Shown here: positions 1 through 39,228 of the stretch, piece by piece | Layout of the letters: every line of letters starts with the position of its first letter | How positions within the stretch are numbered: the stretch's first letter is position 1 | DNA from: Clostridia bacterium | GTDB taxonomy: Bacteria; Bacillota; Clostridia; Oscillospirales; Acutalibacteraceae | Direction of reading: 5' to 3' | Length of the DNA stretch: 39,228 nt | NCBI GenBank assembly: GCA_017415515.1 | Contig: JAFQGI010000018.1 | Location: forward strand, 1 to 39,228 | The notes under the pieces: generated by a model | Told to the model about the DNA's origin: nothing | Seen by the model: only the letters and a program-made list of their open reading frames with translations | The model's database searches: none | Made by a program: the position numbers and the translations under genes

Positions 1-435
1 CTATAGAACAATCGCGCCAGCGATTGTTACGGGTCAGTAGCTCCCTTTGCGGGCGGTCGAGGACGCCCGCCCCTACAAACGGCAGACCCTTTGGGGTCTG
101 CCTTTTACTTTGTCTGCTACTGCCCGATCTAGTTTCCGGTTTTTGCGTCAGCAAAATGGCGGCTGTTTAAGCCGCCAAGGAAACTATAGAACAATCGCGC
201 CAGCGATTGTTACGGGTCAGTAGCTCCCTTTGCGGGCGGTCGAGGACGCCCGCCCCTACAAAAGGCAGACCCTTTGGGGTCTGCCTTTTACTTTGTCTGC
301 TCTGCCCGATCTAGTTTCCGGTTTTTGCGTCAGCAAAATGGCGGCTGTTTAAGCCGCCAAAGAAACTATAACGAGACGCGAAGCGTCTCGGCGGGTCAGT
401 AGCTTGCCGACCCCCTTTGGGGTCTGCCTTTTGCT
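1..435. repeat. Tandem multi-hairpin intergenic repeat, about 2.4 copies
   Basis: This gene-free stretch is filled by a repeat. Copy 1 is 1-183, copy 2 is 184-365 (one base shorter) and a shorter diverged third copy starts at 366. Each full unit is a chain of five hairpins: a 9-bp stem AACAATCGC/GCGATTGTT, a stem GCGGGCG/CGCCCGC, a stem GGCAGACCC/GGGTCTGCC followed by TTTTACTTT, a stem TTTTGC/GCAAAA, and a stem GGCGGCT/AGCCGCC. The GGCAGACCC hairpins with their T-rich tails (about 80-113, 262-295 and 406-440) look like plus-strand intrinsic terminators for a gene left of the window. The third copy replaces the first hairpin with an unrelated but fully paired stem CGAGACGC/GCGTCTCG. No coding potential was recognised. 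Confidence 0.9.
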
Positions 436-438
436 TTT

Positions 439-1122
439 TTATTTGTTCCCTTCAAAGAAGTTGCGCCACGGAAAGGCGTCTTTGAAAGTGAACAAGCGAT
501 GATACAGCCTGCCGAACAGATGGATCAGCGTGCCGTTGAGGAAGGCGCACACCACCGTGCCCACGCCGATGCCGCGAAGCGTGCCGAACAACAGCAGGCT
601 CATCGCCACCGCCACCAGCAGGCTGCACACATCGTACACCGTCTTCACCACGCCCAATTTCTGCTTTCCTTTTGCCATAATCTCCTGCACGAACACCTCG
701 TACAGCCCGGGAGGAAAATAGGGGGTAAACAACAGCGCCACCCCCGCCGCACACAGGAAAATGCTCAGCACGTACGCGCCGATGCGCACCCCCGGCAACG
801 GCGGCAACCAAGCGGTGAGCAGCATACACACATCCAGCACCGCGCCATATACCAAGGTGGTGCTGAACGAGAGGAAAAAGCGCAATTTGACCCGACGGGT
901 CATAAGGATCAAGACCACGATCACCAGCGCCTGAACGGTATACTCCGCCATACCGAAAGAGAACCACGGAAACGTATCCACCAGCGCCAAATGCAGCACA
1001 TAGGCCGGTGCCACCACCATGGATACGCCGAAATCGGCAAATGCCGAAAGACTGTTGCCCAACGACAGCAGCAAAACGCCGATGAGATAGGCAAATTCAG
1101 AATAGAATATCGGTTTTTTCAC
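439..1122 (-). CDS. YczE/YyaS/YitT-type integral membrane protein
   Basis: Protein of 227 aa made mostly of hydrophobic helices, with about five or six membrane segments (starting near residues 9, 45, 75, 105 and 160). The overall look, including the early small-residue run FADFGVSMVVAP and a C-terminal GVGTVVCAFLNG segment, fits the YczE/YyaS/YitT family (COG2364, DUF6198-like), whose substrates are unknown. The start is set at GTG 1122 because GGGGAGGTG lies 7 nt before it; the ATG at 1140 would put the ribosome site inside the gene. A good promoter lies at 1195-1223, and a terminator-like hairpin sits between that promoter and the start. It is divergent from the GH125 gene. Family call is fairly confident; function is unknown. 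Confidence 0.75.
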   Translation of the reverse strand: MKKPIFYSEFAYLIGVLLLSLGNSLSAFADFGVSMVVAPAYVLHLALVDTFPWFSFGMAEYTVQALVIVVLILMTRRVKLRFFLSFSTTLVYGAVLDVCMLLTAWLPPLPGVRIGAYVLSIFLCAAGVALLFTPYFPPGLYEVFVQEIMAKGKQKLGVVKTVYDVCSLLVAVAMSLLLFGTLRGIGVGTVVCAFLNGTLIHLFGRLYHRLFTFKDAFPWRNFFEGNK

Positions 1123-1142
1123 AGGTTGACACCTCCCCATTC

Positions 1143-1188
1143 AAAAAAAGCAGCCTGCCGTGTTTGATACAGAAACACGGAAAGCTGC
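1143..1188 (-). terminator. Terminator-like hairpin in the leader of the YczE-type gene
   Basis: On the minus strand, stems GCAGC/GCTGC and CCGTGTTT/AAACACGG (separated by a TTT/CAG internal loop) form one hairpin at 1150-1188. Seven T residues (1143-1149) follow at once, then the ribosome site. It lies downstream of the promoter and upstream of the start codon, where it could act as a leader attenuator or as a 5-prime stabilising stem. Confidence 0.7.
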
Positions 1189-1194
1189 AGGGAT

Positions 1195-1223
1195 ATTATA
1201 CCATCACTCCAAACAAAAAGCAA
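1195..1223 (-). promoter_or_regulatory. Sigma-A promoter of the YczE-type gene
   Basis: On the minus strand, -35 TTGCTT (1223-1218), 17-bp spacer, -10 TATAAT (1200-1195). Transcription would start near 1188, essentially at the base of the leader hairpin. Confidence 0.7.
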
Positions 1224-1260
1224 GGGGAAATTACAGCGCCTTCTTTTGCTTCTTGTGGAC

Positions 1261-1289
1261 TTGACGAAGGCTGCGGAAACATTTATAAT
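1261..1289 (+). promoter_or_regulatory. Sigma-A promoter of the GH125 gene
   Basis: -35 TTGACG (1261-1266), 17-bp spacer, -10 TATAAT (1284-1289). It lies about 40 bp before the GH125 start and supports the downstream start codon. Confidence 0.75.
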
Positions 1290-1328
1290 AACTTCACATT
1301 TTTCATCCATCTAAGGAAGGTGTTGTTT

Positions 1329-2600
1329 ATGACCATACCTCACGCTTTGGAACAACGCGTGGAAGCCTATTGCTCCCGCCTGCCCCATGAAAAATGGCGT
1401 CGCTTATACCGCCGCTGTGCCCTAAGCACCTGGGAAACCGCCCTGCGTCCCCAAGAGGACGGCACCGTTTTTGTGCTGACGGGGGACATCCCCGCCATGT
1501 GGTTGCGGGACTCTGCGGCCCAGGTGACCCACTACCTCCCCCTCTCCGCCGACCCTGAGGTGGGAGCGGTCATCGAAGGGGTCATCCGCCGTCAGCTGAT
1601 GTATATCACCATCGACCCCTATACCAACGCCTTCAACCCCTCCCCCAGCGGCGGGGGCTGGGTGGACGACCTGCCCGACCACGGCCCCTGGGCCCACGAG
1701 CGCAAATACGAGGTGGACTCCCTCTGCTATCCCATCCGCCTGCTGTATCTTTATTGGAAGCACAGCGGCAACGACACCCTCATCCGTGAAAAATTAGAGG
1801 AAATCGCCGCCGTCATCCTGAACGTGTGGCGCACCGAACAACACCACCCGGAGCAATCCCCCTATTGGTTTGTGCGCCCCTCCGACTATCCCCCCGTGCT
1901 CCCCTGCGAGGGCAAGGGCAATCCGGTGGCCTACACCGGCATGACCTGGTCCGGCTTCCGCCCCAGCGATGACCCCTGCACCTACGGCTACCTCACCGCC
2001 TCCAATATGTTTGCGGTGGTGGTGCTGGGCTATATGGCCCAGATGCTCCGTGAGGTCTGCGGCAACGAAAGCTTGGCCGCCCAATGCGACGCCTTGCGAG
2101 CCGAATTGAACGAGGGCATCCGCCGCCACTGCATCGTGGAGCACCCCGTCTACGGCCCCATTTATGCTTGCGAAACCGACGGCATGGGGCATTACAGCAT
2201 GCTGGACGACGCCAACGTACCCAGCCTGCTGTCCATTCCCTATATCGGCTATGCCGACGCCACCGATCCGGTGTATCAAAACACCCGCCGTTTCTTGCTC
2301 AGCAGCGAAAACCCCTACTATTTTGAGGGAGCGTATGCCCGCGGCATCGGCTCGCCCCACACGCCGTCCCGCTACGTATGGCACTTGGCGCTGACCATGC
2401 AGGGGCTCACCGCCGCCACCGCCGAGGAAAAGCGGGAGATGCTGGCGATGATCGCCGCCACCGACGGCGGCACCGACCTGCTCCACGAAGGGTTCCACGT
2501 GGACGACCCCGCCGTGTACACTCGCGAGTGGTTCACCTGGCCTTGCTCCCTCTTTGCGGAATTTGTGGAGCGCTGCGTGGACGAAGGAATCGTGGAATAA
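1329..2600 (+). CDS. Glycoside hydrolase family 125 exo-alpha-1,6-mannosidase
   Basis: Protein of 423 aa, the usual size for GH125 (formerly DUF1237), metal-independent inverting enzymes that remove alpha-1,6-linked mannose from the non-reducing end. Family landmarks are GDIPAMWLRDSAAQV (near residue 52), SGFRPSDD (D214/D215), MLDDANVPSLLS (near 292), GSPHTPSRYVWHLAL, and HEGF-DDP-YTREWFTWPCSLFAEF near the end. By comparison with studied GH125 enzymes, the catalytic acid is probably an Asp of FRPSDD and the base Glu400 of REWFTW; this mapping is inference. No signal peptide is seen, so it probably acts in the cytoplasm on imported mannosides or N-glycan fragments. The start at 1329 has AAGGAAGGTG in front and follows a good promoter. 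No sugar transporter lies beside it. Confidence 0.92.
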   Translation: MTIPHALEQRVEAYCSRLPHEKWRRLYRRCALSTWETALRPQEDGTVFVLTGDIPAMWLRDSAAQVTHYLPLSADPEVGAVIEGVIRRQLMYITIDPYTNAFNPSPSGGGWVDDLPDHGPWAHERKYEVDSLCYPIRLLYLYWKHSGNDTLIREKLEEIAAVILNVWRTEQHHPEQSPYWFVRPSDYPPVLPCEGKGNPVAYTGMTWSGFRPSDDPCTYGYLTASNMFAVVVLGYMAQMLREVCGNESLAAQCDALRAELNEGIRRHCIVEHPVYGPIYACETDGMGHYSMLDDANVPSLLSIPYIGYADATDPVYQNTRRFLLSSENPYYFEGAYARGIGSPHTPSRYVWHLALTMQGLTAATAEEKREMLAMIAATDGGTDLLHEGFHVDDPAVYTREWFTWPCSLFAEFVERCVDEGIVE

Positions 2601-2607
2601 ACGTAAG

Positions 2608-2645
2608 TTTGGCCCCGCCTTTTCAATAAGGCGGGGCCAAATTTT
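2608..2645 (+). terminator. Intrinsic terminator after the GH125 gene
   Basis: Twelve-bp perfect stem TTTGGCCCCGCC (2608-2619) and GGCGGGGCCAAA (2630-2641), followed by TTTTG. Confidence 0.9.
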
Positions 2646-2649
2646 GTGC

Positions 2650-2678
2650 TTGACTGTTTTGGCGAAAATGTGTATAAT
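2650..2678 (+). promoter_or_regulatory. Sigma-A promoter of the first acidic lipoprotein gene
   Basis: -35 TTGACT (2650-2655), 17-bp spacer, -10 TATAAT (2673-2678). Confidence 0.8.
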
Positions 2679-2724
2679 TACTTTATCGCATTAAAGCGAG
2701 AGTGTGAAAAGGAGGGTTTTATCT

Positions 2725-3420
2725 ATGAAAAACGTAAAAAAACTGTTGGCTCTGTTGATGGCACTGGTGATGCTGTTCGCCTTCTGCGCCTGCGACAACG
2801 ACAAGGATGACGACAAGAAGGAAAGCAAAGGCGAAAAGCTGACCGCAGAAGAGTTGGAAGGCGATTGGGAGATGCAGCTCGATTATAATGCTCTCTTCAA
2901 CAGCGGCGTTATGGGTGAAGTGCCCGAAATCTTCGAGATGATCGATATGGACACGGACCTGACCGTGGAGCTGGACGTCAATTTTGATGACGGAGAAATG
3001 GAGATCGATCCCGCAGGCATGGCCGACTTTATGGAAAACTATCTGGAGGCAGTCATGGAGTGGATGGCTGAAGGCGACAACGTCTACGAGCTGATAGCCA
3101 TGAGCAGTGACGGCCAATTCACCGCCGACGAATACAAAGACGCCTGCGAAGAGGAAGGTGTGTCCAAAAGCCAGCTCCTCAATATGATGGAAGAACAAAT
3201 GCCTGATGCCGAGGATATTGCCGGTGAAATGGACGCAAAAATCCGTTGCTATGAGCTGGACGGCAACAAGCTGTACACTTGGGAGGAGGACGACGAGAAG
3301 GACGACGAGAACTACTTCCAGTTCACCTATTCCGACGAGGTCATCACCGTAACCAAGGTGGTGGACGACGGCGAATCTACCAAGTTGGACGACGGCGCCT
3401 TTACCTTCGAAAAGAAATAA
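2725..3420 (+). CDS. Acidic secreted lipoprotein, paralogue of the 3772 gene
   Basis: Protein of 231 aa. Residues 1-22 form a lipoprotein signal (MKNVKK, hydrophobic run, FCAC), followed by an acidic linker and a globular part. The globular part has LEGDWEMQLDY near residue 45, an acidic helical middle, and a C-terminal beta-rich stretch (YELDGNKLYTW, FTYSDEVITVTKV). The L-x-G-x-W start and the strand-rich end suggest a lipocalin-like or DUF5640-like fold; this is a weak inference. The 25 bases around the ribosome site and start are nearly the same as those before the 3772 gene, and the two proteins align along their length, so this is a local duplication. Start ATG 2725 follows GGAGG; the upstream GTG 2704 would place the ribosome site inside the gene. 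Function unknown. Confidence 0.85.
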   Translation: MKNVKKLLALLMALVMLFAFCACDNDKDDDKKESKGEKLTAEELEGDWEMQLDYNALFNSGVMGEVPEIFEMIDMDTDLTVELDVNFDDGEMEIDPAGMADFMENYLEAVMEWMAEGDNVYELIAMSSDGQFTADEYKDACEEEGVSKSQLLNMMEEQMPDAEDIAGEMDAKIRCYELDGNKLYTWEEDDEKDDENYFQFTYSDEVITVTKVVDDGESTKLDDGAFTFEKK

Positions 3421-3430
3421 ACGAAAAAAT

Positions 3431-3468
3431 AACACCGGTCTTGCAAAAGACCGATGTTATTCTTTTTC
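3431..3468. terminator. Bidirectional terminator between convergent genes
   Basis: Stem AACACCGGTCTT / AAGACCGATGTT (one mismatch) followed by ATTCTTTTT on the plus strand and by an A/T-rich tract on the minus strand. It separates the 2725 lipoprotein gene from the convergent HTH gene and reaches into the last codons of the latter. Confidence 0.7.
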
Positions 3469-3663
3469 AAACTGAAGAATGTCGCTCACTTCACAATCCA
3501 AGGCATAGCACAGCGCATCCAAGGTTTTGGTGCTGATAGCCTCTCCTTTTTTCATCCGATAGAGGGTGTTGGCAGAAAATCCCTGCTTAAAGATTAACTG
3601 ATATTCCGTAATTCCTTTGCGAAACAGGGTCTCGTAAAACGGTTTATACGTAATCATTTTCAT
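3457..3663 (-). CDS. Small Cro/C1-type HTH transcriptional regulator
   Basis: Protein of about 68 aa (MKMITYKPFYETLF...). It is a minimal XRE/Cro-C1-type helix-turn-helix domain: the pattern ITEYQL-(helix)-FSANTLYRMKKGEAISTKTLDALCYALDCEVSDILQF matches small one-domain repressors of Firmicutes. It lies between two paralogous lipoprotein genes and is divergent from the 3772 gene, whose promoter carries a palindrome. Start choice is uncertain: ATG 3663 overlaps the stop of a tiny ORF (TGATG), while ATG 3675 is an in-frame alternative with a poorly spaced ribosome site. Autoregulation and control of the 3772 lipoprotein are inferred from position. Confidence 0.8.
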   Translation of the reverse strand: MKMITYKPFYETLFRKGITEYQLIFKQGFSANTLYRMKKGEAISTKTLDALCYALDCEVSDILQFEKE

Positions 3664-3683
3664 CACCAAAACCATTTTATCAT
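3663..3683 (-). other. Possible 6-codon leader ORF (MIKWFW) coupled to the HTH gene
   Basis: On the minus strand, AGAGGT is followed after 5 nt by ATG (3683), then codons for M-I-K-W-F-W and a TGA at 3665-3663 that overlaps the ATG of the HTH gene. It is the best-placed start for the only Shine-Dalgarno sequence there. It may be a coupling ORF or chance. Confidence 0.35.
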
Positions 3684-3720
3684 ACTCAACCTCTTGACTA
3701 TACCCAAAATATTGAGTATA
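3682..3720. promoter_or_regulatory. Operator candidate for the HTH regulator (three half-sites)
   Basis: A near-perfect 22-bp palindrome spans 3699-3720: half-site TATACCCAA (3699-3707), centre AATA, half-site TTGAGTATA (3712-3720), one mismatch. A further inverted half-site ATACTCAA lies at 3682-3689. The palindrome covers the spacer and most of the -10 of the plus-strand promoter, so binding would be expected to block it. Confidence 0.6.
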
Positions 3721-3722
3721 AT
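3694..3722 (+). promoter_or_regulatory. Sigma-A promoter of the DSDK-repeat lipoprotein gene
   Basis: -35 TTGACT (3694-3699), 17-bp spacer, perfect -10 TATAAT (3717-3722). Confidence 0.85.
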
Positions 3723-3771
3723 GTCCACATCCTGCCGCTGAGCAGGGACAAATAAAAGGAGGGTTTTATCT

Positions 3772-4578
3772 ATGAAAAACGCAAAGAAACTGTTGGCCTT
3801 GTTGCTGGCTCTGGTGATGCTGTTCGCCTTCTGCGCCTGCGGCAACGACAACGACAAGGACGATGACAAGGACGACAAAAAGGAAAGCTCCAGCCAGTCC
3901 GACAAGGACTCCGACAAAGATTCCGACAAGGACTCCGACAAAGATTCCGACAAGGACTCTGACAAAGACGACGACAAGGATTCTGACAAAGACGACGACA
4001 AGGACGATACGCTGACCGAGGCCAAGCTGGAAGGCGATTGGGAGGCCACTTTGGATCTGGCCGCTTTGGCTTATATGATGGGCGAGGACGTTTCCATGTA
4101 CGAAGAGATGGGCATCAAGCTCGACACGTGCACGCTGGACTTGGTTTTTGAGGATGGCGAAGCCACCATCAAAATGAGCGGCATGGTGGATTGGTACGTC
4201 GACATGATGGAAGACGTCATCGACTGGTGCTATGAAGGCGACAATATGCTGGAGTTTGTGGCCGCTATGATGAGCGACGAAGAGACCGAGTATACCGCCA
4301 AGGACATCGAGGAGATGCTGGACGAGGAAGGCATGACGATCGACGATGTGCTGGATCAGTATTTCGGCGAGATGGATCTGGATGAGATGGCCGATGAGCT
4401 GGCCGGCGAACTGGACGACGAAACCATGGATTACGAGCTGGACGGCGACGAGCTGATCCTTGACGATGACGTTTGGACCTTCACCTATTCCAACGGCAAG
4501 ATCTACATCACCTCCATCGAAGAGGACGGCGAGACGATCGAGCTGAGCAAGGGCGACTTGGTTCTGGAAAAGAAATAA
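3772..4578 (+). CDS. Acidic lipoprotein with a DSDK tandem-repeat linker
   Basis: Protein of 268 aa with a lipoprotein signal (MKNAKK...LFAFCACG), a very acidic low-complexity linker (residues 23-78, mostly D-K-D-S units) and a globular domain that aligns with the 2725 paralogue. Shared marks are LEGDWEATLDL, YEGDNMLEFVAAMMS, DYELDGDELIL and FTYSNGKIYITSI with EDGE. The linker probably acts as a spacer through the cell wall; this is inference. Start ATG 3772 follows AAAGGAGGG, in the same leader sequence as the paralogue. Expression is from the operator-overlapped promoter at 3694-3722. The paralogue at 2725 lacks the repeat, which suggests linker expansion after duplication. Function unknown. 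Confidence 0.85.
   Translation: MKNAKKLLALLLALVMLFAFCACGNDNDKDDDKDDKKESSSQSDKDSDKDSDKDSDKDSDKDSDKDDDKDSDKDDDKDDTLTEAKLEGDWEATLDLAALAYMMGEDVSMYEEMGIKLDTCTLDLVFEDGEATIKMSGMVDWYVDMMEDVIDWCYEGDNMLEFVAAMMSDEETEYTAKDIEEMLDEEGMTIDDVLDQYFGEMDLDEMADELAGELDDETMDYELDGDELILDDDVWTFTYSNGKIYITSIEEDGETIELSKGDLVLEKK
3901..4008 (+). repeat. 12/24-bp tandem repeat coding for the DSDK linker
   Basis: In-frame units alternate GACAAGGACTCC and GACAAAGATTCC, giving a 24-bp period that decays to GAC-rich units toward the 3-prime end. Slippage here would change linker length in steps of four residues. Confidence 0.9.
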
Positions 4579-4589
4579 GAGCTGTCTTA

Positions 4590-4625
4590 AAAAACAGCAC
4601 CTGCGTGGCAGGTGCTGTTTTTTTG
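4590..4625 (+). terminator. Intrinsic terminator after the DSDK lipoprotein gene
   Basis: Stem ACAGCACCTGC / GCAGGTGCTGT with a GTG loop, followed by a run of T residues. Confidence 0.92.
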
Positions 4626-4688
4626 TTTGCCCTACCAAATCTCGGCAAAATCTGTGTGTTTTTTCCTCTTTTTTGTTGCTTTTTCTAT

Positions 4689-4721
4689 TATAATGTGTTA
4701 TAGTTAACTATCATTAACTAT
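4689..4721 (+). promoter_or_regulatory. Promoter -10 with palindromic operator candidate before the 4785 gene cluster
   Basis: A perfect -10 TATAAT (4689-4694) has only a poor -35 (CTCTTT, 4666-4671). Just downstream lies a perfect 12-bp palindrome ATAGTTAACTAT (4700-4711) and a repeated half-site TTAACTAT (4714-4721). This is the only promoter-like sequence in front of the seven-gene cluster, and it looks regulated. Confidence 0.5.
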
Positions 4722-4784
4722 ATATAGGGTTAGTGCGTCCTTTTTTACGAACCGAAACACAATGCATTTCGAGGAGGAGTTCCA

Positions 4785-5453
4785 ATGGCTTTCTTAGATG
4801 AAATCGGCAAAAAGATTTCCCAGACCAGTCAAGGCATGGTGCAAAAAACCAAAGACACCGCCGAATCCATGCGTCTGAGCAGCGCCGTCTCTGACGAGGA
4901 GAAGCGCATTGACGGATTGCTTTTTGAGATCGGCAAGCTCTATTTTGAGCTGCACGCCAACGATTACGATCCCCAACTGGAAGAGCTGGTGCTGAGCGTG
5001 AAAGAAGCCAACACCAAAATCGAGAATTACAACGAGCAGATCAAACGCCTCAAAGGCATCGTCCGTTGCCCCAACTGCAACGGCGAGGTGACCTACGGCT
5101 CCCCCTTCTGCTCTCACTGCGGCACCAAGATGGAGCTGCCCGCCGAAGCGGAAGAGGACAAAAAGGTGCGTCGCTGCAAGAATTGCGGCCTGCCCCTCCC
5201 CGATGGCGCCGGCTTCTGCACCAACTGCGGCACCGCCGCCCCCTTGGACCCCGAAGAGGCTGCCCTCCGCCGTTGCAAGAGCTGCGGCAGCGTGCTGTCC
5301 GACGGCGTAGCCTTCTGCACCAACTGCGGCACCAAAGCAGAGGATACGCCCGCCCCCGCGGTTGCCCCCGCCGTGAAGCATTGTCCCAACTGCGGTGGTA
5401 CCGTTCCCGCCGATATGGCGTTTTGTTCCAACTGCGGCACCCGCGTTTCTTAA
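4785..5453 (+). CDS. Coiled-coil protein with four C-terminal zinc ribbons
   Basis: Protein of 222 aa with no signal peptide or TM helix, so probably cytoplasmic. Residues 1-90 are helical and likely coiled coil. Four zinc ribbons of type C-x2-C...FC-x2-CG follow, starting at C95, C131, C164 and C200, joined by acidic or Pro/Ala linkers. Such double-CxxC ribbons bind Zn and usually mediate protein contacts. It opens a run of seven same-strand genes, four of which have cytoplasmic zinc ribbons of the same type, so it may be a soluble scaffold meeting the ribbons of its membrane neighbours; that role is inference. Start ATG 4785 follows GAGGAGGAG. No specific family name is recognised. Confidence 0.85.
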   Translation: MAFLDEIGKKISQTSQGMVQKTKDTAESMRLSSAVSDEEKRIDGLLFEIGKLYFELHANDYDPQLEELVLSVKEANTKIENYNEQIKRLKGIVRCPNCNGEVTYGSPFCSHCGTKMELPAEAEEDKKVRRCKNCGLPLPDGAGFCTNCGTAAPLDPEEAALRRCKSCGSVLSDGVAFCTNCGTKAEDTPAPAVAPAVKHCPNCGGTVPADMAFCSNCGTRVS

Positions 5454-5486
5454 TGATCGACCACATCAGAAAGAGGGATGACAAGT

Positions 5487-6902
5487 ATGGCAGGTTTTTG
5501 CACCAAATGCTTTGCGGAATTAGATGAGAACGGGCTGTGCCCCGTTTGTAGCGGAGCGGCTCCCGCCCCGTCCGCACCTCAGGTCTCCGGCGTGCCGGAG
5601 GCTCCCATCACCCAAGTTTTGTACGAAGCCCCCGAGGTGCCTGCGGCACCGGTGGCTCCCGCTCCGAAGTTTTGTATGAAATGCGGCAGCGGCTTGAACG
5701 AGAACGGCAACTGCCCCGTGTGCGACGCGCCTCCGGCTCCCCCCGCCCCCAAATTCTGCATGAAGTGCGGCGGCGGTTTGGACGAGAACGGCAACTGCCC
5801 CGTGTGCGACGCGCCCCCCGCTCCTCCCGCACCCAAATTCTGCATGAAGTGCGGCGGCGGTCTGGACGAGAACGGCAACTGCCCCGTGTGTGACGCGCCC
5901 CCTGTGGCCTCGCTGGCCGACATGGCGGCCACCGCCGTGGCGGTGGAGGAAGCGGCGGAGGAAACCGCAGAGGTTGCTCCCACCGAAGTTCAAAAGCCCA
6001 AAAAGAAAGTTTCTGCTTTGTCGGTGATCGCCACCGTCCTGCTTTCCATCTGTCTGTTCATCACCATGCTGGCCTCTGTGGGCGTTCTGACGGTGCGTAA
6101 CACCATCAGCGCCGGCGGCGTGGCCAACCTGACCGAGGAGCTGGACGTGGCAGAGCTGCTGAAATCCACCGGCCAGGCCGACGGCGACGCCTTCGGCAAG
6201 CTGTATGAGCGCTTGGAGCGCGACCACGGCATCGTGATGGATGACGAAAAGCTGGGCGAACTGTTGGAAGAGTCCACCGTGCCTGCCTACGTATCCGAGA
6301 AAGCCGGCGAATTCACCGGCGACTTCTTCAGCGGTGACGCCGAGCTGGTCATCACCAAAGAGGAAATGGTGGAGCTGGTGAAGGAAAACCGCGATCTGCT
6401 GGAGGCGGAGATCGCGCAAGAGTTTGGCGATCAAAAGATCAGCAACGCAGACTGCCAGCAAATTGCCGATTGGATGTTCAACGGCGACGAGATCGTGCTG
6501 ATCTCCACCGACGACCTGCAGGATTCCGCCCCCGTGATCTACCAGACCGTCAACATCGGTCTGTCCTGGGTGGCGCTGGCCTTCTTCCTGCTGTTGAGTG
6601 CCCTCATCGGCTTTGTGATGTGCCGCAACAGCCTGTCTCAGGCTGCCATCGGCGGCGGCGTGGTGTTCATCCTGCTGGGTGGCATCACCACCATCGCCAC
6701 GGCCATCGTGGCCTGGATCCCCGGCCTGTGGACCGCCCTGCCCCTCGGTGCAATGATCCTCTCTCTGGTGGGTGCGGTGTTGAAGGTCAACATCCTGATC
6801 TTCGGCGGCTTGTTGCTGCTGGGCATCCTGTTCCTGGTTGCCCGCTCGGTGGTGAAGGCCGTCCTGCGCAAGAAGAACGCAAACACGGCACAGGTTGCCT
6901 AA
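5487..6902 (+). CDS. Multi-zinc-ribbon polytopic membrane protein
   Basis: Protein of 471 aa. The N-terminus has four short zinc ribbons of pattern FC-x-KC...ENG-x-CPVC; the last three are near-identical 28-residue repeats with PPAPPAP linkers. One TM helix follows (near residue 172-200), then an acidic helical region of about 150 residues probably outside, and then three or four closely spaced TM helices (ALAFFLLLSALIGFV, GGGVVFILLGGITT and onward) before a basic end. Start ATG 5487 has AAAGAGGG at good spacing; ATG 5478 is too close to that site. It lies 33 bp after the coiled-coil zinc-ribbon gene and 19 bp before the next, so it is probably co-transcribed. Function unknown. Confidence 0.85.
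   Translation: MAGFCTKCFAELDENGLCPVCSGAAPAPSAPQVSGVPEAPITQVLYEAPEVPAAPVAPAPKFCMKCGSGLNENGNCPVCDAPPAPPAPKFCMKCGGGLDENGNCPVCDAPPAPPAPKFCMKCGGGLDENGNCPVCDAPPVASLADMAATAVAVEEAAEETAEVAPTEVQKPKKKVSALSVIATVLLSICLFITMLASVGVLTVRNTISAGGVANLTEELDVAELLKSTGQADGDAFGKLYERLERDHGIVMDDEKLGELLEESTVPAYVSEKAGEFTGDFFSGDAELVITKEEMVELVKENRDLLEAEIAQEFGDQKISNADCQQIADWMFNGDEIVLISTDDLQDSAPVIYQTVNIGLSWVALAFFLLLSALIGFVMCRNSLSQAAIGGGVVFILLGGITTIATAIVAWIPGLWTALPLGAMILSLVGAVLKVNILIFGGLLLLGILFLVARSVVKAVLRKKNANTAQVA
5667..5900 (+). repeat. 84-bp tandem repeat coding for zinc ribbons
   Basis: Units begin at 5667, 5751 and 5835, exactly 84 bp (28 codons) apart, and are almost identical at DNA level. Each codes for one Cys4 ribbon plus a Pro/Ala linker, so copy number can change by recombination without a frameshift. 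Confidence 0.92.
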
Positions 6903-6921
6903 ACGAAAAGGAGAATGCACT

Positions 6922-7731
6922 ATGTTCTGCGGGAATTGCGGTAATCAGATCGCAAACGAAGCCACCTTCTGCCCCTTCTGCGGCAACAAAACCGAGCACG
7001 CCCCTGTGACGCCGGTTCAGCCGGTGTATGTGGCGCCTGTGGCTCCCCAGCCCGCCCCTAAGAAGAAAAGTTTAGCTTGGCTGTGGATCCTCATTGGCAT
7101 CATCGCAGCTATCGCCATTACGATTGGCGTGCTGTTCGCCATCGGCGTGATCGGTGGAAACAACCATGGCAAGGGCGATGACAAAGGCACAAAGAACGAT
7201 CCCGAAGCCGTGGCTGAAGCGTATATTATGGCTCAGTTGGAAGGCGACATCAAAACCATGCTGGAGCTGCGCCCCGGTAAGTATCAGAAGTACTACGAGG
7301 AAGAGCAGTATGGCGACGATGACGATGCCGAAGAGATGTTCGAGTACGCCGAGGAATATGCCGACGAACTGGACATTGACGTAGAGATCGACGACTTCGA
7401 TCAGTACTACGAGGCCATGAAGAAGATCACCAAGGCCGAGAATGAAGAGGAACTGGGCAAGGGCTACAAGTTCTCCGTCAAGGTTGTTGATACCAAGGAT
7501 ATGCGCAACTCCGATCTGGAGAATATCCAGGAGATGTATGACAACGACGAAATGGAAGATTATATCAACCCCGATCTGATCGAAGAGGGTATGAAGGTGT
7601 ACGTCGAGGTCGAGGTCGACGGCGACGAGGACTCCGACAGTTACGTCATAACCGTTTACACCGTGAAGTACGACGGCCATTGGAAGGTTGCCTACACGAC
7701 CCGCGACGATCGCGATGATGCCGAAGACTGA
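6922..7731 (+). CDS. Zinc-ribbon/TM protein with extracytoplasmic module (acidic form)
   Basis: Protein of 269 aa. A zinc ribbon (C3, C6, C17, C20) is followed by a Pro/Val linker, a TM helix at residues 51-78, and an extracytoplasmic domain. The domain starts NDPEAVAEAYIMAQLEGD and ends VYTVKYDGHWKVAYTT. That start-and-end pattern is shared with the lipoproteins at 7751, 9785 and 16736 and resembles small NTF2-like/DUF4878-type cone folds; the fold is inference. The domain is close to that of the 10579 gene, but rich in Glu/Asp where that one has Lys. Start ATG 6922 follows AAAGGAG; the in-frame TTG upstream is not needed. It lies 19 bp before the next lipoprotein gene. Function unknown. Confidence 0.85.
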   Translation: MFCGNCGNQIANEATFCPFCGNKTEHAPVTPVQPVYVAPVAPQPAPKKKSLAWLWILIGIIAAIAITIGVLFAIGVIGGNNHGKGDDKGTKNDPEAVAEAYIMAQLEGDIKTMLELRPGKYQKYYEEEQYGDDDDAEEMFEYAEEYADELDIDVEIDDFDQYYEAMKKITKAENEEELGKGYKFSVKVVDTKDMRNSDLENIQEMYDNDEMEDYINPDLIEEGMKVYVEVEVDGDEDSDSYVITVYTVKYDGHWKVAYTTRDDRDDAED

Positions 7732-7750
7732 TCCGTAAGGAGATACCGTT

Positions 7751-8395
7751 ATGAAAAAATTGTTGGCGCTTGCGATGGCGGCGGTGATGCTGCTGACCCT
7801 CTGTGCCTGCGGCGACGATGCCAAGAACGACGACAAAGGCAACAAGACCACCGACCCCACCGGCACCCCTCCCCCCGAGGACATCGGCCGGGTGGCCGAG
7901 ACCTTTCTCAAGGCCTATCTGACCCGCGATTTCGCCGTTCGCTTTGATATGTATTGCTACGATGCCCGCCAGCGATGGGAGGACACCCTCATTGGTCAAA
8001 ACGGCAGCGCCGAGGCTTTCTTTGCCGAGGCGCAAAAGCAGGCGGACGAAAAAGGACTGGACGTGACGGTGGACAGCTTTGACAGCTATCTTGCCGCTTA
8101 TCACCGGTTCATTTTGGCTGATTATCAAGACATGTACGGCGAACACACCATCACCGTCAAGGCGGTGAACCACGAGAAAAAAGACGAAGCCGCCCTGAAA
8201 AAGACCATCGACGGCGTGTTCGGCGCTGTGGACGAGAAATATCTGGACGCTGACGCCCTACGCGCCGTCACCGAAGGCTACACCGTCAAAGTCGAATGGA
8301 CCGTCGACGGCGAAAAGCAAGACCTTCACGAATTTTATCTCGTGCACATCGTTTCCTACAAAGGGAAATGGTGCATCGCCGACCACTCGCAATAA
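7751..8395 (+). CDS. Lipoprotein carrying the VAExF...KGKW extracytoplasmic module
   Basis: Protein of 214 aa with a lipoprotein signal ([21 protein letters not shown]). The mature part has a short D/T/P linker, then [27 protein letters not shown], a helical middle, and a strand-rich end ([29 protein letters not shown]). This layout matches the 6922, 9785, 10579 and 16736 proteins, although it is the most diverged. It sits between two zinc-ribbon/TM genes, 19 bp after the first, so membrane-anchored and lipid-anchored forms are made together. The start follows AAGGAGATACCGTT. No enzyme motif is visible; a binding or sensing role is a guess. Confidence 0.82.
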
Positions 8396-8460
8396 CCGCG
8401 AGCCGCTTTCCAACCGTTCCCTATGAAAAATTGAGGATAGATAATAAGGAGGAAAACCCT

Positions 8461-9690
8461 ATGTTCTGTAACAAATGTGGCAATCCCATCCCCGACGGCT
8501 CCGCTTTTTGCCCCGCCTGCGGCAACAAGATCGAGGTAGCTCCCGTGGCTCCCGCCCCTGTGGTCGAGGCTCCCGTGGCTCCGGTGCAGCCGGTATATGC
8601 GGCACCTGTGGCTCCCCAGCCCGCCCCCAAGAAGAAACCTAACGTCCTGCTGATCGTCATCATCGCGATCGTGGCGGTATTGGCGGTGGCCGCCGCCCTG
8701 CTGTTCCTCACCGATGCCGGCAAGGAGCTGTGTGACGACTGGTTCGGCACCAGCCTCTCCGACAACAGTGACGACGAGGACGATAAGAAAGATAAGGACG
8801 AGGAAGATCTCAGCGACGACCTGATCGGCACTTGGGAAGCAGACGGCGTTTCTTTCACCTTTAAGAAGAATGGCAAAGGCGTCATCAGCGACGACTATGA
8901 AGACATGGATTTCGAGTGGGAAATCAAAGACGGTCAATTGTATATGGAAAATGAGGACGGCGAGGAAACCGTTTTAGACTTCTCCGTCACCAGCAAAAAG
9001 CTGACCCTCACCAATGAAGACGGTGAGGAGATTGTCCTGCGCAAAGAGAGCGCCGATAACGACGACAACAACAAGGACAACGAGGACGACAAGAACAATG
9101 AAGTCCAACGCCCCTCGTACGAAGTGCCGGACTATGACGAGCCCGACTATGATGAGCCGGACGACGACTACAATCAGGGCAACGCCGTTCCCGTTCTGCC
9201 CCCCAGCTCCTCCTCTTATGACGTAGGCTCGATTTCCGGCGGCTATTACCGCAACACCTGGGCCGACCTGAAGCTGAAGCTTGACTCCGATTGGGTGGAT
9301 ATCGGCTCCGGCAGCACCCTTAGCAGCAACGTGGACTGCGGTTTGTATGTACAAAGCGAAGAAGGCAACATTCTGGTGCAAATCATGTTCACCGATCGTA
9401 TGGGCGAAGACGTGGATGCCTACGATTACATTGAGCTGATGATCGACACCTTGGAGGCCCAGTATGCCGCGCAGGGCATCACCGCCGAGTTTGATGATCC
9501 CGATACCAATCTGTCGGTCGCTTACCACAGCGGTGTTGGCTCGATCGGTCAATTAATCGCCGGTGACAGCACCGAGCTGTACGAGGGCATTTTCGCCTAC
9601 ATTGTGGATGATTATATCGTTTTCATCAACGTCACCGCCGGCGACCAGGACACTATGGGCGAAATCATGGAGTCCTTCACCGAAGCGTAA
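8461..9690 (+). CDS. Zinc-ribbon/TM protein with lipocalin-like and C-terminal domains
   Basis: Protein of 409 aa. Zinc ribbon (C3, C6, C17, C20), a long Pro/Val/Ala linker, TM helix at residues 61-84, and an acidic linker. Next comes a small beta domain ([21 protein letters not shown] to [15 protein letters not shown], near 120-197) of the DUF5640/lipocalin-like type, a D/N/Y-rich spacer with [15 protein letters not shown], and a C-terminal domain of about 145 residues beginning [21 protein letters not shown]. The end domain ([36 protein letters not shown]) looks like a secreted alpha/beta module. Start ATG 8461 follows AAGGAGG. The long in-frame extension upstream overlaps the previous gene and is rejected. 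Same cluster; function unknown. Confidence 0.82.
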
Positions 9691-9698
9691 CGCCGGCA

Positions 9699-9753
9699 CA
9701 TTCCATTTTTGCGTTTTGGGCCACGCCGACGGCGTGACACAATGCGAATATAC
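9699..9753. repeat. 55-bp intergenic repeat, copy 1
   Basis: Perfect 55-bp match to 10477-10531. It contains the hairpin CACGCC-GAC-GGCGTG and ends GCGAATATAC. It lies just before the ribosome site of the 9785 gene. Confidence 0.95.
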
Positions 9754-9784
9754 ATTTTCTCCATCAAAAAAGGAGTGTTCCCTG

Positions 9785-10465
9785 ATGAAAAAACTGTTAG
9801 CCCTGTTGCTGGCCGTTGCCATGCTGGTAACCCTGTGCGCCGCCTGCGACAAAAAGAGCAAGAATGAAGGTAGCGCCAACGATCCCGAGTCCGTGGCGGA
9901 AAAGTTTGTCAAGGCGATAGAAGCGCGAGATCATGCCTCTTTGTTCGATCTGTATGCCTGTGACTATGAGGCCTACATGCAGGATAATACCCTGGAAGAC
10001 TACGACAGCGAGGAAGATTTCTTTGAGGACATCAGCGAAATGTACGACGAGGAGATCGATAGTTGGAAAGACGCTTATAAGGCCGTCCTCAACCGAAACA
10101 AGGACCAGTTAGAAGACAAGTACGGCAGCGACTACAAGATCAAAGCCAAAGCCTCCGACGCCGTCGACCTGGACGAGGAAGAGCTGGAGGAAGTCAAAGA
10201 AGACCTGCTGGATTGGGACGACTATATTGACGAGGATGAAGTCGAGAAAATCAAGGACGCCAAAAAGATCACCGTGGATGCCTCCATCTCCGGCGAAGAC
10301 GGCGAGGACGAAGGCACCGTCGTGGTCATTGTTGTCAAATACGACGGCAAGTGGAAGGTCGCCGATTATTGGTTCGACTACGAGGACGACTACGACGATG
10401 ACGAGGATTACGATTACGAAGGAGATTACTACGACGACAAAGAGTACTACTACGACGAGTATTAA
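9785..10465 (+). CDS. Very acidic lipoprotein, paralogue of the 16736 gene
   Basis: Protein of 226 aa with a lipoprotein signal (MKKLLALLLAVAMLVTLCAAC). The mature part begins NDPESVAEKFVKAIEARDHASLFDLYACDYEAYM, continues with a long acidic helical middle, and has the closing strand VVVIVVKYDGKWKVADYWF. A tail of D, E and Y (about 35 residues, DDYDDDEDYDYEGDYYDD) ends it. The protein aligns along its length with the minus-strand 16736 gene, including the acidic-aromatic tail, so the two clusters share paralogues. Start ATG 9785 follows AAGGAGTG. The longer in-frame ORF upstream (from 9563) only reads through the previous gene and the 55-bp repeat. Function unknown; the tail could bind cations, which is a guess. 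Confidence 0.85.
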   Translation: MKKLLALLLAVAMLVTLCAACDKKSKNEGSANDPESVAEKFVKAIEARDHASLFDLYACDYEAYMQDNTLEDYDSEEDFFEDISEMYDEEIDSWKDAYKAVLNRNKDQLEDKYGSDYKIKAKASDAVDLDEEELEEVKEDLLDWDDYIDEDEVEKIKDAKKITVDASISGEDGEDEGTVVVIVVKYDGKWKVADYWFDYEDDYDDDEDYDYEGDYYDDKEYYYDEY

Positions 10466-10476
10466 TCATTTCCTCC

Positions 10477-10531
10477 CATTCCATTTTTGCGTTTTGGGCC
10501 ACGCCGACGGCGTGACACAATGCGAATATAC
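10477..10531. repeat. 55-bp intergenic repeat, copy 2
   Basis: Identical to 9699-9753 and in the same position relative to genes: after one stop codon and before the next ribosome site. Confidence 0.95.
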
Positions 10532-10578
10532 TTTCAGCGTGCCAAATTTTAAAATTTTAAAGAAAGAGGGATATGTTT

Positions 10579-11319
10579 ATGTTCTGTAAGAATTGTGGTT
10601 CCGAAGTTCCCGAGGGCATCGCTTTCTGCGCTGCTTGCGGCACTCCCGTAGCCGGCGCTCCCGCCGCTGCCGCCCCCGCCGCTGCTGCTCCCAAGGCTGA
10701 CAAGAGCGGCCTGATCAAACTGATCGCCATCATCGCTGTGATTGCCGTTGTGGCCGGCCTGTTCATCGGCCTGCTGGGCGGTAGCAGCCCCAAGTCTGTG
10801 GCTAAGAAGTATGTTATGGCTCAGTTGGAAGGCGACCTCAAGACCCGTCTGTCTCTCTCCCCCGGTAAGTATCAGAAGTACTATGAGGAAGAGGTCTACG
10901 GCGACGATGACGACGCTGAGCAGCTGTTTGAGAACGCCGAGGAATATGCCGACGAACTGGACGTTGACGTAAAGATCAAGAACTTCAACCAGTACTACAA
11001 GGCCATGAAGAAGATCACCAAGGCCGAGAACAAAGAGGAGCTGGGCAAGGGCTACAAGTTCTCCGTCAAGGTTGTTGACATGAAGGATATGCGCAACTCC
11101 GATCTGGAGGATATCCAGGATATGTACGACAACGACGAGATGGAAGACTACATCAACCCCGACAAGATCAAGAAGGGTAAGAAGGTCTACGTCAAGGTCG
11201 ACATCGACAGCGACGAGGCTCCCGACAGCTACATCGTGACCGTTTACACCGTGAAGTACGGCAGCCAGTGGAAAGTTGTCTACGTTACCGGCGACGATCG
11301 TGACAAGGGTGACGACTAA
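10579..11319 (+). CDS. Zinc-ribbon/TM protein with extracytoplasmic module (lysine-rich form)
   Basis: Protein of 246 aa. Zinc ribbon (C3, C6, C17, C20), Ala/Pro linker, TM helix at residues 46-67, then a module that starts SPKSVAKKYVMAQLEGD and ends VYTVKYGSQWKVVYVTGDD. It is a close paralogue of the 6922 protein. Most differences replace acidic residues with Lys or Asn, for example VEIDDFDQYYEAMKK versus VKIKNFNQYYKAMKK, and PDLIEEGMKVYVEV versus PDKIKKGKKVYVKV. Start ATG 10579 has GAGGG at 8 nt; ATG 10573 is only 2 nt away from it. It is the last gene of the cluster and is followed by a terminator. Function unknown. Confidence 0.85.
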   Translation: MFCKNCGSEVPEGIAFCAACGTPVAGAPAAAAPAAAAPKADKSGLIKLIAIIAVIAVVAGLFIGLLGGSSPKSVAKKYVMAQLEGDLKTRLSLSPGKYQKYYEEEVYGDDDDAEQLFENAEEYADELDVDVKIKNFNQYYKAMKKITKAENKEELGKGYKFSVKVVDMKDMRNSDLEDIQDMYDNDEMEDYINPDKIKKGKKVYVKVDIDSDEAPDSYIVTVYTVKYGSQWKVVYVTGDDRDKGDD

Positions 11320-11404
11320 TCCTGTGGCTACATCTATCTTTTTTCGCTGATTAACTTAGAACCTGTTGCACGCTGAAGACATTGTTCTGTTAATAGGCAA
11401 ACGG

Positions 11405-11440
11405 AAGAGGGTTCCGCAAAAATGCGGAACCCTCTTTTGT
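11405..11440 (+). terminator. Intrinsic terminator ending the zinc-ribbon/lipoprotein cluster
   Basis: Fourteen-bp stem AAGAGGGTTCCGCA / TGCGGAACCCTCTT with an AAAA loop and a T-rich tail (TTGTT). Confidence 0.88.
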
Positions 11441-11469
11441 TATGGGCATTGATCGGAAAATCTTCCCTT

Positions 11470-11636
11470 TAAGACTAGCACAAACTTGTTCACCTCCCTC
11501 TGATGAGGGAGGTGGCCGAGTCGACGTTCGGCGTCGGCGAGGCCGGAGGGAGAGAGGAATAGGAGCGCTGATTTGCGTCTTCGTTATCTCTCCCCCAGTC
11601 AGCCTAACGGCTGTTCCAAATCGTACGCTGGAATGA
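11470..11636. repeat. Multi-hairpin MITE-like element, copy C (CCTCCCTC family)
   Basis: This explains most of the 343-bp gene-free gap 11320-11661; the part from 11320 to 11404 holds nothing recognised. The element has stems CACCTCCCTC/GAGGGAGGTG, CGACG/CGTCG and CAGCC/GGCTG, and the marks GCCGGAGGGAG and CCCAGTCAGCC. The same marks occur in the element at 27041-27170. An ORF can be read across it, but it is only the translated repeat. Confidence 0.7.
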
Positions 11637-11661
11637 GGGAATATGGCGACAACGGCAACGG

Positions 11662-12183
11662 CTACTTTTCACTGACCAGCTCGTCGATAGATTTGCGCTT
11701 TTTCTCCCGCGGCTTATCGGCGGGATAGCCGACGGTGACCACCAACCGCACAGGACGGCTGAGGCCGCAGATTTTCCGTATCTTCTCATCATCCAGCCAG
11801 CCGAGAATGCAGGTGCCGAGTCCCTGCGCTGCCGCCTCGGCGGTGAGATAGGCGGCGGCAATGCCGATGTCGATGGAGCGGTAATCGTTGCCCTTGACCT
11901 TGGCACCCAAAGCGGCGGTTTTCACATAGGGTTCCTCGGAAAGGACGATCAGGACGGGAGCGTCGGCGGCAAATTTGTTCATCCCCATGCCCATGGTGGC
12001 CTTCGCCACCGCCTGCGCCGCTTCACCGCGGCAGACGGTGAGGTGATAGGGCTGGCCGTTGCAGGCAGAGGGGGCCAGCCGCACCGCCTCCAGGATGGCG
12101 TCCAGCTTTTCCTGCTCCACCTCACGGGTGGGGTCATAGGCGCGGCAGGACTGCCGCTCACGGGCAATTTCGAGAAAATTCAT
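11662..12183 (-). CDS. Nitroreductase-family FMN oxidoreductase
   Basis: Protein of 173 aa, a short-form nitroreductase. Family marks are ARERQSCRAYDPTREV (FMN phosphate-contacting R-x-S-x-R region), the LDAILEAVRLAPSACNGQPYHLTV segment, DIGIAAAYLTAEAAAQGLGTCILGWLDD, and VTVGYPADKPREKKRK at the C-terminus. These enzymes reduce nitro-aromatics, quinones or flavins with NAD(P)H; the physiological substrate cannot be told. Start ATG 12183 follows GGAGGTGC; the GTG/ATG upstream would put that site inside the gene. It is divergent from the permease gene, with back-to-back promoters. A ferredoxin domain is absent. Confidence 0.9.
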   Translation of the reverse strand: MNFLEIARERQSCRAYDPTREVEQEKLDAILEAVRLAPSACNGQPYHLTVCRGEAAQAVAKATMGMGMNKFAADAPVLIVLSEEPYVKTAALGAKVKGNDYRSIDIGIAAAYLTAEAAAQGLGTCILGWLDDEKIRKICGLSRPVRLVVTVGYPADKPREKKRKSIDELVSEK

Positions 12184-12205
12184 AATAGCACCTCCGTTTT
12201 GTAAC

Positions 12206-12234
12206 ATTATATCTCATATTTGTTCACATTTCAA
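12206..12234 (-). promoter_or_regulatory. Sigma-A promoter of the nitroreductase gene
   Basis: On the minus strand, -35 TTGAAA (12234-12229), 17-bp spacer, -10 TATAAT (12211-12206). Its -35 lies 2 bp from the -35 of the divergent promoter. Confidence 0.8.
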
Positions 12235-12236
12235 CC

Positions 12237-12265
12237 TTGACCGTTTTTGCGTTTTATGCGATAAT
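12237..12265 (+). promoter_or_regulatory. Sigma-A promoter of the permease gene
   Basis: -35 TTGACC (12237-12242), 17-bp spacer, -10 GATAAT (12260-12265). Confidence 0.75.
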
Positions 12266-12296
12266 AGTTAGGATAATCGGATAGGAGGTTATTTCT

Positions 12297-13601
12297 ATGA
12301 CCTATGCTATTATTCTGTTCGCGGTCACCTACGTGCTGATGATCGCATTCAGCAAATATCGTCCGTGGATCGCGCTTGCCTCGGGACTGGTTTTCATTAT
12401 CAGCGGCATGCTGCCTCTGAACGAGGTCCTCGGTTCGCTGAACTTTAACGTGCTGTTGCTGATTGCCGGCACCATGGGTTTGGTACAGTTGTTCATCGAC
12501 TCCAAGATGCCTAACCGCTTGGCGGATATGGTGATGAACTGGGTGCCCAACGTGTGCTGGGCGGCGGTGGCGCTGAGCCTGTTTTCCGGCATCATCTCCG
12601 CCTTTGTAGACAACGTGGCCACCGTGCTGATGGTGGCACCTGTGGCGCTGGCGGTGTGCCAAAAGCTAAAAACCAACCCCGTGCCCATCATCATCGCCAT
12701 TGCGGTATCCTCCAATTTGCAGGGTGCCGCCACCCTGGTGGGCGACACCACCGCCATCATGCTGGGCGGCGAGCTGAACATGAGCTTTGCCGACTTCTTC
12801 TGGTATCAGGGCAAGCCCTCCATCTTCTTTGCGGTGGAGCTGGGCGCGGCGCTGTCCGCCGTCATCGTGTGGTGGCTGTTCCGCAAGGAAAAGGGCGCCG
12901 TGGAGAAGAACAAGATCCTCACCCCCGTCACCGACTACGTGCCCACCATCCTGTTAGTGGGCACCATCGCCTTGCTGGCGGCGGCCTCCTTTGCCCCCGA
13001 CGGCTGGAATCTGCCCGAAGAAACCAACGGCATCATCGCCTGTATGATGCTGGTGATCGGCCTGGTCTACACGCTCGTCAAAGAGAAGAAGGTTTCTGCG
13101 CTTCTGTCGCCGCTGAAAGCCATTGATTTCGAGACCCTGGGTCTGCTGGTGGGTCTGTTCCTGATGATCGGCGGCATCAAGCACGAGGGCGTCATCGACT
13201 CGCTGGGCAGTCTGCTGGCGCAGTTGGGCGGCGGCAACCTGTTCCTGATGTACACCGTCATCGTGTGGGCGTCGGTGCTGATCTCCGCCTTCATCGACAA
13301 CATTCCTTACGTGATGACCATGCTGCCGCTGATTGCCAAGATGTCTGTGGATATGGCCGGCGGCGACGCGGAAAAGGCATTTTTGATGAGCATTCCCCTC
13401 TATTTTGGCCTGCTGTCCGGCGCCACTCTGGGCGGCAACATGACCCCCATCGGCGCTTCTGCCAACATCGCCGGCATAGGCATTCTGCGTAAAGCCGGCT
13501 ATGAGGTGAAGAACAGCGATTTCTTCAAGATCGGCATTCCCTTCACTTTTGCCGCTATTGTGCCAGCCTATATCTACATTTGGCTGGTCTTCGGTGTGTG
13601 A
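12297..13601 (+). CDS. ArsB/NhaD-type (ion transporter superfamily) permease
   Basis: Protein of 434 aa with about 11-12 TM segments. It shows the inverted-repeat signature of the ion transporter superfamily: GIISAFVDNVATVLMVAPVALAV (near residue 100) mirrors VLISAFIDNIPYVMTMLPLI (near 328). The loop SSNLQGAATLVGDTTAIMLGG mirrors LSGATLGGNMTPIGASANIAG. These loops hold the helix-break substrate/cation sites in the ArsB, NhaD, CitM and SLC13 families. The substrate (arsenite, sodium, an organic anion) cannot be decided; no ars genes or metal-binding regulator lie beside it. Start ATG 12297 follows GGAGG. It has its own promoter and a strong terminator, so it is probably monocistronic. Confidence 0.88.
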   Translation: MTYAIILFAVTYVLMIAFSKYRPWIALASGLVFIISGMLPLNEVLGSLNFNVLLLIAGTMGLVQLFIDSKMPNRLADMVMNWVPNVCWAAVALSLFSGIISAFVDNVATVLMVAPVALAVCQKLKTNPVPIIIAIAVSSNLQGAATLVGDTTAIMLGGELNMSFADFFWYQGKPSIFFAVELGAALSAVIVWWLFRKEKGAVEKNKILTPVTDYVPTILLVGTIALLAAASFAPDGWNLPEETNGIIACMMLVIGLVYTLVKEKKVSALLSPLKAIDFETLGLLVGLFLMIGGIKHEGVIDSLGSLLAQLGGGNLFLMYTVIVWASVLISAFIDNIPYVMTMLPLIAKMSVDMAGGDAEKAFLMSIPLYFGLLSGATLGGNMTPIGASANIAGIGILRKAGYEVKNSDFFKIGIPFTFAAIVPAYIYIWLVFGV

Positions 13602-13611
13602 TTGAGAAAAC

Positions 13612-13648
13612 AAAAAGCAGCCGACCCTATTGGGTCGGCTGCTTTTTT
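13612..13648. terminator. Bidirectional terminator after the permease gene
   Basis: Stem AAAAAGCAGCCGACCC / GGGTCGGCTGCTTTTTT with a TATT loop. A and T tracts on both sides suit both the permease gene and the convergent esterase gene. Confidence 0.9.
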
Positions 13649-13665
13649 GCTGGTTGGATGGTGGG

Positions 13666-13762
13666 GGCGCATCGTCCTACGGACGATATGCCGCACAGCG
13701 GCATCCTATCCCCCAGTCAAAACCGATGGTTTTGACAGCCCCCTTTAGGCAAGGGGGCCTTT
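13666..13762. repeat. Multi-hairpin element, copy B (stem-swapped)
   Basis: Chain of hairpins in the gap between permease and esterase: ATCGTCC/GGACGAT, ATGCCGC/GCGGCAT, TCAAAACC/GGTTTTGA and GCCCCCTT/AAGGGGGC. The right half keeps the flanks CCCAGTCA and TGACAGC seen in the element at 27041-27170, but with a different, still paired, stem between them. Confidence 0.65.
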
Positions 13763-13777
13763 TCTCTCTTTGACTCT

Positions 13778-14605
13778 TTACACTCTTTCCAGAATGAACT
13801 TGACGATCTCCTCTTGCACGCCATCCATGCCGGGCTGAGGCTCCACGCCGTAGTGCATCGGCTCAAAGCCGTGACCGCCCGCGACGGAATACATCAGGCG
13901 GGTGTTGGCGCCCGCCTCCACCAGCTTGTCAAACAGCTTTTCAGAGTGGCGGGGCAGCACGTGATAGTCGCTGGTGCCCGCGATCAGCAGGGTGTCGGGG
14001 GTGGTGGCGCAGGCATAGGTGATGGGGCTGACACGTGCCTTTTCGCTCTCGTCGGCGGGGTCGGCAAACAGATAGCCGTGGTCAAACTGCATGGCTTTTT
14101 CATCCGCCAGGTCGGTGATGGGACTCATGGGGGCGATGCCGCGGACGGTGTAGGGATCGGTGTAGGATTTCTCCGTGCAAAAGCCCTCCTTCACCATACC
14201 GGTCATCAGCGCCAGATGGGCACCGGCAGAGTGACCGGAGATGAAGAATTTGTCGCGGTCGATCCCCCACTCGTCGGCGTGGTGGGCGCAGAAGCGCAAG
14301 GCATCCAAGCAGTCCTCGATGATGTCGGCGACAAAAACGCCCTCGGGGGTGACGCGATAGTCGGCGGCAACAACGGCAAAGCCCTTGTCCAGCAGAGCAC
14401 CCACAGACACCTTGGCGTAATTCATCATGCCCAGGCGCTCCTCCACATACCAGCCGCCACCGGGCAGCACAAAATACAGCGGAGCTTTGTCATACACTTT
14501 CTTGTTGGGGGGCACAAAGGTCAGTTGCAGATCCCGTTGAGGGGTCACCTTATACACATAGTCGGTCTGTCCGTCGTTCCACAGGGGATAGGTCCATTCG
14601 CTCAT
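13778..14605 (-). CDS. Alpha/beta-hydrolase esterase (acetyl-esterase/HSL-like)
   Basis: Protein of 275 aa without a signal peptide. It has an oxyanion-hole segment LPGGGWYVEE (residues 47-56, PGGGW in place of the commoner HGGGW), nucleophile elbow SGHSAGAH with Ser126, the Asp of GTSDYHVLPRHS and the His of GGHGFEP, which make a plausible catalytic triad. This is the BD-FAE/acetyl-esterase type of carboxylic ester hydrolase, often acting on acetylated sugars or short esters; the substrate is unknown. Start ATG 14605 has AAGGAG at 8 nt; that site overlaps the stop of the upstream zinc-ribbon gene, and the genes are 5 bp apart, so they share a transcript. Confidence 0.88.
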   Translation of the reverse strand: MSEWTYPLWNDGQTDYVYKVTPQRDLQLTFVPPNKKVYDKAPLYFVLPGGGWYVEERLGMMNYAKVSVGALLDKGFAVVAADYRVTPEGVFVADIIEDCLDALRFCAHHADEWGIDRDKFFISGHSAGAHLALMTGMVKEGFCTEKSYTDPYTVRGIAPMSPITDLADEKAMQFDHGYLFADPADESEKARVSPITYACATTPDTLLIAGTSDYHVLPRHSEKLFDKLVEAGANTRLMYSVAGGHGFEPMHYGVEPQPGMDGVQEEIVKFILERV

Positions 14606-14610
14606 ATCGG

Positions 14611-15459
14611 TCACTCCTTATCTTGGTTTATCTCGGTTTTTCCGCAGACACGGCAACGCCGTCCCACGGTCACGGTCTTGTCATGGGCGGGGGTGTCCAC
14701 CACCCAAGTCTGCTCCTCCACCTCGCGGTACTCTTCGAAGGTTTCGTAGCGGTCACGGAAAACAACTTCCAACGAGTCGCCATCGTGTTGGGAGTCAAAA
14801 TGATCGTAATAGTCTTCCAACGTGCCAAACTCTTTATAGCACAGCGCACAGCGGAACAGGGTCAATCGTTTCTCCACAGTCTTGGTTTCGTAGTGCCCCT
14901 TCTCCTCCACGTGCACCGTCTCGGTGATAGACTCCCAACTGTGACCTGCCGCACAGGAGGAGGCGGTGATGCCGGTGGATGCCGTTGGAGTGACGGAAGA
15001 TCCGCGAGTGGTGGTGCTTGTGGCGGCAGAAGATCCGCGAGTGGTGGTGCTTGTGACACCGCTTGCGGCGGAAGTGGTGGTGGCATGGGTGGTGGTGCTT
15101 GTGCCGCCGGTAGCATGGGTGAGTGAGGGGTGTTTCGTGGTGGTTGCGGTGGCGTCGGACGCGGTTTGGCGGGTGGAGGCGGTGGAGGCGGCAGAAGCCG
15201 CCGCCGTGGTTGTGGTGGAGGCTCCGACGGATGCGGCATCCTCCTTTTTGGCGGGGGGCGATTGCCACGGCCGCCATAGCCACAGGCCGCACAGGAGCAA
15301 CCACAGCAACAGCGCGATGATGAGCCACAGCCACCATCGGCGGCGCCGACGAACGGGGGTGTCGCCAATCACCGTTTCGGTTATCAGTTTTTCCATGCAA
15401 TAGGGGCAAAACTGCATCTCCTGCGGCAGCTCTTTTCCGCAGTGGGGACAGGGCTTCAT
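14611..15459 (-). CDS. Zinc-ribbon/TM protein with Ser/Thr stalk and extracytoplasmic C2H2-type domain
   Basis: Protein of 282 aa. Cytoplasmic zinc ribbon (C4, C7, C18, C21), an Arg cluster, a Trp/Leu-rich TM helix at 42-62, then a stalk of about 95 residues that is almost all S, T, A and G (with repeats of STTTRGSS). The C-terminal domain (about 169-282) has CAAGHSW (C169, H173), EEKGHYET, then C204-x2-C207-x12-H220-x4-H225 with Phe three residues after the second Cys, and a last CRVCG (C269, C272). The middle motif matches the classical C2H2 finger spacing. The same domain ends the 17816 lipoprotein. Start ATG 15459 follows GAGGAGG. Topology puts the finger outside. Function unknown. Confidence 0.83.
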   Translation of the reverse strand: MKPCPHCGKELPQEMQFCPYCMEKLITETVIGDTPVRRRRRWWLWLIIALLLWLLLCGLWLWRPWQSPPAKKEDAASVGASTTTTAAASAASTASTRQTASDATATTTKHPSLTHATGGTSTTTHATTTSAASGVTSTTTRGSSAATSTTTRGSSVTPTASTGITASSCAAGHSWESITETVHVEEKGHYETKTVEKRLTLFRCALCYKEFGTLEDYYDHFDSQHDGDSLEVVFRDRYETFEEYREVEEQTWVVDTPAHDKTVTVGRRCRVCGKTEINQDKE

Positions 15460-15485
15460 GGCAGACACCTCCTCTCACGGCAACC

Positions 15486-15514
15486 AGTATACCACATATT
15501 TCCTTACAATACAA
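15486..15514 (-). promoter_or_regulatory. Sigma-A promoter of the 14611 gene and the esterase
   Basis: On the minus strand, -35 TTGTAT (15514-15509), 17-bp spacer, -10 TATACT (15491-15486). Confidence 0.7.
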
Positions 15515-15525
15515 GATAATACAAG

Positions 15526-15556
15526 AAAAACCGAGGGCAACCGCCCTCGGTTTTTT
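15526..15556. terminator. Terminator ending the five-gene lipoprotein operon
   Basis: Stem AAAAACCGAGGGC / GCCCTCGGTTTTTT. It lies directly downstream of the 15577 gene on the minus strand and upstream of the next promoter, so it separates the two minus-strand units. Confidence 0.88.
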
Positions 15557-15576
15557 GTGTTTTGGTGCCTGTTGAG

Positions 15577-15945
15577 TTATTGTCCGATGCCGCCCAGTTT
15601 GCTGGTGCGGTAATCCGCCAGATCCTCACAGCGGGTTTTGGCATCCGAGCGGGAATAACCGACCGCGAATGTGACTACCTCGCCTTCGCAAAGCTCCGCA
15701 TAACCCCAGTCATAGGAATCGGTCTTGACCAAAAAATAGCTGTATTCCTTGTTATGCGCCGTCTGGGTTTTGAGCAGGCTGATTTTTTTAATGGAAACGC
15801 TGACCGGCTCATCCTCAGAAGAGCAGTCTGCCTCGGCGGCGTTCAAAATGGATTTGGCGTTGGTTTCTGCGTCCTTATCGCCCCCGCAGGCGGTGAGCGT
15901 CACCAAAGACAGCACAACGAGAAGAAGTGCTAACCACTTTTTCAT
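15577..15945 (-). CDS. Small lipoprotein of unknown function
   Basis: Protein of 122 aa with a clear lipoprotein signal (MKKWLALLLVVLSLVTLTAC, lipobox LTAC, then GGDKD). The mature domain of about 100 residues has a short helix (ETNAKSILNAAEADC), strands VSVSIKKISLLKT and YSYFLVKTDSYDWGYAELC, and a helical end with two more Cys. No family is recognised. It is the last gene of the minus-strand lipoprotein operon, 65 bp after the 16011 gene and followed by a terminator. The ribosome site AGGAGG lies before ATG 15945. Confidence 0.8.
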   Translation of the reverse strand: MKKWLALLLVVLSLVTLTACGGDKDAETNAKSILNAAEADCSSEDEPVSVSIKKISLLKTQTAHNKEYSYFLVKTDSYDWGYAELCEGEVVTFAVGYSRSDAKTRCEDLADYRTSKLGGIGQ

Positions 15946-16010
15946 AATGATACCTCCTGTTATTTGTGCCGATTTTATGGCACTTTTTCAAAAATCTTAT
16001 ATGGTACGGT

Positions 16011-16664
16011 TTAACCGTCTAAATCGTGGGCCTTATCGCAAATAATCAGATAAAGGAGGGTTTCCTCCTGCCCAAACAACACCTCGTATTTGTCGTCTTC
16101 CCATTTGTAAGTATAGTCGTCCACCATACCGTCTGCGTCAAAAAATGCGTTGTAGGTTTCGGCCACGTCGTCGATGATGGCGGCAGAGAAATCATCACGA
16201 ACTGTATTCCAAGCCAGGTAGAACTCATACATTTCCTTGTCCCGGTTAAACGAAGCGTACAGCGCAGGCCGACAATAAGAATAGGAGACGCTGGTAATGT
16301 AAAAGTCCATGTCGTCGATAGGATCAAACTCTTCGCCGCTGGCGTGGCGCTTCAGAAAATCAGAGCCGATAAAATCCCATACGGACGGATCGTCCAAGGG
16401 CAAGCTTACTCCATCGGTAAAATAGCCCTCCTCGTCCTCTTCCACATCTAAGGCCGGGGCCGTCAATTCGTGCGCTTCCAGCGTATCACAAAAATCATCG
16501 TAGGACATACCGAATTTCAGGTCGAAAGGCAGAGCAAAAGCAGCCTCCTCTTCCACAACCTTTTCTTTTTCCGCTTTCTCTTTCTTATCGCAGGCGGTAA
16601 GGCTTAGCATACCTACCAGCATCACCAAGGCTAACAGAATCGCTAACCATGCCTTTCTTTTCAT
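16011..16664 (-). CDS. Lipoprotein with LKFGMSYD domain
   Basis: Protein of 217 aa: lipoprotein signal (MKRKAWLAILLALVMLVGMLSLTAC), short K/E linker, then a domain beginning ALPFDLKFGMSYDDFCDTLEAHELTAPAL, with LPLDDPSVWDFIGSDFLKRH in the middle and KWEDDKYEVLFGQEETLLYLIICD at the end. The same domain forms the N-terminal half of the 17816 lipoprotein, so the two are paralogues sharing one module. Start ATG 16664 follows AGGAGGAAATTGC; the longer in-frame ORF upstream lies in another frame of the preceding gene and is not credible. The signal peptide is almost the same as that of the next gene upstream (16736), which suggests exchange or duplication. Function unknown. Confidence 0.83.
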   Translation of the reverse strand: MKRKAWLAILLALVMLVGMLSLTACDKKEKAEKEKVVEEEAAFALPFDLKFGMSYDDFCDTLEAHELTAPALDVEEDEEGYFTDGVSLPLDDPSVWDFIGSDFLKRHASGEEFDPIDDMDFYITSVSYSYCRPALYASFNRDKEMYEFYLAWNTVRDDFSAAIIDDVAETYNAFFDADGMVDDYTYKWEDDKYEVLFGQEETLLYLIICDKAHDLDG

Positions 16665-16735
16665 GCAATTTCCTCCTGTTGTTTTGCATTCATAAACCAG
16701 TTGGTTGCGGTGCAAGCTCCAACGTGGGGAGACGA

Positions 16736-17395
16736 TTAATACTCGTCGCCGTAATGACCGTAGTAATCGTCGTAATCGTCGCTGTAGTAGCAGTTGGCGA
16801 CCTTCCATTTGCCGTCGATCTTCACGACGGTCACGGTCAAATCGTTAATGACGCTCTCATACACATGGCCGGAGATGCTGACCTTTACGGTCACGTCCAC
16901 GGCCTCTTCAATATCCTCCACGTCGTCCTCGTCGATGTATTCGTCATAATTCTCCAGCAGATAGTTGATGACTGCTCCAACCTCTTCTTCGTCCATTTCT
17001 TCGGTATCGGTAGCCTCGACCGTGAGCTCATAATCGTCGCCGTATTCTTCTTTCATGTATTCTTTGGCTTGATCGAGGAAGACTTTATACGCCTTTTTCC
17101 AGCTGGAGATGTCCTCGTCGCATTCCTCGCTCAATTCCTCAAAGAATTCTTCCTCGGAGTCGAACTCGTCGAGAGCATCATCCTTCAACTCAGCCTCGAA
17201 ATCGTAGGCGTACAGATCAATCAAAGACTCGTAGTCCTCCATCTCCCACGCTTGGGCAAAAGCCTCGGCCACTTCCTCGGGATTGTTTGGCACGCTTTCG
17301 TCGTCTTTCTCCTTCTTGTCGCAGGCGGTGAGGCTTAGCATACTCACCAGCATCACCAGAGATAACAGAATCGCTAACCATACTTTTCTTTTCAT
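16736..17395 (-). CDS. Very acidic lipoprotein, paralogue of the 9785 gene
   Basis: Protein of 219 aa. Lipoprotein signal (MKRKVWLAILLSLVMLVSMLSLTAC), then NNPEEVAEAFAQAWEMEDYESLIDLYAYDFEAEL, an acidic helical middle, closing strand LTVTVVKIDGKWKVANCYY and a tail of D and Y (SDDYDDYYGHYGDEY). It aligns along its length with the 9785 lipoprotein, including the VAExF opening, the GKWKVA strand and the acidic-aromatic tail. Start ATG 17395 follows AAAGGAGTG; the GTG three codons upstream would put the site too close. It is the middle gene of a minus-strand operon (17816, 17429, 16736, 16011, 15577). Function unknown. Confidence 0.85.
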   Translation of the reverse strand: MKRKVWLAILLSLVMLVSMLSLTACDKKEKDDESVPNNPEEVAEAFAQAWEMEDYESLIDLYAYDFEAELKDDALDEFDSEEEFFEELSEECDEDISSWKKAYKVFLDQAKEYMKEEYGDDYELTVEATDTEEMDEEEVGAVINYLLENYDEYIDEDDVEDIEEAVDVTVKVSISGHVYESVINDLTVTVVKIDGKWKVANCYYSDDYDDYYGHYGDEY

Positions 17396-17428
17396 ACAGA
17401 ACACTCCTTTATTTTTTATTGAAAAACC

Positions 17429-17803
17429 TTAGTCCACAATGCCGAACAAGGCCTTCAAATCCTCCAGATTGTCGTCAAAATCGTAGCCGGGCGGAAGCAT
17501 TTTTGTGGCGTTGACCCTGACGCCGTTGACGCAATATACGCCATAGGCCGCCACGACGTCACGCTCCAAATAGCATTTGACCGCGATCAAATACACTTCC
17601 GATTCGTTCTGTCCTTCACCGGTATACAAAACCTCGCCCTTCACTTCGTCCGCCGCAAACCCCATTTCCTTGCGGAACGCGGAGGTGGCGTAGGATTCGG
17701 CGACCTGGATGGACTCCTCCTCGTATTTGCTGCCGAACAAACTACATCCGGAAGCCAACAGCATAATGGCAACAAGTAAACAAATAAGTGCCGATTTTTT
17801 CAT
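17429..17803 (-). CDS. Small lipoprotein of unknown function
   Basis: Protein of 124 aa with a typical lipoprotein signal (MKKSALICLLVAIMLLASGC, lipobox ASGC) and a mature part of about 105 residues. The mature part shows a helix (ESIQVAESYATSAFRKEMG), then strands EVLYTGEGQNESEVYLIAVKCYLE and AAYGVYCVNGVRVNATKM, and a short acidic helix at the end. No family is recognised. It starts 12 bp after the stop of the 17816 lipoprotein and has AAGGAGGATTTCTT before the ATG, so it is tightly linked to that gene. Two Cys in the strand region could form a disulfide. Confidence 0.8.
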   Translation of the reverse strand: MKKSALICLLVAIMLLASGCSLFGSKYEEESIQVAESYATSAFRKEMGFAADEVKGEVLYTGEGQNESEVYLIAVKCYLERDVVAAYGVYCVNGVRVNATKMLPPGYDFDDNLEDLKALFGIVD

Positions 17804-17815
17804 AAGAAATCCTCC

Positions 17816-19072
17816 TTAGTTTTTCTTTTTGCCGCACACACGGCATTCGTATCCGATGATTTCTTCTACGGTTTCCTCTTCCTGATCCACCACCCATTCT
17901 TCACGGTAGATCGGCTCCTGTTCGGTGACGGTTTCATAGCGCTCTTTAAAGAAAGAAGCAGAGTTGCCGGAAGAGGCTTCGTGCTGGGCGAAGTGAGAAT
18001 AATAGGCATTCAACGAAGAAAACGCCTCATAGCACATGGCGCATTTATAGCTGGTGACGGTGTTATAACCGCTGATCACCGTTTCATAATGTCCCTTCTC
18101 CTCGTAGTGCACGGTGTCGTAAATGGCTTCCCAATCGTGACCGTGGGCACAAGGATCTTGATTTTGGGTCGGAGTGGGAGTGGTAGGTTTATTCTGCGTA
18201 GGTATGGGTTTGTTTTGGGTGGAAGCAGGCTTGTTTTGGGTGGGGTGGTTTGTCGCCGTGGGTTTGTTTTGGGTGGGGGTGGTTTGTGCAGACTGGCCGT
18301 CGGTTGGGCCAATCGTGGTTTTTCCTGCCGTTGTCGAGTGAGAAGAACTTTTGCTTGTCCCCTCTTCCGGGAGCGGGGCTGTGTCGGCATCATAGGCATT
18401 ATCCTTGATAATCAGCGCATAGCACCCGGTTGTGGGTTGATAGAACATAACAGAGTATTTGTCGTTTTCCCAATAGCTGGTACAATCGTTTAGCTCGCCG
18501 CCGATGCCAAAGAAGGCATCGTAGTAAGGTGTTATATCAGCGGCCAAAGCTTTAATAAAGTACTGTGTAGCCGTTTCAAATTTTTCGTTCGTATAAAGGC
18601 CTATAAAACCGAATTGCGATAATTCTTTCTTCTGGTTAAAGAAAGCGTACACACAGGGGGTCGAATTACGATAGATCAACTGATGCATGAAAAGGGTGCT
18701 CTCTTCTTCATCGGCGGTTAAATGATACTCCTTGCCGGACAGGTTTTGCAGTAGTTTGGAGCCGGTGAATTTCCAGATCGAGGGGTCGTCAGTGGGGAGC
18801 GGCATAACATCCGGTTTATATCCAGGTTGGTCGGTGGCCGGCTTCAAGGGGTTAGCGGTGAGCCCGTTTTCGCTGAGCTTGGCGGCAAACTCGTCGTAGG
18901 ACATGCCGAACTTCAGGCCAAAAGGCAAGGCAATATCGGTTTCCTCTGGGGCGGTGGTGGTCGTGGTTTTCTTTTCTGTGGGTGTGTCCTCCGTCTCGAC
19001 GGGTTCGTTACCGCAGGCGGTCAGCCCCAACAGCAGACACAGCACCAATAACAGAGATACTACTTTCTTCAT
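17816..19072 (-). CDS. Lipoprotein with LKFGMSYD domain, PTQNK stalk and C2H2-type domain
   Basis: Protein of 418 aa. Lipoprotein signal (MKKVVSLLLVLCLLLGLTACG), Thr-rich linker, a globular LKFGMSYDEF domain (about 50-235, shared with the 16011 lipoprotein), and a stalk with repeated T-Q-N-K-P. A C-terminal domain shared with the 14611 protein follows: CAHGHDW (C308, H312), EEKGHYET, C344-x2-C347-x12-H360-x3-H364 with Phe three residues after the second Cys, and CRVCG (C410, C413). So it fuses modules found apart in two neighbours. It is the first gene of the operon, with a strong promoter and a 10-bp inverted repeat at the -35. A secreted Zn-binding role is inferred. Confidence 0.85.
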   Translation of the reverse strand: MKKVVSLLLVLCLLLGLTACGNEPVETEDTPTEKKTTTTTAPEETDIALPFGLKFGMSYDEFAAKLSENGLTANPLKPATDQPGYKPDVMPLPTDDPSIWKFTGSKLLQNLSGKEYHLTADEEESTLFMHQLIYRNSTPCVYAFFNQKKELSQFGFIGLYTNEKFETATQYFIKALAADITPYYDAFFGIGGELNDCTSYWENDKYSVMFYQPTTGCYALIIKDNAYDADTAPLPEEGTSKSSSHSTTAGKTTIGPTDGQSAQTTPTQNKPTATNHPTQNKPASTQNKPIPTQNKPTTPTPTQNQDPCAHGHDWEAIYDTVHYEEKGHYETVISGYNTVTSYKCAMCYEAFSSLNAYYSHFAQHEASSGNSASFFKERYETVTEQEPIYREEWVVDQEEETVEEIIGYECRVCGKKKN

Positions 19073-19104
19073 TCTTTTTCTCCTTTATTTTTATGTCTTA
19101 CCTA

Positions 19105-19133
19105 AATATAGCACACGTTTTCGTGATTTGCAA
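19105..19133 (-). promoter_or_regulatory. Sigma-A promoter of the five-gene lipoprotein operon
   Basis: On the minus strand, -35 TTGCAA (19133-19128), 17-bp spacer, -10 TATATT (19110-19105). Confidence 0.78.
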
Positions 19134-19152
19134 GCGTATTTTGCTTGCAAAT
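19126..19152. promoter_or_regulatory. Inverted-repeat operator candidate between lipoprotein operon and RHH gene
   Basis: Perfect 10-bp arms ATTTGCAAGC (19126-19135) and GCTTGCAAAT (19143-19152) with a 7-bp centre. The left arm includes the -35 of the lipoprotein operon. It lies 54 bp upstream of the ribbon-helix-helix gene on the other strand. Confidence 0.6.
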
Positions 19153-19205
19153 TTACTTGTATAAAATATTGCGGTTTTACCGTACAATAGGGTTGAGGTG
19201 ATTGT

Positions 19206-19388
19206 ATGTTTACCGTAAAAAAGCCCCAAAGCTCCAACAAGACCATCCGCATGCCGGACACGCTCATCGAAAGCCTCCAGCAGGTGGCGGACGCCAACGA
19301 CATTTCCTTCAATCAGCTGGTGGTTCAGTGCTGTGAGTATGCGCTGGCCCATCGGCAGGAGCCTTCTGCGGATCCTTCTGCACAATAA
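19206..19388 (+). CDS. Small ribbon-helix-helix (Arc/MetJ-type) DNA-binding protein
   Basis: Protein of 60 aa. The core NKTIRMPDTLIESLQQVADANDISFNQLVVQCCEYAL has the RHH pattern: an N-terminal strand with alternating basic residues, then helix A and helix B with the N-x-L-V position. Dimers of this fold bind short inverted or direct repeats. It is divergent from the lipoprotein operon, whose -35 overlaps a perfect inverted repeat, which makes it the obvious candidate regulator; that link is inferred from position. Ribosome site GAGGTG before ATG 19206. A weak -10 TACAAT lies just upstream. The 130 bp after it hold only the terminator of the kinase gene. Confidence 0.8.
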   Translation: MFTVKKPQSSNKTIRMPDTLIESLQQVADANDISFNQLVVQCCEYALAHRQEPSADPSAQ

Positions 19389-19460
19389 ACGGCTCAGACG
19401 GACACTCCTCAAACAGCGGTTTGCGTTGTTTCCGTTGTTTCTTATCACACATACAGAAAA

Positions 19461-19496
19461 ACACCCCCAACGGACAGTATAGTCCGTTGGGGGTGT
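19461..19496 (-). terminator. Terminator of the kinase gene
   Basis: Fifteen-bp perfect stem ACACCCCCAACGGAC / GTCCGTTGGGGGTGT. The T tract (TTTTTC) follows on the minus strand only, so it serves the kinase gene. Confidence 0.85.
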
Positions 19497-19520
19497 CGTT
19501 GTCCTTAGCAGGTTGCTAAG

Positions 19521-20222
19521 TTATACCAATCGCTCTTTCAGCTCCCACACATCGGCAAAGCGTTTGTTGGGGTCCAGTTGGGTGCATTTGTCGATGAGGG
19601 GGGCAAGTCGTCCTTTGGCAGCTTGGCGGGTGGGGTGTTGCCCCGTGAGCATCACGTTCATCATCACGCCCATGGCAAACAGATCCGAGCGGGCGTCGGT
19701 CTGGGTCACGCCGAACTGCTCGGGGGCGGCATAGCCCGCCGTGCCGATGACGCAGGTGTCCTGCCCCGCTTGGGGCTTATATTCCCGCGCAATATCAAAA
19801 TCCAGCAGTACCACCCGCCCATCGGAGCAAACCATCACGTTTTCCGGCTTGATGTCCCGATGAATATAGCCGTGCTGATGCAAAAAGCCCACGCCGTCGC
19901 ACACCGCCGCCATCACCCGCCGTACACCCGCCTCGGTGTACAGCCCGTTTTCCAAAATCTGCGCCACCGTGGAGCCGTCCAGATATTCCTCCAACACCAG
20001 GCAACGATCCCCCTCCTGCCGCACCTCGTAAATACGGGGAAGATGCGGGTGGCGCACCGTCTGCAACAGGCGATACAAAGAGCCGTCCCCCTCAAAAGAG
20101 AGGCAGACCAGGTCCTGCCCCCGTTGCTTGTGCCGCAGCTGGCGCATGGTCAGCTTTGGGGTATCCCGCAGCACCCGCACCAGCTCGTATTCGCTTTGCA
20201 ACGCCGCATTTAGCCATTGCAT
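19521..20222 (-). CDS. Hanks-type Ser/Thr kinase, catalytic domain only, with DFD motif
   Basis: Protein of 233 aa, a bare kinase domain without TM or PASTA repeats, so cytoplasmic. Catalytic loop HRDIKPENVM (121-130) is intact, APEQF (166-170) and RSDLFAMGVMM follow, but the Mg-binding motif is DFD (141-143) instead of DFG. The N-lobe lacks a glycine loop and the usual VAIK lysine (here LVCLSF). It could be active by an altered mechanism or act as a degraded kinase. Start ATG 20222 has AGAGGTG at 8 nt; the longer ORF upstream crosses the divergent promoter and gene and is rejected. It is divergent from a HTH gene, with the HTH -35 overlapping this start codon. A target is unknown; the HTH protein is a natural guess. 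Confidence 0.88.
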   Translation of the reverse strand: MQWLNAALQSEYELVRVLRDTPKLTMRQLRHKQRGQDLVCLSFEGDGSLYRLLQTVRHPHLPRIYEVRQEGDRCLVLEEYLDGSTVAQILENGLYTEAGVRRVMAAVCDGVGFLHQHGYIHRDIKPENVMVCSDGRVVLLDFDIAREYKPQAGQDTCVIGTAGYAAPEQFGVTQTDARSDLFAMGVMMNVMLTGQHPTRQAAKGRLAPLIDKCTQLDPNKRFADVWELKERLV

Positions 20223-20245
20223 ATCGTGTTCACCTCTGCTATAAT
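20217..20245 (+). promoter_or_regulatory. Sigma-A promoter of the HTH gene, overlapping the kinase start codon
   Basis: -35 TTGCAT (20217-20222), 17-bp spacer, perfect -10 TATAAT (20240-20245). The last three bases of the -35 (20220-20222) are the kinase start codon on the other strand. Confidence 0.75.
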
Positions 20246-20267
20246 GGATGGGAAAGAAGGGATCGTC

Positions 20268-20687
20268 GTGGCAAAACAAACCAAAGAAATGCTGGAACAG
20301 CTCAAACGCGCCGAGAGCCTGGACGGCTATCTGGCGGAAAACACTGCCGAGATGGTGGACGGCACGCTGCCCACCCACCTGAACGCCCTGTTGGAAGAAA
20401 CCGGTTTATCCAAATCGGAGGTGTTGCGCCGTGCCGAGATCAACGACATCTACGGCTATCAACTATTCGCCGGCTCTCGCCGTCCCTCGCGGGATAAGCT
20501 GGTGGCACTGTGCGTGGGGTTCGGGCTGTCGGATGAGCGCACCCAGCAACTGTTCAAGGCGGTGGGATTTGCTCCGCTGTATCCCAAAAATCGGCGGGAC
20601 AGCATTCTGCTGTTCGGACTGCAAAAGGGCTATACCGTTCTGCAAATCAACAACCAGTTGTACGAGCACGGAGAGCCAACCCTGTGA
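20268..20687 (+). CDS. XRE-like helix-turn-helix protein divergent from the kinase
   Basis: Protein of 139 aa. An N-terminal helix (AKQTKEMLEQLKRAESL) leads to an XRE-like domain: LNALLEETGLSKSEVLRRAEINDIYGYQLFAGSRRPSRDKLVALCVGFGLSDERTQQLFKAVG. The last 35 residues (NRRDSILLFGLQKGYTVLQINNQLYEHGEP) are helical. Start GTG 20268 has GAAGGG at 6 nt and lies downstream of the good promoter; earlier in-frame ATGs lie inside the promoter. It shares its control region with a cytoplasmic kinase, so phosphorylation of this protein and autoregulation of both genes are reasonable hypotheses. It is followed by a bidirectional terminator. Confidence 0.8.
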   Translation: MAKQTKEMLEQLKRAESLDGYLAENTAEMVDGTLPTHLNALLEETGLSKSEVLRRAEINDIYGYQLFAGSRRPSRDKLVALCVGFGLSDERTQQLFKAVGFAPLYPKNRRDSILLFGLQKGYTVLQINNQLYEHGEPTL

Positions 20688-20690
20688 GAA

Positions 20691-20722
20691 AAAAGCCATC
20701 GGCCATGCCGATGGCTTTTCTC
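20691..20722. terminator. Bidirectional terminator between HTH and HAD genes
   Basis: Stem AAAAGCCATCGGC / GCCGATGGCTTTT with a CAT loop, between two convergent genes. Confidence 0.88.
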
Positions 20723-20732
20723 GTTATCCCAG

Positions 20733-21476
20733 TCAGTCGGCCAATTCTTTGTTAATCAGATCGGTGACGCTCTCGGTCACAAAGGCGGCGATGGTTTTCA
20801 GCTCTTCGCTGCCCTGCGCCATGGCGTAGCCGCGGAAAGCCCCCACCATGGCGGCATCGTTGAGGTTGTCTCCAACGGCGATGATGTCCCCCTCCGCCAC
20901 ACCGAAGTGGGCGGCCAAGCGGCGCAGACCCATCGCCTTATCCACCCCATAGGGGGCGATGTCCACGCACCACCAGTTTTGCAACGGGTTGACGCGGTCG
21001 CCGTATTTCTCCCTTACCTTATCCACCAGCGCACCGGCTTCGTCCGGGCCGGGGAGAAACACCGCCATTTTGTGAAAATAGGGCAGGTCGGGCATATCCT
21101 CGACCGTATAATCCACCTGTTCGGTGGTGGCGGCGTTGCCCACCATAATGCAAGCGTCGTCCCAGTTGACATAGGCAAAGGGGGCGCCCCATTCCAGCAG
21201 GTCTGCCACAAATGCACGAGCGTCCACCCCCTCACAGCGATAGTTGAAGAGGGGGTTGCCTTTGGCGTCCACCGCCACGCCACCGTTGCAGGAGGCGTAG
21301 AAGTCGAAATTATCCCCCAACTTTTCCTGCAATTCGGCGAGAAAATCGGGGCCGCGACCGCTCACCACGCCAAAGATATTGCCTGCCTGCCGCCAACGGC
21401 GGATGGCGTCCAACTTTTCTTGGTCAATGCCCCCGTGGTTGAGGGTGCCGTCGTAGTCACTGCCAATGAGTTTCAT
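20733..21476 (-). CDS. HAD-superfamily (Cof-type) hydrolase
   Basis: Protein of 247 aa. HAD motif I DYDGT (nucleophile D7), motif II VSGRG, motif III Lys in GVDKAMGL, and motif IV GDNLNDAAMV are all present. The long insert between motifs II and III is a C2-type cap as in Cof/YbiV/SupH sugar-phosphate phosphatases. The substrate is not predictable. Its ribosome site GAGGTG is the end of the upstream metallophosphoesterase gene, which stops 2 bp before this start, so the two genes are translationally linked; both are predicted phosphoester hydrolases. Confidence 0.9.
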   Translation of the reverse strand: MKLIGSDYDGTLNHGGIDQEKLDAIRRWRQAGNIFGVVSGRGPDFLAELQEKLGDNFDFYASCNGGVAVDAKGNPLFNYRCEGVDARAFVADLLEWGAPFAYVNWDDACIMVGNAATTEQVDYTVEDMPDLPYFHKMAVFLPGPDEAGALVDKVREKYGDRVNPLQNWWCVDIAPYGVDKAMGLRRLAAHFGVAEGDIIAVGDNLNDAAMVGAFRGYAMAQGSEELKTIAAFVTESVTDLINKELAD

Positions 21477-21478
21477 AG

Positions 21479-22177
21479 TTACACCTCAATGATGATCTCG
21501 GTATCGTCGTACACCGCCATAGCGGGGAGGGTGATATAGTCCACCCCGTTACGAGAGGAGCGGTTGCCCCAGTGAAAATGCCCTTGATACACGGCTTTCA
21601 CCTTGCCGCTTTGCTCGATGATGCGGCACACCTCGTCGGCGTTGGCCAGCCGATGGTCGGCGGCAGGGATGGCGGGGTCGATGTTTTGATGCAAGAAAAT
21701 ATACACATCGCCGTCCAAGTTTTCCAACTTGATTCGCAGGCCGTCGGGGTCGGGCAGACCCACATCGTCCCACCGAAAGCCGTGGGGAGTGTACCGCACC
21801 CCGTCGGCGGTGTAGTTGGTATCCAAAAACAGCAGATGCACGCCGTTTTCGTGGAGGTCTGTGGGTTCACAGCCGCCCAGCAAAGCATAAAACTCCGCGG
21901 CGGTGAAGACGTAGGCGTCGTGGTTGCCCATCAACACGGTGATCGGCATGGAAAACTCGGAAAACAGGGCGGCGATCTGACGCATATTGGCGATTTCTTT
22001 TTCCTTGGTGTCCTCGGTGTCGGTCAGGTCACCCAGGCAGATGACCCGGTCACATTTTTCGGCTTCAAAATACTCCAAAGCCGCCCGCATCTTGCCCAGG
22101 GAGAGGTTGTTGCGGCGATTGCCGCCGGTCAACTCTTGAGAAGAGTAGTGAGGGTCGGAAAAGAGTCCGATTTTCAT
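21479..22177 (-). CDS. Calcineurin-like metallophosphoesterase
   Basis: Protein of 232 aa with all the dimetal motifs in order: SDPHY (D8, H10), CLGDLTD, MGNHDAY, FLHQN and GHFHWG near 205. These bind two metal ions for phosphomono- or phosphodiester hydrolysis. No signal peptide, so it acts in the cytoplasm on an unknown substrate (nucleotide or sugar phosphate). Start ATG 22177 follows AAGGAGGTG; the in-frame start nine codons earlier (MAKKQGGEC) overlaps this ribosome site. It is first in a two-gene unit with the HAD gene, from the promoter at 22203-22231. Confidence 0.9.
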   Translation of the reverse strand: MKIGLFSDPHYSSQELTGGNRRNNLSLGKMRAALEYFEAEKCDRVICLGDLTDTEDTKEKEIANMRQIAALFSEFSMPITVLMGNHDAYVFTAAEFYALLGGCEPTDLHENGVHLLFLDTNYTADGVRYTPHGFRWDDVGLPDPDGLRIKLENLDGDVYIFLHQNIDPAIPAADHRLANADEVCRIIEQSGKVKAVYQGHFHWGNRSSRNGVDYITLPAMAVYDDTEIIIEV

Positions 22178-22202
22178 GCACTCACCTCCTTGCTTTTTTG
22201 CC

Positions 22203-22231
22203 ATTGTAGCAGATTGCCTCGCAAAAGTAAA
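22203..22231 (-). promoter_or_regulatory. Sigma-A promoter of the phosphoesterase-HAD unit
   Basis: On the minus strand, -35 TTTACT (22231-22226), 17-bp spacer, -10 TACAAT (22208-22203). Confidence 0.7.
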
Positions 22232-22290
22232 GGATTATACGCAAAAGAAGGTCACGGCTTGTGGAGGTTGTACAAACCTTGAGCAACGAA

Positions 22291-22325
22291 AAAACCGACC
22301 CGATGTGTCCCATCGGGTCGGTTTT
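22291..22325 (-). terminator. Terminator of the YD-repeat lipoprotein gene
   Basis: Fifteen-bp stem AAAACCGACCCGATG / CATCGGGTCGGTTTT with a T tract on the minus strand, just past the gene stop. Confidence 0.9.
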
Positions 22326-22329
22326 GCTT

Positions 22330-23730
22330 TTATGCATGGATGGCGTCGATCTCCTCAATGACCATTTTTACCTCTCCGGGCATCTCGTCGGGGTAATAGT
22401 GAAGCTCCCACTGCACCGACTTGCGACAAACGAATAAGCCCCCATCGGCATTCTCGTCGTAGCGATAGTAGGTGAGCATATTGCCCCATTCGTCATAGGT
22501 GTACTCCTTGGTGCCGGTGCCGTCATACCCGTTCTTCTCCTCCTTGATGCAGTTGCCTGCCTCATCGTAAGTGTAGGTGCGATCCTCCCAGCCCCAAGGG
22601 CCTGTCTCCTTCTCGGTGAGCAGACGATCCTGCTCGTCATAGGTGCACACCCGGTTGCTCCAACTGTAAATACCGCTGAACGTTTCAGCGGATAGGGTGT
22701 TCCCCCGTTCGTCGTAGGTGTATTCGGAGGAGGAAGTGACCTCCCCATCCTCCGTGGTCTGACGCAGAAGGATCTGTCCCCGCTCATTATAGGTGCGGGT
22801 GGTCACCGAGTCAACGTCATCATACAGCGTGCGGCGATAGATCTCATCGCCCTTTTCATTGAGACGAATCTCCTCCTGCTCGTGGACGGTGCCGTCCTCA
22901 GTCACCACTTTGTAGCCCAGGTTGCGGCCTTCGCTATCGTAGTAGTAGGTGAGGGTGCCCTGCTCAACCCCATCCTCGCTCTCGTAATGGTAGGCGCGCT
23001 CATAGTAATAAGAGCCGTCCTCGGCGTAGGTGTAGGTGCGGACGATCGGCTCCTCACCCTCGTAGGTCACGGTGTGGGTGAGAATACGGTCTTGCTCGTC
23101 ATAAGTGGAAACCTCATAGCGATTGCTATACTCTCGCACCTCATTGTACCACTGGCGCAGGGTCAGTTGGTTGCCTCGCTCATCGTAGGTGTAGTCGGTG
23201 CGGGAAACCAACTCGCCGTCATCATAGCCGCAATAGGACAACACATGACCGTCCTTATCGTAGGCGTAGGTGTAGGAGGATGTGCTGTCCTCATATCGAG
23301 TGGTGCCGGATAGCTGTCGGTTGGCCTCGTCGTAGGTATAGGTGGTGAGAACGTCCCTGTCATAGTGCCAACCGGTTTTGCCCACCGATTTGTCCTCGAT
23401 CAGATTGCCGCGCTCGTCGTAGGTGTAGGTGTCGGTGAAGTTGGCGCCTTGCGAATTCTCAAAAGTGTAGGTGGTGGGAACAAAGACGAACTTTTCCAAC
23501 TCCTCTGCCGCACGCGGGTCGGCAGAAGCCTTGAACAGGTCGTAGGCCGCCTGCCAGTTGCCCTCCCCCAACCGTGCCATCGCCGCCGCGTAGTTTTCGT
23601 CCTCGGGGGCGGAAGGCGTGGTGGTCGTGGTGGGGGTGGTTTTGGCGGGTTTTTCCGCCTTTTTGCCGCAGGCGGTCAGGGACAGCAGCAACCACACGCA
23701 CAAACACAACGATACCCATTTTTTCATCAT
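22330..23730 (-). CDS. YD-repeat (RHS-like) lipoprotein
   Basis: Protein of 466 aa. Lipoprotein signal (MMKKWVSLCLCVWLLLSLTAC, lipobox LTAC), Thr/Pro linker, a short TPR-like helical pair (YAAAMARLGEGNWQAAYDLFKASADPRAAEELEKF, about 48-82), then about 15 YD-type repeats of the form TYTYDERGNxL to the end. Such repeats fold as a beta sheet spiral or shell in RHS/teneurin proteins, often binding carbohydrate. There is no RHS core motif, self-cleaving domain or C-terminal toxin, so it is a surface-exposed repeat protein and not a polymorphic toxin. It has its own promoter and terminator. The start follows GGAGG at 7 nt. Confidence 0.9.
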   Translation of the reverse strand: MMKKWVSLCLCVWLLLSLTACGKKAEKPAKTTPTTTTTPSAPEDENYAAAMARLGEGNWQAAYDLFKASADPRAAEELEKFVFVPTTYTFENSQGANFTDTYTYDERGNLIEDKSVGKTGWHYDRDVLTTYTYDEANRQLSGTTRYEDSTSSYTYAYDKDGHVLSYCGYDDGELVSRTDYTYDERGNQLTLRQWYNEVREYSNRYEVSTYDEQDRILTHTVTYEGEEPIVRTYTYAEDGSYYYERAYHYESEDGVEQGTLTYYYDSEGRNLGYKVVTEDGTVHEQEEIRLNEKGDEIYRRTLYDDVDSVTTRTYNERGQILLRQTTEDGEVTSSSEYTYDERGNTLSAETFSGIYSWSNRVCTYDEQDRLLTEKETGPWGWEDRTYTYDEAGNCIKEEKNGYDGTGTKEYTYDEWGNMLTYYRYDENADGGLFVCRKSVQWELHYYPDEMPGEVKMVIEEIDAIHA

Positions 23731-23774
23731 CAGACCGCCTCCTTTTTTCGCTTAAAGCAGTAGTTTCTATTAAC

Positions 23775-23803
23775 AGTCTATCATTGTAGACCGATGGCGT
23801 CAA
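23775..23803 (-). promoter_or_regulatory. Sigma-A promoter of the YD-repeat lipoprotein gene
   Basis: On the minus strand, -35 TTGACG (23803-23798), 17-bp spacer, -10 TAGACT (23780-23775). From there to 23917 I see no further gene or clear element. Confidence 0.65.
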
Positions 23804-23917
23804 TACGTTTTTTAACTTCTTTTTGTTTTCGTATGGTTGCACAAATGAGGGGGGAGCAGTTAGTAAAAATGACGGAAAACAGCGGAAAAGCCCCTATGGT
23901 GTTATGAAATTTTGCGG

Positions 23918-23946
23918 TTGCTTTTCTTTTTATATGGGAGTATAAT
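23918..23946 (+). promoter_or_regulatory. Sigma-A promoter of the antiporter gene
   Basis: -35 TTGCTT (23918-23923), 17-bp spacer, perfect -10 TATAAT (23941-23946). Confidence 0.72.
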
Positions 23947-24000
23947 ACAAGACGTTTTGAGACGTGTGATTATGTGAGGAATGGAAAGAAGGTCTTTTGC

Positions 24001-25293
24001 GTGCAAGCATTACTCAGCCTATCTGTGGCGCTGGTTGCGGGTCTGATGCTCTCCCGCTTGGCAAAGCTGGTCAAGCTCCCCGCCGTCACTGCCTATTTGG
24101 TGGCCGGTATTTTGGTCGGGCCCTATCTGCTCGGACAATTCCATTGGTCGAACGCCAACATTCATTTAGGCTTCGACAGCATGAAGGACATCGAGACCTA
24201 CGGCCTGCTGTCCGAGGTGGCGTTGGGCTTCATCGCCTTTGCCATCGGTAACGAGTTCCGCCTGGCCAGTTTGAAAAAGACGGGGCGGCAGGCCACCGTC
24301 ATCGGCATCATTCAGGCAGTCTTCACCACCCTGCTGGTGGACGCCGCCCTCATCGGTCTGCATTTCCTGATGCCGGACGTGCTCCCCTTACCCGCCGCCA
24401 TCGTGCTGGGCGCCGTGGCCTCTGCCACCGCCCCTGCCGCCACCCTGATGGTGGTGCGCCAATACAAGGCCAAGGGTCCCCTCACCGATATTCTTCTGCC
24501 CATCGTCGCCTTGGACGATGCGGTGGGTCTGGTGGTGTTTGCCGTATCCTTCGGCGTGGCAAAAGCCCTCATCCACGGCGAGGTGCATCTGCTCAGCGTG
24601 GTGCTGGAACCGATTCTGGAAGTGGTGGGCAGCTTGGTGCTGGGTGCACTGATGGGATTTTTGTTCCATTTCTGCGAGCGATTCTTCCACTCCCGCAGCA
24701 AGCGCATGGCCATGTCCGTAGCCTTCGTGCTGCTGACCGTGTCCCTGTCCATGGTGGAATTTAAGGTGGGCGGTGTCCATGTCGCCTTCTCCTCCCTGCT
24801 GGTGTGTATGATGATGGGAACGGTGTTCTGCAACGTCTGCGACTTCTCGGAAGAGCTGATGGACCGCGTGGAGCGGTGGAGCACCCCTCTCTTGGTGTTG
24901 TTCTTCGTCATCAGCGGCGCCGAATTGGAGCTGTCGGTGTTCACCTCCGGCGCCATCGTGCTGGTGGGCGTAGTGTACATCCTCTTCCGCTCCTGCGGCA
25001 AATATTTCGGCGCCCGTCTGTCGGCGCAGGCCGTCAAGTGCGACCCCCATATTGTGAAATTCCTCGGCATCACCCTGCTGCCTCAGGCAGGCGTGGCGCT
25101 GGGCATGGCCATCAAGGCTGAGGCCGGTTTGGGCGAGGTGGGTCACATGGTGGCCAACATCACCCTGTTCTCGGTGCTCATCTACGAGTTGGTGGGTCCC
25201 TTCCTCACCAAGATCGCCCTGCAGAAGGCAGGCGAAATCCGCCCCGAGGAGAAAACCTCTGCCCGCGGCAAAAAGGACGTTTTGGGGCAATAA
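24001..25293 (+). CDS. CPA2-type monovalent cation/proton antiporter (KefB/NapA-like)
   Basis: Protein of 430 aa with about 12 TM segments. KLPAVTAYLVAGILVGPYLLGQF near the start is typical of the first helices of CPA2, and PIVALDDAVGLVVFAVSFG (near residue 170) carries the paired acidic residues that bind Na+/K+ and H+ in electrogenic CPA2 exchangers. The Ala/Pro-rich ASATAPAATLMVVRQYKAKGPLTD region precedes it. There is no TrkA-N (RCK) domain, so it is a membrane part only. Start GTG 24001 is preferred because AGAAGG lies 8 nt upstream; the GTG at 23974 has no ribosome site. It is flanked by its own promoter and a terminator. The exact ion is unknown. Confidence 0.88.
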   Translation: MQALLSLSVALVAGLMLSRLAKLVKLPAVTAYLVAGILVGPYLLGQFHWSNANIHLGFDSMKDIETYGLLSEVALGFIAFAIGNEFRLASLKKTGRQATVIGIIQAVFTTLLVDAALIGLHFLMPDVLPLPAAIVLGAVASATAPAATLMVVRQYKAKGPLTDILLPIVALDDAVGLVVFAVSFGVAKALIHGEVHLLSVVLEPILEVVGSLVLGALMGFLFHFCERFFHSRSKRMAMSVAFVLLTVSLSMVEFKVGGVHVAFSSLLVCMMMGTVFCNVCDFSEELMDRVERWSTPLLVLFFVISGAELELSVFTSGAIVLVGVVYILFRSCGKYFGARLSAQAVKCDPHIVKFLGITLLPQAGVALGMAIKAEAGLGEVGHMVANITLFSVLIYELVGPFLTKIALQKAGEIRPEEKTSARGKKDVLGQ

Positions 25294-25302
25294 GTACGAT
25301 AG

Positions 25303-25337
25303 AAAAAGCGGTTCAACCATCTCGGTTGAACCGCTTT
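25303..25337. terminator. Bidirectional terminator between antiporter and dapB
   Basis: Stem AAAAAGCGGTTCAACC / GGTTGAACCGCTTTTTT with an ATCTC loop, between convergent genes. Confidence 0.9.
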
Positions 25338-25347
25338 TTTGTTGGTT

Positions 25348-26088
25348 TTAAGCGAGGATATCCTCCATCGAGTACATACCGGGTTGCTTGCCGACAATAA
25401 AGGCGGAGGCAGTGAGAGCACCCGAAGCAAACACACTGCGGGAGCCTGCAGAATGGGAGAGGGTCAGCACCTCCTGCTCACCGGCAAAATACACGCTGTG
25501 CTCCCCCACCACCGTGCCACCGCGGAGAGAGGCGATGCCGATCTCCTGCTTTTGCCGCTTTTGACGGCGGGTGTGACGGTCGTAGGTGTACTCCGGCTCG
25601 TAGGAAAGCCCTGCCTTGGCGGCGTCCGCCAGCATCAGAGCGGTGCCGGAGGGGGCATCCAGCTTTTGATTGTGGTGCATCTCTACGATCTCGATGTCGA
25701 AGGTGTCGCCGAGGACGGCGGCCGCCTTCTTGGTCAGGGCAGACAGCACCGCCACGCCCAAACTCATGTTGCTGCTGAAAAAGACAGGAATCGTCTCAGC
25801 GGCCTTGTGCACCACGGCGATCTGCTCGGCAGACAGGCCGGTGGTGCAAAGCACCAGCGGCAGGTTGTGGGCGGTAACATAGGCAAGCTCCGCTTCCAGC
25901 GCAGAGGGATTGGAAAAGTCGATCACCGCGTCCGCCGCGGGGCAATCCGCCCAGTCGGTATAGACGGGGAAACCCGCCTCGCCGACGGCTACGTCCACGC
26001 CTGCCACGATCTCGTGACCGCGGTCGGCGGCTAAGGATGCCACAGCGCGACCCATACGACCGAGGGCGCCATTGAGAATCAGTTTCAT
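25348..26088 (-). CDS. dapB: 4-hydroxy-tetrahydrodipicolinate reductase
   Basis: Protein of 246 aa, normal for DapB. It reduces 4-hydroxy-tetrahydrodipicolinate to tetrahydrodipicolinate with NAD(P)H in the diaminopimelate/lysine pathway. It has the Rossmann motif NGALGRMGRAV near the start, the family signature EIVEMHHNQKLDAPSGTAL (catalytic His and Lys) and the substrate loop SLRGGTVVGEH. It lies 17 bp after dapA, with GAGGAG before ATG 26088, so asd, dapA and dapB form one unit. It is the last gene before the terminator. Confidence 0.96.
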   Translation of the reverse strand: MKLILNGALGRMGRAVASLAADRGHEIVAGVDVAVGEAGFPVYTDWADCPAADAVIDFSNPSALEAELAYVTAHNLPLVLCTTGLSAEQIAVVHKAAETIPVFFSSNMSLGVAVLSALTKKAAAVLGDTFDIEIVEMHHNQKLDAPSGTALMLADAAKAGLSYEPEYTYDRHTRRQKRQKQEIGIASLRGGTVVGEHSVYFAGEQEVLTLSHSAGSRSVFASGALTASAFIVGKQPGMYSMEDILA

Positions 26089-26105
26089 AAAGGAAAACTC
26101 CTCTG

Positions 26106-26999
26106 TTAGTTAGTAATCAAGCCGTGACGGAGAAGCAATTTAGCCAGTTTCTCCTTGGCACCATCCTCCATGGGATAGAGGGGCAGACGGCACGCGCCCA
26201 CACCCATACCCATGAGGTTCATCGCCTCTTTGACAGGGACGGGGTTCACATCGGTGAACAGTCCCTGAGCCAGATCCATCCATTGGAGGAACAGATCGCG
26301 GCTCTGGTCGGTGTGTCCATCCAGCCACAGCCGGCAGATGTCGTGGCTGATGGTGGGGGCGATATTACCCAGCACGGTGATGACGCCGATACCGCCCACC
26401 GACAACACGGGAACGGTCAGATCGTCGTTGCCGGAATAGATGGGGATGTCGCTGATAGAGGCGAGATAACCCGTCGCCGCCATATCGGGATTGGCCTGTT
26501 TCAGACCCACCACCGTGTCCACCTCACGGTAGAGCTTCGCCGCCGTGTCCGGCTTGATGTCCAAGCCGGTGCGGGAGGGCACGTTATAGAGGATCAGCGG
26601 CAGGTCGGTGGCAGAGGCCACCGCCTCGTAGTGGGCGATTAAGCCCCGCTGGGAGGTTTTGTTGTAATAGGGGGTCACCAGCAGCAGGCCGTCGGTGCCG
26701 ATCTCCTTGGCGGAGCGGCAGGACCGGATGCAGTGGTGGGTGTCGTTGGAGCCGGTGCCGGCGATGACGGGAATGCGGCCGTCGGCACGCACCACCGCCA
26801 CACGGATGGCCTCCAGATGCTCTTCCATCTTGAGAGTGGGCGCTTCACCGGTGGTGCCACAGATAATGAGGGCGTCGGTGCCGTTTGCTACGTGCCAGTC
26901 CACCAGTTCTTCGATTTTGCCGTAATTGATACTTCCATCGGGGTGCATAGGGGTGACCAGTGCGACGCCGGAGCCGGTAAACAGAATGGGTTTACTCAT
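26106..26999 (-). CDS. dapA: 4-hydroxy-tetrahydrodipicolinate synthase
   Basis: Protein of 297 aa, the standard DapA length. It condenses pyruvate with aspartate semialdehyde. TIM-barrel motifs are visible in order: GTTGEAPTL (substrate-binding Thr pair), TPYYNKTSQRGL (Tyr of the proton relay), LYNVPSRTGLDI (Tyr and Arg), and VGLKQAN with the Schiff-base Lys, followed by SGNDDLT. It is separated from asd by 196 bp that hold a hairpin-rich repeat element but no promoter of its own that I can see. The start has AAAGGTGG in front. Confidence 0.96.
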   Translation of the reverse strand: MSKPILFTGSGVALVTPMHPDGSINYGKIEELVDWHVANGTDALIICGTTGEAPTLKMEEHLEAIRVAVVRADGRIPVIAGTGSNDTHHCIRSCRSAKEIGTDGLLLVTPYYNKTSQRGLIAHYEAVASATDLPLILYNVPSRTGLDIKPDTAAKLYREVDTVVGLKQANPDMAATGYLASISDIPIYSGNDDLTVPVLSVGGIGVITVLGNIAPTISHDICRLWLDGHTDQSRDLFLQWMDLAQGLFTDVNPVPVKEAMNLMGMGVGACRLPLYPMEDGAKEKLAKLLLRHGLITN

Positions 27000-27040
27000 G
27001 GGAAAACCACCTTTCCATCAAAATGGGAGTATGCGTGAAT

Positions 27041-27170
27041 AGCCTCCCTCTCCGAGGGAGGTGGCATTTGCGACAGCAAATGCCGGAGGGAGTTTTTTGC
27101 TCGCCGCCTATCGGCGGCAACTCCCTCAGTCAGCCTGACGGCTGACAGCTCCCTCAAGGAGGGAGCCTAC
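27041..27170. repeat. MITE-like multi-hairpin element between asd and dapA, copy A
   Basis: The two ends are imperfect inverted repeats of about 25 bp (TAGCCTCCCTC-GAGGGAGGTGGC and, read inward from the other side, TAGGCTCCCTC-GAGGGAGCTGTC). Each end is itself a hairpin. Inside are stems GGCATTTGC/GCAAATGCC, GCCGCC/GGCGGC and GTCAGCC/GGCTGAC. There is no transposase. Related copies are at 11470-11636 and, in part, 13666-13762. Confidence 0.75.
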
Positions 27171-27195
27171 ACTCTATCCAAATTGGCAACGACCA

Positions 27196-28275
27196 TCAAT
27201 CCATATAGCCGTCGGCGCACAGCAGCTCTGCCAGCAGGACGGCGCCGCCTGCGGCACCGCGCAGGGTGTTGTGGGACAGACCCACAAACTTGTAATCGTA
27301 CTGGCTGTCCTCGCGCAGACGACCCAGGGATACGGTCATACCGCCCTCCAGGTCACGATGCAGCTTGGTCTGGGGCATGTTGTCCTCCTCGAAATATTTG
27401 AGGAACTGCTTGGGGGCGGAGGGCAACTGAAGCTCCTGGGGACGGCCGCTGAAGGTGTTCCAGATTTCGATGATCTCCTCCTTGGAGGGCTTATTCTCAA
27501 AGCGGACGAACACGGCGGCAAAGTGACCGTTGGTCACCGGCACGCGCAGGCACTGGGCGGTAAAAGCGGGAGAGGTGGCGTTGACAATCACGCCATTCTC
27601 CATCTTGCCCCAAATCTTCAGAGGCTCCTGCTCGGACTTTTCCTCCTCGCCACCGATGTAGGGGATGACGTTATCCACCATCTCGGGCCAGCGCTCAAAG
27701 GTCTTTCCCGCGCCGGAAATGGCCTGATAGGTGGTGACCAGCACGTCCTTGACGCCGAACTTGTCCAAGGGGAACAGGGCGGGGACGTAGCTCTGCAGAG
27801 AGCAGTTGGACTTGACCGCCACAAAACCGCGCTTGGTACCCAGGCGCTTACGCTGGTCGTGGATGATGGCCTCGTGCTGCCAGTTGAGCTCGGGGATGAT
27901 CATAGGCACGTCGGCGGTGCCGCGGTGAGCAGAGTTGTTGGACACCACAGGGCACTCGGCCTTAGCATAGGCCTCCTCCAGAGCGCGAATCTCCGCCTTG
28001 GGCATATCCACAGCGCAGAAGATGAAATCAACTTTAGATGCAACCTCCTCCACGTTAGAGGCGTCCAGCACCATCATATCCTTCATGGATTCGGGCATGG
28101 GGATGTCCATGGCCCAGCGATTGCCTACTGCCTCAGTGTAGGTCTTGCCGGCAGAGCGAGGGCTGGCGGCCAGACAGGTGACATTAAACCAGGGGTGACC
28201 GTCCAGCAGGGTCATAAAGCGCTGACCCACCATACCGGTGCAACCGACGATACCCACGTTAAATTTCTTGTTCAT
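27196..28275 (-). CDS. asd: Aspartate-semialdehyde dehydrogenase (archaeal/fungal-type)
   Basis: Protein of 359 aa. It makes L-aspartate 4-semialdehyde from aspartyl phosphate with NADPH. NADP-binding VGIVGCTGMVGQRFMTLL, GVVSN-like PVVSNNSAHRG, and the catalytic Cys158 in VKSNCSLQSY. The layout (SNCS without the bacterial GCNCTT-type context, plus TSPAFTAQCLRVPVTNGHFAAVFV with an HRDLEGG end) marks the archaeal/fungal-like subclass. Start ATG 28275 follows AAGGAG; the GTG three codons upstream is too close. It is first in the asd-dapA-dapB unit. The upstream control region overlaps the queA promoter. Confidence 0.94.
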   Translation of the reverse strand: MNKKFNVGIVGCTGMVGQRFMTLLDGHPWFNVTCLAASPRSAGKTYTEAVGNRWAMDIPMPESMKDMMVLDASNVEEVASKVDFIFCAVDMPKAEIRALEEAYAKAECPVVSNNSAHRGTADVPMIIPELNWQHEAIIHDQRKRLGTKRGFVAVKSNCSLQSYVPALFPLDKFGVKDVLVTTYQAISGAGKTFERWPEMVDNVIPYIGGEEEKSEQEPLKIWGKMENGVIVNATSPAFTAQCLRVPVTNGHFAAVFVRFENKPSKEEIIEIWNTFSGRPQELQLPSAPKQFLKYFEEDNMPQTKLHRDLEGGMTVSLGRLREDSQYDYKFVGLSHNTLRGAAGGAVLLAELLCADGYMD

Positions 28276-28297
28276 TGTAAACACTCCTTTTTGGGAC

Positions 28298-28326
28298 TTG
28301 AAAAACCGTTACACTTATTATATAAT
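28298..28326 (+). promoter_or_regulatory. Sigma-A promoter of queA
   Basis: -35 TTGAAA (28298-28303), 17-bp spacer, perfect -10 TATAAT (28321-28326). On the minus strand a TATAAT at 28322-28317 overlaps it and may serve asd, though its -35 (TGCCAC) is poor. Confidence 0.75.
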
Positions 28327-28443
28327 GTATGGAATAACGGTGGCATACCTCAGAAAATGCCTATTCGTGGATATTTTAACACTCTAAAGGGGCAATGTCA
28401 ATGAAACATCCCCTATTTCCAGAAGAAAGTCGAGATTTTCTCT

Positions 28444-29469
28444 ATGCTGAAAAGTGATTTTTTCTACAACCTTCCCGAGGAGTTGATCGCTCAGGAGCCC
28501 ATCGAGCCTCGTGACGCCAGCCGTCTGCTGGTGATGGACAAGCAGAGCGGTGCCCTCATCGACGGCACTTTTCGGGATATTAAGGGTCTGTTGAAGCCCG
28601 GCGACTGCCTGATCCTCAACGACAGCCGCGTGCTGCCCGCCCGTCTGCTGGGTGAGCGAATGGGGACAGGCGCCCACGTGGAGCTGTTGCTGCTCACCCC
28701 CCACGGAAACGACGTGTGGGAGGTTCTGGCAGGCCCCGGCCGCCGCGCCAAGCCCGGCAACACCATCTCCTTTGGCGGCGGTATGCTCAAAGCCAAGATC
28801 TTAGAGGTGTTGGAGGACGGCAACCGCCTGGTCAAATTCGAGTATCAAGGCAATTTCTACGAAACGCTGGACAAGATCGGTCAGATGCCCCTGCCCCCCT
28901 ACATCAAAAAGCGATTGGAGGACGGCGAACGCTATCAGACCGTCTATTCCCGAGAGTTGGGCTCTGCCGCCGCCCCCACGGCGGGTCTGCATTTCACCCC
29001 CGAACTGCTGGACGAGGTGCGTCAAATGGGGGTGGAGGTGGCCTTTGTCACCCTCCACGTGGGTCTGGGCACCTTCCGCCCCGTCAAGGAGGACGTGGTG
29101 GAGGACCACAAGATGCACGCCGAACATTACGAGCTGTCCCAGGAGACCGCCGACGTCATCAACCGCACCCGTCAGCGGGGCGGTCGGGTCATCGCGGTGG
29201 GCACCACCAGCTGCCGCACCCTGGAAAGCGTGGGCCTCACCGATGGCATCGTCAAACCTGCCGAGGGGTGGACCGAAATTTTTATCTATCCCGGCTACAA
29301 ATTTCAGGTGCTGGACGGGCTCATCACCAACTTCCACCTGCCGGAGAGCACCCTCATTATGCTGGTGTCCGCCCTGGCGGGCTATGACCACACGATGCAC
29401 GCCTACGAGCACGCCGTGGAGGAGAAATACCGTTTCTTCTCCTTTGGCGATGCCATGGCGATACTGTGA
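28444..29469 (+). CDS. queA: tRNA preQ1(34) S-adenosylmethionine ribosyltransferase-isomerase
   Basis: Protein of 341 aa, full length for QueA. It transfers the ribosyl part of SAM to preQ1 in the tRNA wobble position to make epoxyqueuosine. Landmarks are [27 protein letters not shown] at the start, [59 protein letters not shown] and [20 protein letters not shown]. The Shine-Dalgarno is weak (AGAAAGTCGAG), but the start matches the family. It lies 132 bp upstream of tgt with a repeat element between. No queCDE or queG is in the window. Confidence 0.96.
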
Positions 29470-29485
29470 AAAATTAGCAATTAGA

Positions 29486-30732
<1,247 letters not shown>

Positions 30733-30759
30733 ACAAACTGTAAACAAAGGAATAAAGGC

Positions 30760-30788
30760 TTGCACTTTGGGCCAAATTCCTTTATAAT
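30760..30788 (+). promoter_or_regulatory. Sigma-A promoter of yajC
   Basis: -35 TTGCAC (30760-30765), 17-bp spacer, perfect -10 TATAAT (30783-30788). AAAGGAAT upstream and ATTCCTTT in the spacer/-10 make an 8-bp inverted repeat around the -35. Confidence 0.78.
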
Positions 30789-30821
30789 GTATAAGATAAC
30801 TATTTTTGGAGGTATTTTCCT

Positions 30822-31157
30822 ATGAACACTTTGTATTTCACCAAGCTGGCTGCTAACCCCGTCGGCGGTCTCGTGGCTTTTCTGCCCATGATCCTGATGA
30901 TCGCCGTTCTGTATTTCCTGATGATCCGTCCCCAGCAGAAGAAGCAGAAGGAAGAGGCCAAGATGCGCGCCAACCTGCGGGTGGGCGACGAGCTGACCAC
31001 CATCGGCGGCATCAAGGGCCGCGTGGTCTCCATCAAGGACGACACCGTCACCATCGAAACTTCCAACGACCGCACCAAGATCGTGTTTGAAAAGGCCGCC
31101 ATCGGCACCGTCCACACCAAGCACGAGGACACCATCGACGATGACGACGACATCTAA
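30822..31157 (+). CDS. yajC: Preprotein translocase subunit YajC
   Basis: Protein of 111 aa. One TM helix (FLPMILMIAVLYFLMIRPQQKKQKE, about 20-45) ends in the family mark FLMIRPQQKKQKE. A basic stretch and the small KOW-like part NLRVGDELTTIGGIKGRVVSIKDDTVTIET follow. YajC associates with SecDF in the membrane and helps protein export. The order queA-tgt-yajC is common in bacteria; here secD and secF do not follow. Ribosome site GGAGG before ATG 30822. Confidence 0.95.
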   Translation: MNTLYFTKLAANPVGGLVAFLPMILMIAVLYFLMIRPQQKKQKEEAKMRANLRVGDELTTIGGIKGRVVSIKDDTVTIETSNDRTKIVFEKAAIGTVHTKHEDTIDDDDDI

Positions 31158-31234
31158 TGCATAATCTCTCTCCCCTGTGCATAAGGTGATGTGACGGAGA
31201 CTCCGTCACACATCGCCATAGGGAGGAATACCGT

Positions 31235-31618
31235 ATGTCTGCCCACACTCAATTGCGTCTGCCCCCGTATGCCAAGTCCCTACTCATCGGTCTGTGCGTG
31301 GGGGTGGTGGGCGGTACACTGTTACTGCTTTTAAGCGCCCTGCTCATCTACAAGATGTCTCTGCCGCTGGGTGCCGTCACGCCGATGGCCATAGCGGCCA
31401 TGGGAGTGGGCGGCCTCTTCGGCGGCGTTGCCGTCGGGCTGAGCGCCAAGCAAAAAGGGCTGCTGTTGGGAGTGGTATGCGGCACGCTGCTCTATCTTAT
31501 CCTGCTCGTTGCAGGGTTGTCCCGCGGCGGTATCGCCCCCGCCTATGCCGCCATCAAGTGGGCGGTGATCACGGTGTGCTCTGCCGCAGGCAGTGTGTGG
31601 GGCGTCAACCGACGCTGA
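31235..31618 (+). CDS. TIGR04086-family (YrzE-like) membrane protein
   Basis: Protein of 127 aa with four TM segments: SLLIGLCVGVVGGTLLLLLSALLI, PMAIAAMGVGGLFGGVAVGL, GLLLGVVCGTLLYLILLVAG and AVITVCSAAGSVWGV. Length, the Gly-rich helices and the location directly after yajC in Clostridia match the TIGR04086/YrzE family. Function unknown. The start follows AGGGAGGAATACCGT. A terminator follows the stop. Confidence 0.82.
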   Translation: MSAHTQLRLPPYAKSLLIGLCVGVVGGTLLLLLSALLIYKMSLPLGAVTPMAIAAMGVGGLFGGVAVGLSAKQKGLLLGVVCGTLLYLILLVAGLSRGGIAPAYAAIKWAVITVCSAAGSVWGVNRR

Positions 31619-31629
31619 CCGTACAACTG

Positions 31630-31661
31630 ACGGAGTAAGCCACCCGGCTTACTCCGTTTTG
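31630..31661 (+). terminator. Intrinsic terminator after the TIGR04086 gene
   Basis: Twelve-bp stem ACGGAGTAAGCC (31630-31641) and GGCTTACTCCGT (31646-31657), then TTTTG. Confidence 0.85.
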
Positions 31662-31710
31662 TGTTCTATTTGGCTTTCCTTGCCGCATACACTGTGACGG
31701 AGGGATGCCT

Positions 31711-32310
31711 ATGAAACGGACAACCACCCGCCGCAAGCGGGAAATGCAACATTTTGTGGCGGATAACCGCCGTCTTTTTCCTTTTGTTCTGCTGTTTTTG
31801 GCAGGGGTGGGGACGGGGGTGGCGGTGTATTTAGCCGCCCACCGCAGCCTGCCCGCCGACCTGCCGGCACTATCCCCTGTGGGAGCGGGTGCCACCGGTT
31901 GGCTTCACACCTTGTGGGAGGCCTGCTTTTCCACGGTGGTGCTGTTGGGGGCGCTGTATCTGCTTGGCCTTTGGGCCTGCGGAGTGCCCTTCATTCTGCT
32001 GGTGCCGCTGTTCCACGGCGTGGGCTTGGGGCTCACCGAAGCCTACTATTACCGCATGGGAATGGGCGGCGTGGGTGTCGTCGCCGCGCTGGTGATGCCG
32101 GCAGGACTGCTCAACGGGGCCGTGCTCATCGCCGCCTGCGCCGAAAGCCTGCGGCTGTCCTCCCGCTTGAGCCGCCAACTGCTTCCCGGCACCGGCGAGG
32201 GCGGACTGTGGAGCAACTTTCGGCTATACAGCCTGCGGTTTTTGCTGTTTTTGGCCGCCGCCGTTGCGGTGGCGTGTATTGAGGTGCTGTTGCGCCGTGT
32301 CGTATTGTAA
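31711..32310 (+). CDS. SpoIIM-like polytopic membrane protein
   Basis: Protein of 199 aa with a basic N-terminus and about five TM helices (near residues 22, 60, 85, 115 and 175). The phrase FLAGVGTGVAVYLAAH, the central WACGVPFILLVPLFHGVGLGLTEAYYY and the paired C-terminal helices resemble the SpoIIM/DUF95 family, whose founding member works in engulfment during sporulation. The sequence is diverged, and general DUF95 proteins also exist in non-spore-formers, so the role is inference. Start ATG 31711 has GGAGGG at 6 nt; ATG 31705 lies directly after that site. Confidence 0.6.
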   Translation: MKRTTTRRKREMQHFVADNRRLFPFVLLFLAGVGTGVAVYLAAHRSLPADLPALSPVGAGATGWLHTLWEACFSTVVLLGALYLLGLWACGVPFILLVPLFHGVGLGLTEAYYYRMGMGGVGVVAALVMPAGLLNGAVLIAACAESLRLSSRLSRQLLPGTGEGGLWSNFRLYSLRFLLFLAAAVAVACIEVLLRRVVL

Positions 32311-32345
32311 CAAATCGGTTATCATAAATTAAAGGAGCGTATCCC

Positions 32346-33389
32346 ATGGCAGGATTGTTCGGAATGTTCAACTATGCAAAAGAGGGCCCCGGTGTGGCGA
32401 AAAACGCACCCAAAAAGCGGGCTTTTTTTGCTTTTATGGAAATCTATGGGCGCAAGTTCTGGAAATTGGCGATCGCAGGCCTGCTATGGGCGGTGACCGC
32501 CCTGCCCATCGTCACCCGCGGTTGGGCGGATGCGGGCCTGACCTTTATCACCCGCAATTTCAGCCGCGAAAAGCACGCCTTCCTCAAAGAAGACTTTGTG
32601 GAAACCATCAAGAAAAACCATAAGCACGCCTTGACCATCGGTATCATCAACACGGTGGTCACCGGCATTTTCATCTTCAATCTGATCTTTACCCTGCGTC
32701 ACGTCTTCCCCGGCGTGATGTTGCTGTTCGGCTGGACGCCGGAGCAGGTGGCAAGTCTGGGCGAGCTGGACACCCTGGGGCTCATCCTGATGGCGCTGTC
32801 CCTGGTGGGCTATATCACCTTCACCTGGATGAAATATTACATCCCCTTCCTGATGATCACCTTTAAACTGAGCGTCAAGCAGGTGTATAAAAACGCCTTT
32901 CTGTTTGCCGGCGCCAACATGAAGGTCAATCTGCTCATCTCCGCCATCCTCATCGCCGTTTACGGCGTGCTGGCCGCCGTGTTGCTGCTGTTCCCCTATG
33001 CCATGGTGGCGGCGGTGGTGATTCTGCTGTGCCTGTCCATTGTGCCGGCTTTCCGCTCTTTCCTCATTCAGTATTGCATCTTCCCCGCCATCAAGCGGCT
33101 GATCATCGACCCCTATTATGAGCAAAACCCCAACGCCGATAAGCAGGCGCGCCGTGACCTGGGCTTGGACGTGGAGGAAGAAACCAAATCCACCGAAGAG
33201 TCCGTCGAGACCGACGCCAAAGAAGAAGCGGCTGTCGAGGAGGAAGTGATCTTTACCGACACCCTGCCGCAAGAGGAAGAGAATGTCCCGAAAAAGTCTC
33301 TTCCCAAGCAGTATAATGAAAAAGAACTGCGTCACTTCAACCGTCAGGTGCAACGCCGCGTGACGGACGAGGATGATGACACTATTTAA
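32346..33389 (+). CDS. DUF624 (YesL-like) membrane protein with acidic tail
   Basis: Protein of 347 aa. Five or six TM segments lie in residues 35-255 (KLAIAGLLWAVTALPIVT, TIGIINTVVTGIFIFNLIF, TLGLILMALSLVGYITFTW, VNLLISAILIAVYGVLAAVLLLF, MVAAVVILLCLSIVPAF), with GWADAGLTFITRNFSREKHAFLKEDFVETIKKNHK between the first two as is usual in the DUF624/YesL family. A cytoplasmic tail of about 90 residues is rich in E, D and T and then basic. YesL proteins sit beside sugar-uptake genes in Bacillus, but no such genes are here. Ribosome site AAAGGAG before ATG 32346. Function unknown. Confidence 0.8.
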   Translation: MAGLFGMFNYAKEGPGVAKNAPKKRAFFAFMEIYGRKFWKLAIAGLLWAVTALPIVTRGWADAGLTFITRNFSREKHAFLKEDFVETIKKNHKHALTIGIINTVVTGIFIFNLIFTLRHVFPGVMLLFGWTPEQVASLGELDTLGLILMALSLVGYITFTWMKYYIPFLMITFKLSVKQVYKNAFLFAGANMKVNLLISAILIAVYGVLAAVLLLFPYAMVAAVVILLCLSIVPAFRSFLIQYCIFPAIKRLIIDPYYEQNPNADKQARRDLGLDVEEETKSTEESVETDAKEEAAVEEEVIFTDTLPQEEENVPKKSLPKQYNEKELRHFNRQVQRRVTDEDDDTI

Positions 33390-33406
33390 AGGGACGTGTG
33401 TTATTT

Positions 33407-34618
33407 ATGGATTACATCATCATTGGTCTGCTGGCAATTCTGATTGTTCTGGTGATCGTGTTGCTGGCGAAGCTGTCTAACAAAAAAGAGCAAACCGCTG
33501 TGCAGGAGCAGTTGGACAAGCTGGGGCGTGAGCTGCGAGAGGAAGTGCGGCAGAGCCGCAAGGAATCCAGCGAAGCCACCCAGCAGGCGGTGCAGAATAT
33601 GAGCCAGGTGCTGCTCACCGCCCAGACCGGCGCCAACACCACCATCAACGAGAATTTGGAGAGCATCCGTCGGGCTATGGTGACCCAGCTGAGCGGCATC
33701 CGCGAGGAAAACAACCGCCAGCTGGAGCAGATGCGCCAGACGGTGGACGAAAAGCTGCAAACCACCCTCAACGACCGCATCACCCAGTCCTTCCAGCTGG
33801 TCAACGAGCGGTTGGAGCAGGTGTACGCCGGCCTCGGCGAGATGAAGACCCTGGCCAGCGGCGTGGGCGACCTAAAAAAAGTGCTGTCCAACGTGAAGAC
33901 CCGCGGCATTCTGGGAGAGGTGCAGTTGGGGGCGATTTTGGAGCAAATCCTCGCCCCCGAGCAATACGCCGCCAACGTGAAGACCCGACCGGGCTCCACC
34001 CACTTTGTGGAATACGCTGTGAAATTGCCCGGCACCGACGAGGACACCGTGTGGCTGCCCATCGACGCCAAATTCCCGGTGGATGCCTATTCCCAGCTGC
34101 TGGACGCCTATGAAAGCGGCGACGCCGACGCCATCAAGGCGGCGGGCAACCTGCTGGAACAGCGCATCAAGGCTTTTGCTCGGGATATCCGCGACAAATA
34201 CGTGGCGCCGCCCCACACCACCGATTTTGGCATTATGTTCCTGCCTGTCGAGGGCCTGTACGCCGAGGTGGTGCGCCGTGGGCTGATCGAAACCCTGCAG
34301 AACAACTATCACGTCAACATCGCCGGCCCCACCACCATGGCGGCCCTGCTCAACAGCCTGCAAATGGGCTTTAAGACCCTGGCGATCCAGAAGCGCTCCG
34401 GCGAGGTATGGAAGCTGCTCGGTGCGGTCAAGACCGAGTTTGACCGATTCGGAGACGTCATCGAGGCCGCCCAAAAACGGCTGGAGCAAGCCGGAAACGA
34501 GCTGGACAAGCTGGTGGGTCTGCGCACCAAGCAGATTCAGAAGCGACTGGCTCAGGTCACCAGCCTGCCTGATGCAGAAGCCACCGCCCTCATCGAAGGC
34601 GGCGACACAGAAGAATAA
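33407..34618 (+). CDS. rmuC: DNA recombination protein RmuC
   Basis: Protein of 403 aa. An N-terminal TM helix (YIIIGLLAILIVLVIVLLAKL), a long coiled coil (about 25-150), then the nuclease-like RmuC core: LKKVLSNVKTRGILGEVQLGAILEQILAPEQY, VWLPIDAKFPVDAYSQLLDAYESGD, APPHTTDFGIMFLPVEGLYAEVVRRGL and GPTTMAALLNSLQMGFKTLAIQKRSGEVW. RmuC limits DNA inversions at short inverted repeats in E. coli, which is of note beside so many hairpin repeats. Start uncertain: ATG 33407 has a distant AAAGGG, while GTG 33398 adds three residues with closer spacing. A helical tail ends it. Confidence 0.93.
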   Translation: MDYIIIGLLAILIVLVIVLLAKLSNKKEQTAVQEQLDKLGRELREEVRQSRKESSEATQQAVQNMSQVLLTAQTGANTTINENLESIRRAMVTQLSGIREENNRQLEQMRQTVDEKLQTTLNDRITQSFQLVNERLEQVYAGLGEMKTLASGVGDLKKVLSNVKTRGILGEVQLGAILEQILAPEQYAANVKTRPGSTHFVEYAVKLPGTDEDTVWLPIDAKFPVDAYSQLLDAYESGDADAIKAAGNLLEQRIKAFARDIRDKYVAPPHTTDFGIMFLPVEGLYAEVVRRGLIETLQNNYHVNIAGPTTMAALLNSLQMGFKTLAIQKRSGEVWKLLGAVKTEFDRFGDVIEAAQKRLEQAGNELDKLVGLRTKQIQKRLAQVTSLPDAEATALIEGGDTEE

Positions 34619-34660
34619 TGGGACACATCCTCTGCTATTATTGTAGCAGGAGGGATGGAT

Positions 34661-35524
34661 ATGTTTCGTGTGTTTTCTCCCCGCCGCCACCTCCGCGTGG
34701 CGGTGGCGGTGCTGGCCCTGTGTGTCACCGTGGCGGCGGTGTGGCGTATGCCCGCGCATCCGACGGCGACAGCCCCCACCGAGGGGGTGGCGGTGCCCAT
34801 CATCATGTACCACAGCATTCTGAACAATCCGTCACGGCAGGGCGCTTATGTCATCACCCCACAGCAATTTGAGCAGGATCTGCAATACCTGCAAGCGGAA
34901 GGCTACACCACCGTGGTGATGGCGGACCTCATCGCCTACGTGAAGGAGGGCGTCCCCCTCCCCAAAAAGCCGGTGATGCTCACCTTTGACGACGGCTATT
35001 ACAATAATTATCATTACGCTCACCCTCTGTTAGAACAATATGGGATGAAGGCGGTGCTCTCCCCCATCGCCTTTTGGTCGGAGCACTACTCCACCCATCC
35101 TGACGAGTGTGACCGGGACAACTATTCTCATCTGACTTGGGAACAGATGAAGGAAATGGCGCAGTCGGGGGTATGGGAGATCCAAAACCACAGCTACGAC
35201 CTGCACCACAACGACGGCGGGCAAAAAGGTGCCGCCAAACGGCAAGGCGAAAGCGACGCAGGCTATCGCCTGCGACTGAAAAACGACCTTGCCACGGCGC
35301 AGGAACTGCTGCGAGAGCAGGTGGGGGTGACCCCTACCACCTTTGCCTATCCCTTTGGTGCCATCAGCGCCCTTTCGCAAGAGGTGCTGGAGGAAATGGG
35401 CTTTGTGGCCTCCCTCTCCTGTGAGGAGCGTACCTCTATCCTCACCCGCGATCCCGCCTGCCTGTGGCGGCTGGGGCGGTATCTCCGCCCCGCCAACAAA
35501 GACGTTGCATCCATACTGAAATAG
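34661..35524 (+). CDS. Polysaccharide deacetylase (CE4 family)
   Basis: Protein of 287 aa with one N-terminal TM or signal anchor (HLRVAVAVLALCVTVAAVW). NodB-homology motifs: VPIIMYHSI, TFDDGYYNNY (catalytic base and metal Asp), HSYDLHH (metal His pair), TFAYPFGAIS (third motif). It is expected to remove N-acetyl groups from peptidoglycan or another cell-surface glycan outside the membrane. Start ATG 34661 has GGAGGG at about 7 nt; ATG 34655 is nearly in contact with that site. It lies 42 bp after rmuC and 13 bp before the DUF896 gene. Confidence 0.92.
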   Translation: MFRVFSPRRHLRVAVAVLALCVTVAAVWRMPAHPTATAPTEGVAVPIIMYHSILNNPSRQGAYVITPQQFEQDLQYLQAEGYTTVVMADLIAYVKEGVPLPKKPVMLTFDDGYYNNYHYAHPLLEQYGMKAVLSPIAFWSEHYSTHPDECDRDNYSHLTWEQMKEMAQSGVWEIQNHSYDLHHNDGGQKGAAKRQGESDAGYRLRLKNDLATAQELLREQVGVTPTTFAYPFGAISALSQEVLEEMGFVASLSCEERTSILTRDPACLWRLGRYLRPANKDVASILK

Positions 35525-35537
35525 GAGTGTAAGACCG

Positions 35538-35750
35538 ATGGAACAGAAAAAGATCGACCGCATCAACGAGCTGGCCCGCAAAAAGAAAGCGGAGGGCCTG
35601 ACCCCCGCCGAATTGGAAGAACAGGCGGCCCTGCGAGCGGAATATATCGCGGGATTCCGTGCCAGCCTCACCGCCCAGCTGGAAAACACCGTGGTGGTGG
35701 ACCCCGACGGCACCAAACATAAAGTGGAGAAGAAAAACAAGCCGTCTTGA
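35538..35750 (+). CDS. DUF896 (YnzC-type) small protein
   Basis: Protein of 70 aa, MEQKKIDRINELARKKKAEGLTPAELEEQAALRAEYIAGFRASL and onward, the diagnostic opening of DUF896. Family members are small two-helix cytoplasmic proteins; Bacillus YnzC belongs to the SOS-linked yneA operon, but the role is unclear. The lysine-rich end (DPDGTKHKVEKKNKPS) is also typical. It follows the deacetylase by 13 bp, and its stop codon overlaps the -35 of the next promoter. Confidence 0.93.
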   Translation: MEQKKIDRINELARKKKAEGLTPAELEEQAALRAEYIAGFRASLTAQLENTVVVDPDGTKHKVEKKNKPS

Positions 35751-35775
35751 CCGATAGGCTCTGTTTGTGTATACT
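35747..35775 (+). promoter_or_regulatory. Sigma-A promoter of the Lrp-aminotransferase-ispE unit
   Basis: -35 TTGACC (35747-35752), 17-bp spacer, -10 TATACT (35770-35775). The -35 starts inside the DUF896 stop codon. Confidence 0.8.
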
Positions 35776-35804
35776 GAAAGAAAAACAGCAAGGAGGAAAT
35801 CATA

Positions 35805-36278
35805 ATGGATAAGATGCTGAAACTGTTGAGCGATAATGCCCGCCTGACCACCGAGCAGATGGCGGTGATGCTGAACATGACCGAGGCGGAGGTGGACGCC
35901 GCCATTGCACAGCTGGAAAAGGACGGTGTGGTGCGCGGCTATAAACCCCTCATCGACTGGGAGAAAACCGGCGAAGAGCTGGTGACCGCCATCATCGAGC
36001 TGAACATCGCCCCCAGCAAGGACGAAGGCTTTGACGGCATCGCCAAAACCATTATGTCCTTCGACGAGGTGGAGGGGCTGTCCCTGATGAGCGGCGGTCA
36101 CGACCTGATGGTTACGGTCAACGGCCGCACCTTCAAGGACGTGGCCATGTTCGTGGCCAAGCGACTGAGCCCCCTCCCCGGGGTTCTGGGCACCGCCACC
36201 CACTTTGTGCTGAAAAAATATAAGGAGCGCGGCGTGCTGTTCACCGACGAGGAGCAGGACGAGAGAGGCGGAGTATGA
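35805..36278 (+). CDS. Lrp/AsnC-family transcriptional regulator
   Basis: Protein of 157 aa. N-terminal winged HTH (KLLSDNARLTTEQMAVMLNMTEAEVDAAIAQLEKDGVVRGYKPLIDW, about 6-52) and a C-terminal RAM ligand-binding domain (VTAIIELNIAP, VEGLSLMSGGHDLMVTVNG, LPGVLGTATHFVL). Members form octamers that sense amino acids. Its stop overlaps the start of the aminotransferase gene by 4 bp (ATGA), so the two are co-translated, and it probably controls its own operon. The ribosome site AAGGAGG fits ATG 35805. Confidence 0.92.
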   Translation: MDKMLKLLSDNARLTTEQMAVMLNMTEAEVDAAIAQLEKDGVVRGYKPLIDWEKTGEELVTAIIELNIAPSKDEGFDGIAKTIMSFDEVEGLSLMSGGHDLMVTVNGRTFKDVAMFVAKRLSPLPGVLGTATHFVLKKYKERGVLFTDEEQDERGGV

Positions 36279-37450
36279 ATTACGACAAACTGATGAACGG
36301 CACCCTGGTGGATATGAAACCATCGGGCATCCGTAAATTCTTTGATATTGCCGCCGAGATGGAGGACGTGATCTCCCTCTCGGTGGGTGAGCCGGATTTT
36401 TCCACCCCGTGGCACATCCGCGAGGAGGCAATCCGCACGCTGGAAAAGGGACGCACCTGGTACAGCCCCAATGCGGGCTTTCTCGCCCTGCGCGAGGCCA
36501 TCAGCGGCTATGTGAGCCGCCACAGCCACATCACCTACGACCCCAAGGCCGAGGTGCTGGTGACGGTGGGCGGCAGCGAGGCCATCGACCTGTGCTTCCG
36601 TGCCCTTGTCACCCCCGGTGATGAGGTGCTGATCCCCGAACCCGCCTTTGTGTGCTACGACCCGCTGACCCGTATGGCGGGCGGTGTACCTGTGCCGTTG
36701 GTGACCAAGGCGGAGGACGCTTTCCGCCTGCGCGCAGACGTGGTGGCCGCCGCCATCACCCCCAAGACCAAGCTGCTGGTGCTGCCCTATCCCAACAACC
36801 CCACCGGCGCCATCATGCCCCGCGAGGAGCTGGAGGCACTGGCTGAGGTGCTGCGTGGCACCGACATTATGGTGCTCAGCGACGAGATCTACGGCGAGCT
36901 GACCTACGGCCGCGAGCACGTGAGCTTTGCCGCCATCGAGGGGATGCAGGAGCGCACCATCCTGGTCAGCGGCTTCTCCAAAGCCTTTGCCATGACCGGT
37001 TGGCGACTGGGCTATGCCTGTGGCCCTGCCCCGGTGATGAAGATGCTGATCAAACTGCACCAATACGGTCTGATGTGTGCCCCCACCACCGCTCAGTACG
37101 CCGCCACCGAAGCCATGAACAACGGCGACGAGGACGTGGAGAAGATGCGGGGCGAATACGATATGCGCCGCCGCTATATCGTGGACGAGCTCAACAAGAT
37201 GGGGCTGACCTGCTTTGAGCCGGAGGGCGCTTTCTACGTCTTCCCCTCCATCCAGAGTACCGGTATGACCTCCGAGGAGTTCTGTGAGCGCCTGCTGAAA
37301 GAAAAGCACGTGGCGGTGGTGCCCGGCAACGCCTTTGGCGACAGCGGCGAGGGATTTATCCGCATTTCCTATTGCTATTCCATCAAGCACATTACCGAGG
37401 CAATCAAGAGAATGAGAGCCTTTTTGGAGGAAAACGGCTTATGCAAGTAA
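36275..37450 (+). CDS. PLP-dependent class I/II aminotransferase
   Basis: Protein of 391 aa, fold-type I. Marks are LSVGEPDFSTPWHIREEAI (substrate loop), VTVGGSEAIDLCFRALVTPGDEV, LPYPNNPTGAIMP, LSDEIYGELTYG (Asp and Tyr on the cofactor), SGFSKAFAMTGWRLGYACGP with the Schiff-base Lys, and FIRISYCYS with the carboxylate-binding Arg. It is of the AspC/PatA type; substrate specificity cannot be read from sequence. The gene overlaps the Lrp gene by 4 bp and ispE by 10 bp. With a neighbouring regulator of the amino-acid-sensing family, an amino-acid role is likely. Confidence 0.92.
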   Translation: MNYDKLMNGTLVDMKPSGIRKFFDIAAEMEDVISLSVGEPDFSTPWHIREEAIRTLEKGRTWYSPNAGFLALREAISGYVSRHSHITYDPKAEVLVTVGGSEAIDLCFRALVTPGDEVLIPEPAFVCYDPLTRMAGGVPVPLVTKAEDAFRLRADVVAAAITPKTKLLVLPYPNNPTGAIMPREELEALAEVLRGTDIMVLSDEIYGELTYGREHVSFAAIEGMQERTILVSGFSKAFAMTGWRLGYACGPAPVMKMLIKLHQYGLMCAPTTAQYAATEAMNNGDEDVEKMRGEYDMRRRYIVDELNKMGLTCFEPEGAFYVFPSIQSTGMTSEEFCERLLKEKHVAVVPGNAFGDSGEGFIRISYCYSIKHITEAIKRMRAFLEENGLCK

Positions 37451-38313
37451 CCGTTCACGCCCCTGCTAAAATCAACCTCACCTTAGACATCGTGGGTGTC
37501 CGCGCCGACGGGTATCACCTGTTGGAGAGCCTGTTCCAGTCGGTGAGCATTTACGACACCGTGGTGGCAGAAAAAGCGGCAAAGGGCGAAATTTCCTTAG
37601 AAGTTGTGGGACAACCCTGCGACTGTCCCGTGGAGAAAAACACGGCGTATAAAGCCGCCAAAGTGTTTTTTGAGGAAACGGGTATCGAGGGCGGCGTGCA
37701 TCTGACCCTCACCAAACGCATCCCCCAGCAGGCAGGTATGGGCGGCGGCTCTGCCGACGCCGCCGGTGTGCTGTGGGCGCTGAACACGCTGTACGAAACC
37801 AATCTGACCACCAGCCGTCTGCATCGGATGGGGGCTAAGATCGGTGCCGACGTACCCTTCTGCGTGGTGGGTGGCACCGTGATGGTCACCGGCATCGGTG
37901 ACGGTCTGGATCCCACCTTCGCCATTCCCCCTTGCCACATTGTGGTGGCACAGCCCGCCGAGGGCATCTCCACCAAGGAGGCCTATGCCGCGGTGGACAA
38001 CGCCACCATCACCCGCCGTCCCGACCACGAGGCGGTGAAGCGGGCGCTGTGCCGGCGGGATTTGCACGCCCTGTGTCAGCAGGCGGTGAACGTGTTTGAG
38101 GAAGCCACCAGCCTGGCAGGTGTCGCTGACATCCGCCGCAAGATGGAGTCGTTTTCGCCGCTGTGCAGTCAGATGACCGGCAGTGGCAGTTGCGTTTTTG
38201 CCATCTTTGAGGATGAGGACACCGCCAATGCCTGTGTGGAAGCGTTGAAAAAGGACTATGCTACCGCATTTGTGTGCCGGCCCTGTGACGGTGTGATGAT
38301 TGAAAAGGAATAA
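37441..38313 (+). CDS. ispE: 4-diphosphocytidyl-2-C-methyl-D-erythritol kinase
   Basis: Protein of 290 aa, a GHMP kinase of the MEP isoprenoid pathway that phosphorylates CDP-ME. Opening VHAPAKINLTLDIVGVRADGYHLLESLFQSV with the active-site Lys, ATP-loop PQQAGMGGGSADAAGVL (near 95-111), catalytic Asp in KIGADVPFCVVGGT, and SQMTGSGSCVFAIF near the end are all present. ATG 37441 lies 10 bp inside the aminotransferase gene and has GGAGG upstream. A terminator-like hairpin follows it. Confidence 0.96.
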   Translation: MQVTVHAPAKINLTLDIVGVRADGYHLLESLFQSVSIYDTVVAEKAAKGEISLEVVGQPCDCPVEKNTAYKAAKVFFEETGIEGGVHLTLTKRIPQQAGMGGGSADAAGVLWALNTLYETNLTTSRLHRMGAKIGADVPFCVVGGTVMVTGIGDGLDPTFAIPPCHIVVAQPAEGISTKEAYAAVDNATITRRPDHEAVKRALCRRDLHALCQQAVNVFEEATSLAGVADIRRKMESFSPLCSQMTGSGSCVFAIFEDEDTANACVEALKKDYATAFVCRPCDGVMIEKE

Positions 38314-38342
38314 TTTACCACCAACTTGAATAAAGCCGTGTC

Positions 38343-38386
38343 AAACCGCCCATTCTGTCAGTAACGAACAGAAAGGGCGGTTTTTG
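38343..38386 (+). terminator. Terminator of ispE overlapping the spoIIR ribosome site
   Basis: Stem AAACCGCCC (38343-38351) and GGGCGGTTT (38375-38383), extended inside by TCTGT/ACAGA, then TTTTT. The 3-prime arm includes the AAAGGGCGG sequence that is the likely ribosome site of spoIIR. Confidence 0.8.
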
Positions 38387-38388
38387 CT

Positions 38389-39006
38389 ATGGCTCAACAT
38401 AAAAAAAGATGGATGAAAGCGGTGGCGGGGGCGTTGGTGATCTGCCTGACACTATCCGTGTGCCAGCTCCACGGCACCTGCGAAAGCGTGCGGGAAAACG
38501 TGGTGCGACTGCACATTCTCGCCAACTCCGACAGCGCGGAGGACCAGGCGTTAAAACTGAAAGTGCGGGACGCCATACTGGAAGCCTCGGCGGATTGGCA
38601 GGAGATCGCCGCCACCCCCGAGGAGGCACTGGCACTGGCGGAAAAGCGTCTGCCTGAGCTTCAGGCGGTGGCGGAACAAACGGTGGCGGCGGAGGGGTAC
38701 GACTATCCCGTTAAAGCAGAGGTGTGTCGGATGTATTTCACCACCCGCCAATACGACACCGTCACCCTGCCGGCAGGACAATACGACGCGGTGCGTGTGG
38801 CCATCGGCGAGGCCGAGGGGCAAAACTGGTGGTGCGTGATGTACCCGCCCCTCTGCGTCGGCGCCGCCAGCGACCGCAAAAAGGCCACCTCCCTTTGGAG
38901 CGACAAGCAAAAGAAACTGGTGCAGGGCGGCGACCGCTATGTGGTGAAATTCAAGGTGGTGGAATGGGCGCAAAACACGCTTTCCCTGTTCCGTCGAAAA
39001 AAATGA
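38389..39006 (+). CDS. spoIIR: Stage II sporulation protein R
   Basis: Protein of 205 aa, close to the known SpoIIR size. N-terminal TM/signal (WMKAVAGALVICLTLSVCQL), then the family block SVRENVVRLHILANSDSAEDQALKLKVRDAIL, and YPVKAEVCRMYFTTRQYDTVTLPAGQYDAVRVAIGEAEGQNWWCVMYPPLCVG. In Bacillus it is made in the forespore and signals across the septum to activate SpoIIGA and pro-sigma-E. This supports a spore-forming host. The only ribosome site is inside the hairpin upstream. Confidence 0.95.
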   Translation: MAQHKKRWMKAVAGALVICLTLSVCQLHGTCESVRENVVRLHILANSDSAEDQALKLKVRDAILEASADWQEIAATPEEALALAEKRLPELQAVAEQTVAAEGYDYPVKAEVCRMYFTTRQYDTVTLPAGQYDAVRVAIGEAEGQNWWCVMYPPLCVGAASDRKKATSLWSDKQKKLVQGGDRYVVKFKVVEWAQNTLSLFRRKK

Positions 39007-39025
39007 AAAAATTTAGAATTAGGTA

Positions 39026-39054
39026 TTGACAAATGGGAAACCATAGTGTATGAT
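39026..39054 (+). promoter_or_regulatory. Sigma-A promoter of the tRNA pair
   Basis: Perfect -35 TTGACA (39026-39031), 17-bp spacer, -10 TATGAT (39049-39054). Confidence 0.85.
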
Positions 39055-39087
39055 AGTCAAGCGGTTTGAGAAAACCCGTGGTGACAG

Positions 39088-39163
39088 GCACCTTTAGCTC
39101 AGTTGGTAGAGCACCTGACTCTTAATCAGGGTGTCCAGGGTTCGAGTCCCTGAAGGTGCACCA
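39088..39163 (+). tRNA. tRNA-Lys (anticodon CUU)
   Basis: Complete 76-nt cloverleaf. Acceptor GCACCTT/AAGGTGC, D-arm AGCTCAGTTGGTAGAGC, anticodon arm CTGACTCTTAATCAG with CTT, T-arm with GGTTCGAGTCC, discriminator A and an encoded CCA. Confidence 0.97.
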
Positions 39164-39169
39164 TTACAT

Positions 39170-39228
39170 GGCCCGTTGGTCAAGTGGCCTAAGACTCCGG
39201 CCTCTCACGCCGGCAACAGCGGTTCGAA
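39170..39228 (+). tRNA. tRNA-Glu (anticodon CUC), cut by the window end
   Basis: Starts GGCCCGTTGGTCAAG, as tRNA-Glu does. Anticodon arm CCGGCCTCTCACGCCGG reads CTC. The sequence stops in the T-loop (GGTTCGAA), so the T-arm and acceptor 3-prime half are missing. Confidence 0.93.

What the first reader, a model, noticed from the sequence alone, without database searches (positions are those of the whole stretch)
14611..19072. Classical C2H2 zinc-finger spacing in an extracytoplasmic domain of two surface proteins
Both the 14611 protein (residues 204-225) and the 17816 lipoprotein (344-364) contain C-x2-C-x3-F-x5-Y-x2-H-x3/4-H, the spacing of eukaryotic C2H2 fingers, with the hydrophobic core position as Tyr rather than Leu. 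It is enclosed by a conserved C-x3-H (CAxGH) on one side and CRVCG on the other, which suggests a second metal site formed from the ends of the domain. One protein is TM-anchored with a Ser/Thr stalk, the other is lipidated with a PTQNK stalk, so the domain is displayed away from the membrane. A DNA-binding role is unlikely there. It may be a secreted Zn-sensing or protein-binding domain; the function is inference.
Basis: partly seen in the sequence, partly recalled or inferred. Interest (0 to 1): 0.72.

Follow-up and report, generated by a model that had tools for sequence, protein, structure and literature searches.

The report
Extracellular zinc-finger tip of receptor-like proteins
Two surface proteins of a Clostridia bacterium end in an unnamed, probably zinc-binding domain that holds a classical C2H2 finger outside the cell; in one of them the domain fills an exchangeable outer slot of a membrane protein encoded near a kinase and a regulator, so it may be the sensing end of an undescribed signalling unit.

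Summary
Both proteins end in a ~110-residue domain with an exact C2H2 motif; a slightly looser form of it occurs in 8 of 784 ORFs, all eight carriers of this domain, and in 0 of 20,000 shuffles of each protein. AlphaFold2 gives a confident model (pLDDT 91): a bba finger between two long beta-hairpins. In 24 members the finger keeps C-x2-C (23; one C-x2-D), then, as I read it, His, then His or Cys (24); a second Cys/His set lies at the chain ends in most. None of the Pfam and NCBIfam models scanned covers the domain at its cut-off.

The 14611 protein is a zinc-ribbon/TM/stalk/ectodomain protein near a kinase and an XRE-like regulator. At the 40 best other regulator loci of 200 same-family genomes, 22 have such a ribbon-TM protein, none with this tip; several carry BspA-type leucine-rich repeats instead. 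It is absent where the kinase has its own TM segments (0 both, 9 TM-kinase only, 19 soluble kinase plus ribbon, 2 soluble only), though the kinase tree makes this one switch.

I read the domain as a zinc-stabilised, exchangeable recognition ectodomain. Zinc and receptor function are inferred.

The parts
14611..15459 (-). Membrane protein: N-terminal zinc ribbon, one TM, Ser/Thr stalk, C-terminal zinc-finger tip domain (282 aa from the ATG at 15459; GTG alternative at 15468)
   Evidence: same architecture in L020, L021, L022, L024
15397..15450 (-). Zinc ribbon CPHCGKELPQEMQFCPYC, cytoplasmic by topology
   Evidence: Pfam Zn_Ribbon_1 26.7 bits (cut-off 25) and DUF7575 31.9 (28.5)
15274..15336 (-). 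Transmembrane stretch, residues 45-65 (GTG numbering), preceded by RRRRR
   Evidence: hydropathy scan
14614..14967 (-). Tip domain of the 14611 protein (the stretch modelled)
14785..14850 (-). C2H2 finger CALCYKEFGTLEDYYDHFDSQH
   Evidence: bba element in the model
14935..14955 (-). N-terminal half of the second ligand set, CAAGHSW
14641..14655 (-). C-terminal half of the second ligand set, CRVCG
17816..19072 (-). Lipoprotein: N-terminal head, PTQNK stalk, C-terminal tip domain
17819..18157 (-). Tip domain of the 17816 lipoprotein
17981..18043 (-). C2H2 finger CAMCYEAFSSLNAYYSHFAQH
18131..18151 (-). CAHGHDW, N-terminal half of the second ligand set
17831..17845 (-). CRVCG, C-terminal half of the second ligand set
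16011..16664 (-). Lipoprotein with a head 40% identical to that of 17816 but no tip domain: natural tip-less paralogue
17429..17803 (-). Small lipoprotein of a family found just before the tip gene in L018, L020 and L023
19521..20237 (-). Ser/Thr-kinase-like protein (HRDIKPEN, DFD, APEQ kept; no glycine loop or strand-3 Lys seen); start not settled
   Evidence: Pfam Pkinase 3e-34; motifs
20262..20687 (+). XRE-like HTH protein divergent from the kinase
   Evidence: HTH_31 23.8 bits (below its cut-off of 27); alignment A7
13778..14614 (-). Alpha/beta hydrolase gene overlapping the stop of the 14611 gene
   Evidence: BD-FAE 1.2e-33

Best explanation
The feature is a small extracytoplasmic domain (here 'tip'). 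Two or more beta-hairpins form an elongated arm; a C2H2 (in relatives CCHC) zinc finger is inserted between the ingoing and outgoing hairpins; a second Cys/His set at the chain ends probably binds another zinc and closes the base. It sits at the C-terminus after a long disordered stalk and acts as an exchangeable recognition ectodomain. In the 14611 protein it is the outer part of a receptor-like membrane protein whose cytoplasmic zinc ribbon works with the nearby kinase and XRE-like regulator; ligand binding at the tip would change kinase or regulator activity. In the 17816 lipoprotein the same tip is hung on an unrelated head, probably to bind the same kind of target. Shown: sequence, relatives, confident fold prediction, architecture, gene neighbourhood. 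Inferred: zinc occupancy, second-site geometry, receptor function, ligand, coupling to the kinase.
Confidence: 0.5

Rival explanations
1. Passive adhesin or cell-wall contact module: the tip is a rigid zinc-stabilised end cap that binds wall polymer, mucus or another surface protein, with no signalling role; the kinase neighbourhood is coincidental for the tip.
For: The tip is hung on unrelated heads including lipoproteins with no cytoplasmic part; tip-less paralogue 16011 exists; small-lipoprotein genes beside tip genes in three relatives.
Against: The ribbon-TM-tip architecture occurs with kinase and XRE genes in the four loci with enough flank, two of them near relatives; L019 joins HTH, TM and tip in one protein.
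Confidence: 0.28
2. Zinc (or other metal) sensor or store: metal binding itself is the signal, read out by the stalked domain.
For: Two ligand sets, plus HH[DE] in the hairpin turns of 21 of 24 members (not in the two window copies or L006).
Against: Finger ligands drift between HH, HC and C-x2-D while the site stays, the behaviour of a structural site; no zinc transporter or zinc regulator among the neighbours scanned (not every neighbour was scanned).
Confidence: 0.1
3. The Cys pairs form disulfides outside the cell and the His residues are incidental; no metal is bound.
For: Extracytoplasmic location; two C-x2-C pairs per domain.
Against: A ligand His in 24 of 24 members followed by His or Cys; profile match to zinc fingers; five Cys in the 14611 tip leave one unpaired; anaerobes make few disulfides (general knowledge).
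Confidence: 0.07
4. The XRE/kinase/ribbon locus is an anti-phage defence unit and the tip is its trigger-sensing part.
For: PADLOC kinase models hit the kinase (PD-T4-6, 8.2e-40) and capH hits the HTH (0.0011).
Against: These are generic kinase and HTH matches; PknB hits the same kinase at 4.2e-35; the 14611, 17816 and 17429 proteins hit nothing in PADLOC; tblastn of the L018 tip found nothing in 50,697 phage or 72,556 plasmid records.
Confidence: 0.05

Closest known systems
Classical eukaryotic C2H2 zinc finger (Pfam PF00096, PF13894)
   Same: C-x2-C-x12-H-x3/4-H with Phe after the second Cys and a bba fold in the model
   Different: Single finger inside a beta-hairpin arm, outside the cell; curated Pfam cut-offs missed by the member shown and by both window proteins; 12 of 24 members read as CCHC with other spacings
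Ros/MucR prokaryotic zinc finger
   Same: Bacterial C2H2 finger within a larger globular domain; a CysAspHis2 sphere also holds metal there (PMC5745721, abstract)
   Different: Ros has a 9-residue spacer, bbbaa fold and DNA binding, alpha-proteobacterial origin (PMC9779718, passages); here a 12-residue spacer, hairpin arms, extracytoplasmic
AFV1p06 (2lvh), archaeal virus zinc finger
   Different: Covers model 34-79 only; no arms, no end site
TcaA of Staphylococcus (NF053815)
   Same: N-terminal zinc ribbon match over residues 4-32; described as a zinc-ribbon protein (PMC10611510, one passage)
   Different: Score 12.3 against cut-off 550
PASTA kinases (PknB/Stk1)
   Same: Ser/Thr kinase linked to an outer sensing part (general knowledge)
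   Different: Kinase here has no TM by the hydropathy scan, 121.8 bits against cut-off 450; the outer part is on a separate ribbon-TM protein

Membership tests
Classical C2H2 finger | C-x2-C-x12-H-x3-5-H spacing | tested here: met
   Both window proteins and six relatives; 8 of the 24 in the ligand table
Classical C2H2 finger | bba fold | tested here: met
   In the predicted model: strand to residue 39, EE 46-47, helix 50-60, ligands C40 C43 H56 H61
Classical C2H2 finger | Binds one zinc | not testable with these tools
   No metal data and no coordinates
Classical C2H2 finger | Pfam gathering score | tested here: not met
   PF13894 18.2 of 27 and PF18868 22.4 of 30.8 for the 14611 tip; 13.9 of 27 for the 17816 protein
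Classical C2H2 finger | Binds DNA or RNA | not testable with these tools
   Location after a TM or lipobox makes it unlikely
Ros/MucR | 9-residue spacer between second Cys and first ligand His | tested here: not met
   12 residues in both window proteins
Ros/MucR | bbbaa domain | tested here: not met
   In the predicted model: hairpins, finger helix 50-60, short helix 65-68, hairpins
TcaA | NCBIfam NF053815 cut-off | tested here: not met
   12.3 of 550 bits
Zn_Ribbon_1 (N-terminal part of the 14611 protein) | Pfam gathering score | tested here: met
   26.7 of 25 bits
PASTA kinase PknB/Stk1 | NCBIfam NF033483 cut-off | tested here: not met
   121.8 of 450 bits
Hanks-type Ser/Thr kinase | HRD, metal Asp of DFG, APE | tested here: met
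   HRDIKPEN, DFD, APEQ in the window copy
Hanks-type Ser/Thr kinase | Glycine loop and strand-3 Lys | tested here: inconclusive
   Not seen in the window copy; the N-lobe alignment of 35 kinases is poor

The most novel reading that the evidence does not exclude
A three-part receptor system of Clostridia: an XRE-like regulator, an atypical kinase, and a zinc-ribbon transmembrane protein whose stalked ectodomain is swapped between BspA-type leucine-rich repeats, knuckle repeats and other folds, and in which a two-zinc C2H2-finger domain outside the cell serves as one of the sensing modules.
Probability: 0.4. Interest if true: 0.82.

Novelty: new variant of a known kind. Interest (0 to 1): 0.66.

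Why it matters
Classical C2H2 fingers are known as intracellular nucleic-acid or protein binders (general knowledge). A bacterial version displayed outside the cell, with ligands drifting between CCHH, CCHC and CDHH on one scaffold, would show the finger used as a plain structural core of a recognition domain. The neighbourhood suggests a kinase-linked receptor family with exchangeable outer domains, directly testable by interaction and domain-swap experiments. Searches for such a domain or locus gave no paper or papers that looked unrelated from the listing; they were narrow word searches of open-licence full texts only, so absence from print is not shown.

Tried and rejected
Mobile or viral carriage: no confirmed relative in viral contigs, phages or plasmids. 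DNA methyltransferase-like proteins with an N-terminal finger (L015, L017) matched in the finger stretch and were set aside. L007 (sensor-kinase-like) and L003, L009, L010, L011 showed no such domain and were dropped. L032 carries only the CANGHDW end within a short H..C..CxxCG knuckle and was left out of the ligand table. Disrupted or partial copies (L025/L048, L055, L061, L058, L050) were looked at with their stops shown and left out of the 24; L028 and L029 have damaged upstream parts but whole finger stretches and were kept, L029 without its N-terminal motif. The ORF filter asked for an H-x-W-like start, a C-x2-C and a C-x1/2-C-[GN] end, so those counts are partly by selection; L006 and L029 were added outside it. 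A set free of that filter is the 15 loci read whole: 14 hold the finger stretch, 13 with C-x2-C and one (L024) with C-x2-D. In the 16 members without classical spacing the third and fourth ligands were placed by eye, with varying spacing, in a His-rich domain. Foldseek found no match at E <= 0.001 in the PDB for either model or in viral models for the first (95); weak rows naming pore-forming proteins have TM-scores near 0.2 and I read them as shared long hairpins. The complementarity of TM-kinase and ribbon protein looked strong by Fisher test (69) but is one switch on the kinase tree (85).
Full report
Observation. The 14611 protein reads: zinc ribbon (CPHCGKELPQEMQFCPYC), RRRRR, one TM, a Ser/Thr stalk, and a C-terminal domain; the 17816 protein reads: lipobox, a head, a PTQNK stalk, and the same domain, 45% identical. 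A slightly looser pattern occurs in 0 of 20,000 shuffles of each protein and in 8 of 784 ORFs, all carrying this domain, six of them fetched for it.

Relatives. The own genome (68% complete) holds only these two copies at a significant score. The domain is sparse. Family, by the 14611 sequence at E <= 0.001: the own genome of 150. Order, profile of two, E <= 0.01: 4 of 295, being own, G221 (L005, 1.1e-38), the divergent same-family L006 and the unrelated L007. Class, E <= 0.001: 4 of 391, own, L013, L014 and a methyltransferase-like protein. Phylum: 2 of 299, own and a methyltransferase-like protein; 1 of 398, own, with a broader profile. Of 9 other genomes of the same genus none matched at E <= 0.001; one (G429) gave 0.09 without the domain in the stretch fetched. 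A scan of 84,980 species genomes with narrow patterns gave 15 loci, mostly Clostridia MAGs by title, several from animal gut; G221, of the window's order, matches the contig length and position of L018, a Clostridia MAG. Of 12 genomes behind these loci searched again, 4 have more than one matching stretch (5, 9, 2, 2).

Anatomy. In the relatives whose upstream part could be read, the domain is C-terminal and follows a low-complexity stalk. What lies before the stalk varies: zinc ribbon and TM (L020, L021, L022, L024), RCC1 repeats on a lipoprotein (L018; RCC1_2 132.9 bits), HTH_3-TM-TPR-like (L019; the TPR matches are below cut-off), lipoprotein heads (L023, L026; Ig-like matches of L026 below cut-off), or only an anchor (L013, L027, L054). 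In the window the 16011 lipoprotein has the same head as 17816 (40%) without stalk and tip, so the tip is an added module.

Metal ligands. The table of 24 members, 2 from the window and 22 relatives, shows C-x2-C in 23 and C-x2-D in one (L024), then a His followed by His (12) or Cys (12). CysAspHis2 holds metal in a Ros87 mutant (PMC5745721, abstract seen). Eight have classical spacing; in the other 16 the last two ligands were placed by eye. The ends carry [CH]-x0-4-H-x-W in 20 of 24 (not L024, L031, L006, nor the damaged L029) and C-x1/2-C-[GN] in 23 of 24; L006 lacks both. The ORF filter favoured the end motifs and a C-x2-C; in the unfiltered loci, 13 of 14 finger stretches have C-x2-C and one C-x2-D. 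In L030 the two turn motifs come in the opposite order (WVVDQAAWDE first, IHHDEVGHYE last), and L031 repeats them, so they look like interchangeable hairpin units (direct reading).

Neighbourhood. The window kinase (19521-20237), XRE-like gene (20262-20687) and small lipoprotein (17429-17803) have relatives beside tip genes: kinase and XRE in L020, L022, L024; small lipoprotein just before the tip gene in L018, L020, L023. I searched the XRE family in 200 genomes of the family: 79 matched at E <= 1e-8, many only by part of a longer HTH protein. The 40 best places after the window's own were fetched. Of loci counted (window, 36 of the 40 fetched, L020, L022, L024; in 4 my ORF caller kept no XRE ORF), 33 of 40 had the kinase and 31 a ribbon-like protein within 6.5 kb, 27 both; that ribbon pattern is loose and includes a collagen-like protein (L119) and others. 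With a strict ribbon pattern, ribbon genes are 22 of 300 ORFs within 4 kb of the XRE gene and 2 of 352 beyond; allowing one variant, 22 of the 40 fetched loci have such a protein, and none of their 669 ORFs carries a tip. Of 30 loci (window included) with XRE and kinase: TM-kinase with ribbon 0, TM-kinase alone 9, soluble kinase with ribbon 19, soluble alone 2, one of which (L100) has the variant ribbon. Among 29 ribbon proteins (1 in the window, 24 at fetched loci, and those of L020, L021, L022, L024) the tip is in 5, leucine-rich-repeat-like sequence by a loose pattern in 14, knuckle repeats in 1, others unassigned in 9. Pfam confirms BspA-type LRR_5 above cut-off in 5 of 9 of these scanned (L097, L099, L101, L106, L113), just below in L103, and not in L095, L100, L109.

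Independence. On the kinase tree TM-kinases are one side of a branch (97/91), so the complementarity is one switch; on the XRE tree it needs 4 changes, 2 forced. The tip label needs 3 changes on the kinase tree (54 of 500 shuffles as low), so it is not clustered beyond chance there and came or went more than once among these loci.

Mechanism. Best reading: a zinc-stabilised recognition ectodomain, exchangeable on a ribbon-TM receptor-like protein that supplies the membrane part to a soluble kinase, and also hung on lipoproteins. Zinc is more likely structural than a signal, since ligand types drift. The window kinase keeps HRDIKPEN, the metal Asp and APEQ but shows no glycine loop or strand-3 Lys, so it may be atypical or inactive. 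Terminator-like hairpins split the window locus into kinase, lipoprotein and 14611 units (20 such sites found against 9.1 expected), so co-regulation is not shown.

Known kinds. It is like a classical C2H2 finger in motif and in the predicted fold of its core, but misses the Pfam cut-offs; it is not Ros/MucR (spacer 12, not 9; PMC9779718, passages seen). No Pfam or NCBIfam model among the scans made covers the domain at its cut-off. Literature word searches gave nothing or listings that looked unrelated (74, five papers; 100, one paper).

Noticed in passing
19127-19151, 19206-19388: Perfect palindrome TTTGCAAGC-N7-GCTTGCAAA overlapping a promoter-like site of the 17816 gene, beside a small divergent ORF that looks like a ribbon-helix-helix protein (recalled resemblance; sequence): perhaps a local repressor and operator.
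   Followed up: partly
L100 (own genome, contig C24): A second XRE / ribbon-TM / kinase set in the same genome with a different ectodomain that no Pfam model named.
   Followed up: partly
L095-L134, L020, L022, L024, window: 35 kinases of the XRE loci show no clear glycine loop or strand-3 Lys; HRD is kept in 34 (L112 reads HKD), and DFG reads DFD or DFN in 23.
   Followed up: partly
L025/L048, L055, L061 and upstream of the domain in L028: In two Clostridium sp. MAGs with many tip copies, several copies have an in-frame TAG: pseudogenes, assembly error, or recoding.
   Followed up: no
L015, L017: DNA methyltransferase-like proteins with an N-terminal C2H2-like finger (KCLICNQNFERKNDYLIHFKDKH); the enzyme name is a reading of the sequence, not scanned.
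   Followed up: no
L024:2850-3458, L023:2072-3586, L031, L032, L109: Short knuckles (H-x-Y/W ... C ... C-x1/2-C-G) in secreted or membrane proteins share the end motifs of the tip; the tip may be such a knuckle with hairpins and a finger inserted.
   Followed up: no
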